Part shown: piece by piece, positions 1 to 64,000 of the stretch
How the letters are laid out: every line of letters begins with the position of its first letter
Numbering within the stretch: the stretch's first letter is position 1
Source: Methyloversatilis sp.
Lineage (GTDB): Bacteria > Pseudomonadota > Gammaproteobacteria > Burkholderiales > Rhodocyclaceae
Length of the DNA: 64,000 nt
Assembly: GCF_030698125.1 (NCBI RefSeq)
Contig: NZ_JAUYNV010000033.1
Coordinates: 1 to 64,000, forward strand
Direction: 5' to 3'
The notes under the pieces: generated by a model
Seen by the model: the letters and a program-made list of their open reading frames with translations, nothing else
Database searches by the model: none
What the model was told of the DNA's origin: nothing
Position numbers and translations under genes: made by a program

Positions 1-1595
1 AGATCCTCATCCTCGATTTCGGCTCCCAGGTCACCCAGCTCATCGCACGCCGTGTACGCGAAGCGCACGTGTATTGCGAAATCCACCCGGCCGACGTCAG
101 CGACGACTTCGTGCGCGGCTTCGGCGCGCAGGGCGTCATCCAGACCGGCAGCCACATGTCGGCCTGGGAGGAAGAAACCGACCGCGCGCCGCAGGCGGTG
201 GTCGAACTGGGTGTGCCGGTGCTGGGCATCTGCTACGGCATGCAGACCATGGCGCAGCAGCTGGGCGGGCGCGTCGAGGCGGGCACGGTGCGCGAATTCG
301 GCTACGCCGAAGTGCGCGCGCGCGGCCACACGAAGTTGCTCGACAGCATCGAGGATTTCCGCACCGAGCAGGGCCACGGCATGCTCAAGGTGTGGATGAG
401 CCACGGCGACAAGGTGACCGAGCTGCCGCCCGGCTTCAAGCTGATGGCGTCGACCGACAGCTGCCCGATCGCCGGCATGGCCGACGAGGCGCGCCGCTTC
501 TATGGCGTGCAGTTCCACCCCGAAGTGACGCACACCGCGCGCGGCGCCGACATCCTGCGCAAATTCGTCCTTGACGTCTGCGGCTGCGCCGCCGACTGGA
601 TCATGGGCGACTACATCGAAGAGGCGGTTGCACGCATCCGTGAACAGGTCGGCGACGAGGAGGTCATCCTCGGTCTGTCCGGCGGCGTCGATTCATCGGT
701 CGCCGCCGCGCTGATCCACCGCGCCATTGGCGACCAGCTCACCTGCGTGTTCGTCGATCACGGCCTGCTGCGCCTGAACGAGGGGCAAATGGTGATGGAC
801 ATGTTCGTCGGCCGGCTGCATGCGAGGGTGATCCACGTCGATGCGTCCGACCAGTTCCTCGGTCACCTGAAGGGCGTCAGCGATCCGGAAGCCAAGCGCA
901 AGATCATCGGCCGCGAATTCGTCGAGGTGTTCAAGGCCGAGGCGGCGAAACTGAAAGCGGGCGGCGACGGCCACAAGGGCGCGTCCTTCCTCGCCCAGGG
1001 CACCATCTACCCGGACGTGATCGAGTCCGGCGGCGCCAAGAGCAAGAAGGCGACGGTGATCAAGTCGCACCACAACGTCGGCGGTCTGCCGGAAAAGCTC
1101 GGCCTCAAGCTGCTCGAGCCGCTGCGCGAACTGTTCAAGGACGAAGTGCGCGAACTGGGCGTCGCCCTCGGCCTGCCGCGCGACATGGTGTATCGCCACC
1201 CCTTCCCCGGCCCGGGCCTGGGCGTGCGCATCCTCGGCGAAATCCACCGCGAGTACGCCGACCTGCTGCGCCGCGCCGACGCCATCTTCATCGAAGAACT
1301 GCGCAACACCATCGACCCGGCCAGCGGCAAGAGCTGGTACGACCTCACCAGCCAGGCTTTCGCCGTGTTCCTGCCGGTGAAGTCGGTCGGCGTCATGGGC
1401 GACGGCCGCACCTACGAGTGGGTCGTGGCCTTGCGCGCCGTGCAGACGCAGGACTTCATGACCGCCCATTGGGCCGAACTGCCGCACAGCCTGCTCGGTC
1501 GCACCAGCAACCGCATCATCAACGAGGTGCGCGGCATCAATCGGGTGGTGTATGACATATCGGGTAAGCCGCCGGCGACGATCGAGTGGGAGTGA
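1..1595 (+). CDS. guaA: GMP synthase (glutamine-hydrolysing), 5' truncated by window edge
   Basis: In frame from base 3: [27 protein letters not shown] glutaminase motif; [11 protein letters not shown]-loop; C-terminus [20 protein letters not shown]. Confidence 0.98.
1581..1595 (+). repeat. Direct repeat / candidate att site (left), end of guaA
   Basis: ATCGAGTGGGAGTGA, identical to 7784-7798. Confidence 0.75.
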
Positions 1596-2036
1596 CGGGT
1601 GCTTGATTTCCTATATTAATCAATAGCTTTTCGATATCCGTCAACGTTGATGCGTGCGACGTCAATGACTTATTCATAATCACTAAGTCGTTGAGCGCTA
1701 TGCGCTGTCGTACACAAGCCCGGCTCTAAAACGAGAGTTCCGGTGATAGCAGCGAATTCTGTTGAAGGTAGTTTTGACGGCGAAATTCCCCCGGTAGATT
1801 GCCGACGATTTTTTACCGACATTGCCGTGAGTGGGACTCGTCTAGCGTAGGGTAGGGCGCGCAGACCTTCACGACTCGGTAGGTAGAAGGGCACAGCAAG
1901 CCAGCCCATCCCGCCACGCCCCGTTGCCGGATTGGCAAGCGGAGCGCGCAGCACGACAGCGCGACCCGGCCATGCCGGGTGACGCTTTGGGAAGTCCAAG
2001 CGCTCCGACATGGTCTCGTAGAGCGGCAGCGCTATA

Positions 2037-2052
2037 TTCACTGCGCAGTAAA
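2037..2052. promoter_or_regulatory. Palindromic operator candidate 1 upstream of AbiEi-like gene
   Basis: TTCACTGCGCAGTAAA, near-perfect palindrome related to the site at 2091. Confidence 0.6.
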
Positions 2053-2090
2053 TATTGTCGAAACGCCGAATCTTCACTAAGATCGGCTTA

Positions 2091-2106
2091 TTTACTGCAC
2101 AGTAAA
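2091..2106. promoter_or_regulatory. Palindromic operator candidate 2 upstream of AbiEi-like gene
   Basis: TTTACTGCACAGTAAA: 7-bp perfect arms; centre 54 bp from site 1; 14 bp before the start codon. Confidence 0.65.
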
Positions 2107-2120
2107 AAACCGCTAGACCC

Positions 2121-3218
2121 ATGATACTCGAGTCTTCTCTGACCGAACGGCAGCTGATCACGCAGTTTCTCGATGCCCTCCGAGAGCTGCCGGAGGTGCA
2201 TGCAGACCTGGATCATTTGGAGCCTATCGGTTCGACCGCCGATCGCGGGTATGACGCGCAGATCGACCTGCAGGTAGCGGGCAAGTCCTTCATCCTGCTG
2301 GTGGAGGCCAAGAAGGCCGTGTATCCGCGAGACGTTCGGCAGGTGATCTGGCAGCTCCGAGAGGCCCGCTACGGCCGGCTCAGGGGGCACGGCAAGGAAT
2401 CACTGTCACTACTGGTCGCCGAGTCCATCTCCCCCGGCGCCAAGGAACTGCTCAGAGATGAGCACGTCGGGTACTACGACAGCGGCGGCAGCATGTATTT
2501 GCCTGCGCCGGGGGCCTACTTCTACATCGACAAGCCTCCGCCCAAGACCCTCGCAAAGTCGGTTCGATCCCTGTTTTCCGGGCGACGCGCGCAAGTGCTT
2601 CATGCCGTGCTGGCCCAACATCAGGACTGGTTCGGCGTAAAGGAACTGGCCAAACGGGCAATGGTGTCACCTGCCACAGCCTCCCAGGTGCTGACGGAGC
2701 TTGAGCGTTTCGACTGGCTGGTGTCGCGCGGGCAAGGGCCGAGCAAGGAACGCCATCTTCGCGAGCCCGCAGCTCTGCTGGATGCTTGGGTGAAGCAACT
2801 CGCATCGATCCGCCCCCCGAACCTTCGTCGCTATTACGTGCCGGCCACTAAAGCAGACCAGTTGCTGGATCGGGTCGGCGAAGTCTTCGACGCCCATGAA
2901 GCCGGATACGCGATCAGTCACGAAGCCGCGGCACAGCGCTATTCCCCATTCCTCTCCGGCGTTTCCCAGGTGCGCGCCCGGCTGCTGAGCGGCTCCAACG
3001 CCGATGCGGCCATCGGTGAACTGGGCGCACGTGTGGTCGACGAAGGCGCCAACCTCGCCATCATCGAAGCTAAGTCGCCCGGCGACTTGCTCTTTCGCGA
3101 ACGAGTCGGCGGCATGTGGCTGGCCAGCCCGGTACAGGTCTATCTCGATCTGCTGCGCGGTGAAGGCCGCTCCAAGGAAATGGCCGAGCATCTACGCAAG
3201 GAAAGGATCGGCTTCTGA
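2121..3218 (+). CDS. AbiEi-like type IV TA regulator: winged-helix protein with PD-(D/E)XK-like N-terminal motif
   Basis: 365 aa; GVKELAKRAMVSPATASQVLTELERFDWLV wHTH; AQIDLQVAGKSFILLVEAKKAV nuclease-like D..ExK pattern; stop overlaps next start (TGATG). Confidence 0.7.
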   Translation: MILESSLTERQLITQFLDALRELPEVHADLDHLEPIGSTADRGYDAQIDLQVAGKSFILLVEAKKAVYPRDVRQVIWQLREARYGRLRGHGKESLSLLVAESISPGAKELLRDEHVGYYDSGGSMYLPAPGAYFYIDKPPPKTLAKSVRSLFSGRRAQVLHAVLAQHQDWFGVKELAKRAMVSPATASQVLTELERFDWLVSRGQGPSKERHLREPAALLDAWVKQLASIRPPNLRRYYVPATKADQLLDRVGEVFDAHEAGYAISHEAAAQRYSPFLSGVSQVRARLLSGSNADAAIGELGARVVDEGANLAIIEAKSPGDLLFRERVGGMWLASPVQVYLDLLRGEGRSKEMAEHLRKERIGF

Positions 3219-4114
3219 TGGCCAAACCCGCAACGCTCGACGGCTACAGCGACCAGTACACGCTCGATTGCGAACGCGTCCTCGTGACGTTGCTGCGCGG
3301 ACTGGGGCCGTGGAAGGACTCGGTCTACCTGGTCGGTGGCCTCACCCCGAGGTACCTGGTCGCCGCTCGACCGCCCGCGGTCCCAGCGCATGCGGGCACC
3401 CTCGATGTCGACATCGTGATCGACCTGCAGATCCTCGCTGACACTGAGGCGTATCACACGCTGGAGGACAACCTCAAGAAGATGGGCTTCGAGCGTGCCG
3501 AAAATGACGCCGGTAAGAAGCTCTCCTGGCGTTGGCAAGCCCGCACCGAACACGGTGCACTTATGGTGTTGGAGTTGCTCGCAGATGCACCTGATATCGC
3601 CGGCGGCAAGGTGCAGCCGCTGCTGACCGAAGGCACGATCTCGGCGTTGAACATCCCGCATTCGTCGATTGTCTTTGACCTCCATCAGGTCACCGAGATC
3701 CATGCCGAACTGCTGGGCGGCAACGGCGTGGCAACCGAGAAGGTCAAGCACGCCAACCTGGTCAGTTTTACGTGCTTGAAGTCGTTTGCGTTCGATCAGC
3801 GCTTCGAGCGCAAGGATGCGCATGACCTGATCTATTGCATCGAGCACGCACCCGAAGGGTTGGACGCGGCGGCCGCAGCTTTTCGTCAGGAGGTTGCAGG
3901 CAAACACAGTGCCGTGGTCGAAGCCTCGCTGGCGACCCTGCGCAGCCGCTTCGCGGGCGACGAAAAGACCGAGGGCTATCGAAAGGACGGCCCAGTATCG
4001 GTAGCCAAGTTCGAGCTGGGTGAGGGCGATGAGCCGGAGCAGCGTGAGGCGAGGGCGTTGCGGCAGCGGCAGGCGAGCGATGTGATTGAGCAACTCCTTG
4101 CTCGAATCGGATAA
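3218..4114 (+). CDS. Nucleotidyltransferase-like (AbiEii-type) toxin candidate
   Basis: 298 aa; VYLVGGLTPRYL ... AGTLDVDIVIDL (GG plus DxD pattern of NTase fold); translationally coupled to upstream gene. Confidence 0.65.
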   Translation: MAKPATLDGYSDQYTLDCERVLVTLLRGLGPWKDSVYLVGGLTPRYLVAARPPAVPAHAGTLDVDIVIDLQILADTEAYHTLEDNLKKMGFERAENDAGKKLSWRWQARTEHGALMVLELLADAPDIAGGKVQPLLTEGTISALNIPHSSIVFDLHQVTEIHAELLGGNGVATEKVKHANLVSFTCLKSFAFDQRFERKDAHDLIYCIEHAPEGLDAAAAAFRQEVAGKHSAVVEASLATLRSRFAGDEKTEGYRKDGPVSVAKFELGEGDEPEQREARALRQRQASDVIEQLLARIG

Positions 4115-4150
4115 ACGATCAAGTAGAAGAACGCATAAGAGGGGTAGCTC

Positions 4151-4749
4151 ATGACAGTCAGCATCCACAATTCCGATCAATACATGGCCAGTCTGCGGCA
4201 GATCATTGCCCAGGGGCGGAAACGGATTGGCTTGCTGGTCGGAGCGGGGCACCAGCCGACATCTTCCCGCCCGGCAGCGACAAGCCCTTGATTCCTGCAG
4301 TGGCGGGCCTCACCGATATGGTGGTGCAGGCGCTGACACCCGCCTACGGCAAGACCTTGGATGCCGTGCGGGCTGAGTTTGATACTCCGAATATCGAAAC
4401 GATCCTGTCGCGGGTGCGTAGTTTGGCCAGCGTCATCGGAAAGACGAAGGTTCATGACCTAGATGGGGAGGGGTATAAGAAGCTGAGCGAGGCGGTCTGC
4501 GAACAGATCGGTGCCATCGTCAACAAGCCGCTCCATGAGGGGCCTTCTCCGTACACAGAGTTTGTGACTTGGATCAGCGGTATAGGTCGCGAACACCCGG
4601 TTGAAATTTTCACCACCAACTACGACCTGTTGTTTGAGCAAGCGTTGGAACGCACGCGTGTCCCATTCTTTGATGGTTTCCGCGGTGCAAGTGAGCCTTT
4701 CTTCGACCCGTCTTCGGTTGCCTGTTGCCGCACACCGAAATGCACGTGA
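4151..4749 (+). pseudogene. SIR2-like domain protein fragment, frameshifted and 3' truncated
   Basis: Frame 1 MTVSIHNSDQYMASLRQIIAQGRKRIGLLVGAG; frame 2 APADIFPPGSDKPLIPAVAGLTDMV...PVEIFTTNYDLLFEQALERTRVPFFDGFRGASEPFFDPSSV; the two join at the G-run 4246-4249. Confidence 0.75.
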
Positions 4750-4814
4750 CAGCGTAGTCTTGGGTGTCGTCTGACCGGCGCACGTTTCTTTCACCCCACC
4801 GGGACCCCGCCACC

Positions 4815-5597
4815 ATGCTGAAGGACAAGACCGCACTCGTCACCGGCTCCACCTCGGGCATCGGCCTGGGCATCGCTCACGGCCTCGCCGCGCAGGGCGC
4901 CAACGTGATCCTCCATGGTTTCGGCGATCCGGCCGCCACTGCGCGGCTGACGGCGGAATTCGCCGAGCGCTACGGCGTCCGGGTCCGCTACGACGGTGCG
5001 GACATGCGCCGGCCCGAAGCGATCGAGGCCATGATGGCCGGGGCGCTGGCGGAGTTCGGCTGCGTCGACCTGCTGATCAACAATGCGGGCATCCAGCATG
5101 TGGCGCCGGTGGACGAGTTTCCGGTCGAACAGTGGGATGCCATCCTCGCGATCAACCTGACGGCCGTCTTCCACACCACGCGACTCGCCCTGCCGGCCAT
5201 GAAGGGCCGGGGCTTCGGCCGCATCGTCAATATCGCCTCCGCCCATGCGCTGGTGGCCAGCCCCTACAAGTCGGCCTATGTCGCTTCCAAGCACGGCGTG
5301 GCCGGGCTCACCAAGTCGGTGGCGCTCGAAGTGGCCGAAGCGGGCATCACGGTCAACGCAGTTGCCCCGGGCTACGTGCGGACGCCACTGATCGACGCGC
5401 ATATCCCGGACACCGCCAGGGCACGCGGCATCACGGTCGAGGCCGTCGTCCGCGACGTGCTGCTGGCCGCACAGCCGACCAGGAAGTTCGTGACGGTCGA
5501 GCAGGTGGCTGCGCTGACGTGCTTCCTGTGCAGCGACGATGCCGCCTCGATCACTGGCGCTGTGTTGCCGGTGGATGGCGGCTGGACGGCGCACTGA
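4815..5597 (+). CDS. Short-chain dehydrogenase, 3-hydroxybutyrate dehydrogenase-like
   Basis: MLKDKTALVTGSTSGIGLGIA; INNAGIQHVAPV; YVASKHGVAGLTKSVALE; PGYVRTPL; VDGGWTAH. Confidence 0.85.
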   Translation: MLKDKTALVTGSTSGIGLGIAHGLAAQGANVILHGFGDPAATARLTAEFAERYGVRVRYDGADMRRPEAIEAMMAGALAEFGCVDLLINNAGIQHVAPVDEFPVEQWDAILAINLTAVFHTTRLALPAMKGRGFGRIVNIASAHALVASPYKSAYVASKHGVAGLTKSVALEVAEAGITVNAVAPGYVRTPLIDAHIPDTARARGITVEAVVRDVLLAAQPTRKFVTVEQVAALTCFLCSDDAASITGAVLPVDGGWTAH

Positions 5598-5842
5598 GCG
5601 CTCGGCCCGGGCGCTGATCCGCGGAAACGGGCCCTGAGCGAATCAGACTTCAGCCACGACTGAAAGAATCGCTTCAGGCAGGGGCGGCGCCTGGCGTGGG
5701 ATGTAAGGGGTCAGCGATGCCGGATCGGCCTCGATTGCGTCGCATGTCGATCGTGCTCCTCTTCGGTGTTCTTCAAGGGAGGGACCTACCGGGCGACGCT
5801 CCCTTCCCAGCGAAAGGAAGCGCGAAAATCTGATCATTAAAT

Positions 5843-5858
5843 GCCCAGAATATTGGGC
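5843..5858. promoter_or_regulatory. hipBA operator candidate 1 (imperfect palindrome)
   Basis: GCCCAGAATATTGGGC. Confidence 0.55.
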
Positions 5859-5927
5859 GTTATCGGATTATTTGCCTGGTTTGGTGATTTTATCGCTCAT
5901 GCTCGACTTGTGCTCGGTGTCGTAAAA

Positions 5928-5943
5928 GCCCAATATATTGGGC
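5928..5943. promoter_or_regulatory. hipBA operator candidate 2 (perfect palindrome)
   Basis: GCCCAATATATTGGGC, perfect 16-bp palindrome 26 bp upstream of the hipB-like start; shares GCCCA..ATATTGGGCGTT with site 1. Confidence 0.7.
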
Positions 5944-5969
5944 GTTGAGTGCATGGAGTGCCTGGTTTA

Positions 5970-6302
5970 ATGAGCAAATTTGTCATGCCCCAACAAGCCA
6001 CCGAGCAGGTTGTCCAGCTGGGTCAGCGCATCCGGGTGGCGCGGATCCGGCGCGGCTGGTCGGTCGCCGATCTCGCCAGCAAGGCGGGAATCAACCGGAA
6101 CACGCTCACGGCGCTGGAACTCGGCAAGCCCGGTACGGCGGTCGGCGTGTGCTTCACGGTACTGTGGGCACTCGGCCTGGACAAGTCTCTGGACGCTGTT
6201 GCGGATCCCGACAGCGATCTCCACGGCAAGGCGCTCGAAGCGTCGCGCCGCCCTACGCGGGCGGGCAAGGCCCGCAAGGCGATCGACGACTATGACTTCT
6301 GA
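5970..6302 (+). CDS. hipB: HipB-like HTH antitoxin
   Basis: LGQRIRVARIRRGWSVADLASKAGINRNTLTALELGKPGTAVG helix-turn-helix; overlaps hipA start. Confidence 0.85.
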   Translation: MSKFVMPQQATEQVVQLGQRIRVARIRRGWSVADLASKAGINRNTLTALELGKPGTAVGVCFTVLWALGLDKSLDAVADPDSDLHGKALEASRRPTRAGKARKAIDDYDF

Positions 6303-7554
6303 GCGCGAAGCCTATGTCTACATTCAGCTACCCGGCACGTTGGAAACGGTGCCGGCAGCGCTGCTCAGGGTGCAGACGCTGCCCGACGGCATGCAAATAG
6401 GGCGGTTTCGCTACGGCGACCGCTACCTTCAGCGCCAAGAGGCGGTTGCACTCGATCCGTTCCAGCTGCCTCTTGCCAGGGAAGTCTTCGAGTTCACCCA
6501 GCTCAAGGGGATTCCCGGTGCGGTTCGGGACGCCGGCCCCGACGCCTGGGGACGGCGCGTGATCGAACACAAGCTCGAGCGCAGCGCGGCTGACCTCCAC
6601 GAAATCGACTATCTGCTACAGGGTCCGCAAGACGGGGCAGGGTACTTGAGCTTCGGGCTGAAAGCCGAACCGCCCGCGCCCAGGCGCCAGTACAACCGCA
6701 CGCACCAGTTGGCCGAGCTGATCGCCGCTACACAGGCGATCGAAGAGGGCCGCCCGGTGGCCGCCCATCTGCTCGAACAGCTCGATCCTGGCACCAGCAT
6801 GGGTGGTGCGCGGCCGAAGGCCACGATCGAGGACGCGCAAAGTCTCTGGCTCGGCAAGTTTCCCGCCAGACATGACCGCTTCAATCTGCAGCGGGTCGAA
6901 TTTGCGACGCTCGACCTGGCTCGGAGATGCGGCCTGAATGTCGCACAGGCGCGGCTCGAGCCCGTTGGCGAGAGCGACGTGCTGATGCTGCAGCGGTTCG
7001 ATCGCGACTACACCGACAAGGGTTACCTGCGCTTCGGTCTCGTCAGTGGCCTGACCGTGCTCGACTGCGGTGATAGCCACCTGGACCGGGAACGTTGGTC
7101 CTACCCGTTGATGGCCGATAACTTGCGCCGCTGGTCCGACAAGCCGGAAGCCGACTGTGCCGAACTCTTCAGGCGTATGGTCTTCAATGCCGCCGTGACC
7201 AACAACGATGATCATCCGCGCAACCACGCTCTGCTACGCAGGCAGAAGGGATGGCGGCTGTCTCCGGCCTACGACCTCGTGCCCGCACCCGTGGTCAGCC
7301 TGGAGAGGCGCGACCTGGCCTTGACCGTCGGCGACTACGGTCGCACGGCCAGCCTCTACAACCTCCTGTCGCAGGCGGGGCGTTTCGGCTTGTCGGCGGA
7401 AGAGGCGCGCGGGCAAATCGATAGACTCGTCGATATCGTCCGGCATTGGCGCGACAGCTTCTTCGCCTGCGGCGTGTCAGCCAGGGACATCGACTACATC
7501 GCCCCGGCCATCCTGCCTGATTGCTTCTTCTTCGACAGGCGTCCCGATGCGTGA
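6292..7554 (+). CDS. hipA: HipA-family serine/threonine kinase toxin
   Basis: GTSMGGARPKATI, NNDDHPRNHALL catalytic loop, LSPAYDLVPAP; ATG at 6292 overlaps hipB stop. Confidence 0.9.
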   Translation: MTSEREAYVYIQLPGTLETVPAALLRVQTLPDGMQIGRFRYGDRYLQRQEAVALDPFQLPLAREVFEFTQLKGIPGAVRDAGPDAWGRRVIEHKLERSAADLHEIDYLLQGPQDGAGYLSFGLKAEPPAPRRQYNRTHQLAELIAATQAIEEGRPVAAHLLEQLDPGTSMGGARPKATIEDAQSLWLGKFPARHDRFNLQRVEFATLDLARRCGLNVAQARLEPVGESDVLMLQRFDRDYTDKGYLRFGLVSGLTVLDCGDSHLDRERWSYPLMADNLRRWSDKPEADCAELFRRMVFNAAVTNNDDHPRNHALLRRQKGWRLSPAYDLVPAPVVSLERRDLALTVGDYGRTASLYNLLSQAGRFGLSAEEARGQIDRLVDIVRHWRDSFFACGVSARDIDYIAPAILPDCFFFDRRPDA

Positions 7555-7783
7555 GGCGCATACCGACTTGCACCTGTGACCAGGCCAGCGCGCCATCCTG
7601 CAACCGATCCGAAAAACATATGCAATCGTGGGCGCCGCGGGAGGCGATCTCTGCGGTCATCCGGTCGGTGCTGCGGTATTGGAGGCGGACCAAGCGGGCG
7701 TCTTCACGCTGGCAGTGACGGTAAAGTAGGATGTCCAGATCCCATAAAGCTGCATTCATGCGGGTTTCCAGCCCTCGGAAGCC

Positions 7784-7798
7784 ATCGAGTGGGAGTGA
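7784..7798 (+). repeat. Direct repeat / candidate att site (right)
   Basis: ATCGAGTGGGAGTGA, identical to the guaA 3' end at 1581-1595. Confidence 0.75.
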
Positions 7799-7896
7799 GG
7801 GGGCGCCGGAGCATTCCGGGCTCGTGCTGTGACCTACAGACCGATCGCGGCAGCGCGTCCATACTTGTTTACGCTGCCGTCGAGGTGCCAGCATGG

Positions 7897-9063
7897 ATGT
7901 CGGTTGACCTCAAGCGGACCGATTCACCCACGTTGCATGGATCGAAGACTCCGGTGGTTAACTTTTCTCGAAGGCAGTTTGTCTCGTCGACACCGGCTCT
8001 CCTGGGCGGTGCGTCGCTGTTGTCGGCTTGCACGCGGGAGCCTGACCCCCAGGGCTACGAGGCGGTCGCGGCGCAAACTTGGCGCGTCGGCGCCGTGGCC
8101 GGCACCGAAGGCGCCGCGCTCAGCGAGGAACTCGTTCGCTGCGCGACGCTTGCACCATCGAGTCACAACACGCAATGCTGGAAGTTCGCCCTCGAAGAGG
8201 GGGCGATCACGATCCTTCCCGACCTGTCGCGTCGGTGCCCCGCCGTCGATCCAGACGACCACCATGTTTTTGTTTCGCTTGGCTGCGCTGCAGAGAACCT
8301 GATCCAGGCCGCATCCGCCCATGGATTCGAGGCCGTCGCCAGCTTCGACGTCATGCGCGACGCCGTCCGGTTGACGCTGGCACCCAAACCCGCCCAGGCC
8401 TCGCCCCTGTTCGATGCGATTCATGCGCGGCAGTGCACGCGTGGCGACTATGACGGCAAGCCGCTGTCCAGGGAGGAGTTGGTCCTGCTCGAACGTGCCG
8501 GCACTTCGAGCGGTGTGCAGATGCTGCTGTGGGCGGATCGCCCGTCCATGGAACGCGTGCTCGACTATGTCGTTCAGGCCAATACCGCCCAGATGGTGGA
8601 CCCGGCGTTCGTCAAGGAACTCAAGTCCTGGATCCGGTTCAATGGCCCCGACGCGGTTCGTACCCGGGATGGCCTGTACAGCGCGTCGACAGGAAACCCG
8701 TCCATACCCGCGTGGCTGGGTGAGCTTGCCTTCGACTGGTTCTACACACCCAAGAGCGAAAATGACAAGTACGTGCGCCAGATCCGCAGTTCTGCCGGCA
8801 TCGCCGTGTTCGTCGGCCAGGCCGACGACAAGGCGCACTGGGTGGAGGTGGGTCGTTGCTACGAGCGGTTCGCGCTGCAGGCAACGGCGCTTGGCATCCG
8901 CAACGCTTTCCTGAACCAGCCCGTTGAAGTTCGATCGATCCGGCCGCAGTTCGCCGCCGCGATCGGACTGAACGGCCAGCGTCCCGACCTGGTGGTGCGT
9001 TTCGGTCGCGGACCGGCGTTGCCATCGTCCCTGCGCCGGCCGGTCAAGGCCGTGCTGGTTTAA
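7897..9063 (+). CDS. Acg-like nitroreductase-fold protein with Tat/lipobox-like signal
   Basis: FSRRQFVSSTPALLGGASLLSAC signal; LAPSSHNTQCWKF; IPAWLGELAFDWF; nitroreductase-like C-terminus. Confidence 0.7.
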   Translation: MSVDLKRTDSPTLHGSKTPVVNFSRRQFVSSTPALLGGASLLSACTREPDPQGYEAVAAQTWRVGAVAGTEGAALSEELVRCATLAPSSHNTQCWKFALEEGAITILPDLSRRCPAVDPDDHHVFVSLGCAAENLIQAASAHGFEAVASFDVMRDAVRLTLAPKPAQASPLFDAIHARQCTRGDYDGKPLSREELVLLERAGTSSGVQMLLWADRPSMERVLDYVVQANTAQMVDPAFVKELKSWIRFNGPDAVRTRDGLYSASTGNPSIPAWLGELAFDWFYTPKSENDKYVRQIRSSAGIAVFVGQADDKAHWVEVGRCYERFALQATALGIRNAFLNQPVEVRSIRPQFAAAIGLNGQRPDLVVRFGRGPALPSSLRRPVKAVLV

Positions 9064-9183
9064 GCGTCACTCTCGCTGTCATTCTCGAACGTGCCGGGGA
9101 TTCCCGGACGCCGGACTGTCGCCATGATGCTGGCGGGCCTCGGGTTGATCGGTTTCGCGGCGCGCCGCTGCAAGGCCGTCTGA
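9064..9183 (+). pseudogene. Orphan PEP-CTERM-like sorting tail fragment
   Basis: In frame after TAA 9061-9063: ASLSLSFSNVPGIPGRRTVAMMLAGLGLIGFAARRCKAV*; resembles VPEPGTWAMLLAGLGLIGFAARRRKA. Confidence 0.6.
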
Positions 9184-9201
9184 CCCGGAAGGCGGCCCGC
9201 C

Positions 9202-10209
9202 TCAGCGGAGGCGGTCGGCGTGCTGTCCGCTCGTACGTTGTGACCGTGTGCGCCACGCGCCCGTACCCCACAGCGTCATCAGTCCCGCCAGCAGCATCGC
9301 CCAGGTGCCCGGCTCCGGGATCGGCGCCGTGACGGCGGCGTTGGTCAGCAGGCCGGCATCGCCGGACAAGGCATACCCCTGCGGCAGCAGGATGCTCAGT
9401 GTGCCGGTATTGAAGCCATCGACCGCGCCCCATGACTGGCTGTAATCGAGGCCTCCGCTGACCGGAATCAGCGGCTCGGGCGACACCTGGGTGAACAGAT
9501 TGGCGATCAGCTGGAAGTTCTGGCCCGGAAGGAGGCTCATCGTGAGCCGCAGCTCGCCTGCCACGTTGTCCATTTCCTGGCTGCCGATCGTGTAGCTCGC
9601 GCCGTCGAAATCCTCGACCACCTGCACGAAGCCGGGCTCGAAGTAGCGCTTGACGGCGCTGCCGGACGCGTTGAGCGCCTCGGCATCGAGCAGGTCGGTG
9701 CGGAAATCCATGGCCGCGGCGTATTCGACATTGGTGAATGCCACCGTGGACGAGGGCAGGGCGACGGTCAGCGAAGCGCCCAACAGGTGGAACACATTGC
9801 CGCTGTAGGTGTGAAAGGCGCCGTCGAAGTTGAACACGAAGGTCACATCGACTGCACCACCGTCCAACTCGCCGACCACGGCCGCCGTGGCCTGTACCTG
9901 GCCGAAGGCATTGCCGATCAGGGCGTCCGGTATGCCCGACACGCCGCGCGAATCGACTTCACTGAATACGCGGATGACACCGTCGCCGTCATTGGCCTGG
10001 GACTTCGACACGATGGTGACGCCGCCCGCAGACACGAATGGCGTGCCATCCAGATTGAGCGACTGCAGACCGGTGCCGAGCACCGTCTGGACCGTGCCGG
10101 GCGCCGTGTCAGGGCCGCGCTGCACCAGCGTTGCGGCGCCGGCCGAAAGCGGGAGGACTGCCAGCGCGATCAGCAGGCCGGTCGTGTGCAAGGATGGACG
10201 TAGGGATGC
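9202..10209 (-). CDS. PEP-CTERM sorting-domain exported protein
   Basis: GTG start after AAGGAG; signal peptide HTTGLLIALAVLPLSAGA; C-terminal IPEPGTWAMLLAGLMTLWGTGAWRTRSQR. Confidence 0.85.
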   Translation of the reverse strand, partial: ASLRPSLHTTGLLIALAVLPLSAGAATLVQRGPDTAPGTVQTVLGTGLQSLNLDGTPFVSAGGVTIVSKSQANDGDGVIRVFSEVDSRGVSGIPDALIGNAFGQVQATAAVVGELDGGAVDVTFVFNFDGAFHTYSGNVFHLLGASLTVALPSSTVAFTNVEYAAAMDFRTDLLDAEALNASGSAVKRYFEPGFVQVVEDFDGASYTIGSQEMDNVAGELRLTMSLLPGQNFQLIANLFTQVSPEPLIPVSGGLDYSQSWGAVDGFNTGTLSILLPQGYALSGDAGLLTNAAVTAPIPEPGTWAMLLAGLMTLWGTGAWRTRSQRTSGQHADRLR

Positions 10210-10573
10210 CACTGGAAAGCTCCTTTTATGTGATCGATGCGTGAGGCGAACCCTGGCTTGTGCGCTCCGGCCGGGTGTCTGCGGGTGATGGCCGCCCTGC
10301 AGCAAAATGTGCGCCATGGGCGAGGGCCCGCCTTGGTTTTCAATGCTTTGCACGCAAGGAAATTTGTAATGCGGTCAGGCAGGCCGTCAGTTGTAAAGCA
10401 CTCCGACACCCTTGCCGCAATCGAACCTGCCCGCGCGGGGACTTCCACGCGAGCCCGGTCGGCAGCCGTTTTCAGTAAAAATCGAAAACTGCCTGCTGCC
10501 CGGCGGTTTTCGGGTTGCGTACCGGCGCAGTCGCGGTGCAAGCTAACCAACCAGTCAAATCACTACGTGTCAC

Positions 10574-14975
<4,402 letters not shown>

Positions 14976-15073
14976 GTGGCAAGTGTCGGGAAACACGGCA
15001 CACTGTGACTTGTCCAACGTAAAATTTTGTAAGCAATCTTCCACTTCATCGCCAGCGAACAGCCCGATCCGAA

Positions 15074-16057
15074 ATGCGCCATCGCGTAGTGTCTCGATCC
15101 ATCATGTTGCTGGCTGTCTGCATGGCGCTCGCGGCATGCGGCAAACCGCCCGAGTTGCCGTTGCGGGTCGGCCTCAATCCATGGCTGGGCTACGATCCGC
15201 TCGTTCTGGCGCGTGAGCGCGGCCTGATCGATCCGGCAAACCTGCGCGTCGTCGAACTCGAATCGAGCAGCGAAAGTGCGCGGCAGCTGCGCAACGGGCT
15301 GCTTGAAGCGGCCGGCCTGACACTGGCTGAGGCGATCGAGCTGGCAAGTTCGGGCGTGGATATCAAGGTCGTGGCCATCCTCAGCCTGTCGAAAGGGGCC
15401 GACGCGGTGGTCGCGCAGCCCGGTTTTGCGGATGCTGCGGCACTGAAAGGCGCGCGCATCGGCATGGAAAACAGCGCGCTGGCCGATGTCATGCTGCAGC
15501 GCCTGCTCGAAGCAGGTGCGCTGCAGCGTGATGCGCTGTCGCTGTTACGGCTACCGGTGGTCGAGCACGAGGCGGCGCTGATGCGCGGTCGTGTCGACGC
15601 CGTCATCACCTTCGAGCCCGTCCTGTCCAGCCTCGTGTCGGCCGGCTATCGCGTGCTGCTCGACAGCGCCAGCACGCCCGGCGAGGTGGTCGACGTGCTG
15701 GTGGTCCGCAGCGAGTCGCTGAGCGCCCGGCCGGCCCAGGTGCGTGCCCTGCTGCGCGCCTTCGAGGACGGCCGGCTGGCGCTGCTGGCGCAGCCGGACG
15801 AGGCGGCGCGCACGCTGGCCGCCGGCACCGATCTGGACACCGTGTCCTACCTCCAGGCACTCGAAAATGTGCGCCTGCTGACGCTGGAAGACAGTACGGT
15901 GCTGTTACATGCAGTGCCTGACGCCAACATGCTGGCGCTCGGACAACTGGTGAGCGACCTGAAGGCCAGTCAGCGCATCATGGCCGAACCCGACTGGGCC
16001 AGGCTGTTCGACGGCAGTGTTGCAGCGGATGTTCTGGCCGCGGAGCGGATACCATGA
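15074..16057 (+). CDS. NrtA/SsuA-like periplasmic solute-binding lipoprotein
   Basis: MLLAVCMALAACGKP lipobox; LRVGLNPWLGYDPLVLARERGLID; start/stop overlaps with flanking kinase genes. Confidence 0.8.
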   Translation: MRHRVVSRSIMLLAVCMALAACGKPPELPLRVGLNPWLGYDPLVLARERGLIDPANLRVVELESSSESARQLRNGLLEAAGLTLAEAIELASSGVDIKVVAILSLSKGADAVVAQPGFADAAALKGARIGMENSALADVMLQRLLEAGALQRDALSLLRLPVVEHEAALMRGRVDAVITFEPVLSSLVSAGYRVLLDSASTPGEVVDVLVVRSESLSARPAQVRALLRAFEDGRLALLAQPDEAARTLAAGTDLDTVSYLQALENVRLLTLEDSTVLLHAVPDANMLALGQLVSDLKASQRIMAEPDWARLFDGSVAADVLAAERIP

Positions 16058-19000
16058 CCCTGCGTCCGGTGCTGCGACTGCCTGCCCGCACGCTGGTGCC
16101 GGCGCTGATCACCGTGGTGGCGCTGGTGATGGTCGGCTTCGACCACATGCTGCAGCGGGCCGACCACCGCCTGCGTGTGGAGCAGGAACAGAAGCAGCTG
16201 CTGGTCGAGCGGCTGGGCATCGAACAGTCGGCGTTCGATGACCTCATCCTGCAGAACCGGCCATTGCAGTTGCGGCGTGCGGTGGCCGAGCTGGCGTTGC
16301 GCCCCCATCTGACGCACGCTTATCTGACCGCGCCCGGCGGCCGCATCGTGGGCTCGCTGGCGCGTGCCGATCTGGGGCAGTCGCTGCCCGACGTCCTCGC
16401 CGCCGACACACGCGGCGGCGCGGCGCTGCTGGAGGCGCCGCGCGCGCCCGACAACTCGCTCAGTGTGCAGGTGGATGCCTCGCGCACCGCGCTGACCGGC
16501 CTGATGACCCTTGAAGGCGGCCACCAGTTGCTGGTGCGTTCGGACCTGACCCAGCCGTTCAGTCAGCGGCTTCATGCCAGTCGCGTCGAACTGTGGCGGC
16601 ATGCCGTGCTGATCCTCTGCTGGTCCTTGCTGCTGTCGCTGTTCCTGCACCTGATCTGGTTCCGTCGCGCCGCTCAGCTGACCAACGCTGCACGGGCATT
16701 CGGACAGGGCCGGCTCGACACCCGCGTCGATCTCGGCGGACGCGACGAACTCGCAGAAATCGGCTCGGCATTCAACGACATGGCGGTTCGGCTGCAGGCG
16801 CAGCACGCTGCGTTGCTGGACAGCGAGCGGCAGTTCCGCGCCATGTTCGAGCAGGCGGGTGTGGGTGTGGCACGCATCGACAGCCGGCTCGGCCACTTCA
16901 TGTCCGTCAACAAGAAATACAGTGAAATCATGGGCTACGACGACGCCGACATGCGCCGCCTGGATTTCATGCGCCTCACGCATCCGGAGGATCTGCCCGC
17001 CAACCTGGCACTGCTCGACTCGCTCAAGCGGGGCGATATCCGCGAGTACTCGATCGAAAAGCGGGTGTACCACAAGGATGGTCACGCCATCTGGGTCGCA
17101 GTGAGCGTGTCGCCGCTGTGGGCGCCCGGCGCCGTGCCGGACTACCACCTTGCGGTCATTCAGGACATCACGGCGCGGCGCGAGGCGGAGCAGGCACTCA
17201 AGCTCGAGCGCAACCGTCTGAGTGCAGCCGAGCACATCGCTGCGCTGGGCAGTTGGGAGTTTCACAGGGCCACCGGGAGTGGCTGGTGGTCGGAACAGAT
17301 GTACGCGTTCTTTGGTCTCGATCCGGCCGACGGTGTTCCCGAGCCCGAGCCGTATCTGAAGCTGGTGCACCCGGAGGACCGCACCCGGGTGGCGGGCGTG
17401 ATGGCCCTGTTTGTCCAGGGCGCGACGGAAGTGCCCGTTCATGTCTATCGCACCTCGCCGGATGCCGGACCGGTGCGTCACCTGAGGCCCAGTGTGCAGA
17501 CAGTGACCGACGATGACGGAGGCGTGGTCAAGTACGTCGGAACGCTGCTCGACGTCACGTATCAGTTCGAAGCCGAACAAGCCTTGCGCGCGTCCGAGGA
17601 GCGGCTGCGCGCCACGCTCGAACAGGCGCCGAACGTGGCGGTGCAATGGTTCGACGCGCAAGGCCGTGTGCTGTACTGGAACGGCGGGTCCACCCGGTTG
17701 TACGGCTGGACCCCGGACGAGGCGATCGGGCGCAGTGTCGACAACCTGACGCACACGCGGGAAGAGGCCGACGCGTTCCGCGATTCGTTTGCGCAGATCG
17801 CGCGCAGCGGACAGTCCATCGGTCCGTCGGAGTATCTGGTCAGACATCGCGACGGCTCGCCGCGCTGGATCGAAGCGACGCTGTTCAGCATCCCCGGGCT
17901 CGACAAGGACCCGATCATGGTCTGCATGGATGTCGACATCACCGCGCGCCACAACGCCGAGCGCGCGGTCGAGCAGGAGCGTACCCATCTGCGGACGCTG
18001 TTTGCCACGCTGCCCGACCTGGTGTGGCTCAAATCTCCGGAAGGTGTCTACCTGTCGTGCAACAGGCAGTTCGAACGCCTGTGCGGCAGAGCTGAAGCCG
18101 AATTGCTGGGCCGGACCGATTACGAGCTGTTCAGCAAGGAAGAAGCCGATCTGTTCCGCAGCCATGACGAGCTTGCAATGCGTACCGGCCAGAACAGCGT
18201 CAACGAAGAATGGGTGACCATGCGGGAAACCGGTGAGCGGATGCGGCTGCAGACGATCAAGACGCCGATGCACGATGCCGACGGCAAGTTGGTCGGCGTG
18301 CTTGGCATCGCACGCGACATCACCGAATTCCGTGAAACGCAGGACAGCCTGCGCGAGCTCAATCGTGACCTCGAACAGCGCGTCGCCGACCGCACGCAGG
18401 CGCTGTCCGATGCGATGAAGGAGCTGGAATCGTTCTCGTACGCCGTGTCGCATGACCTGAAGGCGCCCTTGCGTGGCATCGACGGCTACAGCAAGATTCT
18501 GCTGGAGGATTACGGCGACCGCTTCGACGAACAGGGACAGCGCTTTCTCGCCAACATTCGCAATGGCACACGCCAGATGCATGCCCTGATCGAGGATCTG
18601 CTGGCTTATTCGCGCATGGAGCGGCGTTCGCTTGAAGCAAGCCGGGTCGACCTGGGCGAGGTCATGCGCAATGTGCTGCACCGTCGCAGCGAAGAAATCG
18701 CAGCGGCGTCGGTGCAGATTGTGGGCGAGGTACCGTCCATTACCGTACGAGCCGATCATCAGGGAGTCGAGATGGTGCTTCGCAACCTGCTGGACAATGC
18801 GCTGAAGTTCAGTCGCGATGCCACTCCGGCCGTCGTCACGCTGCACGGGGCCGTGCGGGATGGGCGCGCCCATCTGAGCGTGCGCGACAACGGCATCGGC
18901 TTCGACATGAAGTACCACGAACGGATATTCGAAATCTTCCAGCGCCTGCACCGCAACGAAGAATTTTCGGGCACCGGGGTGGGGCTTGCGCTGGTGCGCA

Positions 19001-19086
19001 AGGCCATGCAGCGCATGGATGGTCGTGTCTGGGCCGAAAGTGTGCCCGGCGAGGGAGCCACCTTCCACCTGGAGTTTCCGGCATGA
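16054..19086 (+). CDS. Multi-PAS sensor histidine kinase with HAMP
   Basis: HAMP ARAFGQGRLDTRVDLGGRDELAEIGSAFNDM; several PAS; SYAVSHDLKAPLRGIDGYSKIL; ATGA overlaps on both sides. Confidence 0.92.
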   Translation: MTLRPVLRLPARTLVPALITVVALVMVGFDHMLQRADHRLRVEQEQKQLLVERLGIEQSAFDDLILQNRPLQLRRAVAELALRPHLTHAYLTAPGGRIVGSLARADLGQSLPDVLAADTRGGAALLEAPRAPDNSLSVQVDASRTALTGLMTLEGGHQLLVRSDLTQPFSQRLHASRVELWRHAVLILCWSLLLSLFLHLIWFRRAAQLTNAARAFGQGRLDTRVDLGGRDELAEIGSAFNDMAVRLQAQHAALLDSERQFRAMFEQAGVGVARIDSRLGHFMSVNKKYSEIMGYDDADMRRLDFMRLTHPEDLPANLALLDSLKRGDIREYSIEKRVYHKDGHAIWVAVSVSPLWAPGAVPDYHLAVIQDITARREAEQALKLERNRLSAAEHIAALGSWEFHRATGSGWWSEQMYAFFGLDPADGVPEPEPYLKLVHPEDRTRVAGVMALFVQGATEVPVHVYRTSPDAGPVRHLRPSVQTVTDDDGGVVKYVGTLLDVTYQFEAEQALRASEERLRATLEQAPNVAVQWFDAQGRVLYWNGGSTRLYGWTPDEAIGRSVDNLTHTREEADAFRDSFAQIARSGQSIGPSEYLVRHRDGSPRWIEATLFSIPGLDKDPIMVCMDVDITARHNAERAVEQERTHLRTLFATLPDLVWLKSPEGVYLSCNRQFERLCGRAEAELLGRTDYELFSKEEADLFRSHDELAMRTGQNSVNEEWVTMRETGERMRLQTIKTPMHDADGKLVGVLGIARDITEFRETQDSLRELNRDLEQRVADRTQALSDAMKELESFSYAVSHDLKAPLRGIDGYSKILLEDYGDRFDEQGQRFLANIRNGTRQMHALIEDLLAYSRMERRSLEASRVDLGEVMRNVLHRRSEEIAAASVQIVGEVPSITVRADHQGVEMVLRNLLDNALKFSRDATPAVVTLHGAVRDGRAHLSVRDNGIGFDMKYHERIFEIFQRLHRNEEFSGTGVGLALVRKAMQRMDGRVWAESVPGEGATFHLEFPA

Positions 19087-19526
19087 ACCTCGCCACCCGT
19101 CTGTCGTCCGGCGCCCCGCCCATCCTGCTGGTCGAAGACAACCCGGTCGATATCGATCTGACCTGCCGCGCCTTCGCCCGCGACCCGCTGGCCGGTCCGG
19201 TCAGCGTGGCGCGCGATGGCGAAACGGCGCTCGACTTCATGCACAGCTGGGACAAGGGCGAGCCGCCGCCTGCGCTGATCCTGCTCGACATCAACCTGCC
19301 GGGCGTCAATGGCTTCGAGGTACTGCGCCAGTTGAAGCGCCATCCGGTGCATCGCAGCATTCCGGTGGTCATGCTGAGTTCGTCGGCGGAACAGCGTGAC
19401 CTGCTGGATGCCTATTCGCTCGGCGTCAATTCCTACATCGTCAAGCCGGTGGATTTCGATCGTTTCGTCGAGGCGACGGGCCAGATCGGACGTTACTGGT
19501 TCGAACTCAACCAGCCGCCGATCTGA
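19083..19526 (+). CDS. Single-domain response regulator (Rcp1-like)
   Basis: [52 protein letters not shown]. Confidence 0.9.
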   Translation: MNLATRLSSGAPPILLVEDNPVDIDLTCRAFARDPLAGPVSVARDGETALDFMHSWDKGEPPPALILLDINLPGVNGFEVLRQLKRHPVHRSIPVVMLSSSAEQRDLLDAYSLGVNSYIVKPVDFDRFVEATGQIGRYWFELNQPPI

Positions 19527-22500
19527 TGCGCATCCTCTACGCAGAAGATTCGGAATTTGACGCGGATCTGACGCAGCGTGCGCTGCGCGGCAGCGGGCTG
19601 GAGATCGAAATCGCTCCGACGCTCGAGAATGCGCGCCAGGCGCTCGCCGGTGGCGGTTTCGATCTGCTGCTGACCGACCTGAAGCTGCCCGATGGCAGCG
19701 GGCTCGAATTGCTGGCGCACGTCAGGGAACACGCCTTGCCGGTCGCGGTGGTGGTGCTGACCGGGTCGGGCGACGGCAGTTCGGCGATTGCCGCGCTGAA
19801 GGCGGGTGCCGACGACTACCTCATCAAGTCCGGGCCTTACCTCGAGCGGCTGCCACGTGTGCTCGACGCGGCCTTGCTGCGGCACCGTTCGATGTCGGCG
19901 CGGTGCGACCGTCCGATCCGCGTGCTGTGCGCCGAATCGAGCCTCGAAGACGTGGAACTGATGCGCGGTCATCTGCTCAGGCACGCGCCGCAGATACGGC
20001 TGGAAAGCACCGGTGGCACCGATGCGGTGATCAACCGGCTGCAAGCCGGCCCGGAAGCCGCAGCGACTTTCGACGTATTGCTGATCGACGCGCTACCCGA
20101 TGAAACGACCGGGCTCGACCTCGTGAAGCTCATCCGCAGCGAGCGCCAGCTGTCCCTGCCCATCGTCATGCTGGCGGGTCAGGACAGCGAGCAGCTGGCA
20201 TCCAGCGCCTTGCATCTGGGTGTCGACGACTATCTGGTCAAGCATCCCGGCTATCTGTTCGAACTGCCGGCCACGCTGGAGAAAGTCCATCGCAGGGCCG
20301 AGCTGGTGCTCGAAAGCGAACGTCTCAACGCCACCAACCAGCGCATGTCGCAACTGCTCGCGGCCAGTCCGACCATTGTTTACAGTCTGCGCCTGCAGGA
20401 TGGCGAGTACCAGTCGTCGTGGGTCAGCGAAAACGTGACCCGCATGCTGGGTTATACGGTGGCCGAAGTACTGGCGCCGGGCTGGTGGCAGGCCGGCCTG
20501 CATGCGCAGGACCGCGATACCGCGCTGGCGCGATCCGAAGGCCTCTCGCGGGACGGGCATCTCAGCCTCGACTACCGCTTCAAGCGGCGTGACGGCAGCG
20601 AAATCTGGGTGCGCGACGAACTGCGCCGGGTCGGTCAGAGCGGTGATTCGGGCGCTGAATTCGTGGGCTCGTGGACCGATATCAGTGCCGACAAGCGCGC
20701 CGCACTGATCGGCGAGGCACGTGCCGAAGTGCTCGACCGCATCGTTGCGGCCGAACCGCTGTCCGTCATTCTCGAAGCGATCGCGCTGCGCATGCAGGCG
20801 ATCGAACCGTCGACACGCGTATCGATCCAGCTGCTGCATGAAGTGAGCGGCCGGCTTGTGAATGGCGCCGCGCCTTCGCTGCCCGAGCGCTATCTGCAGG
20901 CGATCGAAGACGTGCTGCCGGGTCCCGACATGGGTTCGTGCGGTAGGTCGGCCTGGGCGGGCGAAACCGTGCTGGTCGAGAATGTGTTCGAGCACCCGAG
21001 CTGGGCGTCCCATGTCGAGCTGGCGCGCCTGGGCGGCTTCAGTGCCTGCTGGTCAGTACCCTACAAGGACAAGGACGGGCGCGTGCTCGGCACCTTTGCG
21101 CTCTATCACGACACCCCCTGCCTGCCGGACGCCGCGCAGCTTGAGCTGATCAACGACTTCAGCCGCATCACCGGCCTGGCCGTGCAGAAAGTGCGCGCGG
21201 CCGCCGCGCTCAGGCAGGCCGGAGCGGTGTTCGAAAGCACGCGTGACGGCATTTTCATCACCGATCTCAATGCGCAAATCGTCGCCGTGAATCGCGCGTT
21301 CACCCATATCAGCGGTTACAGCGAATTCGAAGCCATCGGCCAGACACCGCGCATGCTGCAGTCGGGGCGCCATGACGCGCAGTTCTACCATGTCATGTGG
21401 TCGGCCGTGCTGAGCAGGGGCACCTGGCAGGGCGAGGTGTGGAACCGGCGCAAGAATGGCGAGCTTTACCAGCAACTGCTCACCATCAGCACGGTGCGCA
21501 ATGAAGCCGGCGCGCCCAGCCACTACGTTGCGGTCATGACCGACATCAGCCAGCTCAAGCGCTCCGAAGCGAAGCTCGATTACCTCGCCCACCACGATCC
21601 GCTGACCGATCTGCCGAACCGCCTGTTGATGCAGTCGCGCATCCAGCACGCCATCGAGCGCGCCGCTCGCAACCGCTGCCATCTCGCGCTGCTGTTCATC
21701 GATCTGGACCGCTTCAAGAACGTGAACGACAGTCTGGGGCATCCGGCCGGCGACGAACTGCTGGCCGCGATCGCGAAGCGGCTGCGCAGCCGGTTGCGCG
21801 AGGTCGATACGCTGGCCCGGCTCGGCGGCGACGAATTCGTGCTGCTGATCGAGGAAATGACGGTGCCGGAAGACGCCGCCATCGTCGCGCAGATGCTGAT
21901 CGATCTCCTGACGGCGCCGTTCAGCCTGTCGCAGGGGAGCGAAATCTACATCGGCGCGAGCATCGGCATTTCGGTGTTTCCGGACGACGGCAGCAACGTG
22001 ACCGAACTGATCCAGCATTCCGATGTGGCGATGTACCAGGCCAAGGAAGCCGGGCGCGGCGCGTTCCGCTTCTACACCGAAGCGATGAGTCGCGCCGCGC
22101 AGGACCGGCTGCATCTGGACACACGGCTGCGCCGTGCGCTGGAGCGCGGCGAATTCACACTGCATTTCCAGCCACAGGTCGACATGACCAGCGGCCGGCT
22201 GACCGGCGCCGAAGCGCTGGTGCGCTGGATCGATCCGGAAGAGGGCGTCATTTCACCGGCGCGTTTCATTCCGGTGGCGGAAGAAACCGGTCTGATCGTG
22301 CCGATCGGCGAGTGGGTATTGCGCACGGCCTGCGCCCAGGTGCGCGCGTGGCGCGACGCCGGCCACGTCCTGACGGTGGCGGTCAACCTGTCGGCGCGCC
22401 AGCTGCAGCAGGCCGATCTCGCCCAGCGCGTGGCCGCGTTGATGGCGGAGTTCGGCATCGGCCCGGACTGGCTCGAATTCGAACTGACCGAATCGATGCT

Positions 22501-22867
22501 GGCCGGCGAACAGGCCTCGACCGAAATGCGGCTGCGCGAACTCAAGGCGCTCGGCATAGCACTGTCGATCGATGATTTCGGCACCGGCTACTCGTCGCTG
22601 GCCTATCTGAAGCGTTTTCCGATCGACGTGCTGAAGATCGACCAGAGCTTCGTGCGCGACATCCCGCACGACCGCAATGACATGGAAATCGCCGCCACCA
22701 TCATCGCCATGGCGCACACGCTGAAAATGCGCGTGGTGGCCGAAGGCGTCGAAACCCCCGACCAGCTCGCATTCCTGAAAGAGCGCGACTGCGATGCCTG
22801 GCAAGGTTATCTGTTCAGCAAGCCGCTGCCCGGCGAAGAATTCGCCATGCGCTTCCTGCAGGGCTGA
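19526..22867 (+). CDS. Dual receiver-PAS-GAF-PAS-GGDEF-EAL protein
   Basis: Two REC domains ending DDYLIKSGPYLERLP and DDYLVKHPGYLFELP; REVDTLARLGGDEF (I-site plus GGDEF); GAEALVRWIDPEEG; DDFGTGYSSLAYLKRFPIDVLKID. Confidence 0.93.
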   Translation: MRILYAEDSEFDADLTQRALRGSGLEIEIAPTLENARQALAGGGFDLLLTDLKLPDGSGLELLAHVREHALPVAVVVLTGSGDGSSAIAALKAGADDYLIKSGPYLERLPRVLDAALLRHRSMSARCDRPIRVLCAESSLEDVELMRGHLLRHAPQIRLESTGGTDAVINRLQAGPEAAATFDVLLIDALPDETTGLDLVKLIRSERQLSLPIVMLAGQDSEQLASSALHLGVDDYLVKHPGYLFELPATLEKVHRRAELVLESERLNATNQRMSQLLAASPTIVYSLRLQDGEYQSSWVSENVTRMLGYTVAEVLAPGWWQAGLHAQDRDTALARSEGLSRDGHLSLDYRFKRRDGSEIWVRDELRRVGQSGDSGAEFVGSWTDISADKRAALIGEARAEVLDRIVAAEPLSVILEAIALRMQAIEPSTRVSIQLLHEVSGRLVNGAAPSLPERYLQAIEDVLPGPDMGSCGRSAWAGETVLVENVFEHPSWASHVELARLGGFSACWSVPYKDKDGRVLGTFALYHDTPCLPDAAQLELINDFSRITGLAVQKVRAAAALRQAGAVFESTRDGIFITDLNAQIVAVNRAFTHISGYSEFEAIGQTPRMLQSGRHDAQFYHVMWSAVLSRGTWQGEVWNRRKNGELYQQLLTISTVRNEAGAPSHYVAVMTDISQLKRSEAKLDYLAHHDPLTDLPNRLLMQSRIQHAIERAARNRCHLALLFIDLDRFKNVNDSLGHPAGDELLAAIAKRLRSRLREVDTLARLGGDEFVLLIEEMTVPEDAAIVAQMLIDLLTAPFSLSQGSEIYIGASIGISVFPDDGSNVTELIQHSDVAMYQAKEAGRGAFRFYTEAMSRAAQDRLHLDTRLRRALERGEFTLHFQPQVDMTSGRLTGAEALVRWIDPEEGVISPARFIPVAEETGLIVPIGEWVLRTACAQVRAWRDAGHVLTVAVNLSARQLQQADLAQRVAALMAEFGIGPDWLEFELTESMLAGEQASTEMRLRELKALGIALSIDDFGTGYSSLAYLKRFPIDVLKIDQSFVRDIPHDRNDMEIAATIIAMAHTLKMRVVAEGVETPDQLAFLKERDCDAWQGYLFSKPLPGEEFAMRFLQG

Positions 22868-22967
22868 TCAGCGCTGTGGTGAAGGCACACCGGCTTTGCC
22901 GACGGCGCGTGACGCCCTCAGCCACCCCGACTCCGCATACGCGGAGTCATGCGATCACCGCCTGGAT

Positions 22968-23620
22968 CGCGGACGGGGTCCGCTCTACGAAAAACGTCGC
23001 GGAGGGTCGATGATGCGCCGGTTTTCGTAGGAGCCTGCCCCGCAGGCGATCCGGTCTCAAAGCACGCGGCATCACGTGATCGACATGCCTATCGCGGACA
23101 GGGTCCGCTCCTACGAAGGGCAACACCGTCGCGGTTTTCGCGGGAGCCGTCCCACGGTCGGCCCTGCATGGCCGGCCGGCTCTGCGGGCGGCGAGCGGTG
23201 CTCGCCGAAACCCCCGCGCCGCCACCGCAGGCGATTCCGGTCTCCGAACAAGCGCCGGCGCGTGATCAACCGCCCCATCGCGGACAGGGTCCGCCCCGAA
23301 GAACAGTGCTGCTGGTCGCGGAGTCGACGGTTTTCGTAGGAGCCTGCCCTGCAGGCGATTCCGGTCGCTGAACACACGCTGCCGCTTGACCAACGCGCCT
23401 ATCGCGGACAGGGTCCGCTCCTACGAAGGGCAACACCGTCGCGGTTTTCGCGGGAGCCGTCCCACGGTCGGCCCTGCATGGCCGACCGGCTCCCCGGGCG
23501 GCGCGGCGTGCTCGCCGAAACTCCCGCTCCGCCCCCGCAGGCGATTCCGGTCGCTGAACACACGATGCCGCTTGACCAACGCGCCTATCGCGGACAGGGT
23601 CCGCTCCTACGAAAGGCGGC
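22968..23620. repeat. Composite repeat array with ~310 bp tandem period
   Basis: ATCGCGGACAGGGTCCGCTCCTACGAA and variants at ~22967, 23091, 23276, 23401, 23587; 23119-23242 repeats at 23429-23552; units bounded by TTCGTAGGAGC...GCTCCTACGAA. Confidence 0.85.
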
Positions 23621-23660
23621 ACCGTCGCGGTTTCTCTGGGGGGCCGCTACGCTCGCGCGC

Positions 23661-24320
23661 TCACCCCGCGATGTTCTTGTCCCGGAAGCGGCACAGGTCG
23701 GTGATGTTGCACTGGCCGCACAGCGGCTTGCGTGCGGTGCAGGTGTAGCGGCCGTGCAGGATGAGCCAGTGGTGGGCGTGGTCCATGAATTCCTTCGGGA
23801 CCACCTTGAGCAGCGCCTGTTCGACCGCGACGACGTCCTTGCCGGGCGCCAGGCCGATGCGGTTCGAAATGCGGAAGATGTGCGTATCGACCGCCATGGT
23901 CGGTTCGCCGAACACGATGTTCAGCACCACGTTGGCCGTCTTGCGGCCGACCCCGGGCAGCGCTTCGAGCGCGGCGCGGTCGTTCGGCACTTCGCCGCCA
24001 TGCTTCTCCAGAAGCTGGTGCGACAGTGACACGACGTTCTTGGCCTTGGCGCGGAACAGGCCGATGGTCTTGATGATGTCCTCGACCCCGGCTACGCCCA
24101 GGCTGACCATGGCTTCCGGCGTCGGCGCCACGGGAAACAGCCGGCGCGTGGCGACATTCACGCCCTTGTCGGTCGCCTGCGCCGACAGCACCACGGCGAC
24201 CAGCAGCTGGAATGGCGAGCCGTATTCGAGGTCGCTTTCCGGGTGCGGGTTGGCGGCGCGCCAGCGCTCGAACATCGTCTGGATGTCGGCGCGCGCGAGC
24301 TTGCTGACCCGTCCCCCCAT
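23661..24320 (-). CDS. nth: Endonuclease III
   Basis: LLVAVVLSAQATDKGVN; LPGVGRKTANVVLN; VDTHIFRISNRIGL; CTARKPLCGQCNITDLC Fe-S cluster. Confidence 0.97.
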   Translation of the reverse strand: MGGRVSKLARADIQTMFERWRAANPHPESDLEYGSPFQLLVAVVLSAQATDKGVNVATRRLFPVAPTPEAMVSLGVAGVEDIIKTIGLFRAKAKNVVSLSHQLLEKHGGEVPNDRAALEALPGVGRKTANVVLNIVFGEPTMAVDTHIFRISNRIGLAPGKDVVAVEQALLKVVPKEFMDHAHHWLILHGRYTCTARKPLCGQCNITDLCRFRDKNIAG

Positions 24321-25012
24321 CAGGCCGACGCCGTATCCACCGGTGCGTGCGGTGCCGCCGGACGAGCCGCTGCGGCGCGCGCCACCCAGGCGTTGCGCGC
24401 GGCGATCAGCAGCCCGAGCAGGATGAAGGCGCCGGGCGGCAGGATCGCGATCAGCAGGCCGGGGTAGTCGTCACCCAGCACCTTGAGCGCCTGCGCGCCC
24501 GGAATGATCATGTCGATGCCCGAAAAAAGCGTACCCGCGCCAATCAGTTCGCGTGCGCCGCCCAGCAGCGCCAGCACCCACAGCAGGCCGACGCCCATCG
24601 CAGCGCCATCCCACGCGGCGGCCAGCGGCGAATTCTTTGCCGCGAAGGCTTCCACCCGCGCCAGCACGATGCAGTTGGTGACGATCAGCGGAATGAAGAT
24701 GCCCAGCACCAGATACAGCTCGTGCAGCCACGCGTTGAAGGCCAGGTCAAGGCAGGTGACCAGCGCCGCGATGATCAGGATGAATACGGGGATGCGGATT
24801 TCGTACGGAATCAGCGTGCGCAGCGCCGCCACGGCGCCGCTGGCCAGCGCCATCACCAGCACGGTCGCCAGCGCGAGGCTGACCGCATTGACCAGCGTGT
24901 TGCTGACGGCCAGCAGCGGACACAGGCCGAGCAGCTGCACCAGCGCGGTGTTGTTTTCCCACAGGCCCTTGCGACCGATGTCGCCGTAGGCCGTGCGTTC
25001 TTCAAGATTCAT
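24320..25012 (-). CDS. rsxE: Rnf/Rsx complex subunit E
   Basis: NNTALVQLLGLCPLLAVSNTLVNAVSLALAT; operon context. Confidence 0.95.
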   Translation of the reverse strand: MNLEERTAYGDIGRKGLWENNTALVQLLGLCPLLAVSNTLVNAVSLALATVLVMALASGAVAALRTLIPYEIRIPVFILIIAALVTCLDLAFNAWLHELYLVLGIFIPLIVTNCIVLARVEAFAAKNSPLAAAWDGAAMGVGLLWVLALLGGARELIGAGTLFSGIDMIIPGAQALKVLGDDYPGLLIAILPPGAFILLGLLIAARNAWVARAAAARPAAPHAPVDTASA

Positions 25013-25091
25013 CGTGAGCCCGTCCTGTTATTCACCGCGGATTGTCGCGGAAAGAGCGAATGAAGGTTGATCTGCAATCGGGCAAGCCGTG

Positions 25092-25197
25092 GCCCTCACC
25101 CCCGGCCCCTCTCCCGCTGAGGCGGGAGAGGGGAGTGGCGGCCTGATCCCTCTCCCGCATCAGCGGGAGAGGGTGGCGCGCAGCGCCGGGTGAGGGC
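25092..25197. repeat. REP-like palindromic repeat pair in rsxG-rsxE spacer
   Basis: GCCCTCACCCCCGGCCCCTCTCCCGCTGAGGCGGGAGAGGGG...CCCTCTCCCGCATCAGCGGGAGAGGG...CGGGTGAGGGC. Confidence 0.9.
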
Positions 25198-25219
25198 AAA
25201 GCGGGCGGCGATGCACGCA

Positions 25220-25981
25220 TCACTTGAACACCTCACCCGCCGATGCGCCGGTCGGCAGGCCGAAAAGCGCCTCGCGCGCCGGGGCGATCGCCGCCACGGC
25301 GCGCCCGGCAGCACGGACCACGGCGCGTGGTGAAATCGTGGCACCCGTCATGTAGGCGAAGTCGCCGCCGTCCTTGCGCACCGTCCAGTTGTCCGCCTGC
25401 GCGGTGTCACGGCCGGCGAACTGGGCGATCCACTTCGGCGCGGCGCGGTCCTTGGCCGGGTCGATGTAGTCGCCCAGACCGGGGGTTTCCTTGTGCGCGA
25501 CCACGCGCACGCCGCCCAGCGTGCCGTCGGCGCGCAGCGCGATCAGCAGGCGGATCGTGCCGCTGTAGCCGTCGGGCGCCTGCGCCTCGAACACCAGCGC
25601 CACCGGATCGGCGCCGCGTCGCGCGCGGTGCAGCGTGACCGGTCCGGCGATGCCCAGCGCCGGCAGCGTCGGCAGCTGCACGATGTCGGTCAGCAGCGCA
25701 TTGTCGTAGTCGCCCTGCGGCAGCACCTGGGCGATCAGCTCCAGCCGGCGCGCTTCGACCGATGCGCGGATCGGCTCGCGCGTGGCCTCGAAGGTGAGCG
25801 CCATCAGCGCGGTGAAGATGAGTGTGAAGGTGCCGAGCAGCAGGGCCGATCGAGCGGCGGTGCCCGCCGCGCTGGCCGGCGGTGTCAGTTCGTGCGGCGC
25901 CAGCCCGTTCGGTACCGCCTCGGCGGGTGCCTGGTCGGCCGCCGGTGGCGTCGCCGGGGTATCGCGCTCCGCGTCGCTCAT
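25220..25981 (-). CDS. rsxG: Rnf/Rsx complex subunit G (FMN-binding)
   Basis: MSDAERDTP...; GLGDYIDPAKD; TGATISPRAVVRA flavinylation-type motif; start overlaps rsxD stop. Confidence 0.93.
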   Translation of the reverse strand: MSDAERDTPATPPAADQAPAEAVPNGLAPHELTPPASAAGTAARSALLLGTFTLIFTALMALTFEATREPIRASVEARRLELIAQVLPQGDYDNALLTDIVQLPTLPALGIAGPVTLHRARRGADPVALVFEAQAPDGYSGTIRLLIALRADGTLGGVRVVAHKETPGLGDYIDPAKDRAAPKWIAQFAGRDTAQADNWTVRKDGGDFAYMTGATISPRAVVRAAGRAVAAIAPAREALFGLPTGASAGEVFK

Positions 25982-26994
25982 CGTGCGCCTCCGTCCGGCG
26001 GTTCGACCTTGTGGCCGAACACCGGCGGCTGGGTCTTGATGTCGATCAGCGGTACGCAGATGTTCAGCAGCAGCACCGCGAACGCGATGCCGTCCGGGTA
26101 GGCGCCGAAGGCGCGGATCAGCCACGCGATGAGCGCGATGCCCGCCGCGAAGATCAGTTTTCCGCGCGGCGTCGTGGCGCCCGACACCGGATCGGTGGCA
26201 ATGAAGAAGGCACCCAGCATGGTGCCGCCGGCCAGCAGGTGGAAGGCCGGGCTGGCGTAGTGCGATGGGTCGATCAGCCAGGCCACGCCGGACACCAGCG
26301 CCATGGCGCCGAGGAAGGCGGCCGGAATGTGCCAGGTGATGATGCGCAGCGCGAGCAGCAGCAGGCCGCCCGCGCCCCAGGCCAGCGCGACCCATTCCCA
26401 GCCGGCGCCGGCCACGTGACCGAAAGCCGGTGACTGCATCACGGCGGAGACATCGGCGTTGCCGAGCAGCCCGGTGCGCAGTGCGTCCAGCGGCGTGGCG
26501 CCGGTCACCGCGTCGAGCGCGCGCTCGCCGCCGAGCACCCAGTTGAGCTGTGTGGCGGCGTCGCTGCCCTGCAGTCCGGGCCACTGCGACATCAGCGCCG
26601 GAAAGCTGATGATCAGCACGCAATAGGCCAGCATGGCCGGGTTGAACGGGTTCTGGCCGAGGCCGCCATACAGGTGCTTGCCGATGATGATCGCGAACGA
26701 CGTGCCGATGACGATCATCCACCAGGGCAGCAGCGGCGGCAGGCAGACGGCGATCAGCCAGGCGGTGACCAGCGCGCTGCCGTCGCCGAGTGCGCGTGCC
26801 ACCGGGCGGCGGCGCAGTGACAGCATGGCCGCCTCGCAGGCCAGCGCGGTGGCGCTGGCGATCGCGATCTGCAGCAGCAGACCGATGCCGAACAGCCACA
26901 CCTGCATCGCGATGGCCGGCAGCATGGCGACGAGCACGGTCACCATGACGCGGCGTACGCTGGTGTTCTGGCGGAGATAGGGCGAGTTGTACAT
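25978..26994 (-). CDS. rsxD: Rnf/Rsx complex subunit D
   Basis: MYNSPYLRQNTSVRRVMVTVLVAMLPAI; SGATTPRGKLIFAAG. Confidence 0.95.
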   Translation of the reverse strand: MYNSPYLRQNTSVRRVMVTVLVAMLPAIAMQVWLFGIGLLLQIAIASATALACEAAMLSLRRRPVARALGDGSALVTAWLIAVCLPPLLPWWMIVIGTSFAIIIGKHLYGGLGQNPFNPAMLAYCVLIISFPALMSQWPGLQGSDAATQLNWVLGGERALDAVTGATPLDALRTGLLGNADVSAVMQSPAFGHVAGAGWEWVALAWGAGGLLLLALRIITWHIPAAFLGAMALVSGVAWLIDPSHYASPAFHLLAGGTMLGAFFIATDPVSGATTPRGKLIFAAGIALIAWLIRAFGAYPDGIAFAVLLLNICVPLIDIKTQPPVFGHKVEPPDGGAR

Positions 26995-27091
26995 CGGAGT
27001 CCGTGGTGGTCGGCGGGGCAGCCGGGTCGCTAATGCCCGGGGCAGTAGCGGGTCAGTTCAGGGTTGTATGGGTTTGAGCTCAATTCCGGGC

Positions 27092-28765
27092 TCACTTGAC
27101 GGGCGCGTCGCTCCCGCTCAGTTCCGATGCGCGCTTGCGGCGTTCCTCTGCCGCGTCGATCTGCGCCTGCTGGGCCGGCGTCAGCGCATCGGTGTTCTTC
27201 GCCGCGACCGCCTCCTTCTGCGCCCTGGCGCGCGCCATGGCCGCTTCGATCAGCGCTTTCTTCGGGTCTTCGCCCGCGCTCGGCGCAACGTCGGCCGCCG
27301 GCGCTGCGCCGTCGGCCGGCTTGACTGCCGGCTTGGCGGCATTGCGGGCCGCCAGCTTGGCCGCCTTTTCTTCCTTTTCGCGGTCGGCGCGCCAGTTGCG
27401 GAATTCGAAGCGCTCGCGCGCCGAATCGGCGGCGTCCTTGTCGCGCTCGCGTGCCCAGATTTCGCTCTTGGCGTAGCGGTAGTAATCGACCAGCGGGATA
27501 TGCGACGGGCACACGTAGGCACAGCAGCCGCATTCGATGCAGTCGAACAGTTTGTATTCCTGTGCGCGGCCGAAATTGCGCGCGCGCGAATGCCAGTACA
27601 GCTCGAACGGTTGCAGGTCGGCCGGACAGGCGCGCGCGCACTCGCCGCAGCGTATGCAGGGCAGTTCAGGTTCCGGCGGCGCGAACAGCGTCGGCGACGA
27701 GGCGAGCAGGCAATTGGTGGCCTTGACCACCGGCGCGTCGATGTTCGGCAGCGGGATGCCCATCATCGGGCCGCCCATGATGAGCTTGTCGGTGTCGGGC
27801 TTGAGGCCGGCTGCGGCGAACAGGTGCGAAATCGGCGTGCCGATGGCGACGTCGAAATTGCGTGGGCGCTCGACGTTTCCGGTCACCGTGACGATGCGCC
27901 GGGTCAGTGGCTCGCCGTGCTCCAGCGCGCGCCACACGGCCAGCGCGGTGGCGACGTTGAAGCACTGCACGCCGAAGTCGGTCGAGCGGCTGCCGTGCGG
28001 TACCTCGATACCGGTCAGCACGCGGATCAGCTGCTTGGCGCCGCCAGCCGGGTAGCGCGTCGGCACCACGACGACTTCGAGCGAGGCGTGGCCCAGCGCC
28101 CGTGCGGCGGATTTCAGTGCAGCGGCGGCTTCGGGCTTGTTGTCCTCCAGCGCCACCAGCACCTGCTTAGCCGCCAGCATGCGCTGCATGATCAGCGCGC
28201 CGCGCAGGATGTTGCCCGGCTCGGCGCGCATCAGCATGTCGTCGCAGGTGATGAAGGGCTCGCACTCGGCGCCGTTGATCACCAGCGTGTCGGTGTGACC
28301 CGACTTGCCGGGGTTGAGCTTCAGGTGGCTCGGAAACACCGCGCCGCCCAGCCCCACCACGCCGGCATCGCGCAGGAAGTCGCGTATTTCGCCCGGCGCG
28401 GCGGCATGCCAGTCGAAAAGCTCGCGCTCGATCGCAGTGTCCAGCCCGTCCGGTTCGATCACGACGGCCGGCGACGACAGGCCCGACGCATGCGGCATCG
28501 GCCGCGGCTCGATGGCGACCACGCGGCCGGACGTGGGCGCATGCACCGCGCTCGACACATTGCCGTCGGGCGCGCCAATGCGCTGGCCGCCCAGTACCGT
28601 GCTACCCACGGTCACCAGCGGTCGCGGCGTGCCGCCGATGTGCTGGTGCAGCGGAATGACCAGCTGTGGCGGCAGCGCCAGCCGGGCGATCGGTTCGCGC
28701 GTCGACGCCGACTTGTTCGGATCGGGCTTGACGCCGCCGTTGAACGAAAAGAGCTTGTTCAGCAT
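27092..28765 (-). CDS. rsxC: Rnf/Rsx complex subunit C
   Basis: HIGGTPRPLVTVGSTVLGGQRIG; two 4Fe-4S motifs CIRCGECARACP and CIECGCCAYVCP. Confidence 0.96.
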   Translation of the reverse strand: MLNKLFSFNGGVKPDPNKSASTREPIARLALPPQLVIPLHQHIGGTPRPLVTVGSTVLGGQRIGAPDGNVSSAVHAPTSGRVVAIEPRPMPHASGLSSPAVVIEPDGLDTAIERELFDWHAAAPGEIRDFLRDAGVVGLGGAVFPSHLKLNPGKSGHTDTLVINGAECEPFITCDDMLMRAEPGNILRGALIMQRMLAAKQVLVALEDNKPEAAAALKSAARALGHASLEVVVVPTRYPAGGAKQLIRVLTGIEVPHGSRSTDFGVQCFNVATALAVWRALEHGEPLTRRIVTVTGNVERPRNFDVAIGTPISHLFAAAGLKPDTDKLIMGGPMMGIPLPNIDAPVVKATNCLLASSPTLFAPPEPELPCIRCGECARACPADLQPFELYWHSRARNFGRAQEYKLFDCIECGCCAYVCPSHIPLVDYYRYAKSEIWARERDKDAADSARERFEFRNWRADREKEEKAAKLAARNAAKPAVKPADGAAPAADVAPSAGEDPKKALIEAAMARARAQKEAVAAKNTDALTPAQQAQIDAAEERRKRASELSGSDAPVK

Positions 28766-28766
28766 G

Positions 28767-29345
28767 TCAGGCCGCTTCCTTCGCCGGCAGCGTTGCCGGC
28801 TGCACCTTCAGTTCGAACACCGGGTAGCGCCATTTCCAGCTCTCGACCGTTTCGGTCACCGGCACCATGTCGATGCAGTCGGCCGGGCAGGGCGGCACGC
28901 ACAGTTCGCAGCCGGTGCACAGGTCGCCGACGATGGTGTGCATCTGCTTGGCGGCGCCGACGATGGCGTCCACCGGGCAGGCCTGTATGCACAGGGTGCA
29001 ACCGATGCAGGTCGCCTCGTCGATGAGCGCAACCGACTTCGGTTTTTCGACGCCGTGTTCGGCATTGAGCGGCTTGTATTCGCGCCCCAGCAGGTCAGCC
29101 AGCTTGCGCACGCCTTCGTCGCCGCCCGGCGGGCACTGGTTGATGTCGGCGTCGCCGCCGGCGATCGCCGTGGCGTAGGGCTTGCAGCCGGGGTAGCCGC
29201 ACTGGCCGCACTGCGTCTGCGGCAGGATGGCGTCGATCTTGTCGACCAGCGGGTCGCCCTGCGTCTTGAACAGCACCGATGCGGCGCCCAGCGTGGCACC
29301 GAGCACCAGCGCCAGACCGGCCATGACGAGCAGCGCCGTGATCAC
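28767..29345 (-). CDS. rsxB: Rnf/Rsx complex subunit B
   Basis: [50 protein letters not shown] start. Confidence 0.95.
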
Positions 29346-29920
29346 GAATCCAGCCCTGCAAAACCCATGAAGGCGAGGCTCATCAGGCCGGCCGTGATCA
29401 TGGCGATGGCGTTGCCGCGGAAGGGCGCGGGAATGTCGGCACCGTCGAGCCGCTCGCGGATGCTGGCGAACAGCACCAGCGCCAGCACGAAACCGGCGGC
29501 CGACGCGAAGCCGAACAGCAGCGATTCGAGCAGGTCGTGCGCCATCGATGCATTCAGCAGCGGCACGCCGAGCACGGCGCAGTTGGTCGTGATCAGCGGC
29601 AGGTAGATGCCCAGCACCTGATGCAGCAGCGGGCTGGTTTTCTGGATCACCAGTTCGGTCAGCTGCACGATGGCGGCGATCACCACGATGAAGCTCAGCG
29701 TCGACAGATAGCCGAGGTCGAAGGGCTTCAGCAGGAAGGTGTCGATCAGATAGCTGGTGCCGCACGCCAGCGTCAGCACGAACATCGTTGCCAGACCCAT
29801 GCCCACCGCGGTTTCAAGCTTCTTCGACACGCCCATGAAGGGGCACAGGCCGAGGATGCGCACGAACACCACGTTGTTCACCAGCGCGGCACCCAGCAGC
29901 AGATAGAGATAACTCGTCAT
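29342..29920 (-). CDS. rsxA: Rnf/Rsx complex subunit A
   Basis: [42 protein letters not shown]. Confidence 0.97.
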
Positions 29921-30070
29921 GACAGGGCGAAGGTTCGCCAGGGTTTACTGCACGTCGCGGCACACGGTGCGCCGCGAAACCGCTGAATTATCCGTTAGTG
30001 CAGCGCAGCACTCAAGCTGCCGGCCCCCTGCGTGGCCGGTTATGGCGGCAAAACCCGGTCCCGACCCGCT

Positions 30071-30253
30071 TCAGAGAAAGGTCATCAGCCCGACACTCAG
30101 CACGCCGTAGATCGCGATCACGGTCAGGAAGTAGTTTTCGTCTTCCGCCCGCGTGACCTTGCGACCCATCACGAAAGAGCGCGCATACACCTCGCCCTTC
30201 ACGAAGGCATACACGGTGTAGATCGCGAGTGCGACGCCGATCAGCTTGAACAT
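30071..30253 (-). CDS. Small hydrophobic protein, 60 aa
   Basis: MFKLIGVALAIYTVYAFVKGEVYARSFVMGRKVTRAEDENYFLTVIAIYGVLSVGLMTFL; two TM-like segments. Confidence 0.6.
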   Translation of the reverse strand: MFKLIGVALAIYTVYAFVKGEVYARSFVMGRKVTRAEDENYFLTVIAIYGVLSVGLMTFL

Positions 30254-30267
30254 GCGCGCCGCCCGCC

Positions 30268-30681
30268 CTACTTGAGCAGGCCGCTCAGCATGCCGAGGGC
30301 GTTCTGCATCGTGTCGCCTTCCGGCACCTGACCGTTCGGCGTCAGCGTGTCGATCACCTGCGGCAGCAGCGCGCTCAGCCGGCCCGACACTTCCTGCGAC
30401 GACAGCCCGAGTTGCTGCGCGATCTGGCCGATCTGACCGCTGCCGAGCACCGACTGAAGCTGTTCGGGCGTGATCGGCAGGTTCTGTCCGGTGCCGACCC
30501 AGGACGACACCAGATCGCCCAGACCCTTGTCCTGGAAGGCGGCGATCAGCCCCTGCAGGCCGCCGGTCTGCGGGTTGTTGATCAGGCTCATCAAGATTTG
30601 CAGCAGCCCCGAACCCTGCGCGCCACTCTGGCCGGACAGCGCGCCGGCCACCTGACCTGCGATCGAATCGAACAGACCCAT
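30268..30681 (-). CDS. YidB-like (DUF937) protein
   Basis: MGLFDSIAGQVAGALSG; LPITPEQLQSVLGSGQIGQIAQQLGLSSQEVSGRLSALLPQVIDTLTPNG. Confidence 0.85.
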   Translation of the reverse strand: MGLFDSIAGQVAGALSGQSGAQGSGLLQILMSLINNPQTGGLQGLIAAFQDKGLGDLVSSWVGTGQNLPITPEQLQSVLGSGQIGQIAQQLGLSSQEVSGRLSALLPQVIDTLTPNGQVPEGDTMQNALGMLSGLLK

Positions 30682-30772
30682 GGTGTATCTCCAGAAACAA
30701 TGTTGAGGATGCGGGTCGCAGTGTAACGCCCTGCGTCCGGACCGCCGACCCGGGGCGACCGCTCCGGCCGCC

Positions 30773-31159
30773 TCACCCCATCAGGGCACCGGCATCGGCC
30801 AGCAGCGTGCGCAGCAGCGAGCGGTGGCAGTGCGCCTCATCAGCGCAGTAACAACCGACCGAAAAGTCGGTCCGGTGCGACAGCGCCGCCAGCAGTGCGA
30901 CTGTGTGCCGCGCTTGCGGCGCCGCCATTTCGGCGAGATATCGTTTCGAAAACGCAGGCCACTGCGCAGGCGATGGATCGGCCTTCCACTGCTTCAGCGT
31001 GTCGGCGGAAGGTGCCAGCGCCGGAAACCACAGGTCGTACCAGTCGCGCGCAGCGAGTTCGGCCTTCGGCACGCCGCGTGGCGGCCGCCGCACGGTGCCC
31101 AGTCGCAGTCCTTCGCCGGGCAGGCGCGGGCTGCCGAGTTTCACGATGAATACTGTCAC
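30773..31159 (-). CDS. DUF488 family protein
   Basis: VFIVKLGSPRLPGEGLRLGTVRRPPRGVPK; ARDWYDLWFPALAPS; CYCADEAHCHRSLL. Confidence 0.8.
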   Translation of the reverse strand: MTVFIVKLGSPRLPGEGLRLGTVRRPPRGVPKAELAARDWYDLWFPALAPSADTLKQWKADPSPAQWPAFSKRYLAEMAAPQARHTVALLAALSHRTDFSVGCYCADEAHCHRSLLRTLLADAGALMG

Positions 31160-31166
31160 GCAGCGG

Positions 31167-32006
31167 TCATCCGGCCTGTCCGAACTGCGGCCTGCGCCGT
31201 GCAACGAAGGCCTGGACGGCTTCGGCGAAGTCGTCACCGGCGGCGCTGCGGCCGAAAGCCGCGGCCTCGGCTGACAGCTGATCGGCCAGTGGCTGACCGG
31301 CAGCGCCGTTGCCGGCGTCGTTCAGCAGGCGCTTGATTTCGGCATACGCATGGCGCGGGCCGCGGGCCAGGCGGGTCACTTCGGCGCCCAGTGCCGCTTC
31401 GAAGTCAGTCACCGGCACGACACGCTCGACCAGACCAAGCGCTTTCGCCTCGTGCGCATCGAAGCGGCGCGCGCTCCACATCAGTTCGCGCGCCCGGCGC
31501 TCGCCCAGCGCGCGGCTCAGGAAGGCCGACTGGCCGCCGGCACCCGGCTGGGCCAGCGCGATGCCGGCAGTGCTGAACAGCGCGTCGTCGGCCGCAAGGG
31601 CGAAGTCGGACGCCAGCATCAGCGACAGGCCATAGCCCACGCAGTCGCCGCGCACCGCCGCGATGACCGGCTGGTGCGCCGCGCGCAGCGCAAGGATGAC
31701 CGGATTGACCTGTTCGGCGATCAGCGCCACGAACGACGCCTGACGCGCTGCCGGATCGAGCGCGAGGCTCTGCGCAAATTCATGCACGTCGCCCCCTGCA
31801 CTGAAACTGGCGCCGTCGCCGCGCAGCACAAGAATTTCGCAGGCCGGATCGGCCAGCACCGCGCCAACCGCCAGCCGCAACGCGCGCATCATCGCCGTGC
31901 TGTAGGCATTGCGTCGTGCCGGACGCGACATGGTCAGCGTGGCAACACCGCCGTCGAAGCGCATCAGGATGCGGCCGTCGCCGTCGGTATCTGTCTGTTC
32001 GGTCAT
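31167..32006 (-). CDS. Enoyl-CoA hydratase/isomerase
   Basis: ATLTMSRPARRNAYSTAMM; GDGASFSAGGDVHEF; GDCVGYGLSLMLASDFALAADDA. Confidence 0.9.
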   Translation of the reverse strand: MTEQTDTDGDGRILMRFDGGVATLTMSRPARRNAYSTAMMRALRLAVGAVLADPACEILVLRGDGASFSAGGDVHEFAQSLALDPAARQASFVALIAEQVNPVILALRAAHQPVIAAVRGDCVGYGLSLMLASDFALAADDALFSTAGIALAQPGAGGQSAFLSRALGERRARELMWSARRFDAHEAKALGLVERVVPVTDFEAALGAEVTRLARGPRHAYAEIKRLLNDAGNGAAGQPLADQLSAEAAAFGRSAAGDDFAEAVQAFVARRRPQFGQAG

Positions 32007-32102
32007 GATTCGGCTCCAGGCACGGGTGTATGGCGACCGCTTGAGCCCCGCCGCAGACGCAGGCAGTTCGTATCTGCGGCCCTGCAACGCTGTGCAGGCG
32101 GC

Positions 32103-33264
32103 TCAGTGGGCTGGCGCGGTCGGGTCTCTGGTTGCGACGGAGGGTTGTTCAAGCGTGAATTCGAATACTGCGCCGACGCCTACGCTTGCGCGCGCCCGGA
32201 TGTCACCGCCATGGTGACGAACGATGCGCTGCACGACGCTCAACCCGACGCCGGAACCGGCGAATTCGCTCGCCAGATGCAGCCGGCGGAAAGGTTCGAA
32301 CAGGTGCCTGGCATAGGCCATGTCGAATCCGGCGCCGTTGTCGGTCACCCGGTACCACTGCCGGCCGTCCTCGACGAAGGCGTCGATGGCCACGCGCGGA
32401 TGCTCCACCTTCGCCGAGTATTTGCAGGCGTTGCCCAGCAGGTTCTGCCACACCTGGGCCAGCATCGCTTCATCGCCGGTGGCGCAGGGCAGATCGCCGA
32501 TGCGCAGCGTGGTGCGGCCGGTTTCGCCCATGTCTGTCAGCAGCGCCCAGGCACGGGCAGCACCGGCCGCCATGTCCATGCGCACCGGTTCGAGCGGCTG
32601 CTGGGCAGCGCTGGCGAGCCGGGTCAGTGCCTCGATGATGTCGTCCATGCGGCGCGCCACGTTGTCGATGCGTTCGGCATGCCGCAGCACCTTGTCGAGA
32701 TTGCCCGCCTGCAGATCGTCGCGCAGCATGCTGGAAAAGCCGCGGATGATGCGCAGCGGCCCGCGCAGGTCGTGCGAGATCGATGCGGTCAGCGTCTGCA
32801 GCTCGCTCTGGGTACCAGCCAGCGCAGCCCGCGCCTGAGCCAGCGCTTCGGCCTGCCGGTGCATCGATGTCGCGACGGTGATAGATCGACATGGCCGGTG
32901 TGGCGTGCGCAGTGGCGAACGCCGCCCACTGCTCGCGGCTGCGCGTGCGCGACATGGCGATCAGGTCCAGCCTGCCGGCCCGGAAATCGGCTTCGATGGC
33001 TGACCAGTCGTCCAGCCGCGGGACGATGTCGAGACCGGTCAGGCGCGCCAGTTCGGCAATCAGTTCGATCTGGAAACCCTGCGGCTGGCCGCTCTCGTCA
33101 ATGAACTCGAACGGCCGGAAGTCGCGGTCGCCGCCGTAGCGCAGCATCTCGGCGAATGTCGCGCCGCAGGCGCCGGCGCAGAGCATGACGACAAGCAGCG
33201 GACGGATTGCAGAATGGAAAAGGCGGGTGCTGCGCAGGCCTGACGCCGGCAGGCAAATCCTCAT
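32103..33264 (-). pseudogene. Sensor histidine kinase with truncated, out-of-frame SBP_bac_3 input domain
   Basis: Frame 1 EMLRYGGDRDFRPFEFIDESGQPQGFQIELIAELARLTG (SBP half); frame 2 SISHDLRGPLRIIRGFSSML...NLLGNACKYS (kinase); no continuous frame. Confidence 0.65.
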
Positions 33265-33619
33265 CGAGTGCTTCGGGTGGAGCCAGTGCGTCATCGCTTG
33301 AATCAAGTGGTCTGCAGCGGCTGCGGACTTGTTCCCTTTGTGTGGTCCGGACACCCTGCAGGGCGCAAGATTACAAGAGATTTACCCTGCGGCGTTGTGC
33401 TGCGCGCGTCCGTCATCGGGGTTTGAGGTGGCGACGGCGTTTCTATCACGTACAAACTGTGGGGTTGTTCTGCGGGCGCTGGCATGACGACAGACATCAC
33501 GCATCCTGCGGACCAGGCCGATGGCCTGGCGCCGCGTACTGCTCAAGTGAGCCGGCGTTGTTGCCGATACTCACTCACGTCCCGATCGGTACATGAGGAC
33601 ATAGAGGAGACCACACCCA

Positions 33620-35797
33620 ATGCAGGACACTCCCCGCGACATGGTGGTTCGCGAGCAATCCGCCTCACCCGCGGACGCGGTCCCCCTGCGCGCGCTGATT
33701 GTCGAAGACAATCCTGTTGACCTGTGCGTGCTTCTGGTCCGCCTGAGGGCCGGTGGCTACGACGTCACGTCGGTGTGCGTCGAAACCGAAAGGGCACTGG
33801 CCGACGCGCTGGCGAGCGCGCGTTGGGACATCGTCATCAGCGACTACCTGCTGCCGACCTTCAATGGCCTGGACGCGCTGGACATCGTCAAGCGATTTGA
33901 CCCCGATCTGCCGCTGATCATCGTATCGGGCGGCATCGGCGAGGACATTGCGGTCGCGGCAATGCGGGCGGGCGCACAGGACTACCTGCTGAAGAAGAAC
34001 CTGCAGCGCCTGCCGGCCATCATCGACCGCGAACTGAAGAAGGCGGCGGCGCGGCACAAACAGATGGCGGCGAATGCCGTGCTGCGCGAGAGCGAACTGC
34101 GCCTGCAGAGCATCCTCGCCACCCTCGAAGACATCATCTGGTCGATCGATCTCAGGACGCAGCGACTGGTCTATCTCAACCCGGCTGCGGTCAATATCTA
34201 CGGCGTACCGGCGGAGGCATTCCTCGACGGCCGCGTCGACTGGCTCGACATGGTGCACCCGGACGACCGCGAGCGCATGCGCCATTCACTCAAGGATGTG
34301 TCGAAGGTCGGCAGTCTGGCGAGCGAGTACCGCATCGTGCGCCCCGATGGCGAGGTACGCTGGATACACGACCGCGCGCGCGTGGTGTGCAACGAATCGG
34401 GCGCGCGCGCGCGCGTCGACGGCATCGCCCGCGACGTGACCGAGCACAAGTTCAGCGAAGCCAAGCTTTTCCAGGCGGCGAACTTCGACGCCCTGACCGG
34501 CCTGCCCAACCGCGCCATGCTGAGTGATCGTCTCAATCGAGCGCTGATCCGCCAGGCCGACGGAAAGACCATGCTGGCCGTGCTGTTCGTCGACATCGAC
34601 CGCTTCAAGGTCATCAACGACAGCATGGGCCACGACGCCGGCGACGAACTGCTGCGCCAGATCACCGAGCGCCTGTCGCACGCCCTGCGGGCGAGCGACA
34701 CGCTGGCCCGCCAGGGCGGCGACGAATTCGTCATCGTGCTGCCCGACCTGCAGCGCGCGGCCGACGCCGAAACGGTGTGCCGCAACCTGATGCGCGCCAT
34801 CGAGCCGCCGGTCGAACTGCTCGGCCATCCGATCTACTGCACCGCCAGCATGGGCGTGGCCCTGTTCCCGACCGACGGTGCGGACGCCGGCACGCTGCTC
34901 AAGCACGCCGACCTCGCGATGTACCGGGCGAAGAAGGAAGGGCGCAACACGCTGCGCTTCTACAACCCGGAAGAAGGCGGCGCGGCCAACAACCGGCTCG
35001 AGCTGGAACGCGAACTGCGTGCCGCGCTGGCCAACGATGAATTCGAGCTGCACTATCAGCCGAAGGTCGACCTGACGCGCGACGGGCGCATCGCCGGCTT
35101 CGAGGCGCTGGTGCGCTGGCGCCACCCGCACCGCGGCCTGCTGTCGCCGCTGGAATTCATACCGCTGGCCGAAGAGACCGGCCTGATCGTGCCGATCGGC
35201 ACCTGGGTACTGCGCCAGGCCTGCGCCCAGGCGCGCATCTGGGTGAACGAATTCGGCCCGCACCTGCGCATGGCGGTGAATCTGTCGGCGCGCCAGTTCG
35301 CCGGCAGTGATCTGGTTGAAACCGTCACCAGCGCGCTGCGCGACAGCGGTCTCGACGCCGGCAATCTGGAAGTCGAAATCACCGAATCGCTGCTCATGCA
35401 GGACGCCGGGAAATCGGTACGCGTGCTGCGCCAGATCAAGGACATGGGTGTGTCGATCGCGGTGGACGACTTCGGTACCGGCTATTCCAGCCTTGCCTAC
35501 CTGAAGCGCTTTCCGCTGGACGTGATCAAGATCGACAGTTCTTTCGTACGCGACATTTCCGACGACCCGGATGACGCCGCGATCTGCGCCTCCATTCTCG
35601 CCATGGCCCACGCGCTGCGCATGGAAGTCGTCGCCGAAGGCGTCGAAACGATGCCCCAGCTTGCCTTCCTGCAGGAACACCGCTGCCAGGTCATGCAGGG
35701 CTACCTGTTCAGCCGCCCGCTGCCGGCGGCCGACGCAACCGTGCTGCTCGCCAGCAAGCGCCGCCAGCCGCTCAGCAGCTCAGTCGCTACACAATAG
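33620..35797 (+). CDS. Response regulator-PAS-GGDEF-EAL protein
   Basis: ALIVEDNPVDLCVLLVRL; RASDTLARQGGDEF; GFEALVRWRHPHRGLL; DDFGTGYSSLAYLKRFPLDVIKID. Confidence 0.95.
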   Translation: MQDTPRDMVVREQSASPADAVPLRALIVEDNPVDLCVLLVRLRAGGYDVTSVCVETERALADALASARWDIVISDYLLPTFNGLDALDIVKRFDPDLPLIIVSGGIGEDIAVAAMRAGAQDYLLKKNLQRLPAIIDRELKKAAARHKQMAANAVLRESELRLQSILATLEDIIWSIDLRTQRLVYLNPAAVNIYGVPAEAFLDGRVDWLDMVHPDDRERMRHSLKDVSKVGSLASEYRIVRPDGEVRWIHDRARVVCNESGARARVDGIARDVTEHKFSEAKLFQAANFDALTGLPNRAMLSDRLNRALIRQADGKTMLAVLFVDIDRFKVINDSMGHDAGDELLRQITERLSHALRASDTLARQGGDEFVIVLPDLQRAADAETVCRNLMRAIEPPVELLGHPIYCTASMGVALFPTDGADAGTLLKHADLAMYRAKKEGRNTLRFYNPEEGGAANNRLELERELRAALANDEFELHYQPKVDLTRDGRIAGFEALVRWRHPHRGLLSPLEFIPLAEETGLIVPIGTWVLRQACAQARIWVNEFGPHLRMAVNLSARQFAGSDLVETVTSALRDSGLDAGNLEVEITESLLMQDAGKSVRVLRQIKDMGVSIAVDDFGTGYSSLAYLKRFPLDVIKIDSSFVRDISDDPDDAAICASILAMAHALRMEVVAEGVETMPQLAFLQEHRCQVMQGYLFSRPLPAADATVLLASKRRQPLSSSVATQ

Positions 35798-36299
35798 CCA
35801 TCGGCTGCCCGGGTGACCCCATCGCCCGATCCACCACGAACGCCACACCGGAACGTCAGGGCAGGTCGTCGTCGTCCAGCGGCGTCCACGAGGCCAAGAG
35901 GCGGTTTTGCTCCGCTTCAAGCTCCGCGATCTGTGCGACCGCGTGCGCCGGAGCAGGATCATTGTTGTGGTCCGGGGCGGTAGCGCCGGTCAGGCAGCAC
36001 GGCAAACCAGCGGCTTCGGCTGCGTGGCTCGATAAGTGCTTTGTCCAAGCTGAGGGAGTGCCGCACATGGCGACGGCAGGTCCGGGCAATCCTGCCCGCA
36101 CCACGTCGATCAACCGCTGATTCCATCGCGTCTTGCGCAACGCAAGGCCGGCCGCGCGCCTTTGCTTGAAGACCTGCTAACGACTCTGCCCGAGCGACAT
36201 TTTCGCGCCAGGCTCTGTTGTCCTTCCACCGCTTTCGCCCCCGAAAGAACTCCCCCGCGATGGCACTTCAGCCAGCTGACGGGATCAACAGGACACGCC

Positions 36300-36830
36300 A
36301 TGACTGCCACCACCGAATCCCCCGCGTTTCAGCGCCTTGAAGCTGAAGGTCGTCTGCAGAAGCCCGCACTCAAAGGGTCCACGCACCTGCCCGGCCGTTT
36401 CGGCTTCCGCGGTGAAATCACCCTGACGACCGAACCGCCCGTGGTGCTCAAGGAGACCATTGCCGTGGCGGACAACGGCGAAGCGACCCTTTCGTTTCTC
36501 GCAGGTTCGCTGCCGTCCTTCAAAGCGCTGCCCGCATTGATTGCGGCCCTGGGCCCCAATATCAAGGCGGGCGGCAAATACTTCATCTATGTGTCCGACC
36601 TCGATCGCGCATCGCGCTACCAGATCGAATTCGACGGCGTGTCGGTCTATGTGCTGCCGATCGATGACACCTCGGTGTACAACGAACTGATCGACTTCCT
36701 GTACCTCGACAAGACGAAGATGAAGAAGATGGATACGGCCGAAAAGGTCGATACCATCGCCGACGGAGCGCTCAAGTACGCCCAGGTCTACGAAGTCATC
36801 ACCTACGAAGAAGGGCTGAAGCGGCTCTGA
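36300..36830 (+). CDS. Hypothetical protein
   Basis: 176 aa from ATG 36300; MTATTESPAFQRLEAEGRLQKPALKGSTHLPGRFGFRGE; compositionally protein-like, no family recognised. Confidence 0.65.
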   Translation: MTATTESPAFQRLEAEGRLQKPALKGSTHLPGRFGFRGEITLTTEPPVVLKETIAVADNGEATLSFLAGSLPSFKALPALIAALGPNIKAGGKYFIYVSDLDRASRYQIEFDGVSVYVLPIDDTSVYNELIDFLYLDKTKMKKMDTAEKVDTIADGALKYAQVYEVITYEEGLKRL

Positions 36831-37217
36831 ACAGGCCGCCGCCCTGTCGGGTTGGCGACGCACGCATTGTCGCCAATCACGACAATCCAGCGTGAAGACC
36901 AGGCGGGATCGACGCCGCGGGCAGAGCGCCGCACATACAGTGGCCGCTGATCAGGCTTTGCCCGGGAATGCCGATCTCTGCTGCAAGTGATTTGAATCGT
37001 ATCCTCGTCAAACCCGATCGTGGTCCGCTTCTTGAGTTGTGCAGCCGGGGTTCTTCGCCGCTTTCGAGAAGTCGTATTCGGGGCGCGAGGTCAACAATGA
37101 TCCGTGCCGCACCCGAATATACCAAAGAGATTTTTCGGTCGAGAAATCCGCGTTGCCTTGCAGGTCAGCACCGAGGCGTGCTGTACACTTCGGCCAACCT
37201 CCTTCCGATCACACTTC

Positions 37218-39149
37218 GTGTCAGACATTCCCACCACCTTTGCCGTCGACGGCCCGCTTGCCCGGGCGATCGAAGGCTTCACGCCGCGTGCGCAGCAGAC
37301 GGAAATGGCCGAGCGGGTGGCGGCGGCGATCGAACAGCGCGGGGTGCTGGTGGTCGAGGCGGGCACCGGGACGGGCAAGACCTACGCTTATCTCGTGCCG
37401 GCGCTGCTGTCCGGCACCAAGGTGATCGTGTCGACCGGCACCAAGACGCTGCAGGACCAGTTGTTCCAGCGCGACCTGCCGACGGTGCGCGGCGCGCTCG
37501 GCGTGCCGGTGACCATCGCGCTGCTGAAGGGGCGCGCCAACTATCTGTGCCACTACCACCTCGAACGGTCCCTGCACGACGGCCGGCTCGGCTCGCGCGA
37601 AGAGGCCGGGCATCTGCAGTCCATCGCGCGCTGGGCCAAGGTGACGAGCAGCGGCGACAAGGCGCAATGCACCGAGGTGCCGGAAGAGTCGGGCGCCTGG
37701 CAGCTGGCCACGTCGACGCGCGACAACTGTCTGGGCCAGGATTGCCCGAACGCGAAGGAATGTTTCGTGACCGCGGCGCGGCGCGAGGCGATGGAGGCGG
37801 ACGTGGTGGTGGTCAATCACCATCTGTTCTTCGCCGACCTGATGCTGCGTGACGAGGGCGTGGCCGAACTGCTGCCGGCCTGCAATGCGGTGGTGTTCGA
37901 CGAAGCGCATCAGCTGGCGGAAACCGCCAGCCTGTTCTTCGGCGAGTCGGTATCGACTTCGCAGCTGCTGGAACTGGCGCGCGACACGCGTGCCGAGGCG
38001 GTCATCAACGCCAAGGATTTCAAGCAGTTGCCCGAAGCCGCCGAGCGCATGGCCAAGGCGGCGCGCGACCTGCGGCTGGTGTTCCGCGAAGAGAATGTGC
38101 GGCTGTCGGCGGTGCAGATCGACGAACGCGCCGCGTTCGCGCCGGCGCTGGCCACCGTGCTGGACGCCTTGCGCGAGCTGGCCGGCGTGCTCGAAACCCA
38201 GGCCGGGCGCAGCGAGGGGCTGGAAAAGTGCTGGCAGCGCTCGCTCGATCTGGTGGCGCGCATCGAACGCTGGCAGAAGCCTGACCAGCCCGACCGCGTG
38301 CGCTGGGCCGAGGTGTATACGCAGGCGCTGGCGCTGAACGCCACGCCGCTGTCGGTGGCCGACATTTTCCGGCGCCAGATGGAAGACAACCCGCGGGCGT
38401 GGATATTCACGTCGGCTACGCTGGCGGTCGGCGGCGACTTCGGCCATTACTGCGGCGAACTGGGCCTGGCCGGCGCCGAGACCGCGCAGTGGGGCAGCCC
38501 GTTCAACTACGGCGAACAGGCGCTGCTGTATGCGCCCGAAAACATGCCCGAGCCGTCCGCGCCCACCTACGCCGAAGCGGTGGCGCGCACTGCCTGGCCG
38601 CTGATCAAGGCCTGCCGCGGTGGCGTGTTCGTGCTGTGCACCTCGCTGCGCGCGATGAAGCGCATCCATGAACTGATCGAGGACAAGCTGTCGGCCTACG
38701 ATCCTGACCGCCCGCTGCTGATGCAGGGCCAGGCCACGCGCAGCGAGCTGCTCGAGCGGCACCGCGCCGCCGGCAACGCGGTGCTGGTCGCCAGCCAGAG
38801 TTTCTGGGAAGGCGTGGATGTGCGTGGCGACGCGCTGCAGCTGGTCATCATCGACAAGCTGCCGTTCGCACCGCCGGACGACCCGGTATTGTCGGCGCGC
38901 ATCGAACACATGAAGCGCGAAGGCCGCAACGCCTTCATGGATTACCAGCTGCCGCATGCCGTGATCAGCATGAAGCAGGGCGCCGGCCGGTTGATCCGCG
39001 ACGAGCGCGACCACGGTGTGCTCGTCGTGTGCGACCCGCGCCTGATCGACAAGCACTACGGCAAGACCATCTGGCGCAGCCTGCCGCCGATGCGCCGCAC
39101 GCGCAGCGAAGACGTGGCGGTGCAGTTTCTGGAAAGCCTGGGCGGCTGA
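37218..39149 (+). CDS. DinG/YoaA-family ATP-dependent helicase
   Basis: VVEAGTGTGKTYAYLVPALLSG Walker A; VVFDEAHQL DEAH; CLGQDCPNAKECF Fe-S; SFWEGVDVRGD; QGAGRLIRDERD. Confidence 0.93.
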   Translation: MSDIPTTFAVDGPLARAIEGFTPRAQQTEMAERVAAAIEQRGVLVVEAGTGTGKTYAYLVPALLSGTKVIVSTGTKTLQDQLFQRDLPTVRGALGVPVTIALLKGRANYLCHYHLERSLHDGRLGSREEAGHLQSIARWAKVTSSGDKAQCTEVPEESGAWQLATSTRDNCLGQDCPNAKECFVTAARREAMEADVVVVNHHLFFADLMLRDEGVAELLPACNAVVFDEAHQLAETASLFFGESVSTSQLLELARDTRAEAVINAKDFKQLPEAAERMAKAARDLRLVFREENVRLSAVQIDERAAFAPALATVLDALRELAGVLETQAGRSEGLEKCWQRSLDLVARIERWQKPDQPDRVRWAEVYTQALALNATPLSVADIFRRQMEDNPRAWIFTSATLAVGGDFGHYCGELGLAGAETAQWGSPFNYGEQALLYAPENMPEPSAPTYAEAVARTAWPLIKACRGGVFVLCTSLRAMKRIHELIEDKLSAYDPDRPLLMQGQATRSELLERHRAAGNAVLVASQSFWEGVDVRGDALQLVIIDKLPFAPPDDPVLSARIEHMKREGRNAFMDYQLPHAVISMKQGAGRLIRDERDHGVLVVCDPRLIDKHYGKTIWRSLPPMRRTRSEDVAVQFLESLGG

Positions 39150-39265
39150 GCGCTTCGCGATTTTCCTGAGTCGCGGTTGCGCGGATTTCCCGATCCGCGC
39201 CGCGCCCCGCGCGCTGGTCTGGACTTGGTCTAAACTCGTGGTTCCGAAGTCCGGGAGGTGTCGCC

Positions 39266-40423
39266 ATGTTGCGCGAAGCACTTTTCAGGGCGCCGCCGCA
39301 GGACGTCGCCCGTTCGTCGAAATTCCGCGTGCTGTCAGGGCTGCTGGCGCAGGCCGGCATCGAAGCGGACGGACCGGAACCGTGGGACATGCGCATCCAT
39401 TCGCCGGACCTGCCGGCGCGCCTGCTCGCGCAGGGCAGCCTCGGGTTGGGCGAAAGCTATATGGATGGTGAATGGGACGCCGACCGTCTCGACGAATTCT
39501 TCGCCCGGCTGCTGCGGGCACGTCTGGGCGAGCGCGTGCAGCCGGCGCGCATCGTCATGCACGCGCTCAGCGCTCACCTGTTCAACCGCCAGACGCGGCG
39601 GCGCGCCTGGCAGGTCGGCCAGCGTCACTACGATCTGGGCAACGATTTTTACGCGGCCATGCTCGATCCGCGCATGACCTATACCTGCGCCTACTGGAAG
39701 GACGCCGATAACCTCGCATCTGCGCAGGATGCCAAACTCGATCTGGTGTGCCGCAAGCTCAAGCTCGAACCCGGCATGCGTCTGCTCGACATCGGCTGCG
39801 GCTGGGGCAGCCTGATCGGCTACGCGGCCGAGCACTACGGTGTGGAATGTGTCGGCGTGACCGTGTCGCGCGAACAGATGGAGTGGGCGCGCGCACGCTA
39901 CGCAGGGCTGCCGGTGGCGTTCCGGCTGCAGGACTATCGCGAGGTCGACGAGGCCTTCGACCGGGTGGCCAGCATCGGCATGTTCGAGCATGTCGGGCGC
40001 AAGAACTTCCGTACCTTCATGCAGGTGGCGCGGCGCTGTCTGCATCCGGACGGCCTGCTGCTGTTGCACACGATAGGCAAGAACACGCGGCGTGGCGCGA
40101 CCGACCCCTGGATAGACCGCTACATCTTCCCCAACGGCGACCTGCCGGCGGTCGACCAGATCGGCCACTCGCTCGAGGATCTGTTCGTGGTCGAAGACCT
40201 GCACAACTTCGGCGCCGACTACGACCGCACGCTGATGGCCTGGCATGGCAATTTCGACGCTGCCTGGCCACAGTTTGCCGACCGGCTCGGCGAGCGCTTT
40301 CGCCGCATGTGGCGCTATTACCTGCTGTCGTGCGCCGGTGCGTTCCGCGCACGCGACATCCAGCTCTGGCAGTGGGTGTTGTCGCCGGCCGGCGTGCCCG
40401 GCGGCTATCGCCGCATCAGCTGA
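39266..40423 (+). CDS. cfa: Cyclopropane-fatty-acyl-phospholipid synthase
   Basis: HYDLGNDFYAAMLDPRMTYTCAYW; LLDIGCGWGSLIGYAAEHYGVECVGVTVSREQ; SIGMFEHVGRKN. Confidence 0.95.
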   Translation: MLREALFRAPPQDVARSSKFRVLSGLLAQAGIEADGPEPWDMRIHSPDLPARLLAQGSLGLGESYMDGEWDADRLDEFFARLLRARLGERVQPARIVMHALSAHLFNRQTRRRAWQVGQRHYDLGNDFYAAMLDPRMTYTCAYWKDADNLASAQDAKLDLVCRKLKLEPGMRLLDIGCGWGSLIGYAAEHYGVECVGVTVSREQMEWARARYAGLPVAFRLQDYREVDEAFDRVASIGMFEHVGRKNFRTFMQVARRCLHPDGLLLLHTIGKNTRRGATDPWIDRYIFPNGDLPAVDQIGHSLEDLFVVEDLHNFGADYDRTLMAWHGNFDAAWPQFADRLGERFRRMWRYYLLSCAGAFRARDIQLWQWVLSPAGVPGGYRRIS

Positions 40424-40432
40424 AGCTGCGCA

Positions 40433-40840
40433 TCAACCGGCATTGAAGTACTGGCGGATCGCCTCGTCGGAGGTGTGGGTGTTCAGTTCGCTGACGTTGA
40501 TCGACAGGCTGCCGGTGGCCCACAGGCAGTGCTTGCGGAACCACGCATAGAGCTCGTCCGAAGCCTTGTCGATCGCGCCCAGGCGGCCCGACTCGATCAG
40601 GTATTGCAGCGCGCGGTCGGCGCCGGGGGGGTGCTCGGTCACGGCGCGATGCTTTTCGAGCGGCTGGAACAGGCGGCCCACATCGAGTGCGGTGACCGAT
40701 TGCGGGCGCTCGGCCAGACGGCGCTCCAGCCTGTCGATTGCGGCCGTCCACGACGGGCTGAGTTTGAAGCGCTTGCGCAGACTTGCGATCCAGTTTTGCA
40801 GAAGCGCAACATAGGTTTGTTCGGTGGCCTTGTCGCTCAT
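40433..40840 (-). CDS. Hypothetical protein
   Basis: 135 aa ORF MSDKATEQTYVALLQNWIASLRKRFKLSPSW; convergent with cfa. Confidence 0.6.
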   Translation of the reverse strand: MSDKATEQTYVALLQNWIASLRKRFKLSPSWTAAIDRLERRLAERPQSVTALDVGRLFQPLEKHRAVTEHPPGADRALQYLIESGRLGAIDKASDELYAWFRKHCLWATGSLSINVSELNTHTSDEAIRQYFNAG

Positions 40841-41135
40841 CGTGTTGGCGTTATCCTTATGTCCGGTCGCCGGTGACGCGGGCTTTCAGCCGACGCCATC
40901 CAGTCCGCTTTTACGGTCGAGCTTCTATCTGGCTTGAGCAACGGGTGAGCAGGTTGGCACGGCGAATCGAATATCTGCTCGCGCGATGTGCTCCGCCGCG
41001 CTTCATCACGGTAGCGGCCCGGTTCATCGTGAATGATGGCGCCACGAAAGCCGTTTTTCGGTCTTCGGACAGGCATCCGGTACGTCCCAGGCGGGGTATC
41101 CGGATTTTGTGGTCTCAATCTACCGGTTACGCACC

Positions 41136-41345
41136 ATGGTGTTCGAAGTCTACGGCCGGTTCGAGGTCGAGGTTTGCGAAGAGTCGGGGGCGTGGGTCGC
41201 CTACCGGCTGGGGCCCGGCATGCGTCATCGCGACTATGACGTGTCCTTCCCGCGCGGGCTCGCCGAAGACCGGTTGGCCGAGGTGCTGACCCACAGCTTC
41301 CAGGACCTCGCTTCGCCGGGGCTGAACGTGCGGCGCGTCCGCTGA
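41136..41345 (+). CDS. Small hypothetical protein
   Basis: MVFEVYGRFEVEVCEESGAWVAYRLGPGMRHRDYDVSFPRGLAEDRLAEVLTHSFQDLASPGLNVRRVR. Confidence 0.55.
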   Translation: MVFEVYGRFEVEVCEESGAWVAYRLGPGMRHRDYDVSFPRGLAEDRLAEVLTHSFQDLASPGLNVRRVR

Positions 41346-41369
41346 AAGCTGTCGTCCTTCGCACCTGCC

Positions 41370-42458
41370 ATGTTCGCCTCCCTCGCGCGCACCCCGGATT
41401 CGCTCGGTACATTCGGCCTGGTCTTCTGGGGCGGCGTGCTGCTGGCGCTGCTGATCGCCGTCGGCGTACTGATCGTGATCGAACAGCGCATGTTCCGGGC
41501 GCGCGGCAAGGGCGGCGGTGCGCTGTTCGTGCGCCTGTGTTCCTTGCCCATCCTCGCCCTGACCGTGGTCGCCGTACTGTTCGCCGCGCGCGCAGTGTCG
41601 GGCATGGAAGGCCTGGCGGTGTTCTATGCCGCACTGCTCACGCTGGCGCCACTGCTGTGGTTCGGTCTGCACGGGCTGGCCGGGTGGCTCGCCTCACCGC
41701 GGCTGGGTCGGGGTGAAAGTGCATGGCTGGCGGTCAGCGGTCTGCTGATGCTGTTGTCGCCGGTCGGCATCATCAGCGCGCTGCAGATGCCTTACTTCCA
41801 TCTGGTTCGCCTGATCGACGGCGCACGCGTGGCAGCAACCGATCAGCGGCCGCTGCCGCATGACGTGCGGCCGGTGCTGCGTTTCCGGCTGGCCGCCGTC
41901 GGCGGCGGCACCGGCGACCTCCTTGTTCAGTCGCTGCGTGCGCCGGCGGGTGTGACGGTCGAGCGCGTCGAAGCGATGTCGGGCGGTCACTGGGCGGACA
42001 CCGCGACACAGATGCATGCGTACATGTGCCGCAACGGCGCAGACCTGCATTTCGCATGGCGGCCCGGCACCGCGCTGCCACGGCTCAGGCTGTTCTGGCG
42101 TGACGCCTCCGGTACCGCACTGACCGAGTTCCAGCCCGCCGATCCGGTCGTGCTGCCGCCGGCGGCGGACTTCGTGCCGCGCTGGCGCGGCAATGGCGTC
42201 GATCTGCCGGCGCCATTGCCGCGCGACCTCGTGACCGTCAGCGATCAGAAGGACGCAGGCGGCTATTTCCGTGCGCTGCCGGTCAGCCTCGATCGCGCAC
42301 ATGACTGCTTGCTCAGCGGTGACCGCCTTGCTGTGGCGCCTTCAGGTGATGCAGCAAGCGCGCTGCGGATTTCGGTCGACCTCGCGGCGACCGACCGCGG
42401 ATTGCGTGCGGAGTATGCAAAGCCCGATCCCCGTGACCGTAATGCGAGGGCGCTGTGA
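41370..42458 (+). CDS. Hypothetical membrane protein
   Basis: N-terminal hydrophobic segments GTFGLVFWGGVLLALLIAVGVLIVIE; LPILALTVVAVLFAARAV; soluble C-terminus. Confidence 0.7.
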   Translation: MFASLARTPDSLGTFGLVFWGGVLLALLIAVGVLIVIEQRMFRARGKGGGALFVRLCSLPILALTVVAVLFAARAVSGMEGLAVFYAALLTLAPLLWFGLHGLAGWLASPRLGRGESAWLAVSGLLMLLSPVGIISALQMPYFHLVRLIDGARVAATDQRPLPHDVRPVLRFRLAAVGGGTGDLLVQSLRAPAGVTVERVEAMSGGHWADTATQMHAYMCRNGADLHFAWRPGTALPRLRLFWRDASGTALTEFQPADPVVLPPAADFVPRWRGNGVDLPAPLPRDLVTVSDQKDAGGYFRALPVSLDRAHDCLLSGDRLAVAPSGDAASALRISVDLAATDRGLRAEYAKPDPRDRNARAL

Positions 42459-42529
42459 GCGCTGCAACATGATCTGCCCGCGGCGGTGGTGTACTCTTCA
42501 TTGCATTCATCCTCTGTGCACCGATCACG

Positions 42530-43063
42530 ATGAAAACCCTCTACGAAGCGGCCAGCCTCGTCGAAGCCTATCTGCTGAAGGACCTGCTGGCACAGGAAGG
42601 CGTGCCCGCCGTGATTCACGGTGAGTTCCTGCAGGGCGGCATGGGCGAATTGCCGGCTGCCGGCCTGGTCCGGCTGATGGTGGATGATCACCACTATGAC
42701 GCGGGGCGTGCCGTCATCGAGCGCTGGGAAACCAGCACGATCAGCGGCATTGCCGACGCGCCGCGGCAGTCGACCCGGGACGACGCGTCGCCAGTTGGCG
42801 AGCAGTCCGAGCATCGGCAGCCACACCATCCCCCGCAGCGGCGGCGCGATGGCCGCAACCCCTACGGCATGTGGATCGCCGTGGCCGTGGTGGCGACGGC
42901 TTGCTGGCTGTATGCGCGCGCGGTCGAGGCGGTCGAGGTGGTCCACGTTGTCGACGTTGTCGATATCGACGGTCGCATCGACGGCCGTGCTACGAACGCC
43001 GGCGTGCACCACCCGGTGCCGCCGTCCGCGCCTGGAAACGGCGCCGCGCTGCGCTTGCGCTGA
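42530..43063 (+). CDS. DUF2007-like protein
   Basis: MKTLYEAASLVEAYLLKDLLAQEGVPAVIHGEFLQGGMGELPAAGLVRLMV; C-terminal TM and low-complexity tail. Confidence 0.75.
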   Translation: MKTLYEAASLVEAYLLKDLLAQEGVPAVIHGEFLQGGMGELPAAGLVRLMVDDHHYDAGRAVIERWETSTISGIADAPRQSTRDDASPVGEQSEHRQPHHPPQRRRDGRNPYGMWIAVAVVATACWLYARAVEAVEVVHVVDVVDIDGRIDGRATNAGVHHPVPPSAPGNGAALRLR

Positions 43064-45436
43064 GTGTCCTTACCGGCTGTCATCGATCCGGCGGCGCCGG
43101 GCGCCGGGCGCCTGTTCAGCCGCGTTCTCTTCGCTGCACTGGTGTTTCTCGGCGCGCTGTGGCTGCTTGATCGCCTGTTTCCGCCGCCGCTGCCCGGCCG
43201 GGACGACGGTTTCATCGTGCTGGCGCGCGACGGCAGCCCGCTGCGTGCCTGGCCGGGTGCGGATGGCGCATGGCGCTATCCGGTCACGCTGGCCGACGTG
43301 TCGCCGCGCTATGTCGAGGCACTGCTGGGTTATGAAGACCGCTGGTTCCGCTGGCATCCGGGCGTCAATCCGGCTGCGCTGGCGCGTGCTGCGTGGCAGT
43401 GGGCGGGCAGCGGTCGCATCGTGTCCGGCGGCTCCACGCTCACCATGCAGGTCGCACGCATCCTCGAACCGGTGCCGCGCACGCCGCGCGGCAAGCTGCG
43501 CCAGATGGCGCGCGCGCTGCAACTCGAATGGCGGCTGTCGAAGGACGACATCCTCACGCTTTACCTGAATCACGCGCCGATGGGTGGCATTGTCGAAGGC
43601 GTCGAAATGGCCAGTCGCGCCTACCTGGGCAAGCCGTCGCGCGACCTGAGTCACGCCGAAGCGGCGCTGCTCGCCACGCTGCCGCGCGCGCCCAGTCGCC
43701 TGCGGCCGGACCGCGCGCCCCAGGCCGCTCAGGTCGCGCGCGACCGCGTGCTGACACGGCTGGCCACCTTCGGCATCTGGTCGCCAGAGGTGGTGGCCGA
43801 CGCGCGTATCGAACCGGTCATCGCACAGCGTCTGCAGGGTGGCTGGCTGGCACCGCTGGCGGCCGAACGACTGCGCGGCCAGGTGCGCCGATCGGACCGG
43901 CGCGGCCTGACTCGCGTCGCCAGCACGCTGGACCGCGAACTGCAGAGCACGGTCGAGCACCTGCTGGCCGACCGCGCCTCGGTACTGCCGCCGAAAGTGT
44001 CGATCGCCGCGCTGGTGATGGATGTCGACACACTTGAGGTGCGCGCCTATGCCGGCTCGGCCGACTTCAGCGATGCAGCGCGCAGCGCCCATGTCGACAT
44101 GGTGCGCGGCGTGCGCTCGCCCGGCTCCACACTCAAGCCCTTCCTGTATGCGATGGCGCTGGACGACGGCCTCATCCATTCCGAAAGCCTGCTGATCGAC
44201 GCGCCGCAGACCTTCGGCGGCTATCAGCCGGGCAATTTCCAGGCCGATTTTTCGGGGCCGGTCAGCGCTGCCGAAGCGCTGCAGCGCTCGCTCAACGTGC
44301 CGGCCGTCGACCTGCTGGACCAGATCACGCCGCCGCGCTTCGCCGCCCGGCTCGCCACGGGCGGCCTCAAGCTGCGCATCGCTACGGGTGAGCAGCCCAA
44401 CCTGAGCCTCATCCTGGGCGGCGCCGGTGTCACGCTCGAAGAACTGGTCGGCGCCTACCGCGCACTGGCTGCCGGCGGCCTGGCCGGCACGCCGCGCCTC
44501 ACGCCGGACGCGCCACGCGTCGAAGCGCGTTTGATGAGCGAAGGTGCGGCGTGGATCGTGCGGGATATTCTGGAAGGTGGCGGCCACCCTGACCGTCCCT
44601 TCATCGAAGGCGGTGGCAGCGCGCCGCTGGCCTGGAAGACCGGCACCAGCTTCGGCTTTCGTGATGCCTGGGCGGTCGGTGTGGCCGGCCGCCATGCGCT
44701 CGGTGTATGGATAGGACGGCCCGACGGCACGCCCAATCCCGGCTTCTTCGGCGCCAACGCGGCAGCGCCGTTGCTGAAGGACATCGCTGCGGCGCTGCCG
44801 CGCACAGCGCCTGCACCGCGTGACCGGCCGGCGTCGGTGCAGCCGGTCGACATCTGCTGGCCACTCGGCACGGCGACGGCCGGGATGCCCGCGCCACTAT
44901 GCCATCGCCGTCGCAGCGCCTGGTCGCTCGCCGGCGCCGTGCCACCGACCCGTCCGGACCGCATCGACGGCAGCAGCCTGCGGCAAACCATGTGGATCGC
45001 TCCGGCCAGCGGCTTGCGCACCGTTTCCGGCTGCGGCAATGGGCAAGCGCAGGATTTCGCACGTTGGCCCGTGTTGCTGCAACCCTGGCTTGCCGACTGG
45101 CTGCCGGCGGACCAGCGCCTGCCCGACTGGCAACCCGGTTGCGCACCGATTGATACCGCCCCGGCCGCGACGCTGCGCATCGTCGGCCTCACCGACGGCC
45201 TGCGCCTGCGCCCCGCGCCGCATCAGCGCCATGTGTCGCTGCAGCTCGCGGCGCGTGGCGCGCAGGGCACGGTGTACTGGCTGCTCGATGGCCGACGGGT
45301 GACGCCGGACGCCGGCGGCAAGGTGCTGCTCGACGACCCCGGCGAACACCGGCTGACCGCGCTGGACGGGGAGGGGCGCCACCACAGCATTAGGTTCGTG
45401 CTCGATCCGGCACCGGATGCCCGGGTCCTGCGATAA
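43064..45436 (+). CDS. pbpC: Penicillin-binding protein 1C
   Basis: YEDRWFRWHPGVNPAALARAAWQ; SGGSTLTMQVARIL; RSPGSTLKPFLYAMALDDG; AWKTGTSFGFRDAWAVG. Confidence 0.93.
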   Translation: MSLPAVIDPAAPGAGRLFSRVLFAALVFLGALWLLDRLFPPPLPGRDDGFIVLARDGSPLRAWPGADGAWRYPVTLADVSPRYVEALLGYEDRWFRWHPGVNPAALARAAWQWAGSGRIVSGGSTLTMQVARILEPVPRTPRGKLRQMARALQLEWRLSKDDILTLYLNHAPMGGIVEGVEMASRAYLGKPSRDLSHAEAALLATLPRAPSRLRPDRAPQAAQVARDRVLTRLATFGIWSPEVVADARIEPVIAQRLQGGWLAPLAAERLRGQVRRSDRRGLTRVASTLDRELQSTVEHLLADRASVLPPKVSIAALVMDVDTLEVRAYAGSADFSDAARSAHVDMVRGVRSPGSTLKPFLYAMALDDGLIHSESLLIDAPQTFGGYQPGNFQADFSGPVSAAEALQRSLNVPAVDLLDQITPPRFAARLATGGLKLRIATGEQPNLSLILGGAGVTLEELVGAYRALAAGGLAGTPRLTPDAPRVEARLMSEGAAWIVRDILEGGGHPDRPFIEGGGSAPLAWKTGTSFGFRDAWAVGVAGRHALGVWIGRPDGTPNPGFFGANAAAPLLKDIAAALPRTAPAPRDRPASVQPVDICWPLGTATAGMPAPLCHRRRSAWSLAGAVPPTRPDRIDGSSLRQTMWIAPASGLRTVSGCGNGQAQDFARWPVLLQPWLADWLPADQRLPDWQPGCAPIDTAPAATLRIVGLTDGLRLRPAPHQRHVSLQLAARGAQGTVYWLLDGRRVTPDAGGKVLLDDPGEHRLTALDGEGRHHSIRFVLDPAPDARVLR

Positions 45437-45543
45437 GCCCCGCGGCTCTGGCGGCGGGCGCTATTGGAGCAGCCTGTGGATGCTGCGTGTGGAACGGGCA
45501 GTGGAAGGGACTGTGGAAGCGCTGTGGGAAAGACTGTGCGGCT

Positions 45544-45698
45544 GCGGGAGCGGCGTCCCCGCCGCGATTGCGCCGCGAGAATCGCTGCTCGAAGCGCGTA
45601 TCGCGGCGGGGGCGGAGCGGGGGTTTCGGCGAGCACTGCTCGCCGCCCGCAGAGCCGGCCGGCCATGCAGGGCCGGCAGTGGATCGCCGCTCCCACAG
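45544..45698. repeat. Dispersed palindromic repeat unit, inverse-orientation copy of the 23 kb array
   Basis: 45611-45674 is the reverse complement of 23160-23223 with about 2 mismatches in 64 bp; flanked by CGGGAGCGGCG/CGCCGCTCCC. Confidence 0.8.
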
Positions 45699-46006
45699 GG
45701 ACAGCTCCAGGCCGATTGTCGTTGCGCTGCGCTCCGGCGGAATGAAGTCCCGACCTGTTCCGTTCGCGGGAATTCGTCCACGGGAAGCTGGCCCGCGCCG
45801 GAGCGATGTGGTTCGTTTCTGCGATCAGGGGTGAGGCCGCCTTGACACGTACGGCGGCGATGGTGACGATGCGTCGCGCGTGCCGATGACGCAGGATCCG
45901 GCCGCATCCTTGATTGCAGGCCGCGATCGTCCGGAATATTCAAGCTGCCTGAATTTTGCTCGGGCAGTTTTTTGCAGCAATTTCAGTCACCAACCCGGGA
46001 ATGACC

Positions 46007-46282
46007 ATGTCTCAAATCATCGTTGAACACAATCCGTCGGAAGACAAGCTCAAACAACTGGGCGTGTCGAGCTGGGAAATCTGGGAGAAGGAAGTGTCGA
46101 AGTTTCCGCTCGATTTCGGCATGACAGAAAGCGCCTATCTGCTGGAGGGCGAGATCCATGTCACGCCGCAAGGCGGCGACAAGGTCGTGATCAAGGCCGG
46201 CGACTTCGTGGTGTTCCCGAAGGGCATGAAGTCGATGTGGGAAGTGGTGAAGCCCTTGCGCAAGCACTACAAGCACAGCTGA
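46007..46282 (+). CDS. Small cupin-domain protein
   Basis: MSQIIVEHNPSEDKLKQLGVSSWEIWEKEVSKFPLDF; YLLEGEIHVTPQGGDKVVIKAGDFVVFPKGMKSMWEV. Confidence 0.88.
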   Translation: MSQIIVEHNPSEDKLKQLGVSSWEIWEKEVSKFPLDFGMTESAYLLEGEIHVTPQGGDKVVIKAGDFVVFPKGMKSMWEVVKPLRKHYKHS

Positions 46283-46316
46283 ACCACAGTGATGACCCGA
46301 TAGCGGGTTAAAAAAA

Positions 46317-46349
46317 CAAAAGCCCCGGCGATCCGGGGCTTTTGTTTTT
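46317..46349. terminator. Rho-independent terminator, probably bidirectional
   Basis: CAAAAGCCCCGGCGATCCGGGGCTTTTG followed by T5; between convergent genes. Confidence 0.9.
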
Positions 46350-46425
46350 GATTCAACGCCTGGTCGCCTCAGCGGGCGAGCGCATCGTGCACGCCGACCG
46401 GGTCGACATGCCGTTCTTCCGTGCG

Positions 46426-47262
46426 TCAGGGGGCGCGATACTCGACTCCATGGCGCTTGAAGATGTCCTTCAGTTCGCCCTTTTCCGCAATGCTGTTCAT
46501 CGCGGCCTGCAGCGACTGGGCCAGTTTTTCGTTTCCTGACTTCACGGCGAGGCCGATGACCCACTGACGGCGATTGACCAGCGGCAGCGGCACGTCCGAA
46601 ATGACGTAGCCGCTGGACCCTGCCAGACCGGCTTCCAGTTCGCTCTGCATGGCCATGACGGCACTGACTTCGCCGTTTTTCATCGCGGTCAGGGCCTCGC
46701 CGGCCGATTTGTAATGGCCGACGTTGTTGCGGTAGGCGCCGCCATCTGCGGACAGCAGCACCGTGGCGGGGTAGGTTTCCACTTCGACGCCGACGCGCTG
46801 GGTGCGGAAGGCATCGAGCGATTCGAGCTTGTCGATCTTCTCGACATTGCGGGCGATGGCGAACTTCTCGCGGTAATACGGTGCGAAGAACATGGCCTTG
46901 TCGTTACGTGCCGTGTAGGTCGCGTCGATGGGTACGTGCAGCATGACGTCGGCCGGGCCGTAGCCGAGTACGGTGCCGCGCCACACCATGTTGCGCAGGT
47001 CATCGTCCATGTTCTCGTCAGCGGAGAACCACAGGATTTCGAGCTTCACGCCGAGCCGTTCGGCCAGCAGTCTGGCGAGGTCAACGTCGATGCCGCTCGT
47101 GGCGACGTCGGAGAACGGGGCGAATTCCTTGTACAGCGCGACCTTGATCTGGCCGCTCTTGATGACTTCGTCGAGGTCGCGGCCCTGCGCCCATGCGCTG
47201 CCGGCGAAGGCGCCTAGCCACATGACGGCGCACAGCATGAGCGCGGTGAATCTGTTCTTCAT
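46426..47262 (-). CDS. MxaJ/XoxJ-like quinoprotein-dehydrogenase-associated solute-binding protein
   Basis: Signal peptide; ADENMDDDLRNMVWRGTVLGYGPADVMLHVPIDATYTARNDKAMFFAPYYREKFAIARN. Confidence 0.85.
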   Translation of the reverse strand: MKNRFTALMLCAVMWLGAFAGSAWAQGRDLDEVIKSGQIKVALYKEFAPFSDVATSGIDVDLARLLAERLGVKLEILWFSADENMDDDLRNMVWRGTVLGYGPADVMLHVPIDATYTARNDKAMFFAPYYREKFAIARNVEKIDKLESLDAFRTQRVGVEVETYPATVLLSADGGAYRNNVGHYKSAGEALTAMKNGEVSAVMAMQSELEAGLAGSSGYVISDVPLPLVNRRQWVIGLAVKSGNEKLAQSLQAAMNSIAEKGELKDIFKRHGVEYRAP

Positions 47263-47519
47263 TCCTGGTCTCCAGAGGTATTGTGTGTGCGGGGATGTAT
47301 TCCTGCGAGGCCGCATTTTTGCACGGCAAACAGAAATCGGTTGCAATACCGGTACGCCACCCCGAGGCATCAACCTGCGTTGCCGGGTGCACTGACAGGC
47401 AGAACGGTCAGTGAGCCTGCTGACCAACCAGACAGGAAGGAAAAAAACCGGCGCCAACAGGCGCCGGTTACGGTCGCCCCAACAGCGGGGCGCAAGGAGG
47501 AGTCTTCAGATCTTCCGGA

Positions 47520-49277
47520 TCAATCTTTCAGCAGCTTGAACACCCACATCGAGCCGCCCTGGTTCAGGTAAGCAACCTTCTTGGCCACGTCACCGCCCCA
47601 CAGCGGGACTGCGCCGCCCCAGCCGGCCGTCACGGCGACGTACTGCTCACCGTCCTGGTCCCAGGTGATCGGGGGCGCCACGATGCCGGTGCCGACCTGG
47701 AAGGACCACACTTCCTTGCCGGTCTTGGCATCAGCCGCCTTCAGGTAGCCCTCGGGCGTGCCCCAGAACACGAGGCCACCGCGGGTGACCATCGCGCCAC
47801 CCCACAGCGGGGCGTTGTTGCGCACTTCCCATACGATCTTGCCGGTCTTCGGATCCACGGCACGCAGCGCGCCGATGTAGTCGCCGCCGATGTCCTTGGC
47901 GTCCAGCGTCTTGATCGTGAAGCCGGCACCCAGGTAGGCCGCACCCTTCTTGTAGGTGATCGGTTCGTTCCAGATTTCCATGCCCCACTCGTTCGACGGC
48001 ACGTAGAACAGGCCGGTGTCCGGGCTGTACGCCATCGGCATCTGGTTCTTGCCGCCGAGGAAGGAAGGCGTCGCGAATACGGCGTTGCCCTTCTTGCCAT
48101 CGGCACTGGCAGTCGGGTCACCCGGACGGTTTGCCGGGTCATAGATCGGGCGACCGTTCTCGTCCAGGCCCTTGGCCCAGTTCAGCGCCTTGACGAACGG
48201 GAAGCCGCGCTCGAACTTGCCGGTGTTGGCGTCGAGCACATAGAAGAAGCCGTTGCGGTCGGCCTTGCCGCCCATGCGCTTGCCGTTCATGTCGAAGGTG
48301 ACGAATTCATTCACACCGTCGTAGTCCCAGCCATCATTCGGCGTGCCCTGGAAGTGCCACTTGATTTCGCCGGTCTTGACGTCGATCGCGACGGTCGAGC
48401 ACGAGTACAGGTTGTCGCCCGGGCGCAGGTGGCTGTTCCACGGCGCCGGGTTGCCGGTACCGAAGTAGGCGAGGCCGGTTCGTGCGTCATAGGTGCCGCC
48501 CAGCCAGGTGGCTGCACCGCCGACCTTCCACAGGTCGCCCGGCCAGGTTGCATTGGTGGTGCCGCTGATGCCGGCTTCGGTCTTGTTGCCGTCGGCGTCG
48601 TAGCGGTAGCCCATGTGACCTTCGATGGTCGGGCGCATCCACACCATCTTGCCGGTCTTCGGGTCACGCGCCTCGACGCGGCCGATGATGCCGAATTCGC
48701 CGCCCGACACGCCGGTCAGCAGCAGGCCGTTGGCGATGATGGGCGCTGCCGACGACGAGTAGCCAGCCTGGTAGTCGTCGATCTTTTCCTTCCACACGAC
48801 CTTGCCGGTGGTCTGGTCGAGCGCGATGATCTGTGCGTCGAGCGTGGCGTAGATGATCAGGTTGTCGAAGGCGGCTGCGCCGCGGTTGATCACGTCACAG
48901 CAGGGCATGATGCCTTCGGGCAGGCGGTGTTCGTAGGTCCACAGGCGCTTGCCGGTCTTGGCATCGAGCGCAAACACGCGCGAGTACGAGGCGGTGACGA
49001 ACATCTTGCCGTCGATGACCAGCGGCTGCGCTTCCTGACCGCGCTGTTTCTCGCCGCCGTACGAATACGACCAGGCGGGCACCAGACGCTTCACATTTTT
49101 CGGGGTGATCTGCTTGAGCGGGCTGAAACGCTGGCCTTCGGTTCCCATGCCCCACGAAAGAACGTTACCGGTGGTTTTGGCGTCGTTCACGATGTCGGCG
49201 TCCGTCACACCGGCGTACGCGATGGTGCTGTGCGCGCATGCGGTGAGGACGAGCGCTGCAAGAGCAGTTCTTTTCAT
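47520..49277 (-). CDS. PQQ-dependent alcohol dehydrogenase with lanthanide-type Asp (XoxF/ExaF/Mdh2-like)
   Basis: Signal peptide; PCCDVINRG vicinal Cys; [30 protein letters not shown]; beta-propeller repeats [16 protein letters not shown]. Confidence 0.93.
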
Positions 49278-49837
49278 GGATGGTCTCCTCGAATTTGGAT
49301 CAGTCGTCTGACTGTCGGATTTTCGTCGCAACGAGCGACGCCCGGGTTTTGCAAAATGCATGCCATTTATCGGGTTCTCGCCAAAAAATCCGGCTCGGAC
49401 TCACCTGGCGGGCGGCTGCTCAGGCACGCGTGGCAGGGCCCTGGAGAAGGGATATCTTCCCTGAGCCGCGCGGATAAAGGCCCTGCGGCGGGTAGGTATT
49501 CTGTCGGGGCGCAGATGCGGCGTGGGTAACGCAGCGGGGCGGGCGGTCGCGTTCGCGCCGGACAAACTGGGCGACCGGTTGCACGAGCGGCTGATCCGTC
49601 CGGATTTCAACCGATTCTTACAAATCGTTCGTACTATTATCGAACGTCCGCCAGAGGGTATGTCCCGGAGTGGGCAGGGTAACGCCCCGATTGATCGGGG
49701 ATTCCTTCACCGCCGCCACCGACGCGTCAGCGCGCTCGTGCCGTGCGTGGCGCGAGCGCTATCCCGACGAAGTATTCGTCGGATTGTCGTCGGGTTCGCG
49801 TGTTCGTTCGTTTGCCGGGGCAAGGCTGCCCCGGTGG

Positions 49838-51325
49838 TCAGCGCTTGCCGTTGCCGCCCAGCAATGCGGCGACCTGTCGCTTGCCGCGCCGGGCGCTGCC
49901 TGCGGTGCCGTCGGCCGTCGCGGCCGGGCCATCGCCGGAGGGCAGTGATTCGTACGGCTTGCTGAAGTCGAAGCCGTCCGCTGCAACCTGGCTCGCCGAT
50001 GAACGCGGACTGCGCGGCGCACGCACGGCGTCGCCGGGCGATGACCGGCCGCGACGGGCTGCGCTTTCGGGGCGTTCCGGCCGCTCACCGCTGCTGGCGG
50101 CGGCGCGTTCCCGCGGACGTTCGCCACCACGCGCTTCGCGCGGACTCGATTCGCGCGCTTCGCGTTGCCGGGCGCGGCCCGGGTCGAAGCCTTCCGGTGT
50201 TGCCGGCTCGATTTCCTTGCGGATCAGCTTTTCGATGTCGGCCACGCGACCGCGCTCTTCCGGCGCCATCAGCGAAATCGCTTCGCCGCTGCGCCCGGCG
50301 CGGCCGGTGCGGCCTATCCGGTGTACATAATCTTCCGCGTTGTGCGGCAGCTCGAAATTGATGACGAAGGGCAGGTCCTCAATGTCGAGCCCGCGCGCCG
50401 CGACGTCGGTCGCGACCAGCACGCGCACGGCACCGCTCTTGAACGCTTCCAGCGCCTCGGTGCGCTGCTGCTGGCTCTTGTCGCCGTGGATGGCGTCGGC
50501 CGCCACACCCTGACGGATCAGGTGCACCGCCAGCCGGCTGGCGCCGAACTTGGTATTGACGAACACCAGCGCCTGACGCGACACGTAGTCCGGCTGCGTC
50601 AGCAGGTGCGTCAGCAGCGCACGCTTGTCGTCGGTCGCGCAGGCGTGCACCTTGTGCGTGACGGTTTCGGCCGTGGCATTGCGGCGTGCGACCTCGATCA
50701 GCTGCGGGTCGCGCAGCATGGCCTGCGCCAGTTTCTTGATTTCTTCCGAGAAGGTGGCCGAAAACAGCAGGCTCTGCCGCTGTGCGGGCAGCAGCGCGAG
50801 GATGCGCTTGATGTCCGGGATGAAACCCATGTCCAGCATGCGGTCGGCTTCGTCCAGCACCAGCATCTGCACCTGGCCGAGCGCGATGCTCTTGCCTTCG
50901 ACGTGATCGAGCAGACGACCCGGCGTGGCGACGACGATTTCGCGGCCTTCGCGCAACTCCTTCACCTGCGCCTTCATGTCCACGCCGCCGTAGATGCAGA
51001 CCGAACGCAGCGGCAGGTGTTTGGAATAGGTGCGCACGCTCTCATGCACCTGCATCGCCAGTTCGCGCGTCGGGCAGACGATCAGCGCGCGCACCGGGTG
51101 ACGGGCCGGCGATGGCGAACTGCTGGAATGCGGTGCGAGGCGCTGCAGCAGCGGCAGCGTGAAGCCGGCGGTCTTGCCGGTGCCGGTCTGGGCGCCGCCC
51201 ATGACGTCGCGGCCGGCCAGAATGATGGGAATGGCCTGTGCCTGGATCGGCGTCGGCGTGGTGTAGCCGGTGTCTGCGACAGCGCGCAGCAATTCGGGGA
51301 TGAGCCCGAGTTCTTCAAACGACAT
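49838..51325 (-). CDS. rhlE: DEAD-box RNA helicase, RhlE-like
   Basis: AQTGTGKTAGF; PTRELAMQV; VLDEADRMLDMGF; SATFSEEI; HRIGRTGRAG; basic/disordered C-terminal tail. Confidence 0.94.
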   Translation of the reverse strand: MSFEELGLIPELLRAVADTGYTTPTPIQAQAIPIILAGRDVMGGAQTGTGKTAGFTLPLLQRLAPHSSSSPSPARHPVRALIVCPTRELAMQVHESVRTYSKHLPLRSVCIYGGVDMKAQVKELREGREIVVATPGRLLDHVEGKSIALGQVQMLVLDEADRMLDMGFIPDIKRILALLPAQRQSLLFSATFSEEIKKLAQAMLRDPQLIEVARRNATAETVTHKVHACATDDKRALLTHLLTQPDYVSRQALVFVNTKFGASRLAVHLIRQGVAADAIHGDKSQQQRTEALEAFKSGAVRVLVATDVAARGLDIEDLPFVINFELPHNAEDYVHRIGRTGRAGRSGEAISLMAPEERGRVADIEKLIRKEIEPATPEGFDPGRARQREARESSPREARGGERPRERAAASSGERPERPESAARRGRSSPGDAVRAPRSPRSSASQVAADGFDFSKPYESLPSGDGPAATADGTAGSARRGKRQVAALLGGNGKR

Positions 51326-51711
51326 GTATGCGAAGCTCTTTGTGTAAGGACTTCCGCCTGGCATGCCGGTTCAGGCTGGGGAAATCGGTTCCGGAAAACC
51401 CGGCGCGAGTGCGCGCCAGCGTGAGCCTGGCGCGGTTATCGAGCCCGGGGCGCAGGCGCCTGGGCGGGGGAAGTGGAGGATCGGGCCGGGCAATCCGGCC
51501 GGATCGGAAACTCCGGGCCCCGCCATGACCGGCGAGGCGACTGCGCGTGCATTATCGCACAGTGCAGGATCGCGTCTCCGTGTGGCGCGGATTCGACGTT
51601 CAGGAACCCGGGCGCGAGCTTGTGTGGGCTTCCTGTGAGCGACCCCTGTGGTAGCCGCTCCCACAACAGGAGCTCCCACTCAGCAGGCCCCCCCCACAGC
51701 AGGCGCTCAGC

Positions 51712-52812
51712 TCAGCCGTGCCGGCGGCGGGCGGAAGCGGACTTGCCGGGCACACCCAGGTAGCCGGTGACTTCCTCGCGGTCGTGGTAGAGCTGGCGGA
51801 AACGCAGTTCGTGCTTCTTGTCGACCGACTCCAGCGCTTCGGCGATCAGGTCGGAACACAGCTGCAGTTCTTCATAGCGGCGCTTCATCGGCAGCTTCAG
51901 GTTGAAGATGGCGTGCTGGCAGAGGCCCTGCGCCACCCAGCGCGCCACCAGAGCCGCGACCCGGCGCGGCTGTTCGACCATGTCGCACACCAGCCAGTCG
52001 ACCGGCTTGCGCGGCACGAAGCGGAAACCATCTTCCTTCTTGTGGCGCACCTGGCCGGTTTCGAGCAATTCGGGCTTCATCGGCCCGTTGTCGACCGCAG
52101 TCACTTCGAAATGGCGCGACACGAGGTGCCAGGTCCAGCCACCCGGTGCGGCGCCGAGGTCGACCGCACTCATGCCGGGCTTGATCAGCCTTTCCTGTTC
52201 GTCTTCGGTCAGCAGGCTGTGAAACGCTTCGGCCAGCTTGAGCGTGGAGCGCGACGGCGCCTCGCGCGGCATGCGCAGGCGCGGGATGCCGCCCGGCCAC
52301 TCGCTGCGACGGCCGGGCCACGAAAGCGCCACCGTGGCGCGGTCGGCCGCGGTGAAGAAGATGTGCAGGCGCGGTGCATCGCGGTCGTCGCTGAAGGCGT
52401 TGGCCGCTTCGAGCGCCTGACTGACGAAGCCTTCCAGCTTGCGGCTGAGGCCGGACAACGCCTTCACGGTGTCGGTGTCCGGCGTTTCGATCAGGAAGTC
52501 GCTGAACCCCGGCGCCAGTTCAAGCGCGGCTTCGACCACCGGCGTGACGCGGTCGCGCGGCGTCATGCCTTCTACGGTACGGCCCGCCCACACCAGCTGG
52601 CGGGCAAACGTGAGGTCCTGCCAGCTCAGCTTGCGCATCAGTGCGCTCAACGCGCGTGCATCGGCAAATGCTTCGACATAGCCACTGCCGGCCTGGGCCT
52701 GCGGTTCGATCATCTGGCCGGCGTCGCCGCAGCGGTCCATGATCTCCTGCGCGCATTCGCGCTCGAAGCCGGCACGGCAATACAGCAGCAGGCCGAGGGG
52801 ATTTGTTTTCAA
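51712..52812 (-). CDS. rlmM: 23S rRNA (cytidine-2'-O-) methyltransferase RlmM
   Basis: LLLYCRAGFERECAQEI; AVDLGAAPGGWTWHLVSR; DWLVCDMVEQPRRVAAL; NLKLPMKRRYEE. Confidence 0.96.
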   Translation of the reverse strand: MKTNPLGLLLYCRAGFERECAQEIMDRCGDAGQMIEPQAQAGSGYVEAFADARALSALMRKLSWQDLTFARQLVWAGRTVEGMTPRDRVTPVVEAALELAPGFSDFLIETPDTDTVKALSGLSRKLEGFVSQALEAANAFSDDRDAPRLHIFFTAADRATVALSWPGRRSEWPGGIPRLRMPREAPSRSTLKLAEAFHSLLTEDEQERLIKPGMSAVDLGAAPGGWTWHLVSRHFEVTAVDNGPMKPELLETGQVRHKKEDGFRFVPRKPVDWLVCDMVEQPRRVAALVARWVAQGLCQHAIFNLKLPMKRRYEELQLCSDLIAEALESVDKKHELRFRQLYHDREEVTGYLGVPGKSASARRRHG

Positions 52813-52922
52813 GGTGTTTCCGATCTGGGTGAATCCGCGCCGGGCCGACCGGTCTGTGTTACATGTCGCGTCCTTGGGGACGCAATCCGGTTTGCCGCAT
52901 GAATCTTACGAAAGTTACCGGA

Positions 52923-53981
52923 ATGAAGCCTGTCGGCACGAAGGATATCGCGCGCCGCCGTCTCGGACGCTCGACGCTTGAGGTCCCGGCCATCGGGCTG
53001 GGCACGATGACCTTCGGTCAGCAGGTCGACGAGCGCACGGCCCACGCCATCATGGACGAGGCCTTCGAGGCCGGCATCGACTTTCTCGACGCGGCCGAAA
53101 TGTACCCGGTCCCGGCGCGCGCGGAAACCTTCGGCGACACCGAACGCATCGTCGGCAGCTGGCTTGCGCATCGCCCGCGTGAATCGGTCATCGTGGCGAC
53201 CAAGGTGGCCGGACCGGCGCGCGGCATCGAATGGATACGCGGCGGGCCGCTGGCGCTCGATGAAAGCAATATCCGTCAGGCCGTCGAAGGATCGCTCGCG
53301 CGGCTGCGCACCGACTACATCGACCTGTACCAGATCCACTGGCCGGCGCGCAATGTGCCGATGTTCGGCCAGTACGAATACGACCCGGGGGGCGAGCGCG
53401 AGGCGGAGTCGCTGCGCAGCCAGCTCGAGGCGCTCGGCCGGCTGATCGATGCGGGCAAGATCCGCCACATCGGGGTGTCGAACGAAACGCCATGGGGGCT
53501 GATGACCTGCCTGCGGCTGGCCGACGAAGGTCTGCCGCGCGTGGTGAGCATCCAGAACGCCTACCACCTGATGAACCGAACCTTCGATGTCGGCCTGTCC
53601 GAGGTGTGTACGCGCGAGCAGGTGTCGCTGCTGGCGTACTCGCCGCTGGGCTTCGGCCACCTGACCGGCAAATACGCCGAACGCGCCGACGCGGCCGGTC
53701 GCATCACCGAATTTCCGCAGTTCGGTCAGCGTTACTTCAAGGAGAACGTGGCGCCGGCTTCGCGCGCCTACGCCCAGCTGGCGCACGAACACGGACTTAC
53801 GGCTACCCAGTTGGCGCTCGCGTTCTGCTATCGGCGCCATGCGGTGGCGAGTACCCTGATCGGTGTGACCACGCGCAGCCAGTTGCGGGAGAACATCGAT
53901 GCGTGGGCCGTAACGCTGTCGAACGCGCTGAACGAAGCCATCGACGCGCTGCACCTGCGCTATACCAATCCGGCGCCGTGA
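52923..53981 (+). CDS. Aldo/keto reductase, Tas-like
   Basis: LGRSTLEVPAIGLGTMTFGQQVDE; FLDAAEMYPVPARAETFGDTE; DLYQIHWPARNVP; VSNETPWG. Confidence 0.93.
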   Translation: MKPVGTKDIARRRLGRSTLEVPAIGLGTMTFGQQVDERTAHAIMDEAFEAGIDFLDAAEMYPVPARAETFGDTERIVGSWLAHRPRESVIVATKVAGPARGIEWIRGGPLALDESNIRQAVEGSLARLRTDYIDLYQIHWPARNVPMFGQYEYDPGGEREAESLRSQLEALGRLIDAGKIRHIGVSNETPWGLMTCLRLADEGLPRVVSIQNAYHLMNRTFDVGLSEVCTREQVSLLAYSPLGFGHLTGKYAERADAAGRITEFPQFGQRYFKENVAPASRAYAQLAHEHGLTATQLALAFCYRRHAVASTLIGVTTRSQLRENIDAWAVTLSNALNEAIDALHLRYTNPAP

Positions 53982-54019
53982 CGGGGCGCCCAGCCATGTT
54001 GTACAGAGGAGATTTCCGG

Positions 54020-55402
54020 ATGTTCATCAAGCCGTTAGCCGCGTTGATCGCGGCCAGCGTCATGCTCGCGCCAATGTCGGCGACAGCCAACCCAGCAACC
54101 GCGAAGCCGGCGGCCAGCGCCAAGGCGGGCAAACCCGCCGCCAAGGCCAGTGCGAAAGCCGGCACCAAGGCCGCCGCGCCGAAAGAAGCCACCGAGATCG
54201 AACTGGCGCACGGCCTGGACGAGGCCACGGCAATTGCCCTGCAGGCGCTGGTGGATGACTTCAACGCCGGCGGCAAGGCCAGACAGAAGATCGTGCTCAG
54301 CACGCGCAACTGGGAAGAAACGGACGCTGCGGCGCCTGCACTCCCGGCCATGCTGGTGCTCGACGACGGCGCGCGCCAGCGCTTCCTCGATGGCAAGCCG
54401 CGCTACACCCCGCTGCATCAGGTGATGACGACCGCGAAGGAAAAATTCACCCACGCAGCGATTCCTGCGCCGATGCCGCCCTATCTGAATGGTGCGAAAG
54501 GCCGCCTGAACGCGCTGCCGATCGGGCTCACGACACCGGTCATGTTCTACAACCGCGACGCCTTCAGCCGTGTCGGACTTGACCCGAACGTGCCGCCGAC
54601 GCACTGGTTCTCGCTGCAGGAAGCGCTCGGCACATTGCGCGATGGCGGCTACGCCTGCCCCTACACCAGCGCGCGTCCGACGCAGATCCACGTGGACAAC
54701 ATCAGCGCCTGGCACAACGAGCCGTTCGCGCGCAAGCAGGGCAAGACCGGCGAAGCGCTCGCCATCAACGGCCTGGTGCAGGTGAAGCATCTGGCCATGA
54801 TGTCTTCCTGGTACAAGAGCCGCTACCTGCACATTTTCGGTCGCGCTGACGAGGCGGTGCCGATGTTTGCCGGCGGCCAGTGTCAGGTGCTGACGGCACG
54901 CTCCTCGGCCTGGCCGCAGATCAAGCGCGATGCCAGGTTCGATGTCGGCGTCGCAGCGCTGCCCTTTCACGAAGACATCCGCAACGCGCCGCGCCATACG
55001 CTGGCCGATGGTGCCAGCCTGTGGGTGAGCGCCGGTCGCGGCGCCGAGGAAACGCGCACCATCGCGCGCTTTGTCACCTTCCTGCTCGATCCGGACCGCC
55101 AGGCCCGGTGGTCGCTGGCCACCGGCTTCATCCCGCTTAACCGCGCCGGCATGGTGGCCATCAGCCCGGTCGATGCGCCGACCGCGGACAGCGTCGCCCG
55201 GGTGGCACTGCGCCAGCTGGCCGGTCGCGCCGGTGCGAAGGACGAGCAGACCAGCATCGCCGCCAGCAACCCGCGCGTGCGTGCGGTGCTCGACGAAGAA
55301 CTGGAAGAATTGTGGGCCGACCGCAAGCCGGCCAAGGCTGTGCTCGACACGGCGGTGCTGAGGGCAGGTCCATGTGTGAAGTCGATCAACTCGTCCTGCT
55401 GA
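54020..55402 (+). CDS. UgpB-like glycerol-3-phosphate solute-binding protein
   Basis: Signal peptide; LPIGLTTPVMFYNRDAFSRVGLDPNVPPTHW; KYRYL-type region; Lys/Ala-rich N-terminal linker. Confidence 0.8.
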   Translation: MFIKPLAALIAASVMLAPMSATANPATAKPAASAKAGKPAAKASAKAGTKAAAPKEATEIELAHGLDEATAIALQALVDDFNAGGKARQKIVLSTRNWEETDAAAPALPAMLVLDDGARQRFLDGKPRYTPLHQVMTTAKEKFTHAAIPAPMPPYLNGAKGRLNALPIGLTTPVMFYNRDAFSRVGLDPNVPPTHWFSLQEALGTLRDGGYACPYTSARPTQIHVDNISAWHNEPFARKQGKTGEALAINGLVQVKHLAMMSSWYKSRYLHIFGRADEAVPMFAGGQCQVLTARSSAWPQIKRDARFDVGVAALPFHEDIRNAPRHTLADGASLWVSAGRGAEETRTIARFVTFLLDPDRQARWSLATGFIPLNRAGMVAISPVDAPTADSVARVALRQLAGRAGAKDEQTSIAASNPRVRAVLDEELEELWADRKPAKAVLDTAVLRAGPCVKSINSSC

Positions 55403-55608
55403 TCCGCTCGGCGCGTGAAGACGCGTCGGTCGGAGAACCGCTGCGCCGGCTGCTCGCGCTCGACGACGCGGCGCGCGTCAAGGCGATCGAGAAGTGGGTG
55501 CGCGAAGGCGTCGCCGCCGGCACGTCGGTGGGAATGCTGAGCGCCATCGCGTGGCTGACCGACGACGACGTCGCGCGTCAGGCGCGCGAGTTGCTCGATC
55601 CCGCCTGA
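55372..55608 (+). CDS. Small hypothetical protein
   Basis: MCEVDQLVLLIRSAREDASVGEPLRRLLALDDAARVKAIEKWVREGVAAG; overlaps ugpB-like 3' end by 31 bp. Confidence 0.6.
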   Translation: MCEVDQLVLLIRSAREDASVGEPLRRLLALDDAARVKAIEKWVREGVAAGTSVGMLSAIAWLTDDDVARQARELLDPA

Positions 55609-55618
55609 AGCCGACCCG

Positions 55619-56365
55619 ATGACGTCCAGGCTGTCGCCCTGGCGCTATCCGCTATGGATCGCCCATCGCGGCGGTGGCTCGGCGGCGCCGGAGAATACGC
55701 TCGCCGCGATCCGCATCGGTGCGGCAGCCGGCTTCGGCATGGTCGAGTTCGACGTCATGCTGAGCCGCGATGGTGTGCCGCTGCTGATCCACGACGAAAC
55801 CCTGGAACGCACGACCGACGGCGTGGGCGCGGTCAGCGCGCTCGACGCCGAGGCGCTGCTGCGCCTGGACGCCGGGCGCTGGCACGGCCCGGCTTTTGCC
55901 GGTGAGCGCATTCCGACGCTGGATCAGGCGCTCGATTGCCTGCTCGAGCTGGACATCACCGCCAACATCGAAATCAAGCCGGCCATCGGCTTTGAACGGC
56001 GCACCGGCGAAGTCGTCGCGCTCGCGGTCGCCGCGCGCTGGCCTGCCGGCCTGCGGCCGCCGCTGCTGTCCTCGTTCTCGATGGACGCCCTCGAGGCGGC
56101 GCGCGAGGCGGCGCCCGATCTGCCGCGCGGTCTGCTGTTCGACGACATTCCCGATGACTGGCCGGCCCGCTTGCGCCAACACGCCGCGGTGTCCATCCAT
56201 TGCAACGAGGCGGCTCTCGACGATGACGTCTTGCGCCAGGTGTGCGACGCGGGTGTGCCACTGCTCTGCTACACGGTCAACGACATGGCGCGCGCGCGCG
56301 ACCTGATCGCGGCCGGTGTGCGCGGGCTGTTCACCGACTGCATGGCGTTCGGCCGGCCGGGCTGA
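55619..56365 (+). CDS. ugpQ: Glycerophosphodiester phosphodiesterase
   Basis: WIAHRGGGSAAPENTLAAIRIGAAAGFGMVEFDVMLSRDGVPLLIHDETLERTTDG. Confidence 0.95.
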   Translation: MTSRLSPWRYPLWIAHRGGGSAAPENTLAAIRIGAAAGFGMVEFDVMLSRDGVPLLIHDETLERTTDGVGAVSALDAEALLRLDAGRWHGPAFAGERIPTLDQALDCLLELDITANIEIKPAIGFERRTGEVVALAVAARWPAGLRPPLLSSFSMDALEAAREAAPDLPRGLLFDDIPDDWPARLRQHAAVSIHCNEAALDDDVLRQVCDAGVPLLCYTVNDMARARDLIAAGVRGLFTDCMAFGRPG

Positions 56366-56387
56366 GCAGCACCGGCATGTGGACGAT

Positions 56388-56478
56388 GTTGGGCATCGTT
56401 GCGCTCACCCCAACCTACGGAACGCGATTTGGCGGCGGCTTGCCGGAGTAGGTTGGGGTGAGCGCAGCGATGCCCAAC
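56388..56478. repeat. Long imperfect inverted repeat, 31-bp arms
   Basis: GTTGGGCATCGTTGCGCTCACCCCAACCTAC / GTAGGTTGGGGTGAGCGCAGCGATGCCCAAC, 1 mismatch, 29-bp loop. Confidence 0.9.
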
Positions 56479-56578
56479 GACAGCCCCAACCCCATGAACA
56501 CCCGCCGCCCCATCTGCGGCGGCGGATTCGCGCTCGTGTTCGCTGTCGCGCGGGGCAGGCGGGCGAAGTGCCGGGGCG

Positions 56579-57427
56579 CTACAGGGGCGCCATCCGCGTC
56601 ACCGCGTATTTGCCGAAGATGCGGTCCAGCGTGCCGTCGCGCGCCATGTCCGCGATGGCGTCCTGTAGCGCTTGCGCCAGTTCCACGTTATCTGCCTCGA
56701 CCGCGAGGCCGAGCGCCCAGCCGGCCTGCGGCAGGCCGGGCAGCGGCGGTGGCGTGCTGATGACGAATTTAGCGCCGGTCGCGGCCTTGATCGGTTCGAC
56801 CTGACTGCGCATGCCGAAGAACCCGGCGATACGGCCTTCTTCCAGCGCGCGCTGCGCCTCGTACGGCGAATGGAAATGATGGATCTGCTCGCGCAGGCGG
56901 CCCGCGTCCGACGACAGCAGCGCGAACGACATGATGGATTCCGTTTCGACCCCCAGTGACTGGTCGGTCACGTCGGTGATGGCGTCGAGCTTGGGCAGCA
57001 GTTCCGTGGTGCGGATCACTGCCATGGTTTCGCGGTGGTAGGGCGCGAATATCTTCACCTGCGGGTTGCGGAAGCTCATTCCCGGGTCGACCGGCACATG
57101 CACCATCACGTCGGACGGGCCCGGCCCGAGACCGAGGAAATTGCCTTTCCAGACGATGTTGCGCAAATCGTCGTCCATGTTTTCGCCCGCGTCGTATGCG
57201 CGTACGTCGACCGCGACGCCGAGCCTTTCGGCCAGCGCGCGCCCGAGCTCGACGTCGATGCCGGTGCCCTGATCGGAATAGGGCGGGAAGTCCTTGTAGA
57301 CGCCGACGCGCAGCGTACCGCTGCTGCGGATCTGCGCCAGATCGCGCGCCTGGGCGCCGCTGTAGGCAATGGTGCACACGGCGGCGATCGCGGCCGTGAC
57401 GAGGCAGGTGAACGAGACCGGACGCAT
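56579..57427 (-). CDS. Second MxaJ/XoxJ-like solute-binding protein
   Basis: DAGENMDDDLRNIVWKGNFLGLGPGPSDVMVHVPVDPGMSFRNPQVKIFAPYHRETMAVIRT; paralogue of 46426-47262. Confidence 0.85.
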   Translation of the reverse strand: MRPVSFTCLVTAAIAAVCTIAYSGAQARDLAQIRSSGTLRVGVYKDFPPYSDQGTGIDVELGRALAERLGVAVDVRAYDAGENMDDDLRNIVWKGNFLGLGPGPSDVMVHVPVDPGMSFRNPQVKIFAPYHRETMAVIRTTELLPKLDAITDVTDQSLGVETESIMSFALLSSDAGRLREQIHHFHSPYEAQRALEEGRIAGFFGMRSQVEPIKAATGAKFVISTPPPLPGLPQAGWALGLAVEADNVELAQALQDAIADMARDGTLDRIFGKYAVTRMAPL

Positions 57428-57598
57428 GAAGTTTCTCCTTTGGATACGCCGGTGCAGCTTACGGACCGCAACCACGCAGGGCGCCGGCAATATGCCGATC
57501 TTCAGGCGGTCAATTTGCCTGCCGCCCGTCCGAGGCGTCCGTCCTATCATGGCGGCCCACGTTGACATCGTCCGGCAGCAATATCCTGGAACGCCTTC

Positions 57599-59014
57599 AT
57601 GAAACGTGTCGATCTCAAGCGCAGCCTGCTGTTGCGCATAACCCTTTTCGCATTCGTGCTGCTGCTGAGCGCGATCGCCGCCACGCTGCACGAGGCGCGC
57701 AGCCGTATCCGCGCAGACCTGCAGCGCACCGGCGGCACCATCCAGCAACTGATCCAGAATGAAGCGACGAATGCCACCCCGGCCTTCGACCGCGATCTGC
57801 GCGGGCTTGACTTGTCCGCTCTCGCGGGCCTGGGCCGCCTCATTCATTTCTGCGTGCGGGTCGACGACCTGTATTCACGAACGGTTGTGCGGCGCTGTTT
57901 TGGCGACGCTTCCGGACCGCTGTTGCTGCCGGCCTCGCTGATGCAACGGCTGGTCGGCGACGATGCGGTGTTCATCGGCCACGTCGGCAAGTTCCCCGGC
58001 ATCAAGGTGGGCGAACTGACGATCACGCCCAATTTCGCCAGCGAAGCGGCCTCCGTGTGGCGCGACGTGCGCAACCTGCTGTTCATCACCGGCGGCGTAC
58101 TGCTGCTCAACGTGCTGGTCTATCTGCCGGTGCGCCGCGCGCTGCTGCCTACCGCCGACATCCTGAACCGGCTCGCGCGCATGGAAAGAGGCGACCTGAC
58201 GGTGCGCCTGCCGTCCTTCGAACTGGTCGAACTGCAGCGCATCAGCGGGGTGTTCAACCATCTGGCCGACCGCCTGGAACAGACCGTCGCCGAACAGCGG
58301 CAACTGGCCCTGCGACTGCTCGACATCCGCGAGGAAGAACGCCGTCATCTGGCGCGCGAACTGCACGACGAACTGGGGCAGTGCCTGACGTCCATCCAGG
58401 CCGAGGCGGCCTACGTGCGCGAGTTGGCCGGCGACCGACTGCCGACGCTGCTGCCCAGCGCCGAGGCGATTTCGCGCATCACCGCCCACATGATGGAAGT
58501 GCTGCAACTGATCCTGCGCGAACTGCGCCCGGTCGGGCTGGAGGAATTCGGTCTCGCCGCCAGCCTCGAACAACTCGTCGCCAGCCGCAACCGCAGCAGC
58601 CACGGCCGCTGCCTGCATGCGCTGACGATAGTCGGCGAGGTCGACACGCTGGCCGACAACCTGAACGTGAGCCTGTACCGCATCGTCCAGGAAAGCCTGA
58701 CCAACGCGGTCAGGCACGGCGACGCGCGTCACGTCGAGGTATCGCTGCGACGCGACGGCCCGGAACTGCTGTTGCGCATCGATGACGACGGCCTGTCCGA
58801 CCCCGGCACGGGTTTCAGTGGCGGGCTGGGGATGCTCGGCATGAGCGAGCGCGTGCACGCGCTCGGCGGCACGCTGGTGCTGGCCCCGCTCGAGGGCCGC
58901 GGCCTGCGCGTCGAAGTCAGGCTGCGCGTACCGGGTGGGCAGGCGCCGGCCCGCCCGCCGTCGATGCCGCCGCATCCGGAATTCACGCCGGCCGCCAGCG
59001 GAGCGCCGGCATGA
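57599..59014 (+). CDS. NarL-type (HisKA_3) sensor histidine kinase, MoxY-like
   Basis: N-terminal TM plus periplasmic region and HAMP; REEERRHLARELHDELGQCLTSIQAEA; SLYRIVQESLTNAVRHGDA. Confidence 0.9.
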   Translation: MKRVDLKRSLLLRITLFAFVLLLSAIAATLHEARSRIRADLQRTGGTIQQLIQNEATNATPAFDRDLRGLDLSALAGLGRLIHFCVRVDDLYSRTVVRRCFGDASGPLLLPASLMQRLVGDDAVFIGHVGKFPGIKVGELTITPNFASEAASVWRDVRNLLFITGGVLLLNVLVYLPVRRALLPTADILNRLARMERGDLTVRLPSFELVELQRISGVFNHLADRLEQTVAEQRQLALRLLDIREEERRHLARELHDELGQCLTSIQAEAAYVRELAGDRLPTLLPSAEAISRITAHMMEVLQLILRELRPVGLEEFGLAASLEQLVASRNRSSHGRCLHALTIVGEVDTLADNLNVSLYRIVQESLTNAVRHGDARHVEVSLRRDGPELLLRIDDDGLSDPGTGFSGGLGMLGMSERVHALGGTLVLAPLEGRGLRVEVRLRVPGGQAPARPPSMPPHPEFTPAASGAPA

Positions 59015-59658
59015 TCCGCCTGTTGCTGGTCGATGACCACGCGGTGGTGCGCGAAGGCTACCGCCGCCTGCTCGAACAGCGCGGCGACCTGCGCATTGAG
59101 GCCGAAGCGGCGACCGCGACCGAGGCGCTGGTGGCCTTCCGCAACGTCGGGCCGGATGTCGTCGTGCTCGATCTTTCGCTGCCCGACATGGGTGGCGTCG
59201 AACTGATCCGCCGGCTGCTGCAGCGCGATGCGCGCGCCCGCATCCTGGTGTTCAGCATGCATCGCGATCCGCTGTTCGCGACCCAGGCATTGCGCGCCGG
59301 CGCCCTGGGTTACGTGACCAAGAGCTGCGCCCCCGAAGTGCTGATCAAGGCGGTGTACCAGGTCGCTGCCCGCCAGCGCGTGCTCAGCCCCGACATTGCG
59401 CCCGACATCGCGCTGGCGCTGCTGAGTGACATCGACAATCCGCTCGACGCGCTGTCGCTGCGTGAATTCGAGGTGCTGCGCCTGTTGCTCGATGGCCGTT
59501 CGGCCGAAGAGATCGGCCTGTCGCTGCACATCAGCCCGAAGACCGCGCAGAACACGCACTACCAGATCAAGGCCAAGCTCGGCGTGAAGAGCGACATCGA
59601 CCTGATGCGCATGGCGATCAAGTGGAAATTGGTGCGCGACGACAACGCCGAAGCTTGA
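59011..59658 (+). CDS. LuxR/NarL-family response regulator
   Basis: LLLVDDHAVVREGYRRLLEQ; VLDLSLPDMGGVELI; LSLREFEVLRLLLDGRSAEEIGLSLHISPKTAQNTHYQIKAKLGV; ATGA overlap with kinase. Confidence 0.94.
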   Translation: MIRLLLVDDHAVVREGYRRLLEQRGDLRIEAEAATATEALVAFRNVGPDVVVLDLSLPDMGGVELIRRLLQRDARARILVFSMHRDPLFATQALRAGALGYVTKSCAPEVLIKAVYQVAARQRVLSPDIAPDIALALLSDIDNPLDALSLREFEVLRLLLDGRSAEEIGLSLHISPKTAQNTHYQIKAKLGVKSDIDLMRMAIKWKLVRDDNAEA

Positions 59659-59677
59659 GCCGCCGTGCCGTTTCCGC

Positions 59678-61153
59678 TCAGGCCGATGCGGCGCGCAGCA
59701 AGGTCGAGCGCAGCGCCGCCTGCCACTGGCGGATCAGCGCGTCGGGCGCTGCATCGCGGCGCGGTTCGTACCGCTGCGCGGCTTCGTCTGCCGGGTGCAT
59801 GGCGACGCCGGCGCCACGGGCGGCGAGCAGGGCCGCGCCGAGCGCGGTGGTTTCGGCGGTGGGTGCCACGCGCACCGTGCTGCCCAGCAGGTCGGCCTGC
59901 ATCTGCATCAGCAGCGCGTTGGCGGTGCCGCCGCCGTCGACGCGCAGTTCGCGCAGGCGTACGCCGGCATCGGCTTCCATCGCCCGCATCACGTCCAGCG
60001 TCTGCAGCGCAATGGCTTCGAGCGCGGCGCGGGCGATGTGGGCGCGCGTGGTGCCGCGGGTCAGGCCGTAGATCGCGCCGCGCGCATCGGCCGACCAGTG
60101 CGGCGCACCCAGGCCGGTGAAGGCGGGCACGATGGTGACGCCGGCACTGTCCGGCACGCTGGCCGCCAGCGCCTCGATGTCGCCCGAGCGGGCGATCAGC
60201 CCCAGTCCGTCGCGCAGCCACTGCACCAGCGCACCGGTCACGAACACGCTGCCTTCGAGCGCGTATTCGATGCGCGCCGACGTCTGCGCCGCACAGGTGG
60301 TCAGCAGACCGTGGCGCGACACGATGGCCTGCTCACCGGTATGCATCAGCATGAAACAGCCGGTGCCGTAGGTGTTCTTGGCCAGCCCCGGCGCCGTGCA
60401 GCCCTGCCCGTAAAGTGCCGCCTGCTGGTCGCCGGCGATGCCGGTGATCGGCAGCGCGCGGCCGAACAGCGCGGCACCGGTTTCCGCCAGGGCACCGCTG
60501 GACGGCACCACGCGCGGCAGCAGCGAACGTGGAATCGAGAACAGTTCGAGCAGGCCGTCGTCCCACTGGCCGGTGTGGATGTCCAGCAACTGGGTGCGGC
60601 TGGCGTTGCTCAGGTCGGTCAGGTGCGCGCGCCCGCCGGTGAGCTGCCACACCAGCCAGCTGTCCATCGTGCCGCAGGCCAGTTCGCCGCGCCGCGCGCG
60701 TTCGCGGGCACCGGGCACGTGGTCGAGCAGCCAGGCGATCTTGCTGGCCGAGAAGTAGGGGTCGAGCACCAGGCCGGTCTTCGCGCGCACCGCGTCCTCG
60801 TGGCCATCGGCCTTGAGGCGGGCGCAGAAGTCGGCGGTGCGCCGGTCCTGCCAGACGATGGCCGGGGCCAGCGGCTCGCCGGTCGCGCGGTCCCACAGCA
60901 CGACGGTTTCGCGCTGGTTCGTGATGCCGATCGCGGCGATGTCGGTCGGCGCAAGCGCGGCGCGCATCAGCGCCTCCTTCACGCAGTCGACGGTATCGGT
61001 CCAGATGCGCCGGGCGTCGTGTTCCACCCAGCCAGGCTGCGGGTAGTGCTGCGGCAGTTCGCGCTGCGCCATCGCAACGATGCCGCCGTCGGTGTCGAAC
61101 ACCAGTGCGCGCGAACTGGTCGTGCCCTGGTCGAGTGCGAGGATGTGGCGCAT
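59678..61153 (-). CDS. glpK: Glycerol kinase
   Basis: [84 protein letters not shown]. Confidence 0.96.
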
Positions 61154-61275
61154 GTCTTCTCCTTGTCCGCCTGTCGTATCCACGGCAGCGCAGTCATCGG
61201 GCGCTACGGGCGGAATGCTAGAATCTGCGGCTGTTTCGCGCAGTTTAGCGCTCTCCTGATCCCCCATTGCCGACC

Positions 61276-64000
<2,725 letters not shown>

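Follow-up and report, generated by a model that had tools for sequence, protein, structure and literature searches.

The closest described relatives of the locus studied here are the AbiE and MenAT type IV toxin-antitoxin systems, in which two overlapping genes encode first a regulator and then a nucleotidyltransferase. Nucleotidyltransferases of the AbiEii type are defined by four motifs, hGG, DxD, a KLxAaxxR-like motif and +DxxD, and the relatives of AbiEi-AbiEii include the COG4861-COG4849 pairs (Dy et al. 2014, PMC3985639). A second point of comparison is offered by conserved regulators associated with defence, namely the WYL regulators BrxR/CapW, of which BrxR accompanies diverse defence systems (PMC9122601), and RptR, which has a conserved binding site and is found with type I restriction systems (PMC12255303). 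The control of defence operons is poorly known.

Here we analysed a stretch of 64,000 nucleotides (hereafter the window) from Methyloversatilis sp. (assembly GCF_030698125.1, contig NZ_JAUYNV010000033.1, positions 1 to 64,000, forward strand), in which a pair of genes precedes the remnant of a SIR2 gene. We propose that the pair is probably an AbiE-like, type IV toxin-antitoxin-like module that forms the constant, self-regulated head of defence operons with exchangeable cargo.

The gene pair and its kinship to AbiE

The pair consists of the following features:

Positions 2121 to 3218, + strand: gene 1, 365 aa, intact, a candidate autorepressor and antitoxin, with a PD-(D/E)XK fold at residues ~1-136, a wHTH at ~142-213 and an AbiEi_2-like C-terminal domain at ~215-360 (from Pfam, PADLOC, alignment, AlphaFold and Foldseek)
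Positions 3218 to 4114, + strand: gene 2, 298 aa, intact, an AbiEii-like nucleotidyltransferase, with motifs GG (40-41), DxD (63-65), KxxAaxxR (188-195) and KDxxD (199-203) placed by alignment

The original prediction had described these two reading frames, overlapping by TGATG, with a SIR2-like frame 36 bp further on the same strand behind a purine-rich ribosome-binding region. This arrangement is present as claimed, and the accompanying assignments of PD-(D/E)XK/wHTH, nucleotidyltransferase and SIR2 domains are borne out by Pfam, PADLOC, Foldseek and motif alignments. The proposed likeness to AbiE also holds, resting on the four motifs of gene 2 and on the AbiEi_2 domain, which is matched by 27 of 34 gene-1 homologues (E<=0.01).

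Judged by alignment, gene 2 has the complete set of four AbiEii-defining motifs of PMC3985639, and residues G40, G41, D63, D65, K188, A191, R195, K199, D200 and D203 are invariant in an alignment of 29 homologues. The Pfam AbiEii model (PF08843) gave no match above threshold to the gene 2 of the window, which has no other Pfam match of its own, and it matched 7 of the 29 homologues, at best with 3.7e-5. The structure model of gene 2 is poor (pLDDT 66), a Foldseek search with this weak model returned only non-significant matches resembling pol-lambda and pol-beta, and sequence searches found no solved relatives.

Gene 1 is better modelled (pLDDT 87). Its wHTH region matches IclR/MarR families in Pfam at about 1e-4, and its own AbiEi_2 match is weak (18.2 bits, under the 21-bit cut-off). 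Foldseek matches to its model include EndoMS/NucS (probability 0.99-1.00, E 0.006-0.02), and the alignment shows D45 together with E62-x-K64 in about 90% of homologues. Both the core fold of the model and the conserved D...E-x-K signature support a PD-(D/E)XK domain at the N-terminus. Nuclease activity is nevertheless doubtful, because some homologues have lost E62 or K64. Two further Foldseek matches, to the aminoglycoside nucleotidyltransferase ANT(2'')-Ia, suggest a nucleotidyltransferase-like fold in one of the gene 1 domains, probably the C-terminal one.

To place the pair among its relatives, gene 2 was used as a query against 85,462 species genomes, which yielded 78 loci. The complete census holds 85 related loci, 86 with the window, and 75 once near-duplicates are removed; since it was seeded by similarity to the gene 2 of the window, close relatives are over-represented in it. 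Genes were called by a simple open reading frame rule, followed by tblastn correction for known cargo only, and many of the loci are contigs of metagenome-assembled genomes. Gene 1 lies directly upstream of gene 2 in nearly all loci where the contig permits, as it does on plasmids of beta- and alphaproteobacteria. The pair is uncommon, with gene-2 matches (E below 0.001) in 26 of 399 random genomes of the order, many of them only distant. A phage-borne origin was considered and ruled out, given that none of 50,697 phage records matched the pair and that it is almost absent from viral contigs, with only two relatives there.

Substitution patterns indicate purifying selection on gene 2, with a dN/dS of 0.13 against locus L027 and 0.05 against L041, and on gene 1 in the comparison with the more distant L041 (0.08); the value of 0.45 for gene 1 against the near-identical L027 rests on few changes. 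The pair of the window differs from that of the congener G005, which carries L027, by a dS of 0.03-0.06. Because the adjoining dehydrogenase gene shows a dS of 0.25, this points to recent transfer or recombination of the pair between the two genomes.

Like AbiE and MenAT, the pair thus comprises two overlapping genes with the regulator first and the nucleotidyltransferase second, the nucleotidyltransferase bearing motifs I-IV and the regulator a wHTH and a C-terminal domain that AbiEi_2 matches weakly in the window. In contrast to these systems, its wHTH is not at the N-terminus of the putative antitoxin but follows a domain of ~140 residues with a PD-(D/E)XK fold, its gene 2 scores below the Pfam AbiEii threshold in the window, and it heads operons with exchangeable defence cargo. 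On sequence and model evidence, the best reading is an AbiE-like pair with an extra PD-(D/E)XK domain. The likeness to BrxR/CapW and RptR is one of arrangement: no Pfam match to a WYL domain was found in gene 1 or its homologues, we see no relation between these regulators and gene 1, and the latter differs from them in being paired with a nucleotidyltransferase, in having a nuclease-fold domain and in sitting directly in the operon.

A conserved promoter between palindromes

Upstream of gene 1 we identified an ordered array of elements:

Positions 2037 to 2052, palindromic, no strand: operator palindrome 1, TTCACTGCGCAGTAAA (family consensus TTYRCTGNNCAGYRAA), a candidate operator
Positions 2055 to 2060, + strand: -35-like element TTGTCG, at a fixed offset from box 1, with a TTG-type hexamer in most of 71 loci
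Positions 2066 to 2077, palindromic, no strand: central palindrome, CCGAATCTTCAC (family consensus CCGAATATTCGG), its centre 27 bp from that of either outer box
Positions 2078 to 2083, + strand: -10-like element TAAGAT, separated from the -35-like element by 17 bp
Positions 2091 to 2106, palindromic, no strand: operator palindrome 2, TTTACTGCACAGTAAA, where transcription is expected to start

Two 16-bp boxes precede gene 1 in 73 of 83 loci, spaced 54 bp apart in 71 and 55 bp in two, while the same two-box array occurred in none of 4300 shuffled upstream regions. When the 71 loci are aligned, a sigma-70-like promoter lies between the outer boxes, with a -35 of the TTG type and, after a spacer of 17 bp, a -10 that reads TAnnnT in nearly all of them (most commonly TATAGT, TAGAGT or TATAAT). 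The 71 loci also have the central palindrome in common, and positions 16-24 of the 38-bp interbox are for the most part strongly conserved. Only two sites in the 4.2-Mb genome match the outer palindrome, both upstream of gene 1, and such uniqueness suits an operator dedicated to autorepression. No viral contig contained an exact match to the double box.

This layout is the design expected of an autorepressed promoter. The inverted repeats of AbiEi (PMC3985639) and Rv2827c (PMC7319586) follow a comparable logic, and the palindromes of the window, as candidate gene-1 sites, would be their counterpart; they differ from the 23-bp inverted repeats of AbiE in their length of 16 bp, in their spacing of 54 bp and in having a third palindrome between them. 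By analogy with AbiE and MenAT, gene 1 may bind the palindrome array at its own promoter and repress the promoter that it would share with the genes downstream. It may also neutralise gene 2, a putative nucleotidyltransferase toxin of the AbiEii kind, and its PD-(D/E)XK domain could sense or cut foreign DNA.

Exchangeable genes in the third position

Behind the pair, the window contains the following features:

Positions 4115 to 4150, + strand: junction between pair and cargo, 36 bp, with a purine-rich stretch before the SIR2 start
Positions 4151 to 4749, + strand: SIR2 remnant in the cargo slot, frameshifted near 4246-4252, with its HerA and KTSC partners absent

The SIR2 gene had been described as degraded, and its reading frames agree. 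From the ATG at 4151, the first frame encodes 34 SIR2-matching residues and stops at 4292, and the second frame (4246-4749) matches PADLOC model PDLC04094 (E=1.3e-64) over model positions 31-190 of 399 only. The intact SIR2 of a congener is homologous up to window position 4721, about half-way through the protein, and the first 12 kb of the window contain no HerA gene. In that congener (G070, locus L144), the SIR2 gene, which shares 90% identity with the fragment over its length, precedes HerA and KTSC genes, and genes 1 and 2 are absent from the genome. Because blastn similarity between L144 and the window covers 4140-4721 (84%), starting just before SIR2 with none in genes 1 and 2, the comparison indicates that a SIR2-HerA system became attached immediately after gene 2 and brought its ribosome-binding region with it. 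Relatives of this SIR2 on five plasmids (47-56% identity) belong to operons with a HerA-like ATPase, four of the five also with KTSC, and one of the HerA partners matches PADLOC HerA with 1e-160. The window fragment resembles SIR2-HerA (Nezha-like) systems in that the PADLOC model that fits it best also matches SIR2 in intact SIR2-HerA-KTSC operons, but it differs from them in being frameshifted and cut and in lacking HerA and KTSC.

The nearest relative with the same set of genes, L027, carries a shorter N-terminal stub of SIR2 that is in frame up to its end. Since this breakpoint differs from the lesions of the window, SIR2 was lost by different events in the two genomes. We rejected mere assembly error as the cause of the decay: it could account for the frameshift, but it would leave both the truncation and the differently truncated L027 copy unexplained.

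Among the 86 loci, SIR2 occurs behind the pair only in the window and, as a stub, in L027. The original prediction had inferred a possible composite system with SIR2 as its third effector, and these two adjacencies are what speaks for it. Against it, homologues of genes 1 and 2 regularly lack a SIR2 neighbour, the very finding that the original prediction had named as its refutation; SIR2 is missing behind the pair in every other locus tested, and intact SIR2 operons exist without the pair. A fixed pair-plus-SIR2 system therefore has almost no probability left; the census, together with the closest intact SIR2 in the pair-free SIR2-HerA-KTSC operon of G070, rules it out. What stands of the proposal is that the third gene is an effector-like member of what would be a single transcription unit. 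The adjacency is not accidental in kind either: because in other loci the third slot is filled by many unrelated kinds of defence gene, SIR2 is best regarded as one exchangeable cargo.

Identified same-strand cargo follows the pair, usually at a distance of no more than 20 bp, in 42 of the 75 dereplicated loci (about 57%). The cargo is a 305-aa Mrr-type nuclease in 17 of these loci, a 1006-aa caspase-helicase in 12, HamA in two and an RtcR/PspF-type CARF protein in two. Single cases are a DISARM-type methylase (DrmMII) followed by MzaC, a DruE-like helicase, the SIR2 of the window, an 876-aa PD-(D/E)XK protein, and genes of 258, 318, 361, 393 and 1855 aa. Whole systems often lie behind the Mrr or caspase-helicase gene, including Qat (for example L021, L042, L044 and L046), Gabija (L065, L084 and L085, with a different GajA in L077) and Hachiman (L048 and L081), so that known defence genes among the cargo and followers comprise GajA/GajB, HamA, QatA-D, MzaC, RtcR_PspF and the HerA-partnered SIR2. 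Qat, Gabija, Hachiman, Mza, Druantia and Rtc systems are thus seen as cargo behind the pair in its relatives, but they are also known without it, and to our knowledge the pair is not listed as a component of any of them. In the open-access literature searched, we found no described pair-plus-defence header.

The cargo has been exchanged repeatedly. On the tree of the pair, sister loci differ in what they carry, as in L053 with caspase-helicase and Qat next to L081 with Mrr and Hachiman, and the tree implies at least 11 changes among four cargo types. The cargo has also decayed repeatedly. Truncated stubs recur behind an intact or nearly intact pair (the window, L027, L043, L058, L069, L075 and L080), so that the pair, in the manner of an addictive module, tends to survive the loss of its cargo.

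This behaviour raises the question of whether the pair is an ordinary addiction module of the AbiE/MenAT type residing in defence islands, whose followers are independent neighbours that exploit a stable landing place and read-through and have no functional link to it. Consistent with this, 26 of the 75 dereplicated loci are devoid of cargo, and the pair can thus exist by itself; it survives decayed cargo in the window, L027, L069, L075 and L080; and AbiE-like pairs adjoin SIR2-HerA or share the same site in congeners. Gaps between pair and cargo are mostly -3 to +17 bp, but tight same-strand spacing is not unusual by itself, being found in 80 of 184 other gene pairs of the islands, and spacing alone is therefore no proof of a functional link. 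Our argument rests instead on the contrast between the two sides of the pair and on the recurrence of the same cargo. Tight same-strand neighbours are found downstream in 32 of 73 cases and upstream in 4 of 66 (p=2e-7), a bias that independent neighbours do not readily explain; ATGA overlaps recur; two cargo families recur widely at fixed spacing; and close Mrr homologues coincide with the pair, which lies directly upstream in both genomes of the class samples that have an Mrr homologue of >=75% identity. We consider a purely addictive pair rather unlikely, if still a serious contender.

The recurrence of three-gene sets with Mrr and with the caspase-helicase could also mean that the pair and its follower make up an obligate tripartite enzyme (pair-Mrr, pair-caspase-helicase or pair-SIR2): having sensed phage, the pair would activate its partner protein directly, by transferring a nucleotidyl group or by cutting DNA. 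Loci with the pair alone, a congener with an intact SIR2-HerA and no pair, and the well-known partners of HamA and RtcR, which have no need of the pair, make this improbable.

A self-regulated head with exchangeable cargo thus remains our preferred reading. The sequences themselves show that the two genes stay together, that the motifs and the layout of operator and promoter are conserved, and that cargo is exchanged and decays; the mode of action is inferred. By analogy with AbiE and MenAT, infection would relieve the repression and neutralisation exerted by gene 1, perhaps when its PD-(D/E)XK domain meets foreign DNA or when gene 1 is depleted. Released gene 2 would then modify tRNA or another target and cause growth arrest, and cargo cotranscribed behind gene 2 would be expressed more strongly. 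In the window, the cargo would have been the leading gene of a SIR2-HerA system; that system has since decayed, and the self-maintaining pair has persisted. A bolder version, which we hold tentatively and at somewhat less than an even chance, is that the pair and its fixed operator-promoter form a command module of immunity, sensing infection and switching on or releasing whichever unrelated effector fills the slot; if so, effectors would be swapped while control stays constant.

A head with swappable cargo suggests a shared control unit for bacterial immunity. In many beta- and gammaproteobacteria, the constant head with its recognisable operator stands before Qat, Gabija, Hachiman, Mrr, caspase-helicase and other cargo, and it therefore makes it possible to test directly whether many immune systems are under the control of a single regulator family. 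Pair and operator also provide a search handle for undescribed defence genes, such as the 1006-aa caspase-helicase and the cargo genes of 258, 318, 876 and 1855 aa. The former, a fusion of a Peptidase_C14 caspase-like domain and a HamB-like DEAD helicase directly behind the pair (L042:8909-11926), has homologues in L035, L041, L044, L046, L053, L071, L093, L104 and L111, often with Qat genes next to it, and may be an undescribed defence effector. Four cargo genes tight behind the pair (L097:8908-9681, L099:3611-9175, L109:8900-9853 and L086:5957-8584) are candidates for new defence genes; three are without a PADLOC match, one is a PD-(D/E)XK protein with a weak DruK match, and that of L099 contains a phage-integrase-like stretch.

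The surrounding site in Methyloversatilis and its congeners

Just upstream of the pair lies guaA (window 1-1595), a gene whose end is known as an integration hot spot for genomic islands. No clean empty site was found in the congeners, each of which has different genes ahead of the short-chain dehydrogenase gene. Immediately behind its own dehydrogenase gene, the window carries an HTH gene followed by a gene for a HipA_C protein (5949-7554), resembling a HipBA toxin-antitoxin pair, with AATATTGGGC-type palindromic repeats upstream of it at about 5850-5950. This block is absent in three congeners, in which the dehydrogenase gene is followed by DNA matching the window from 9240 onward.

The corresponding position ahead of the dehydrogenase gene is occupied in G005 (L027:8926-10303) and G273 (L154) by what appears to be a regulator of the canonical AbiEi type, behind which L027 has an AbiEii-like nucleotidyltransferase, and for this reason the site looks like a turnover site for nucleotidyltransferase toxin-antitoxin modules. 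In G070, a divergent AbiE-like pair (L144:9581-11253) sits beside the intact SIR2-HerA-KTSC operon.
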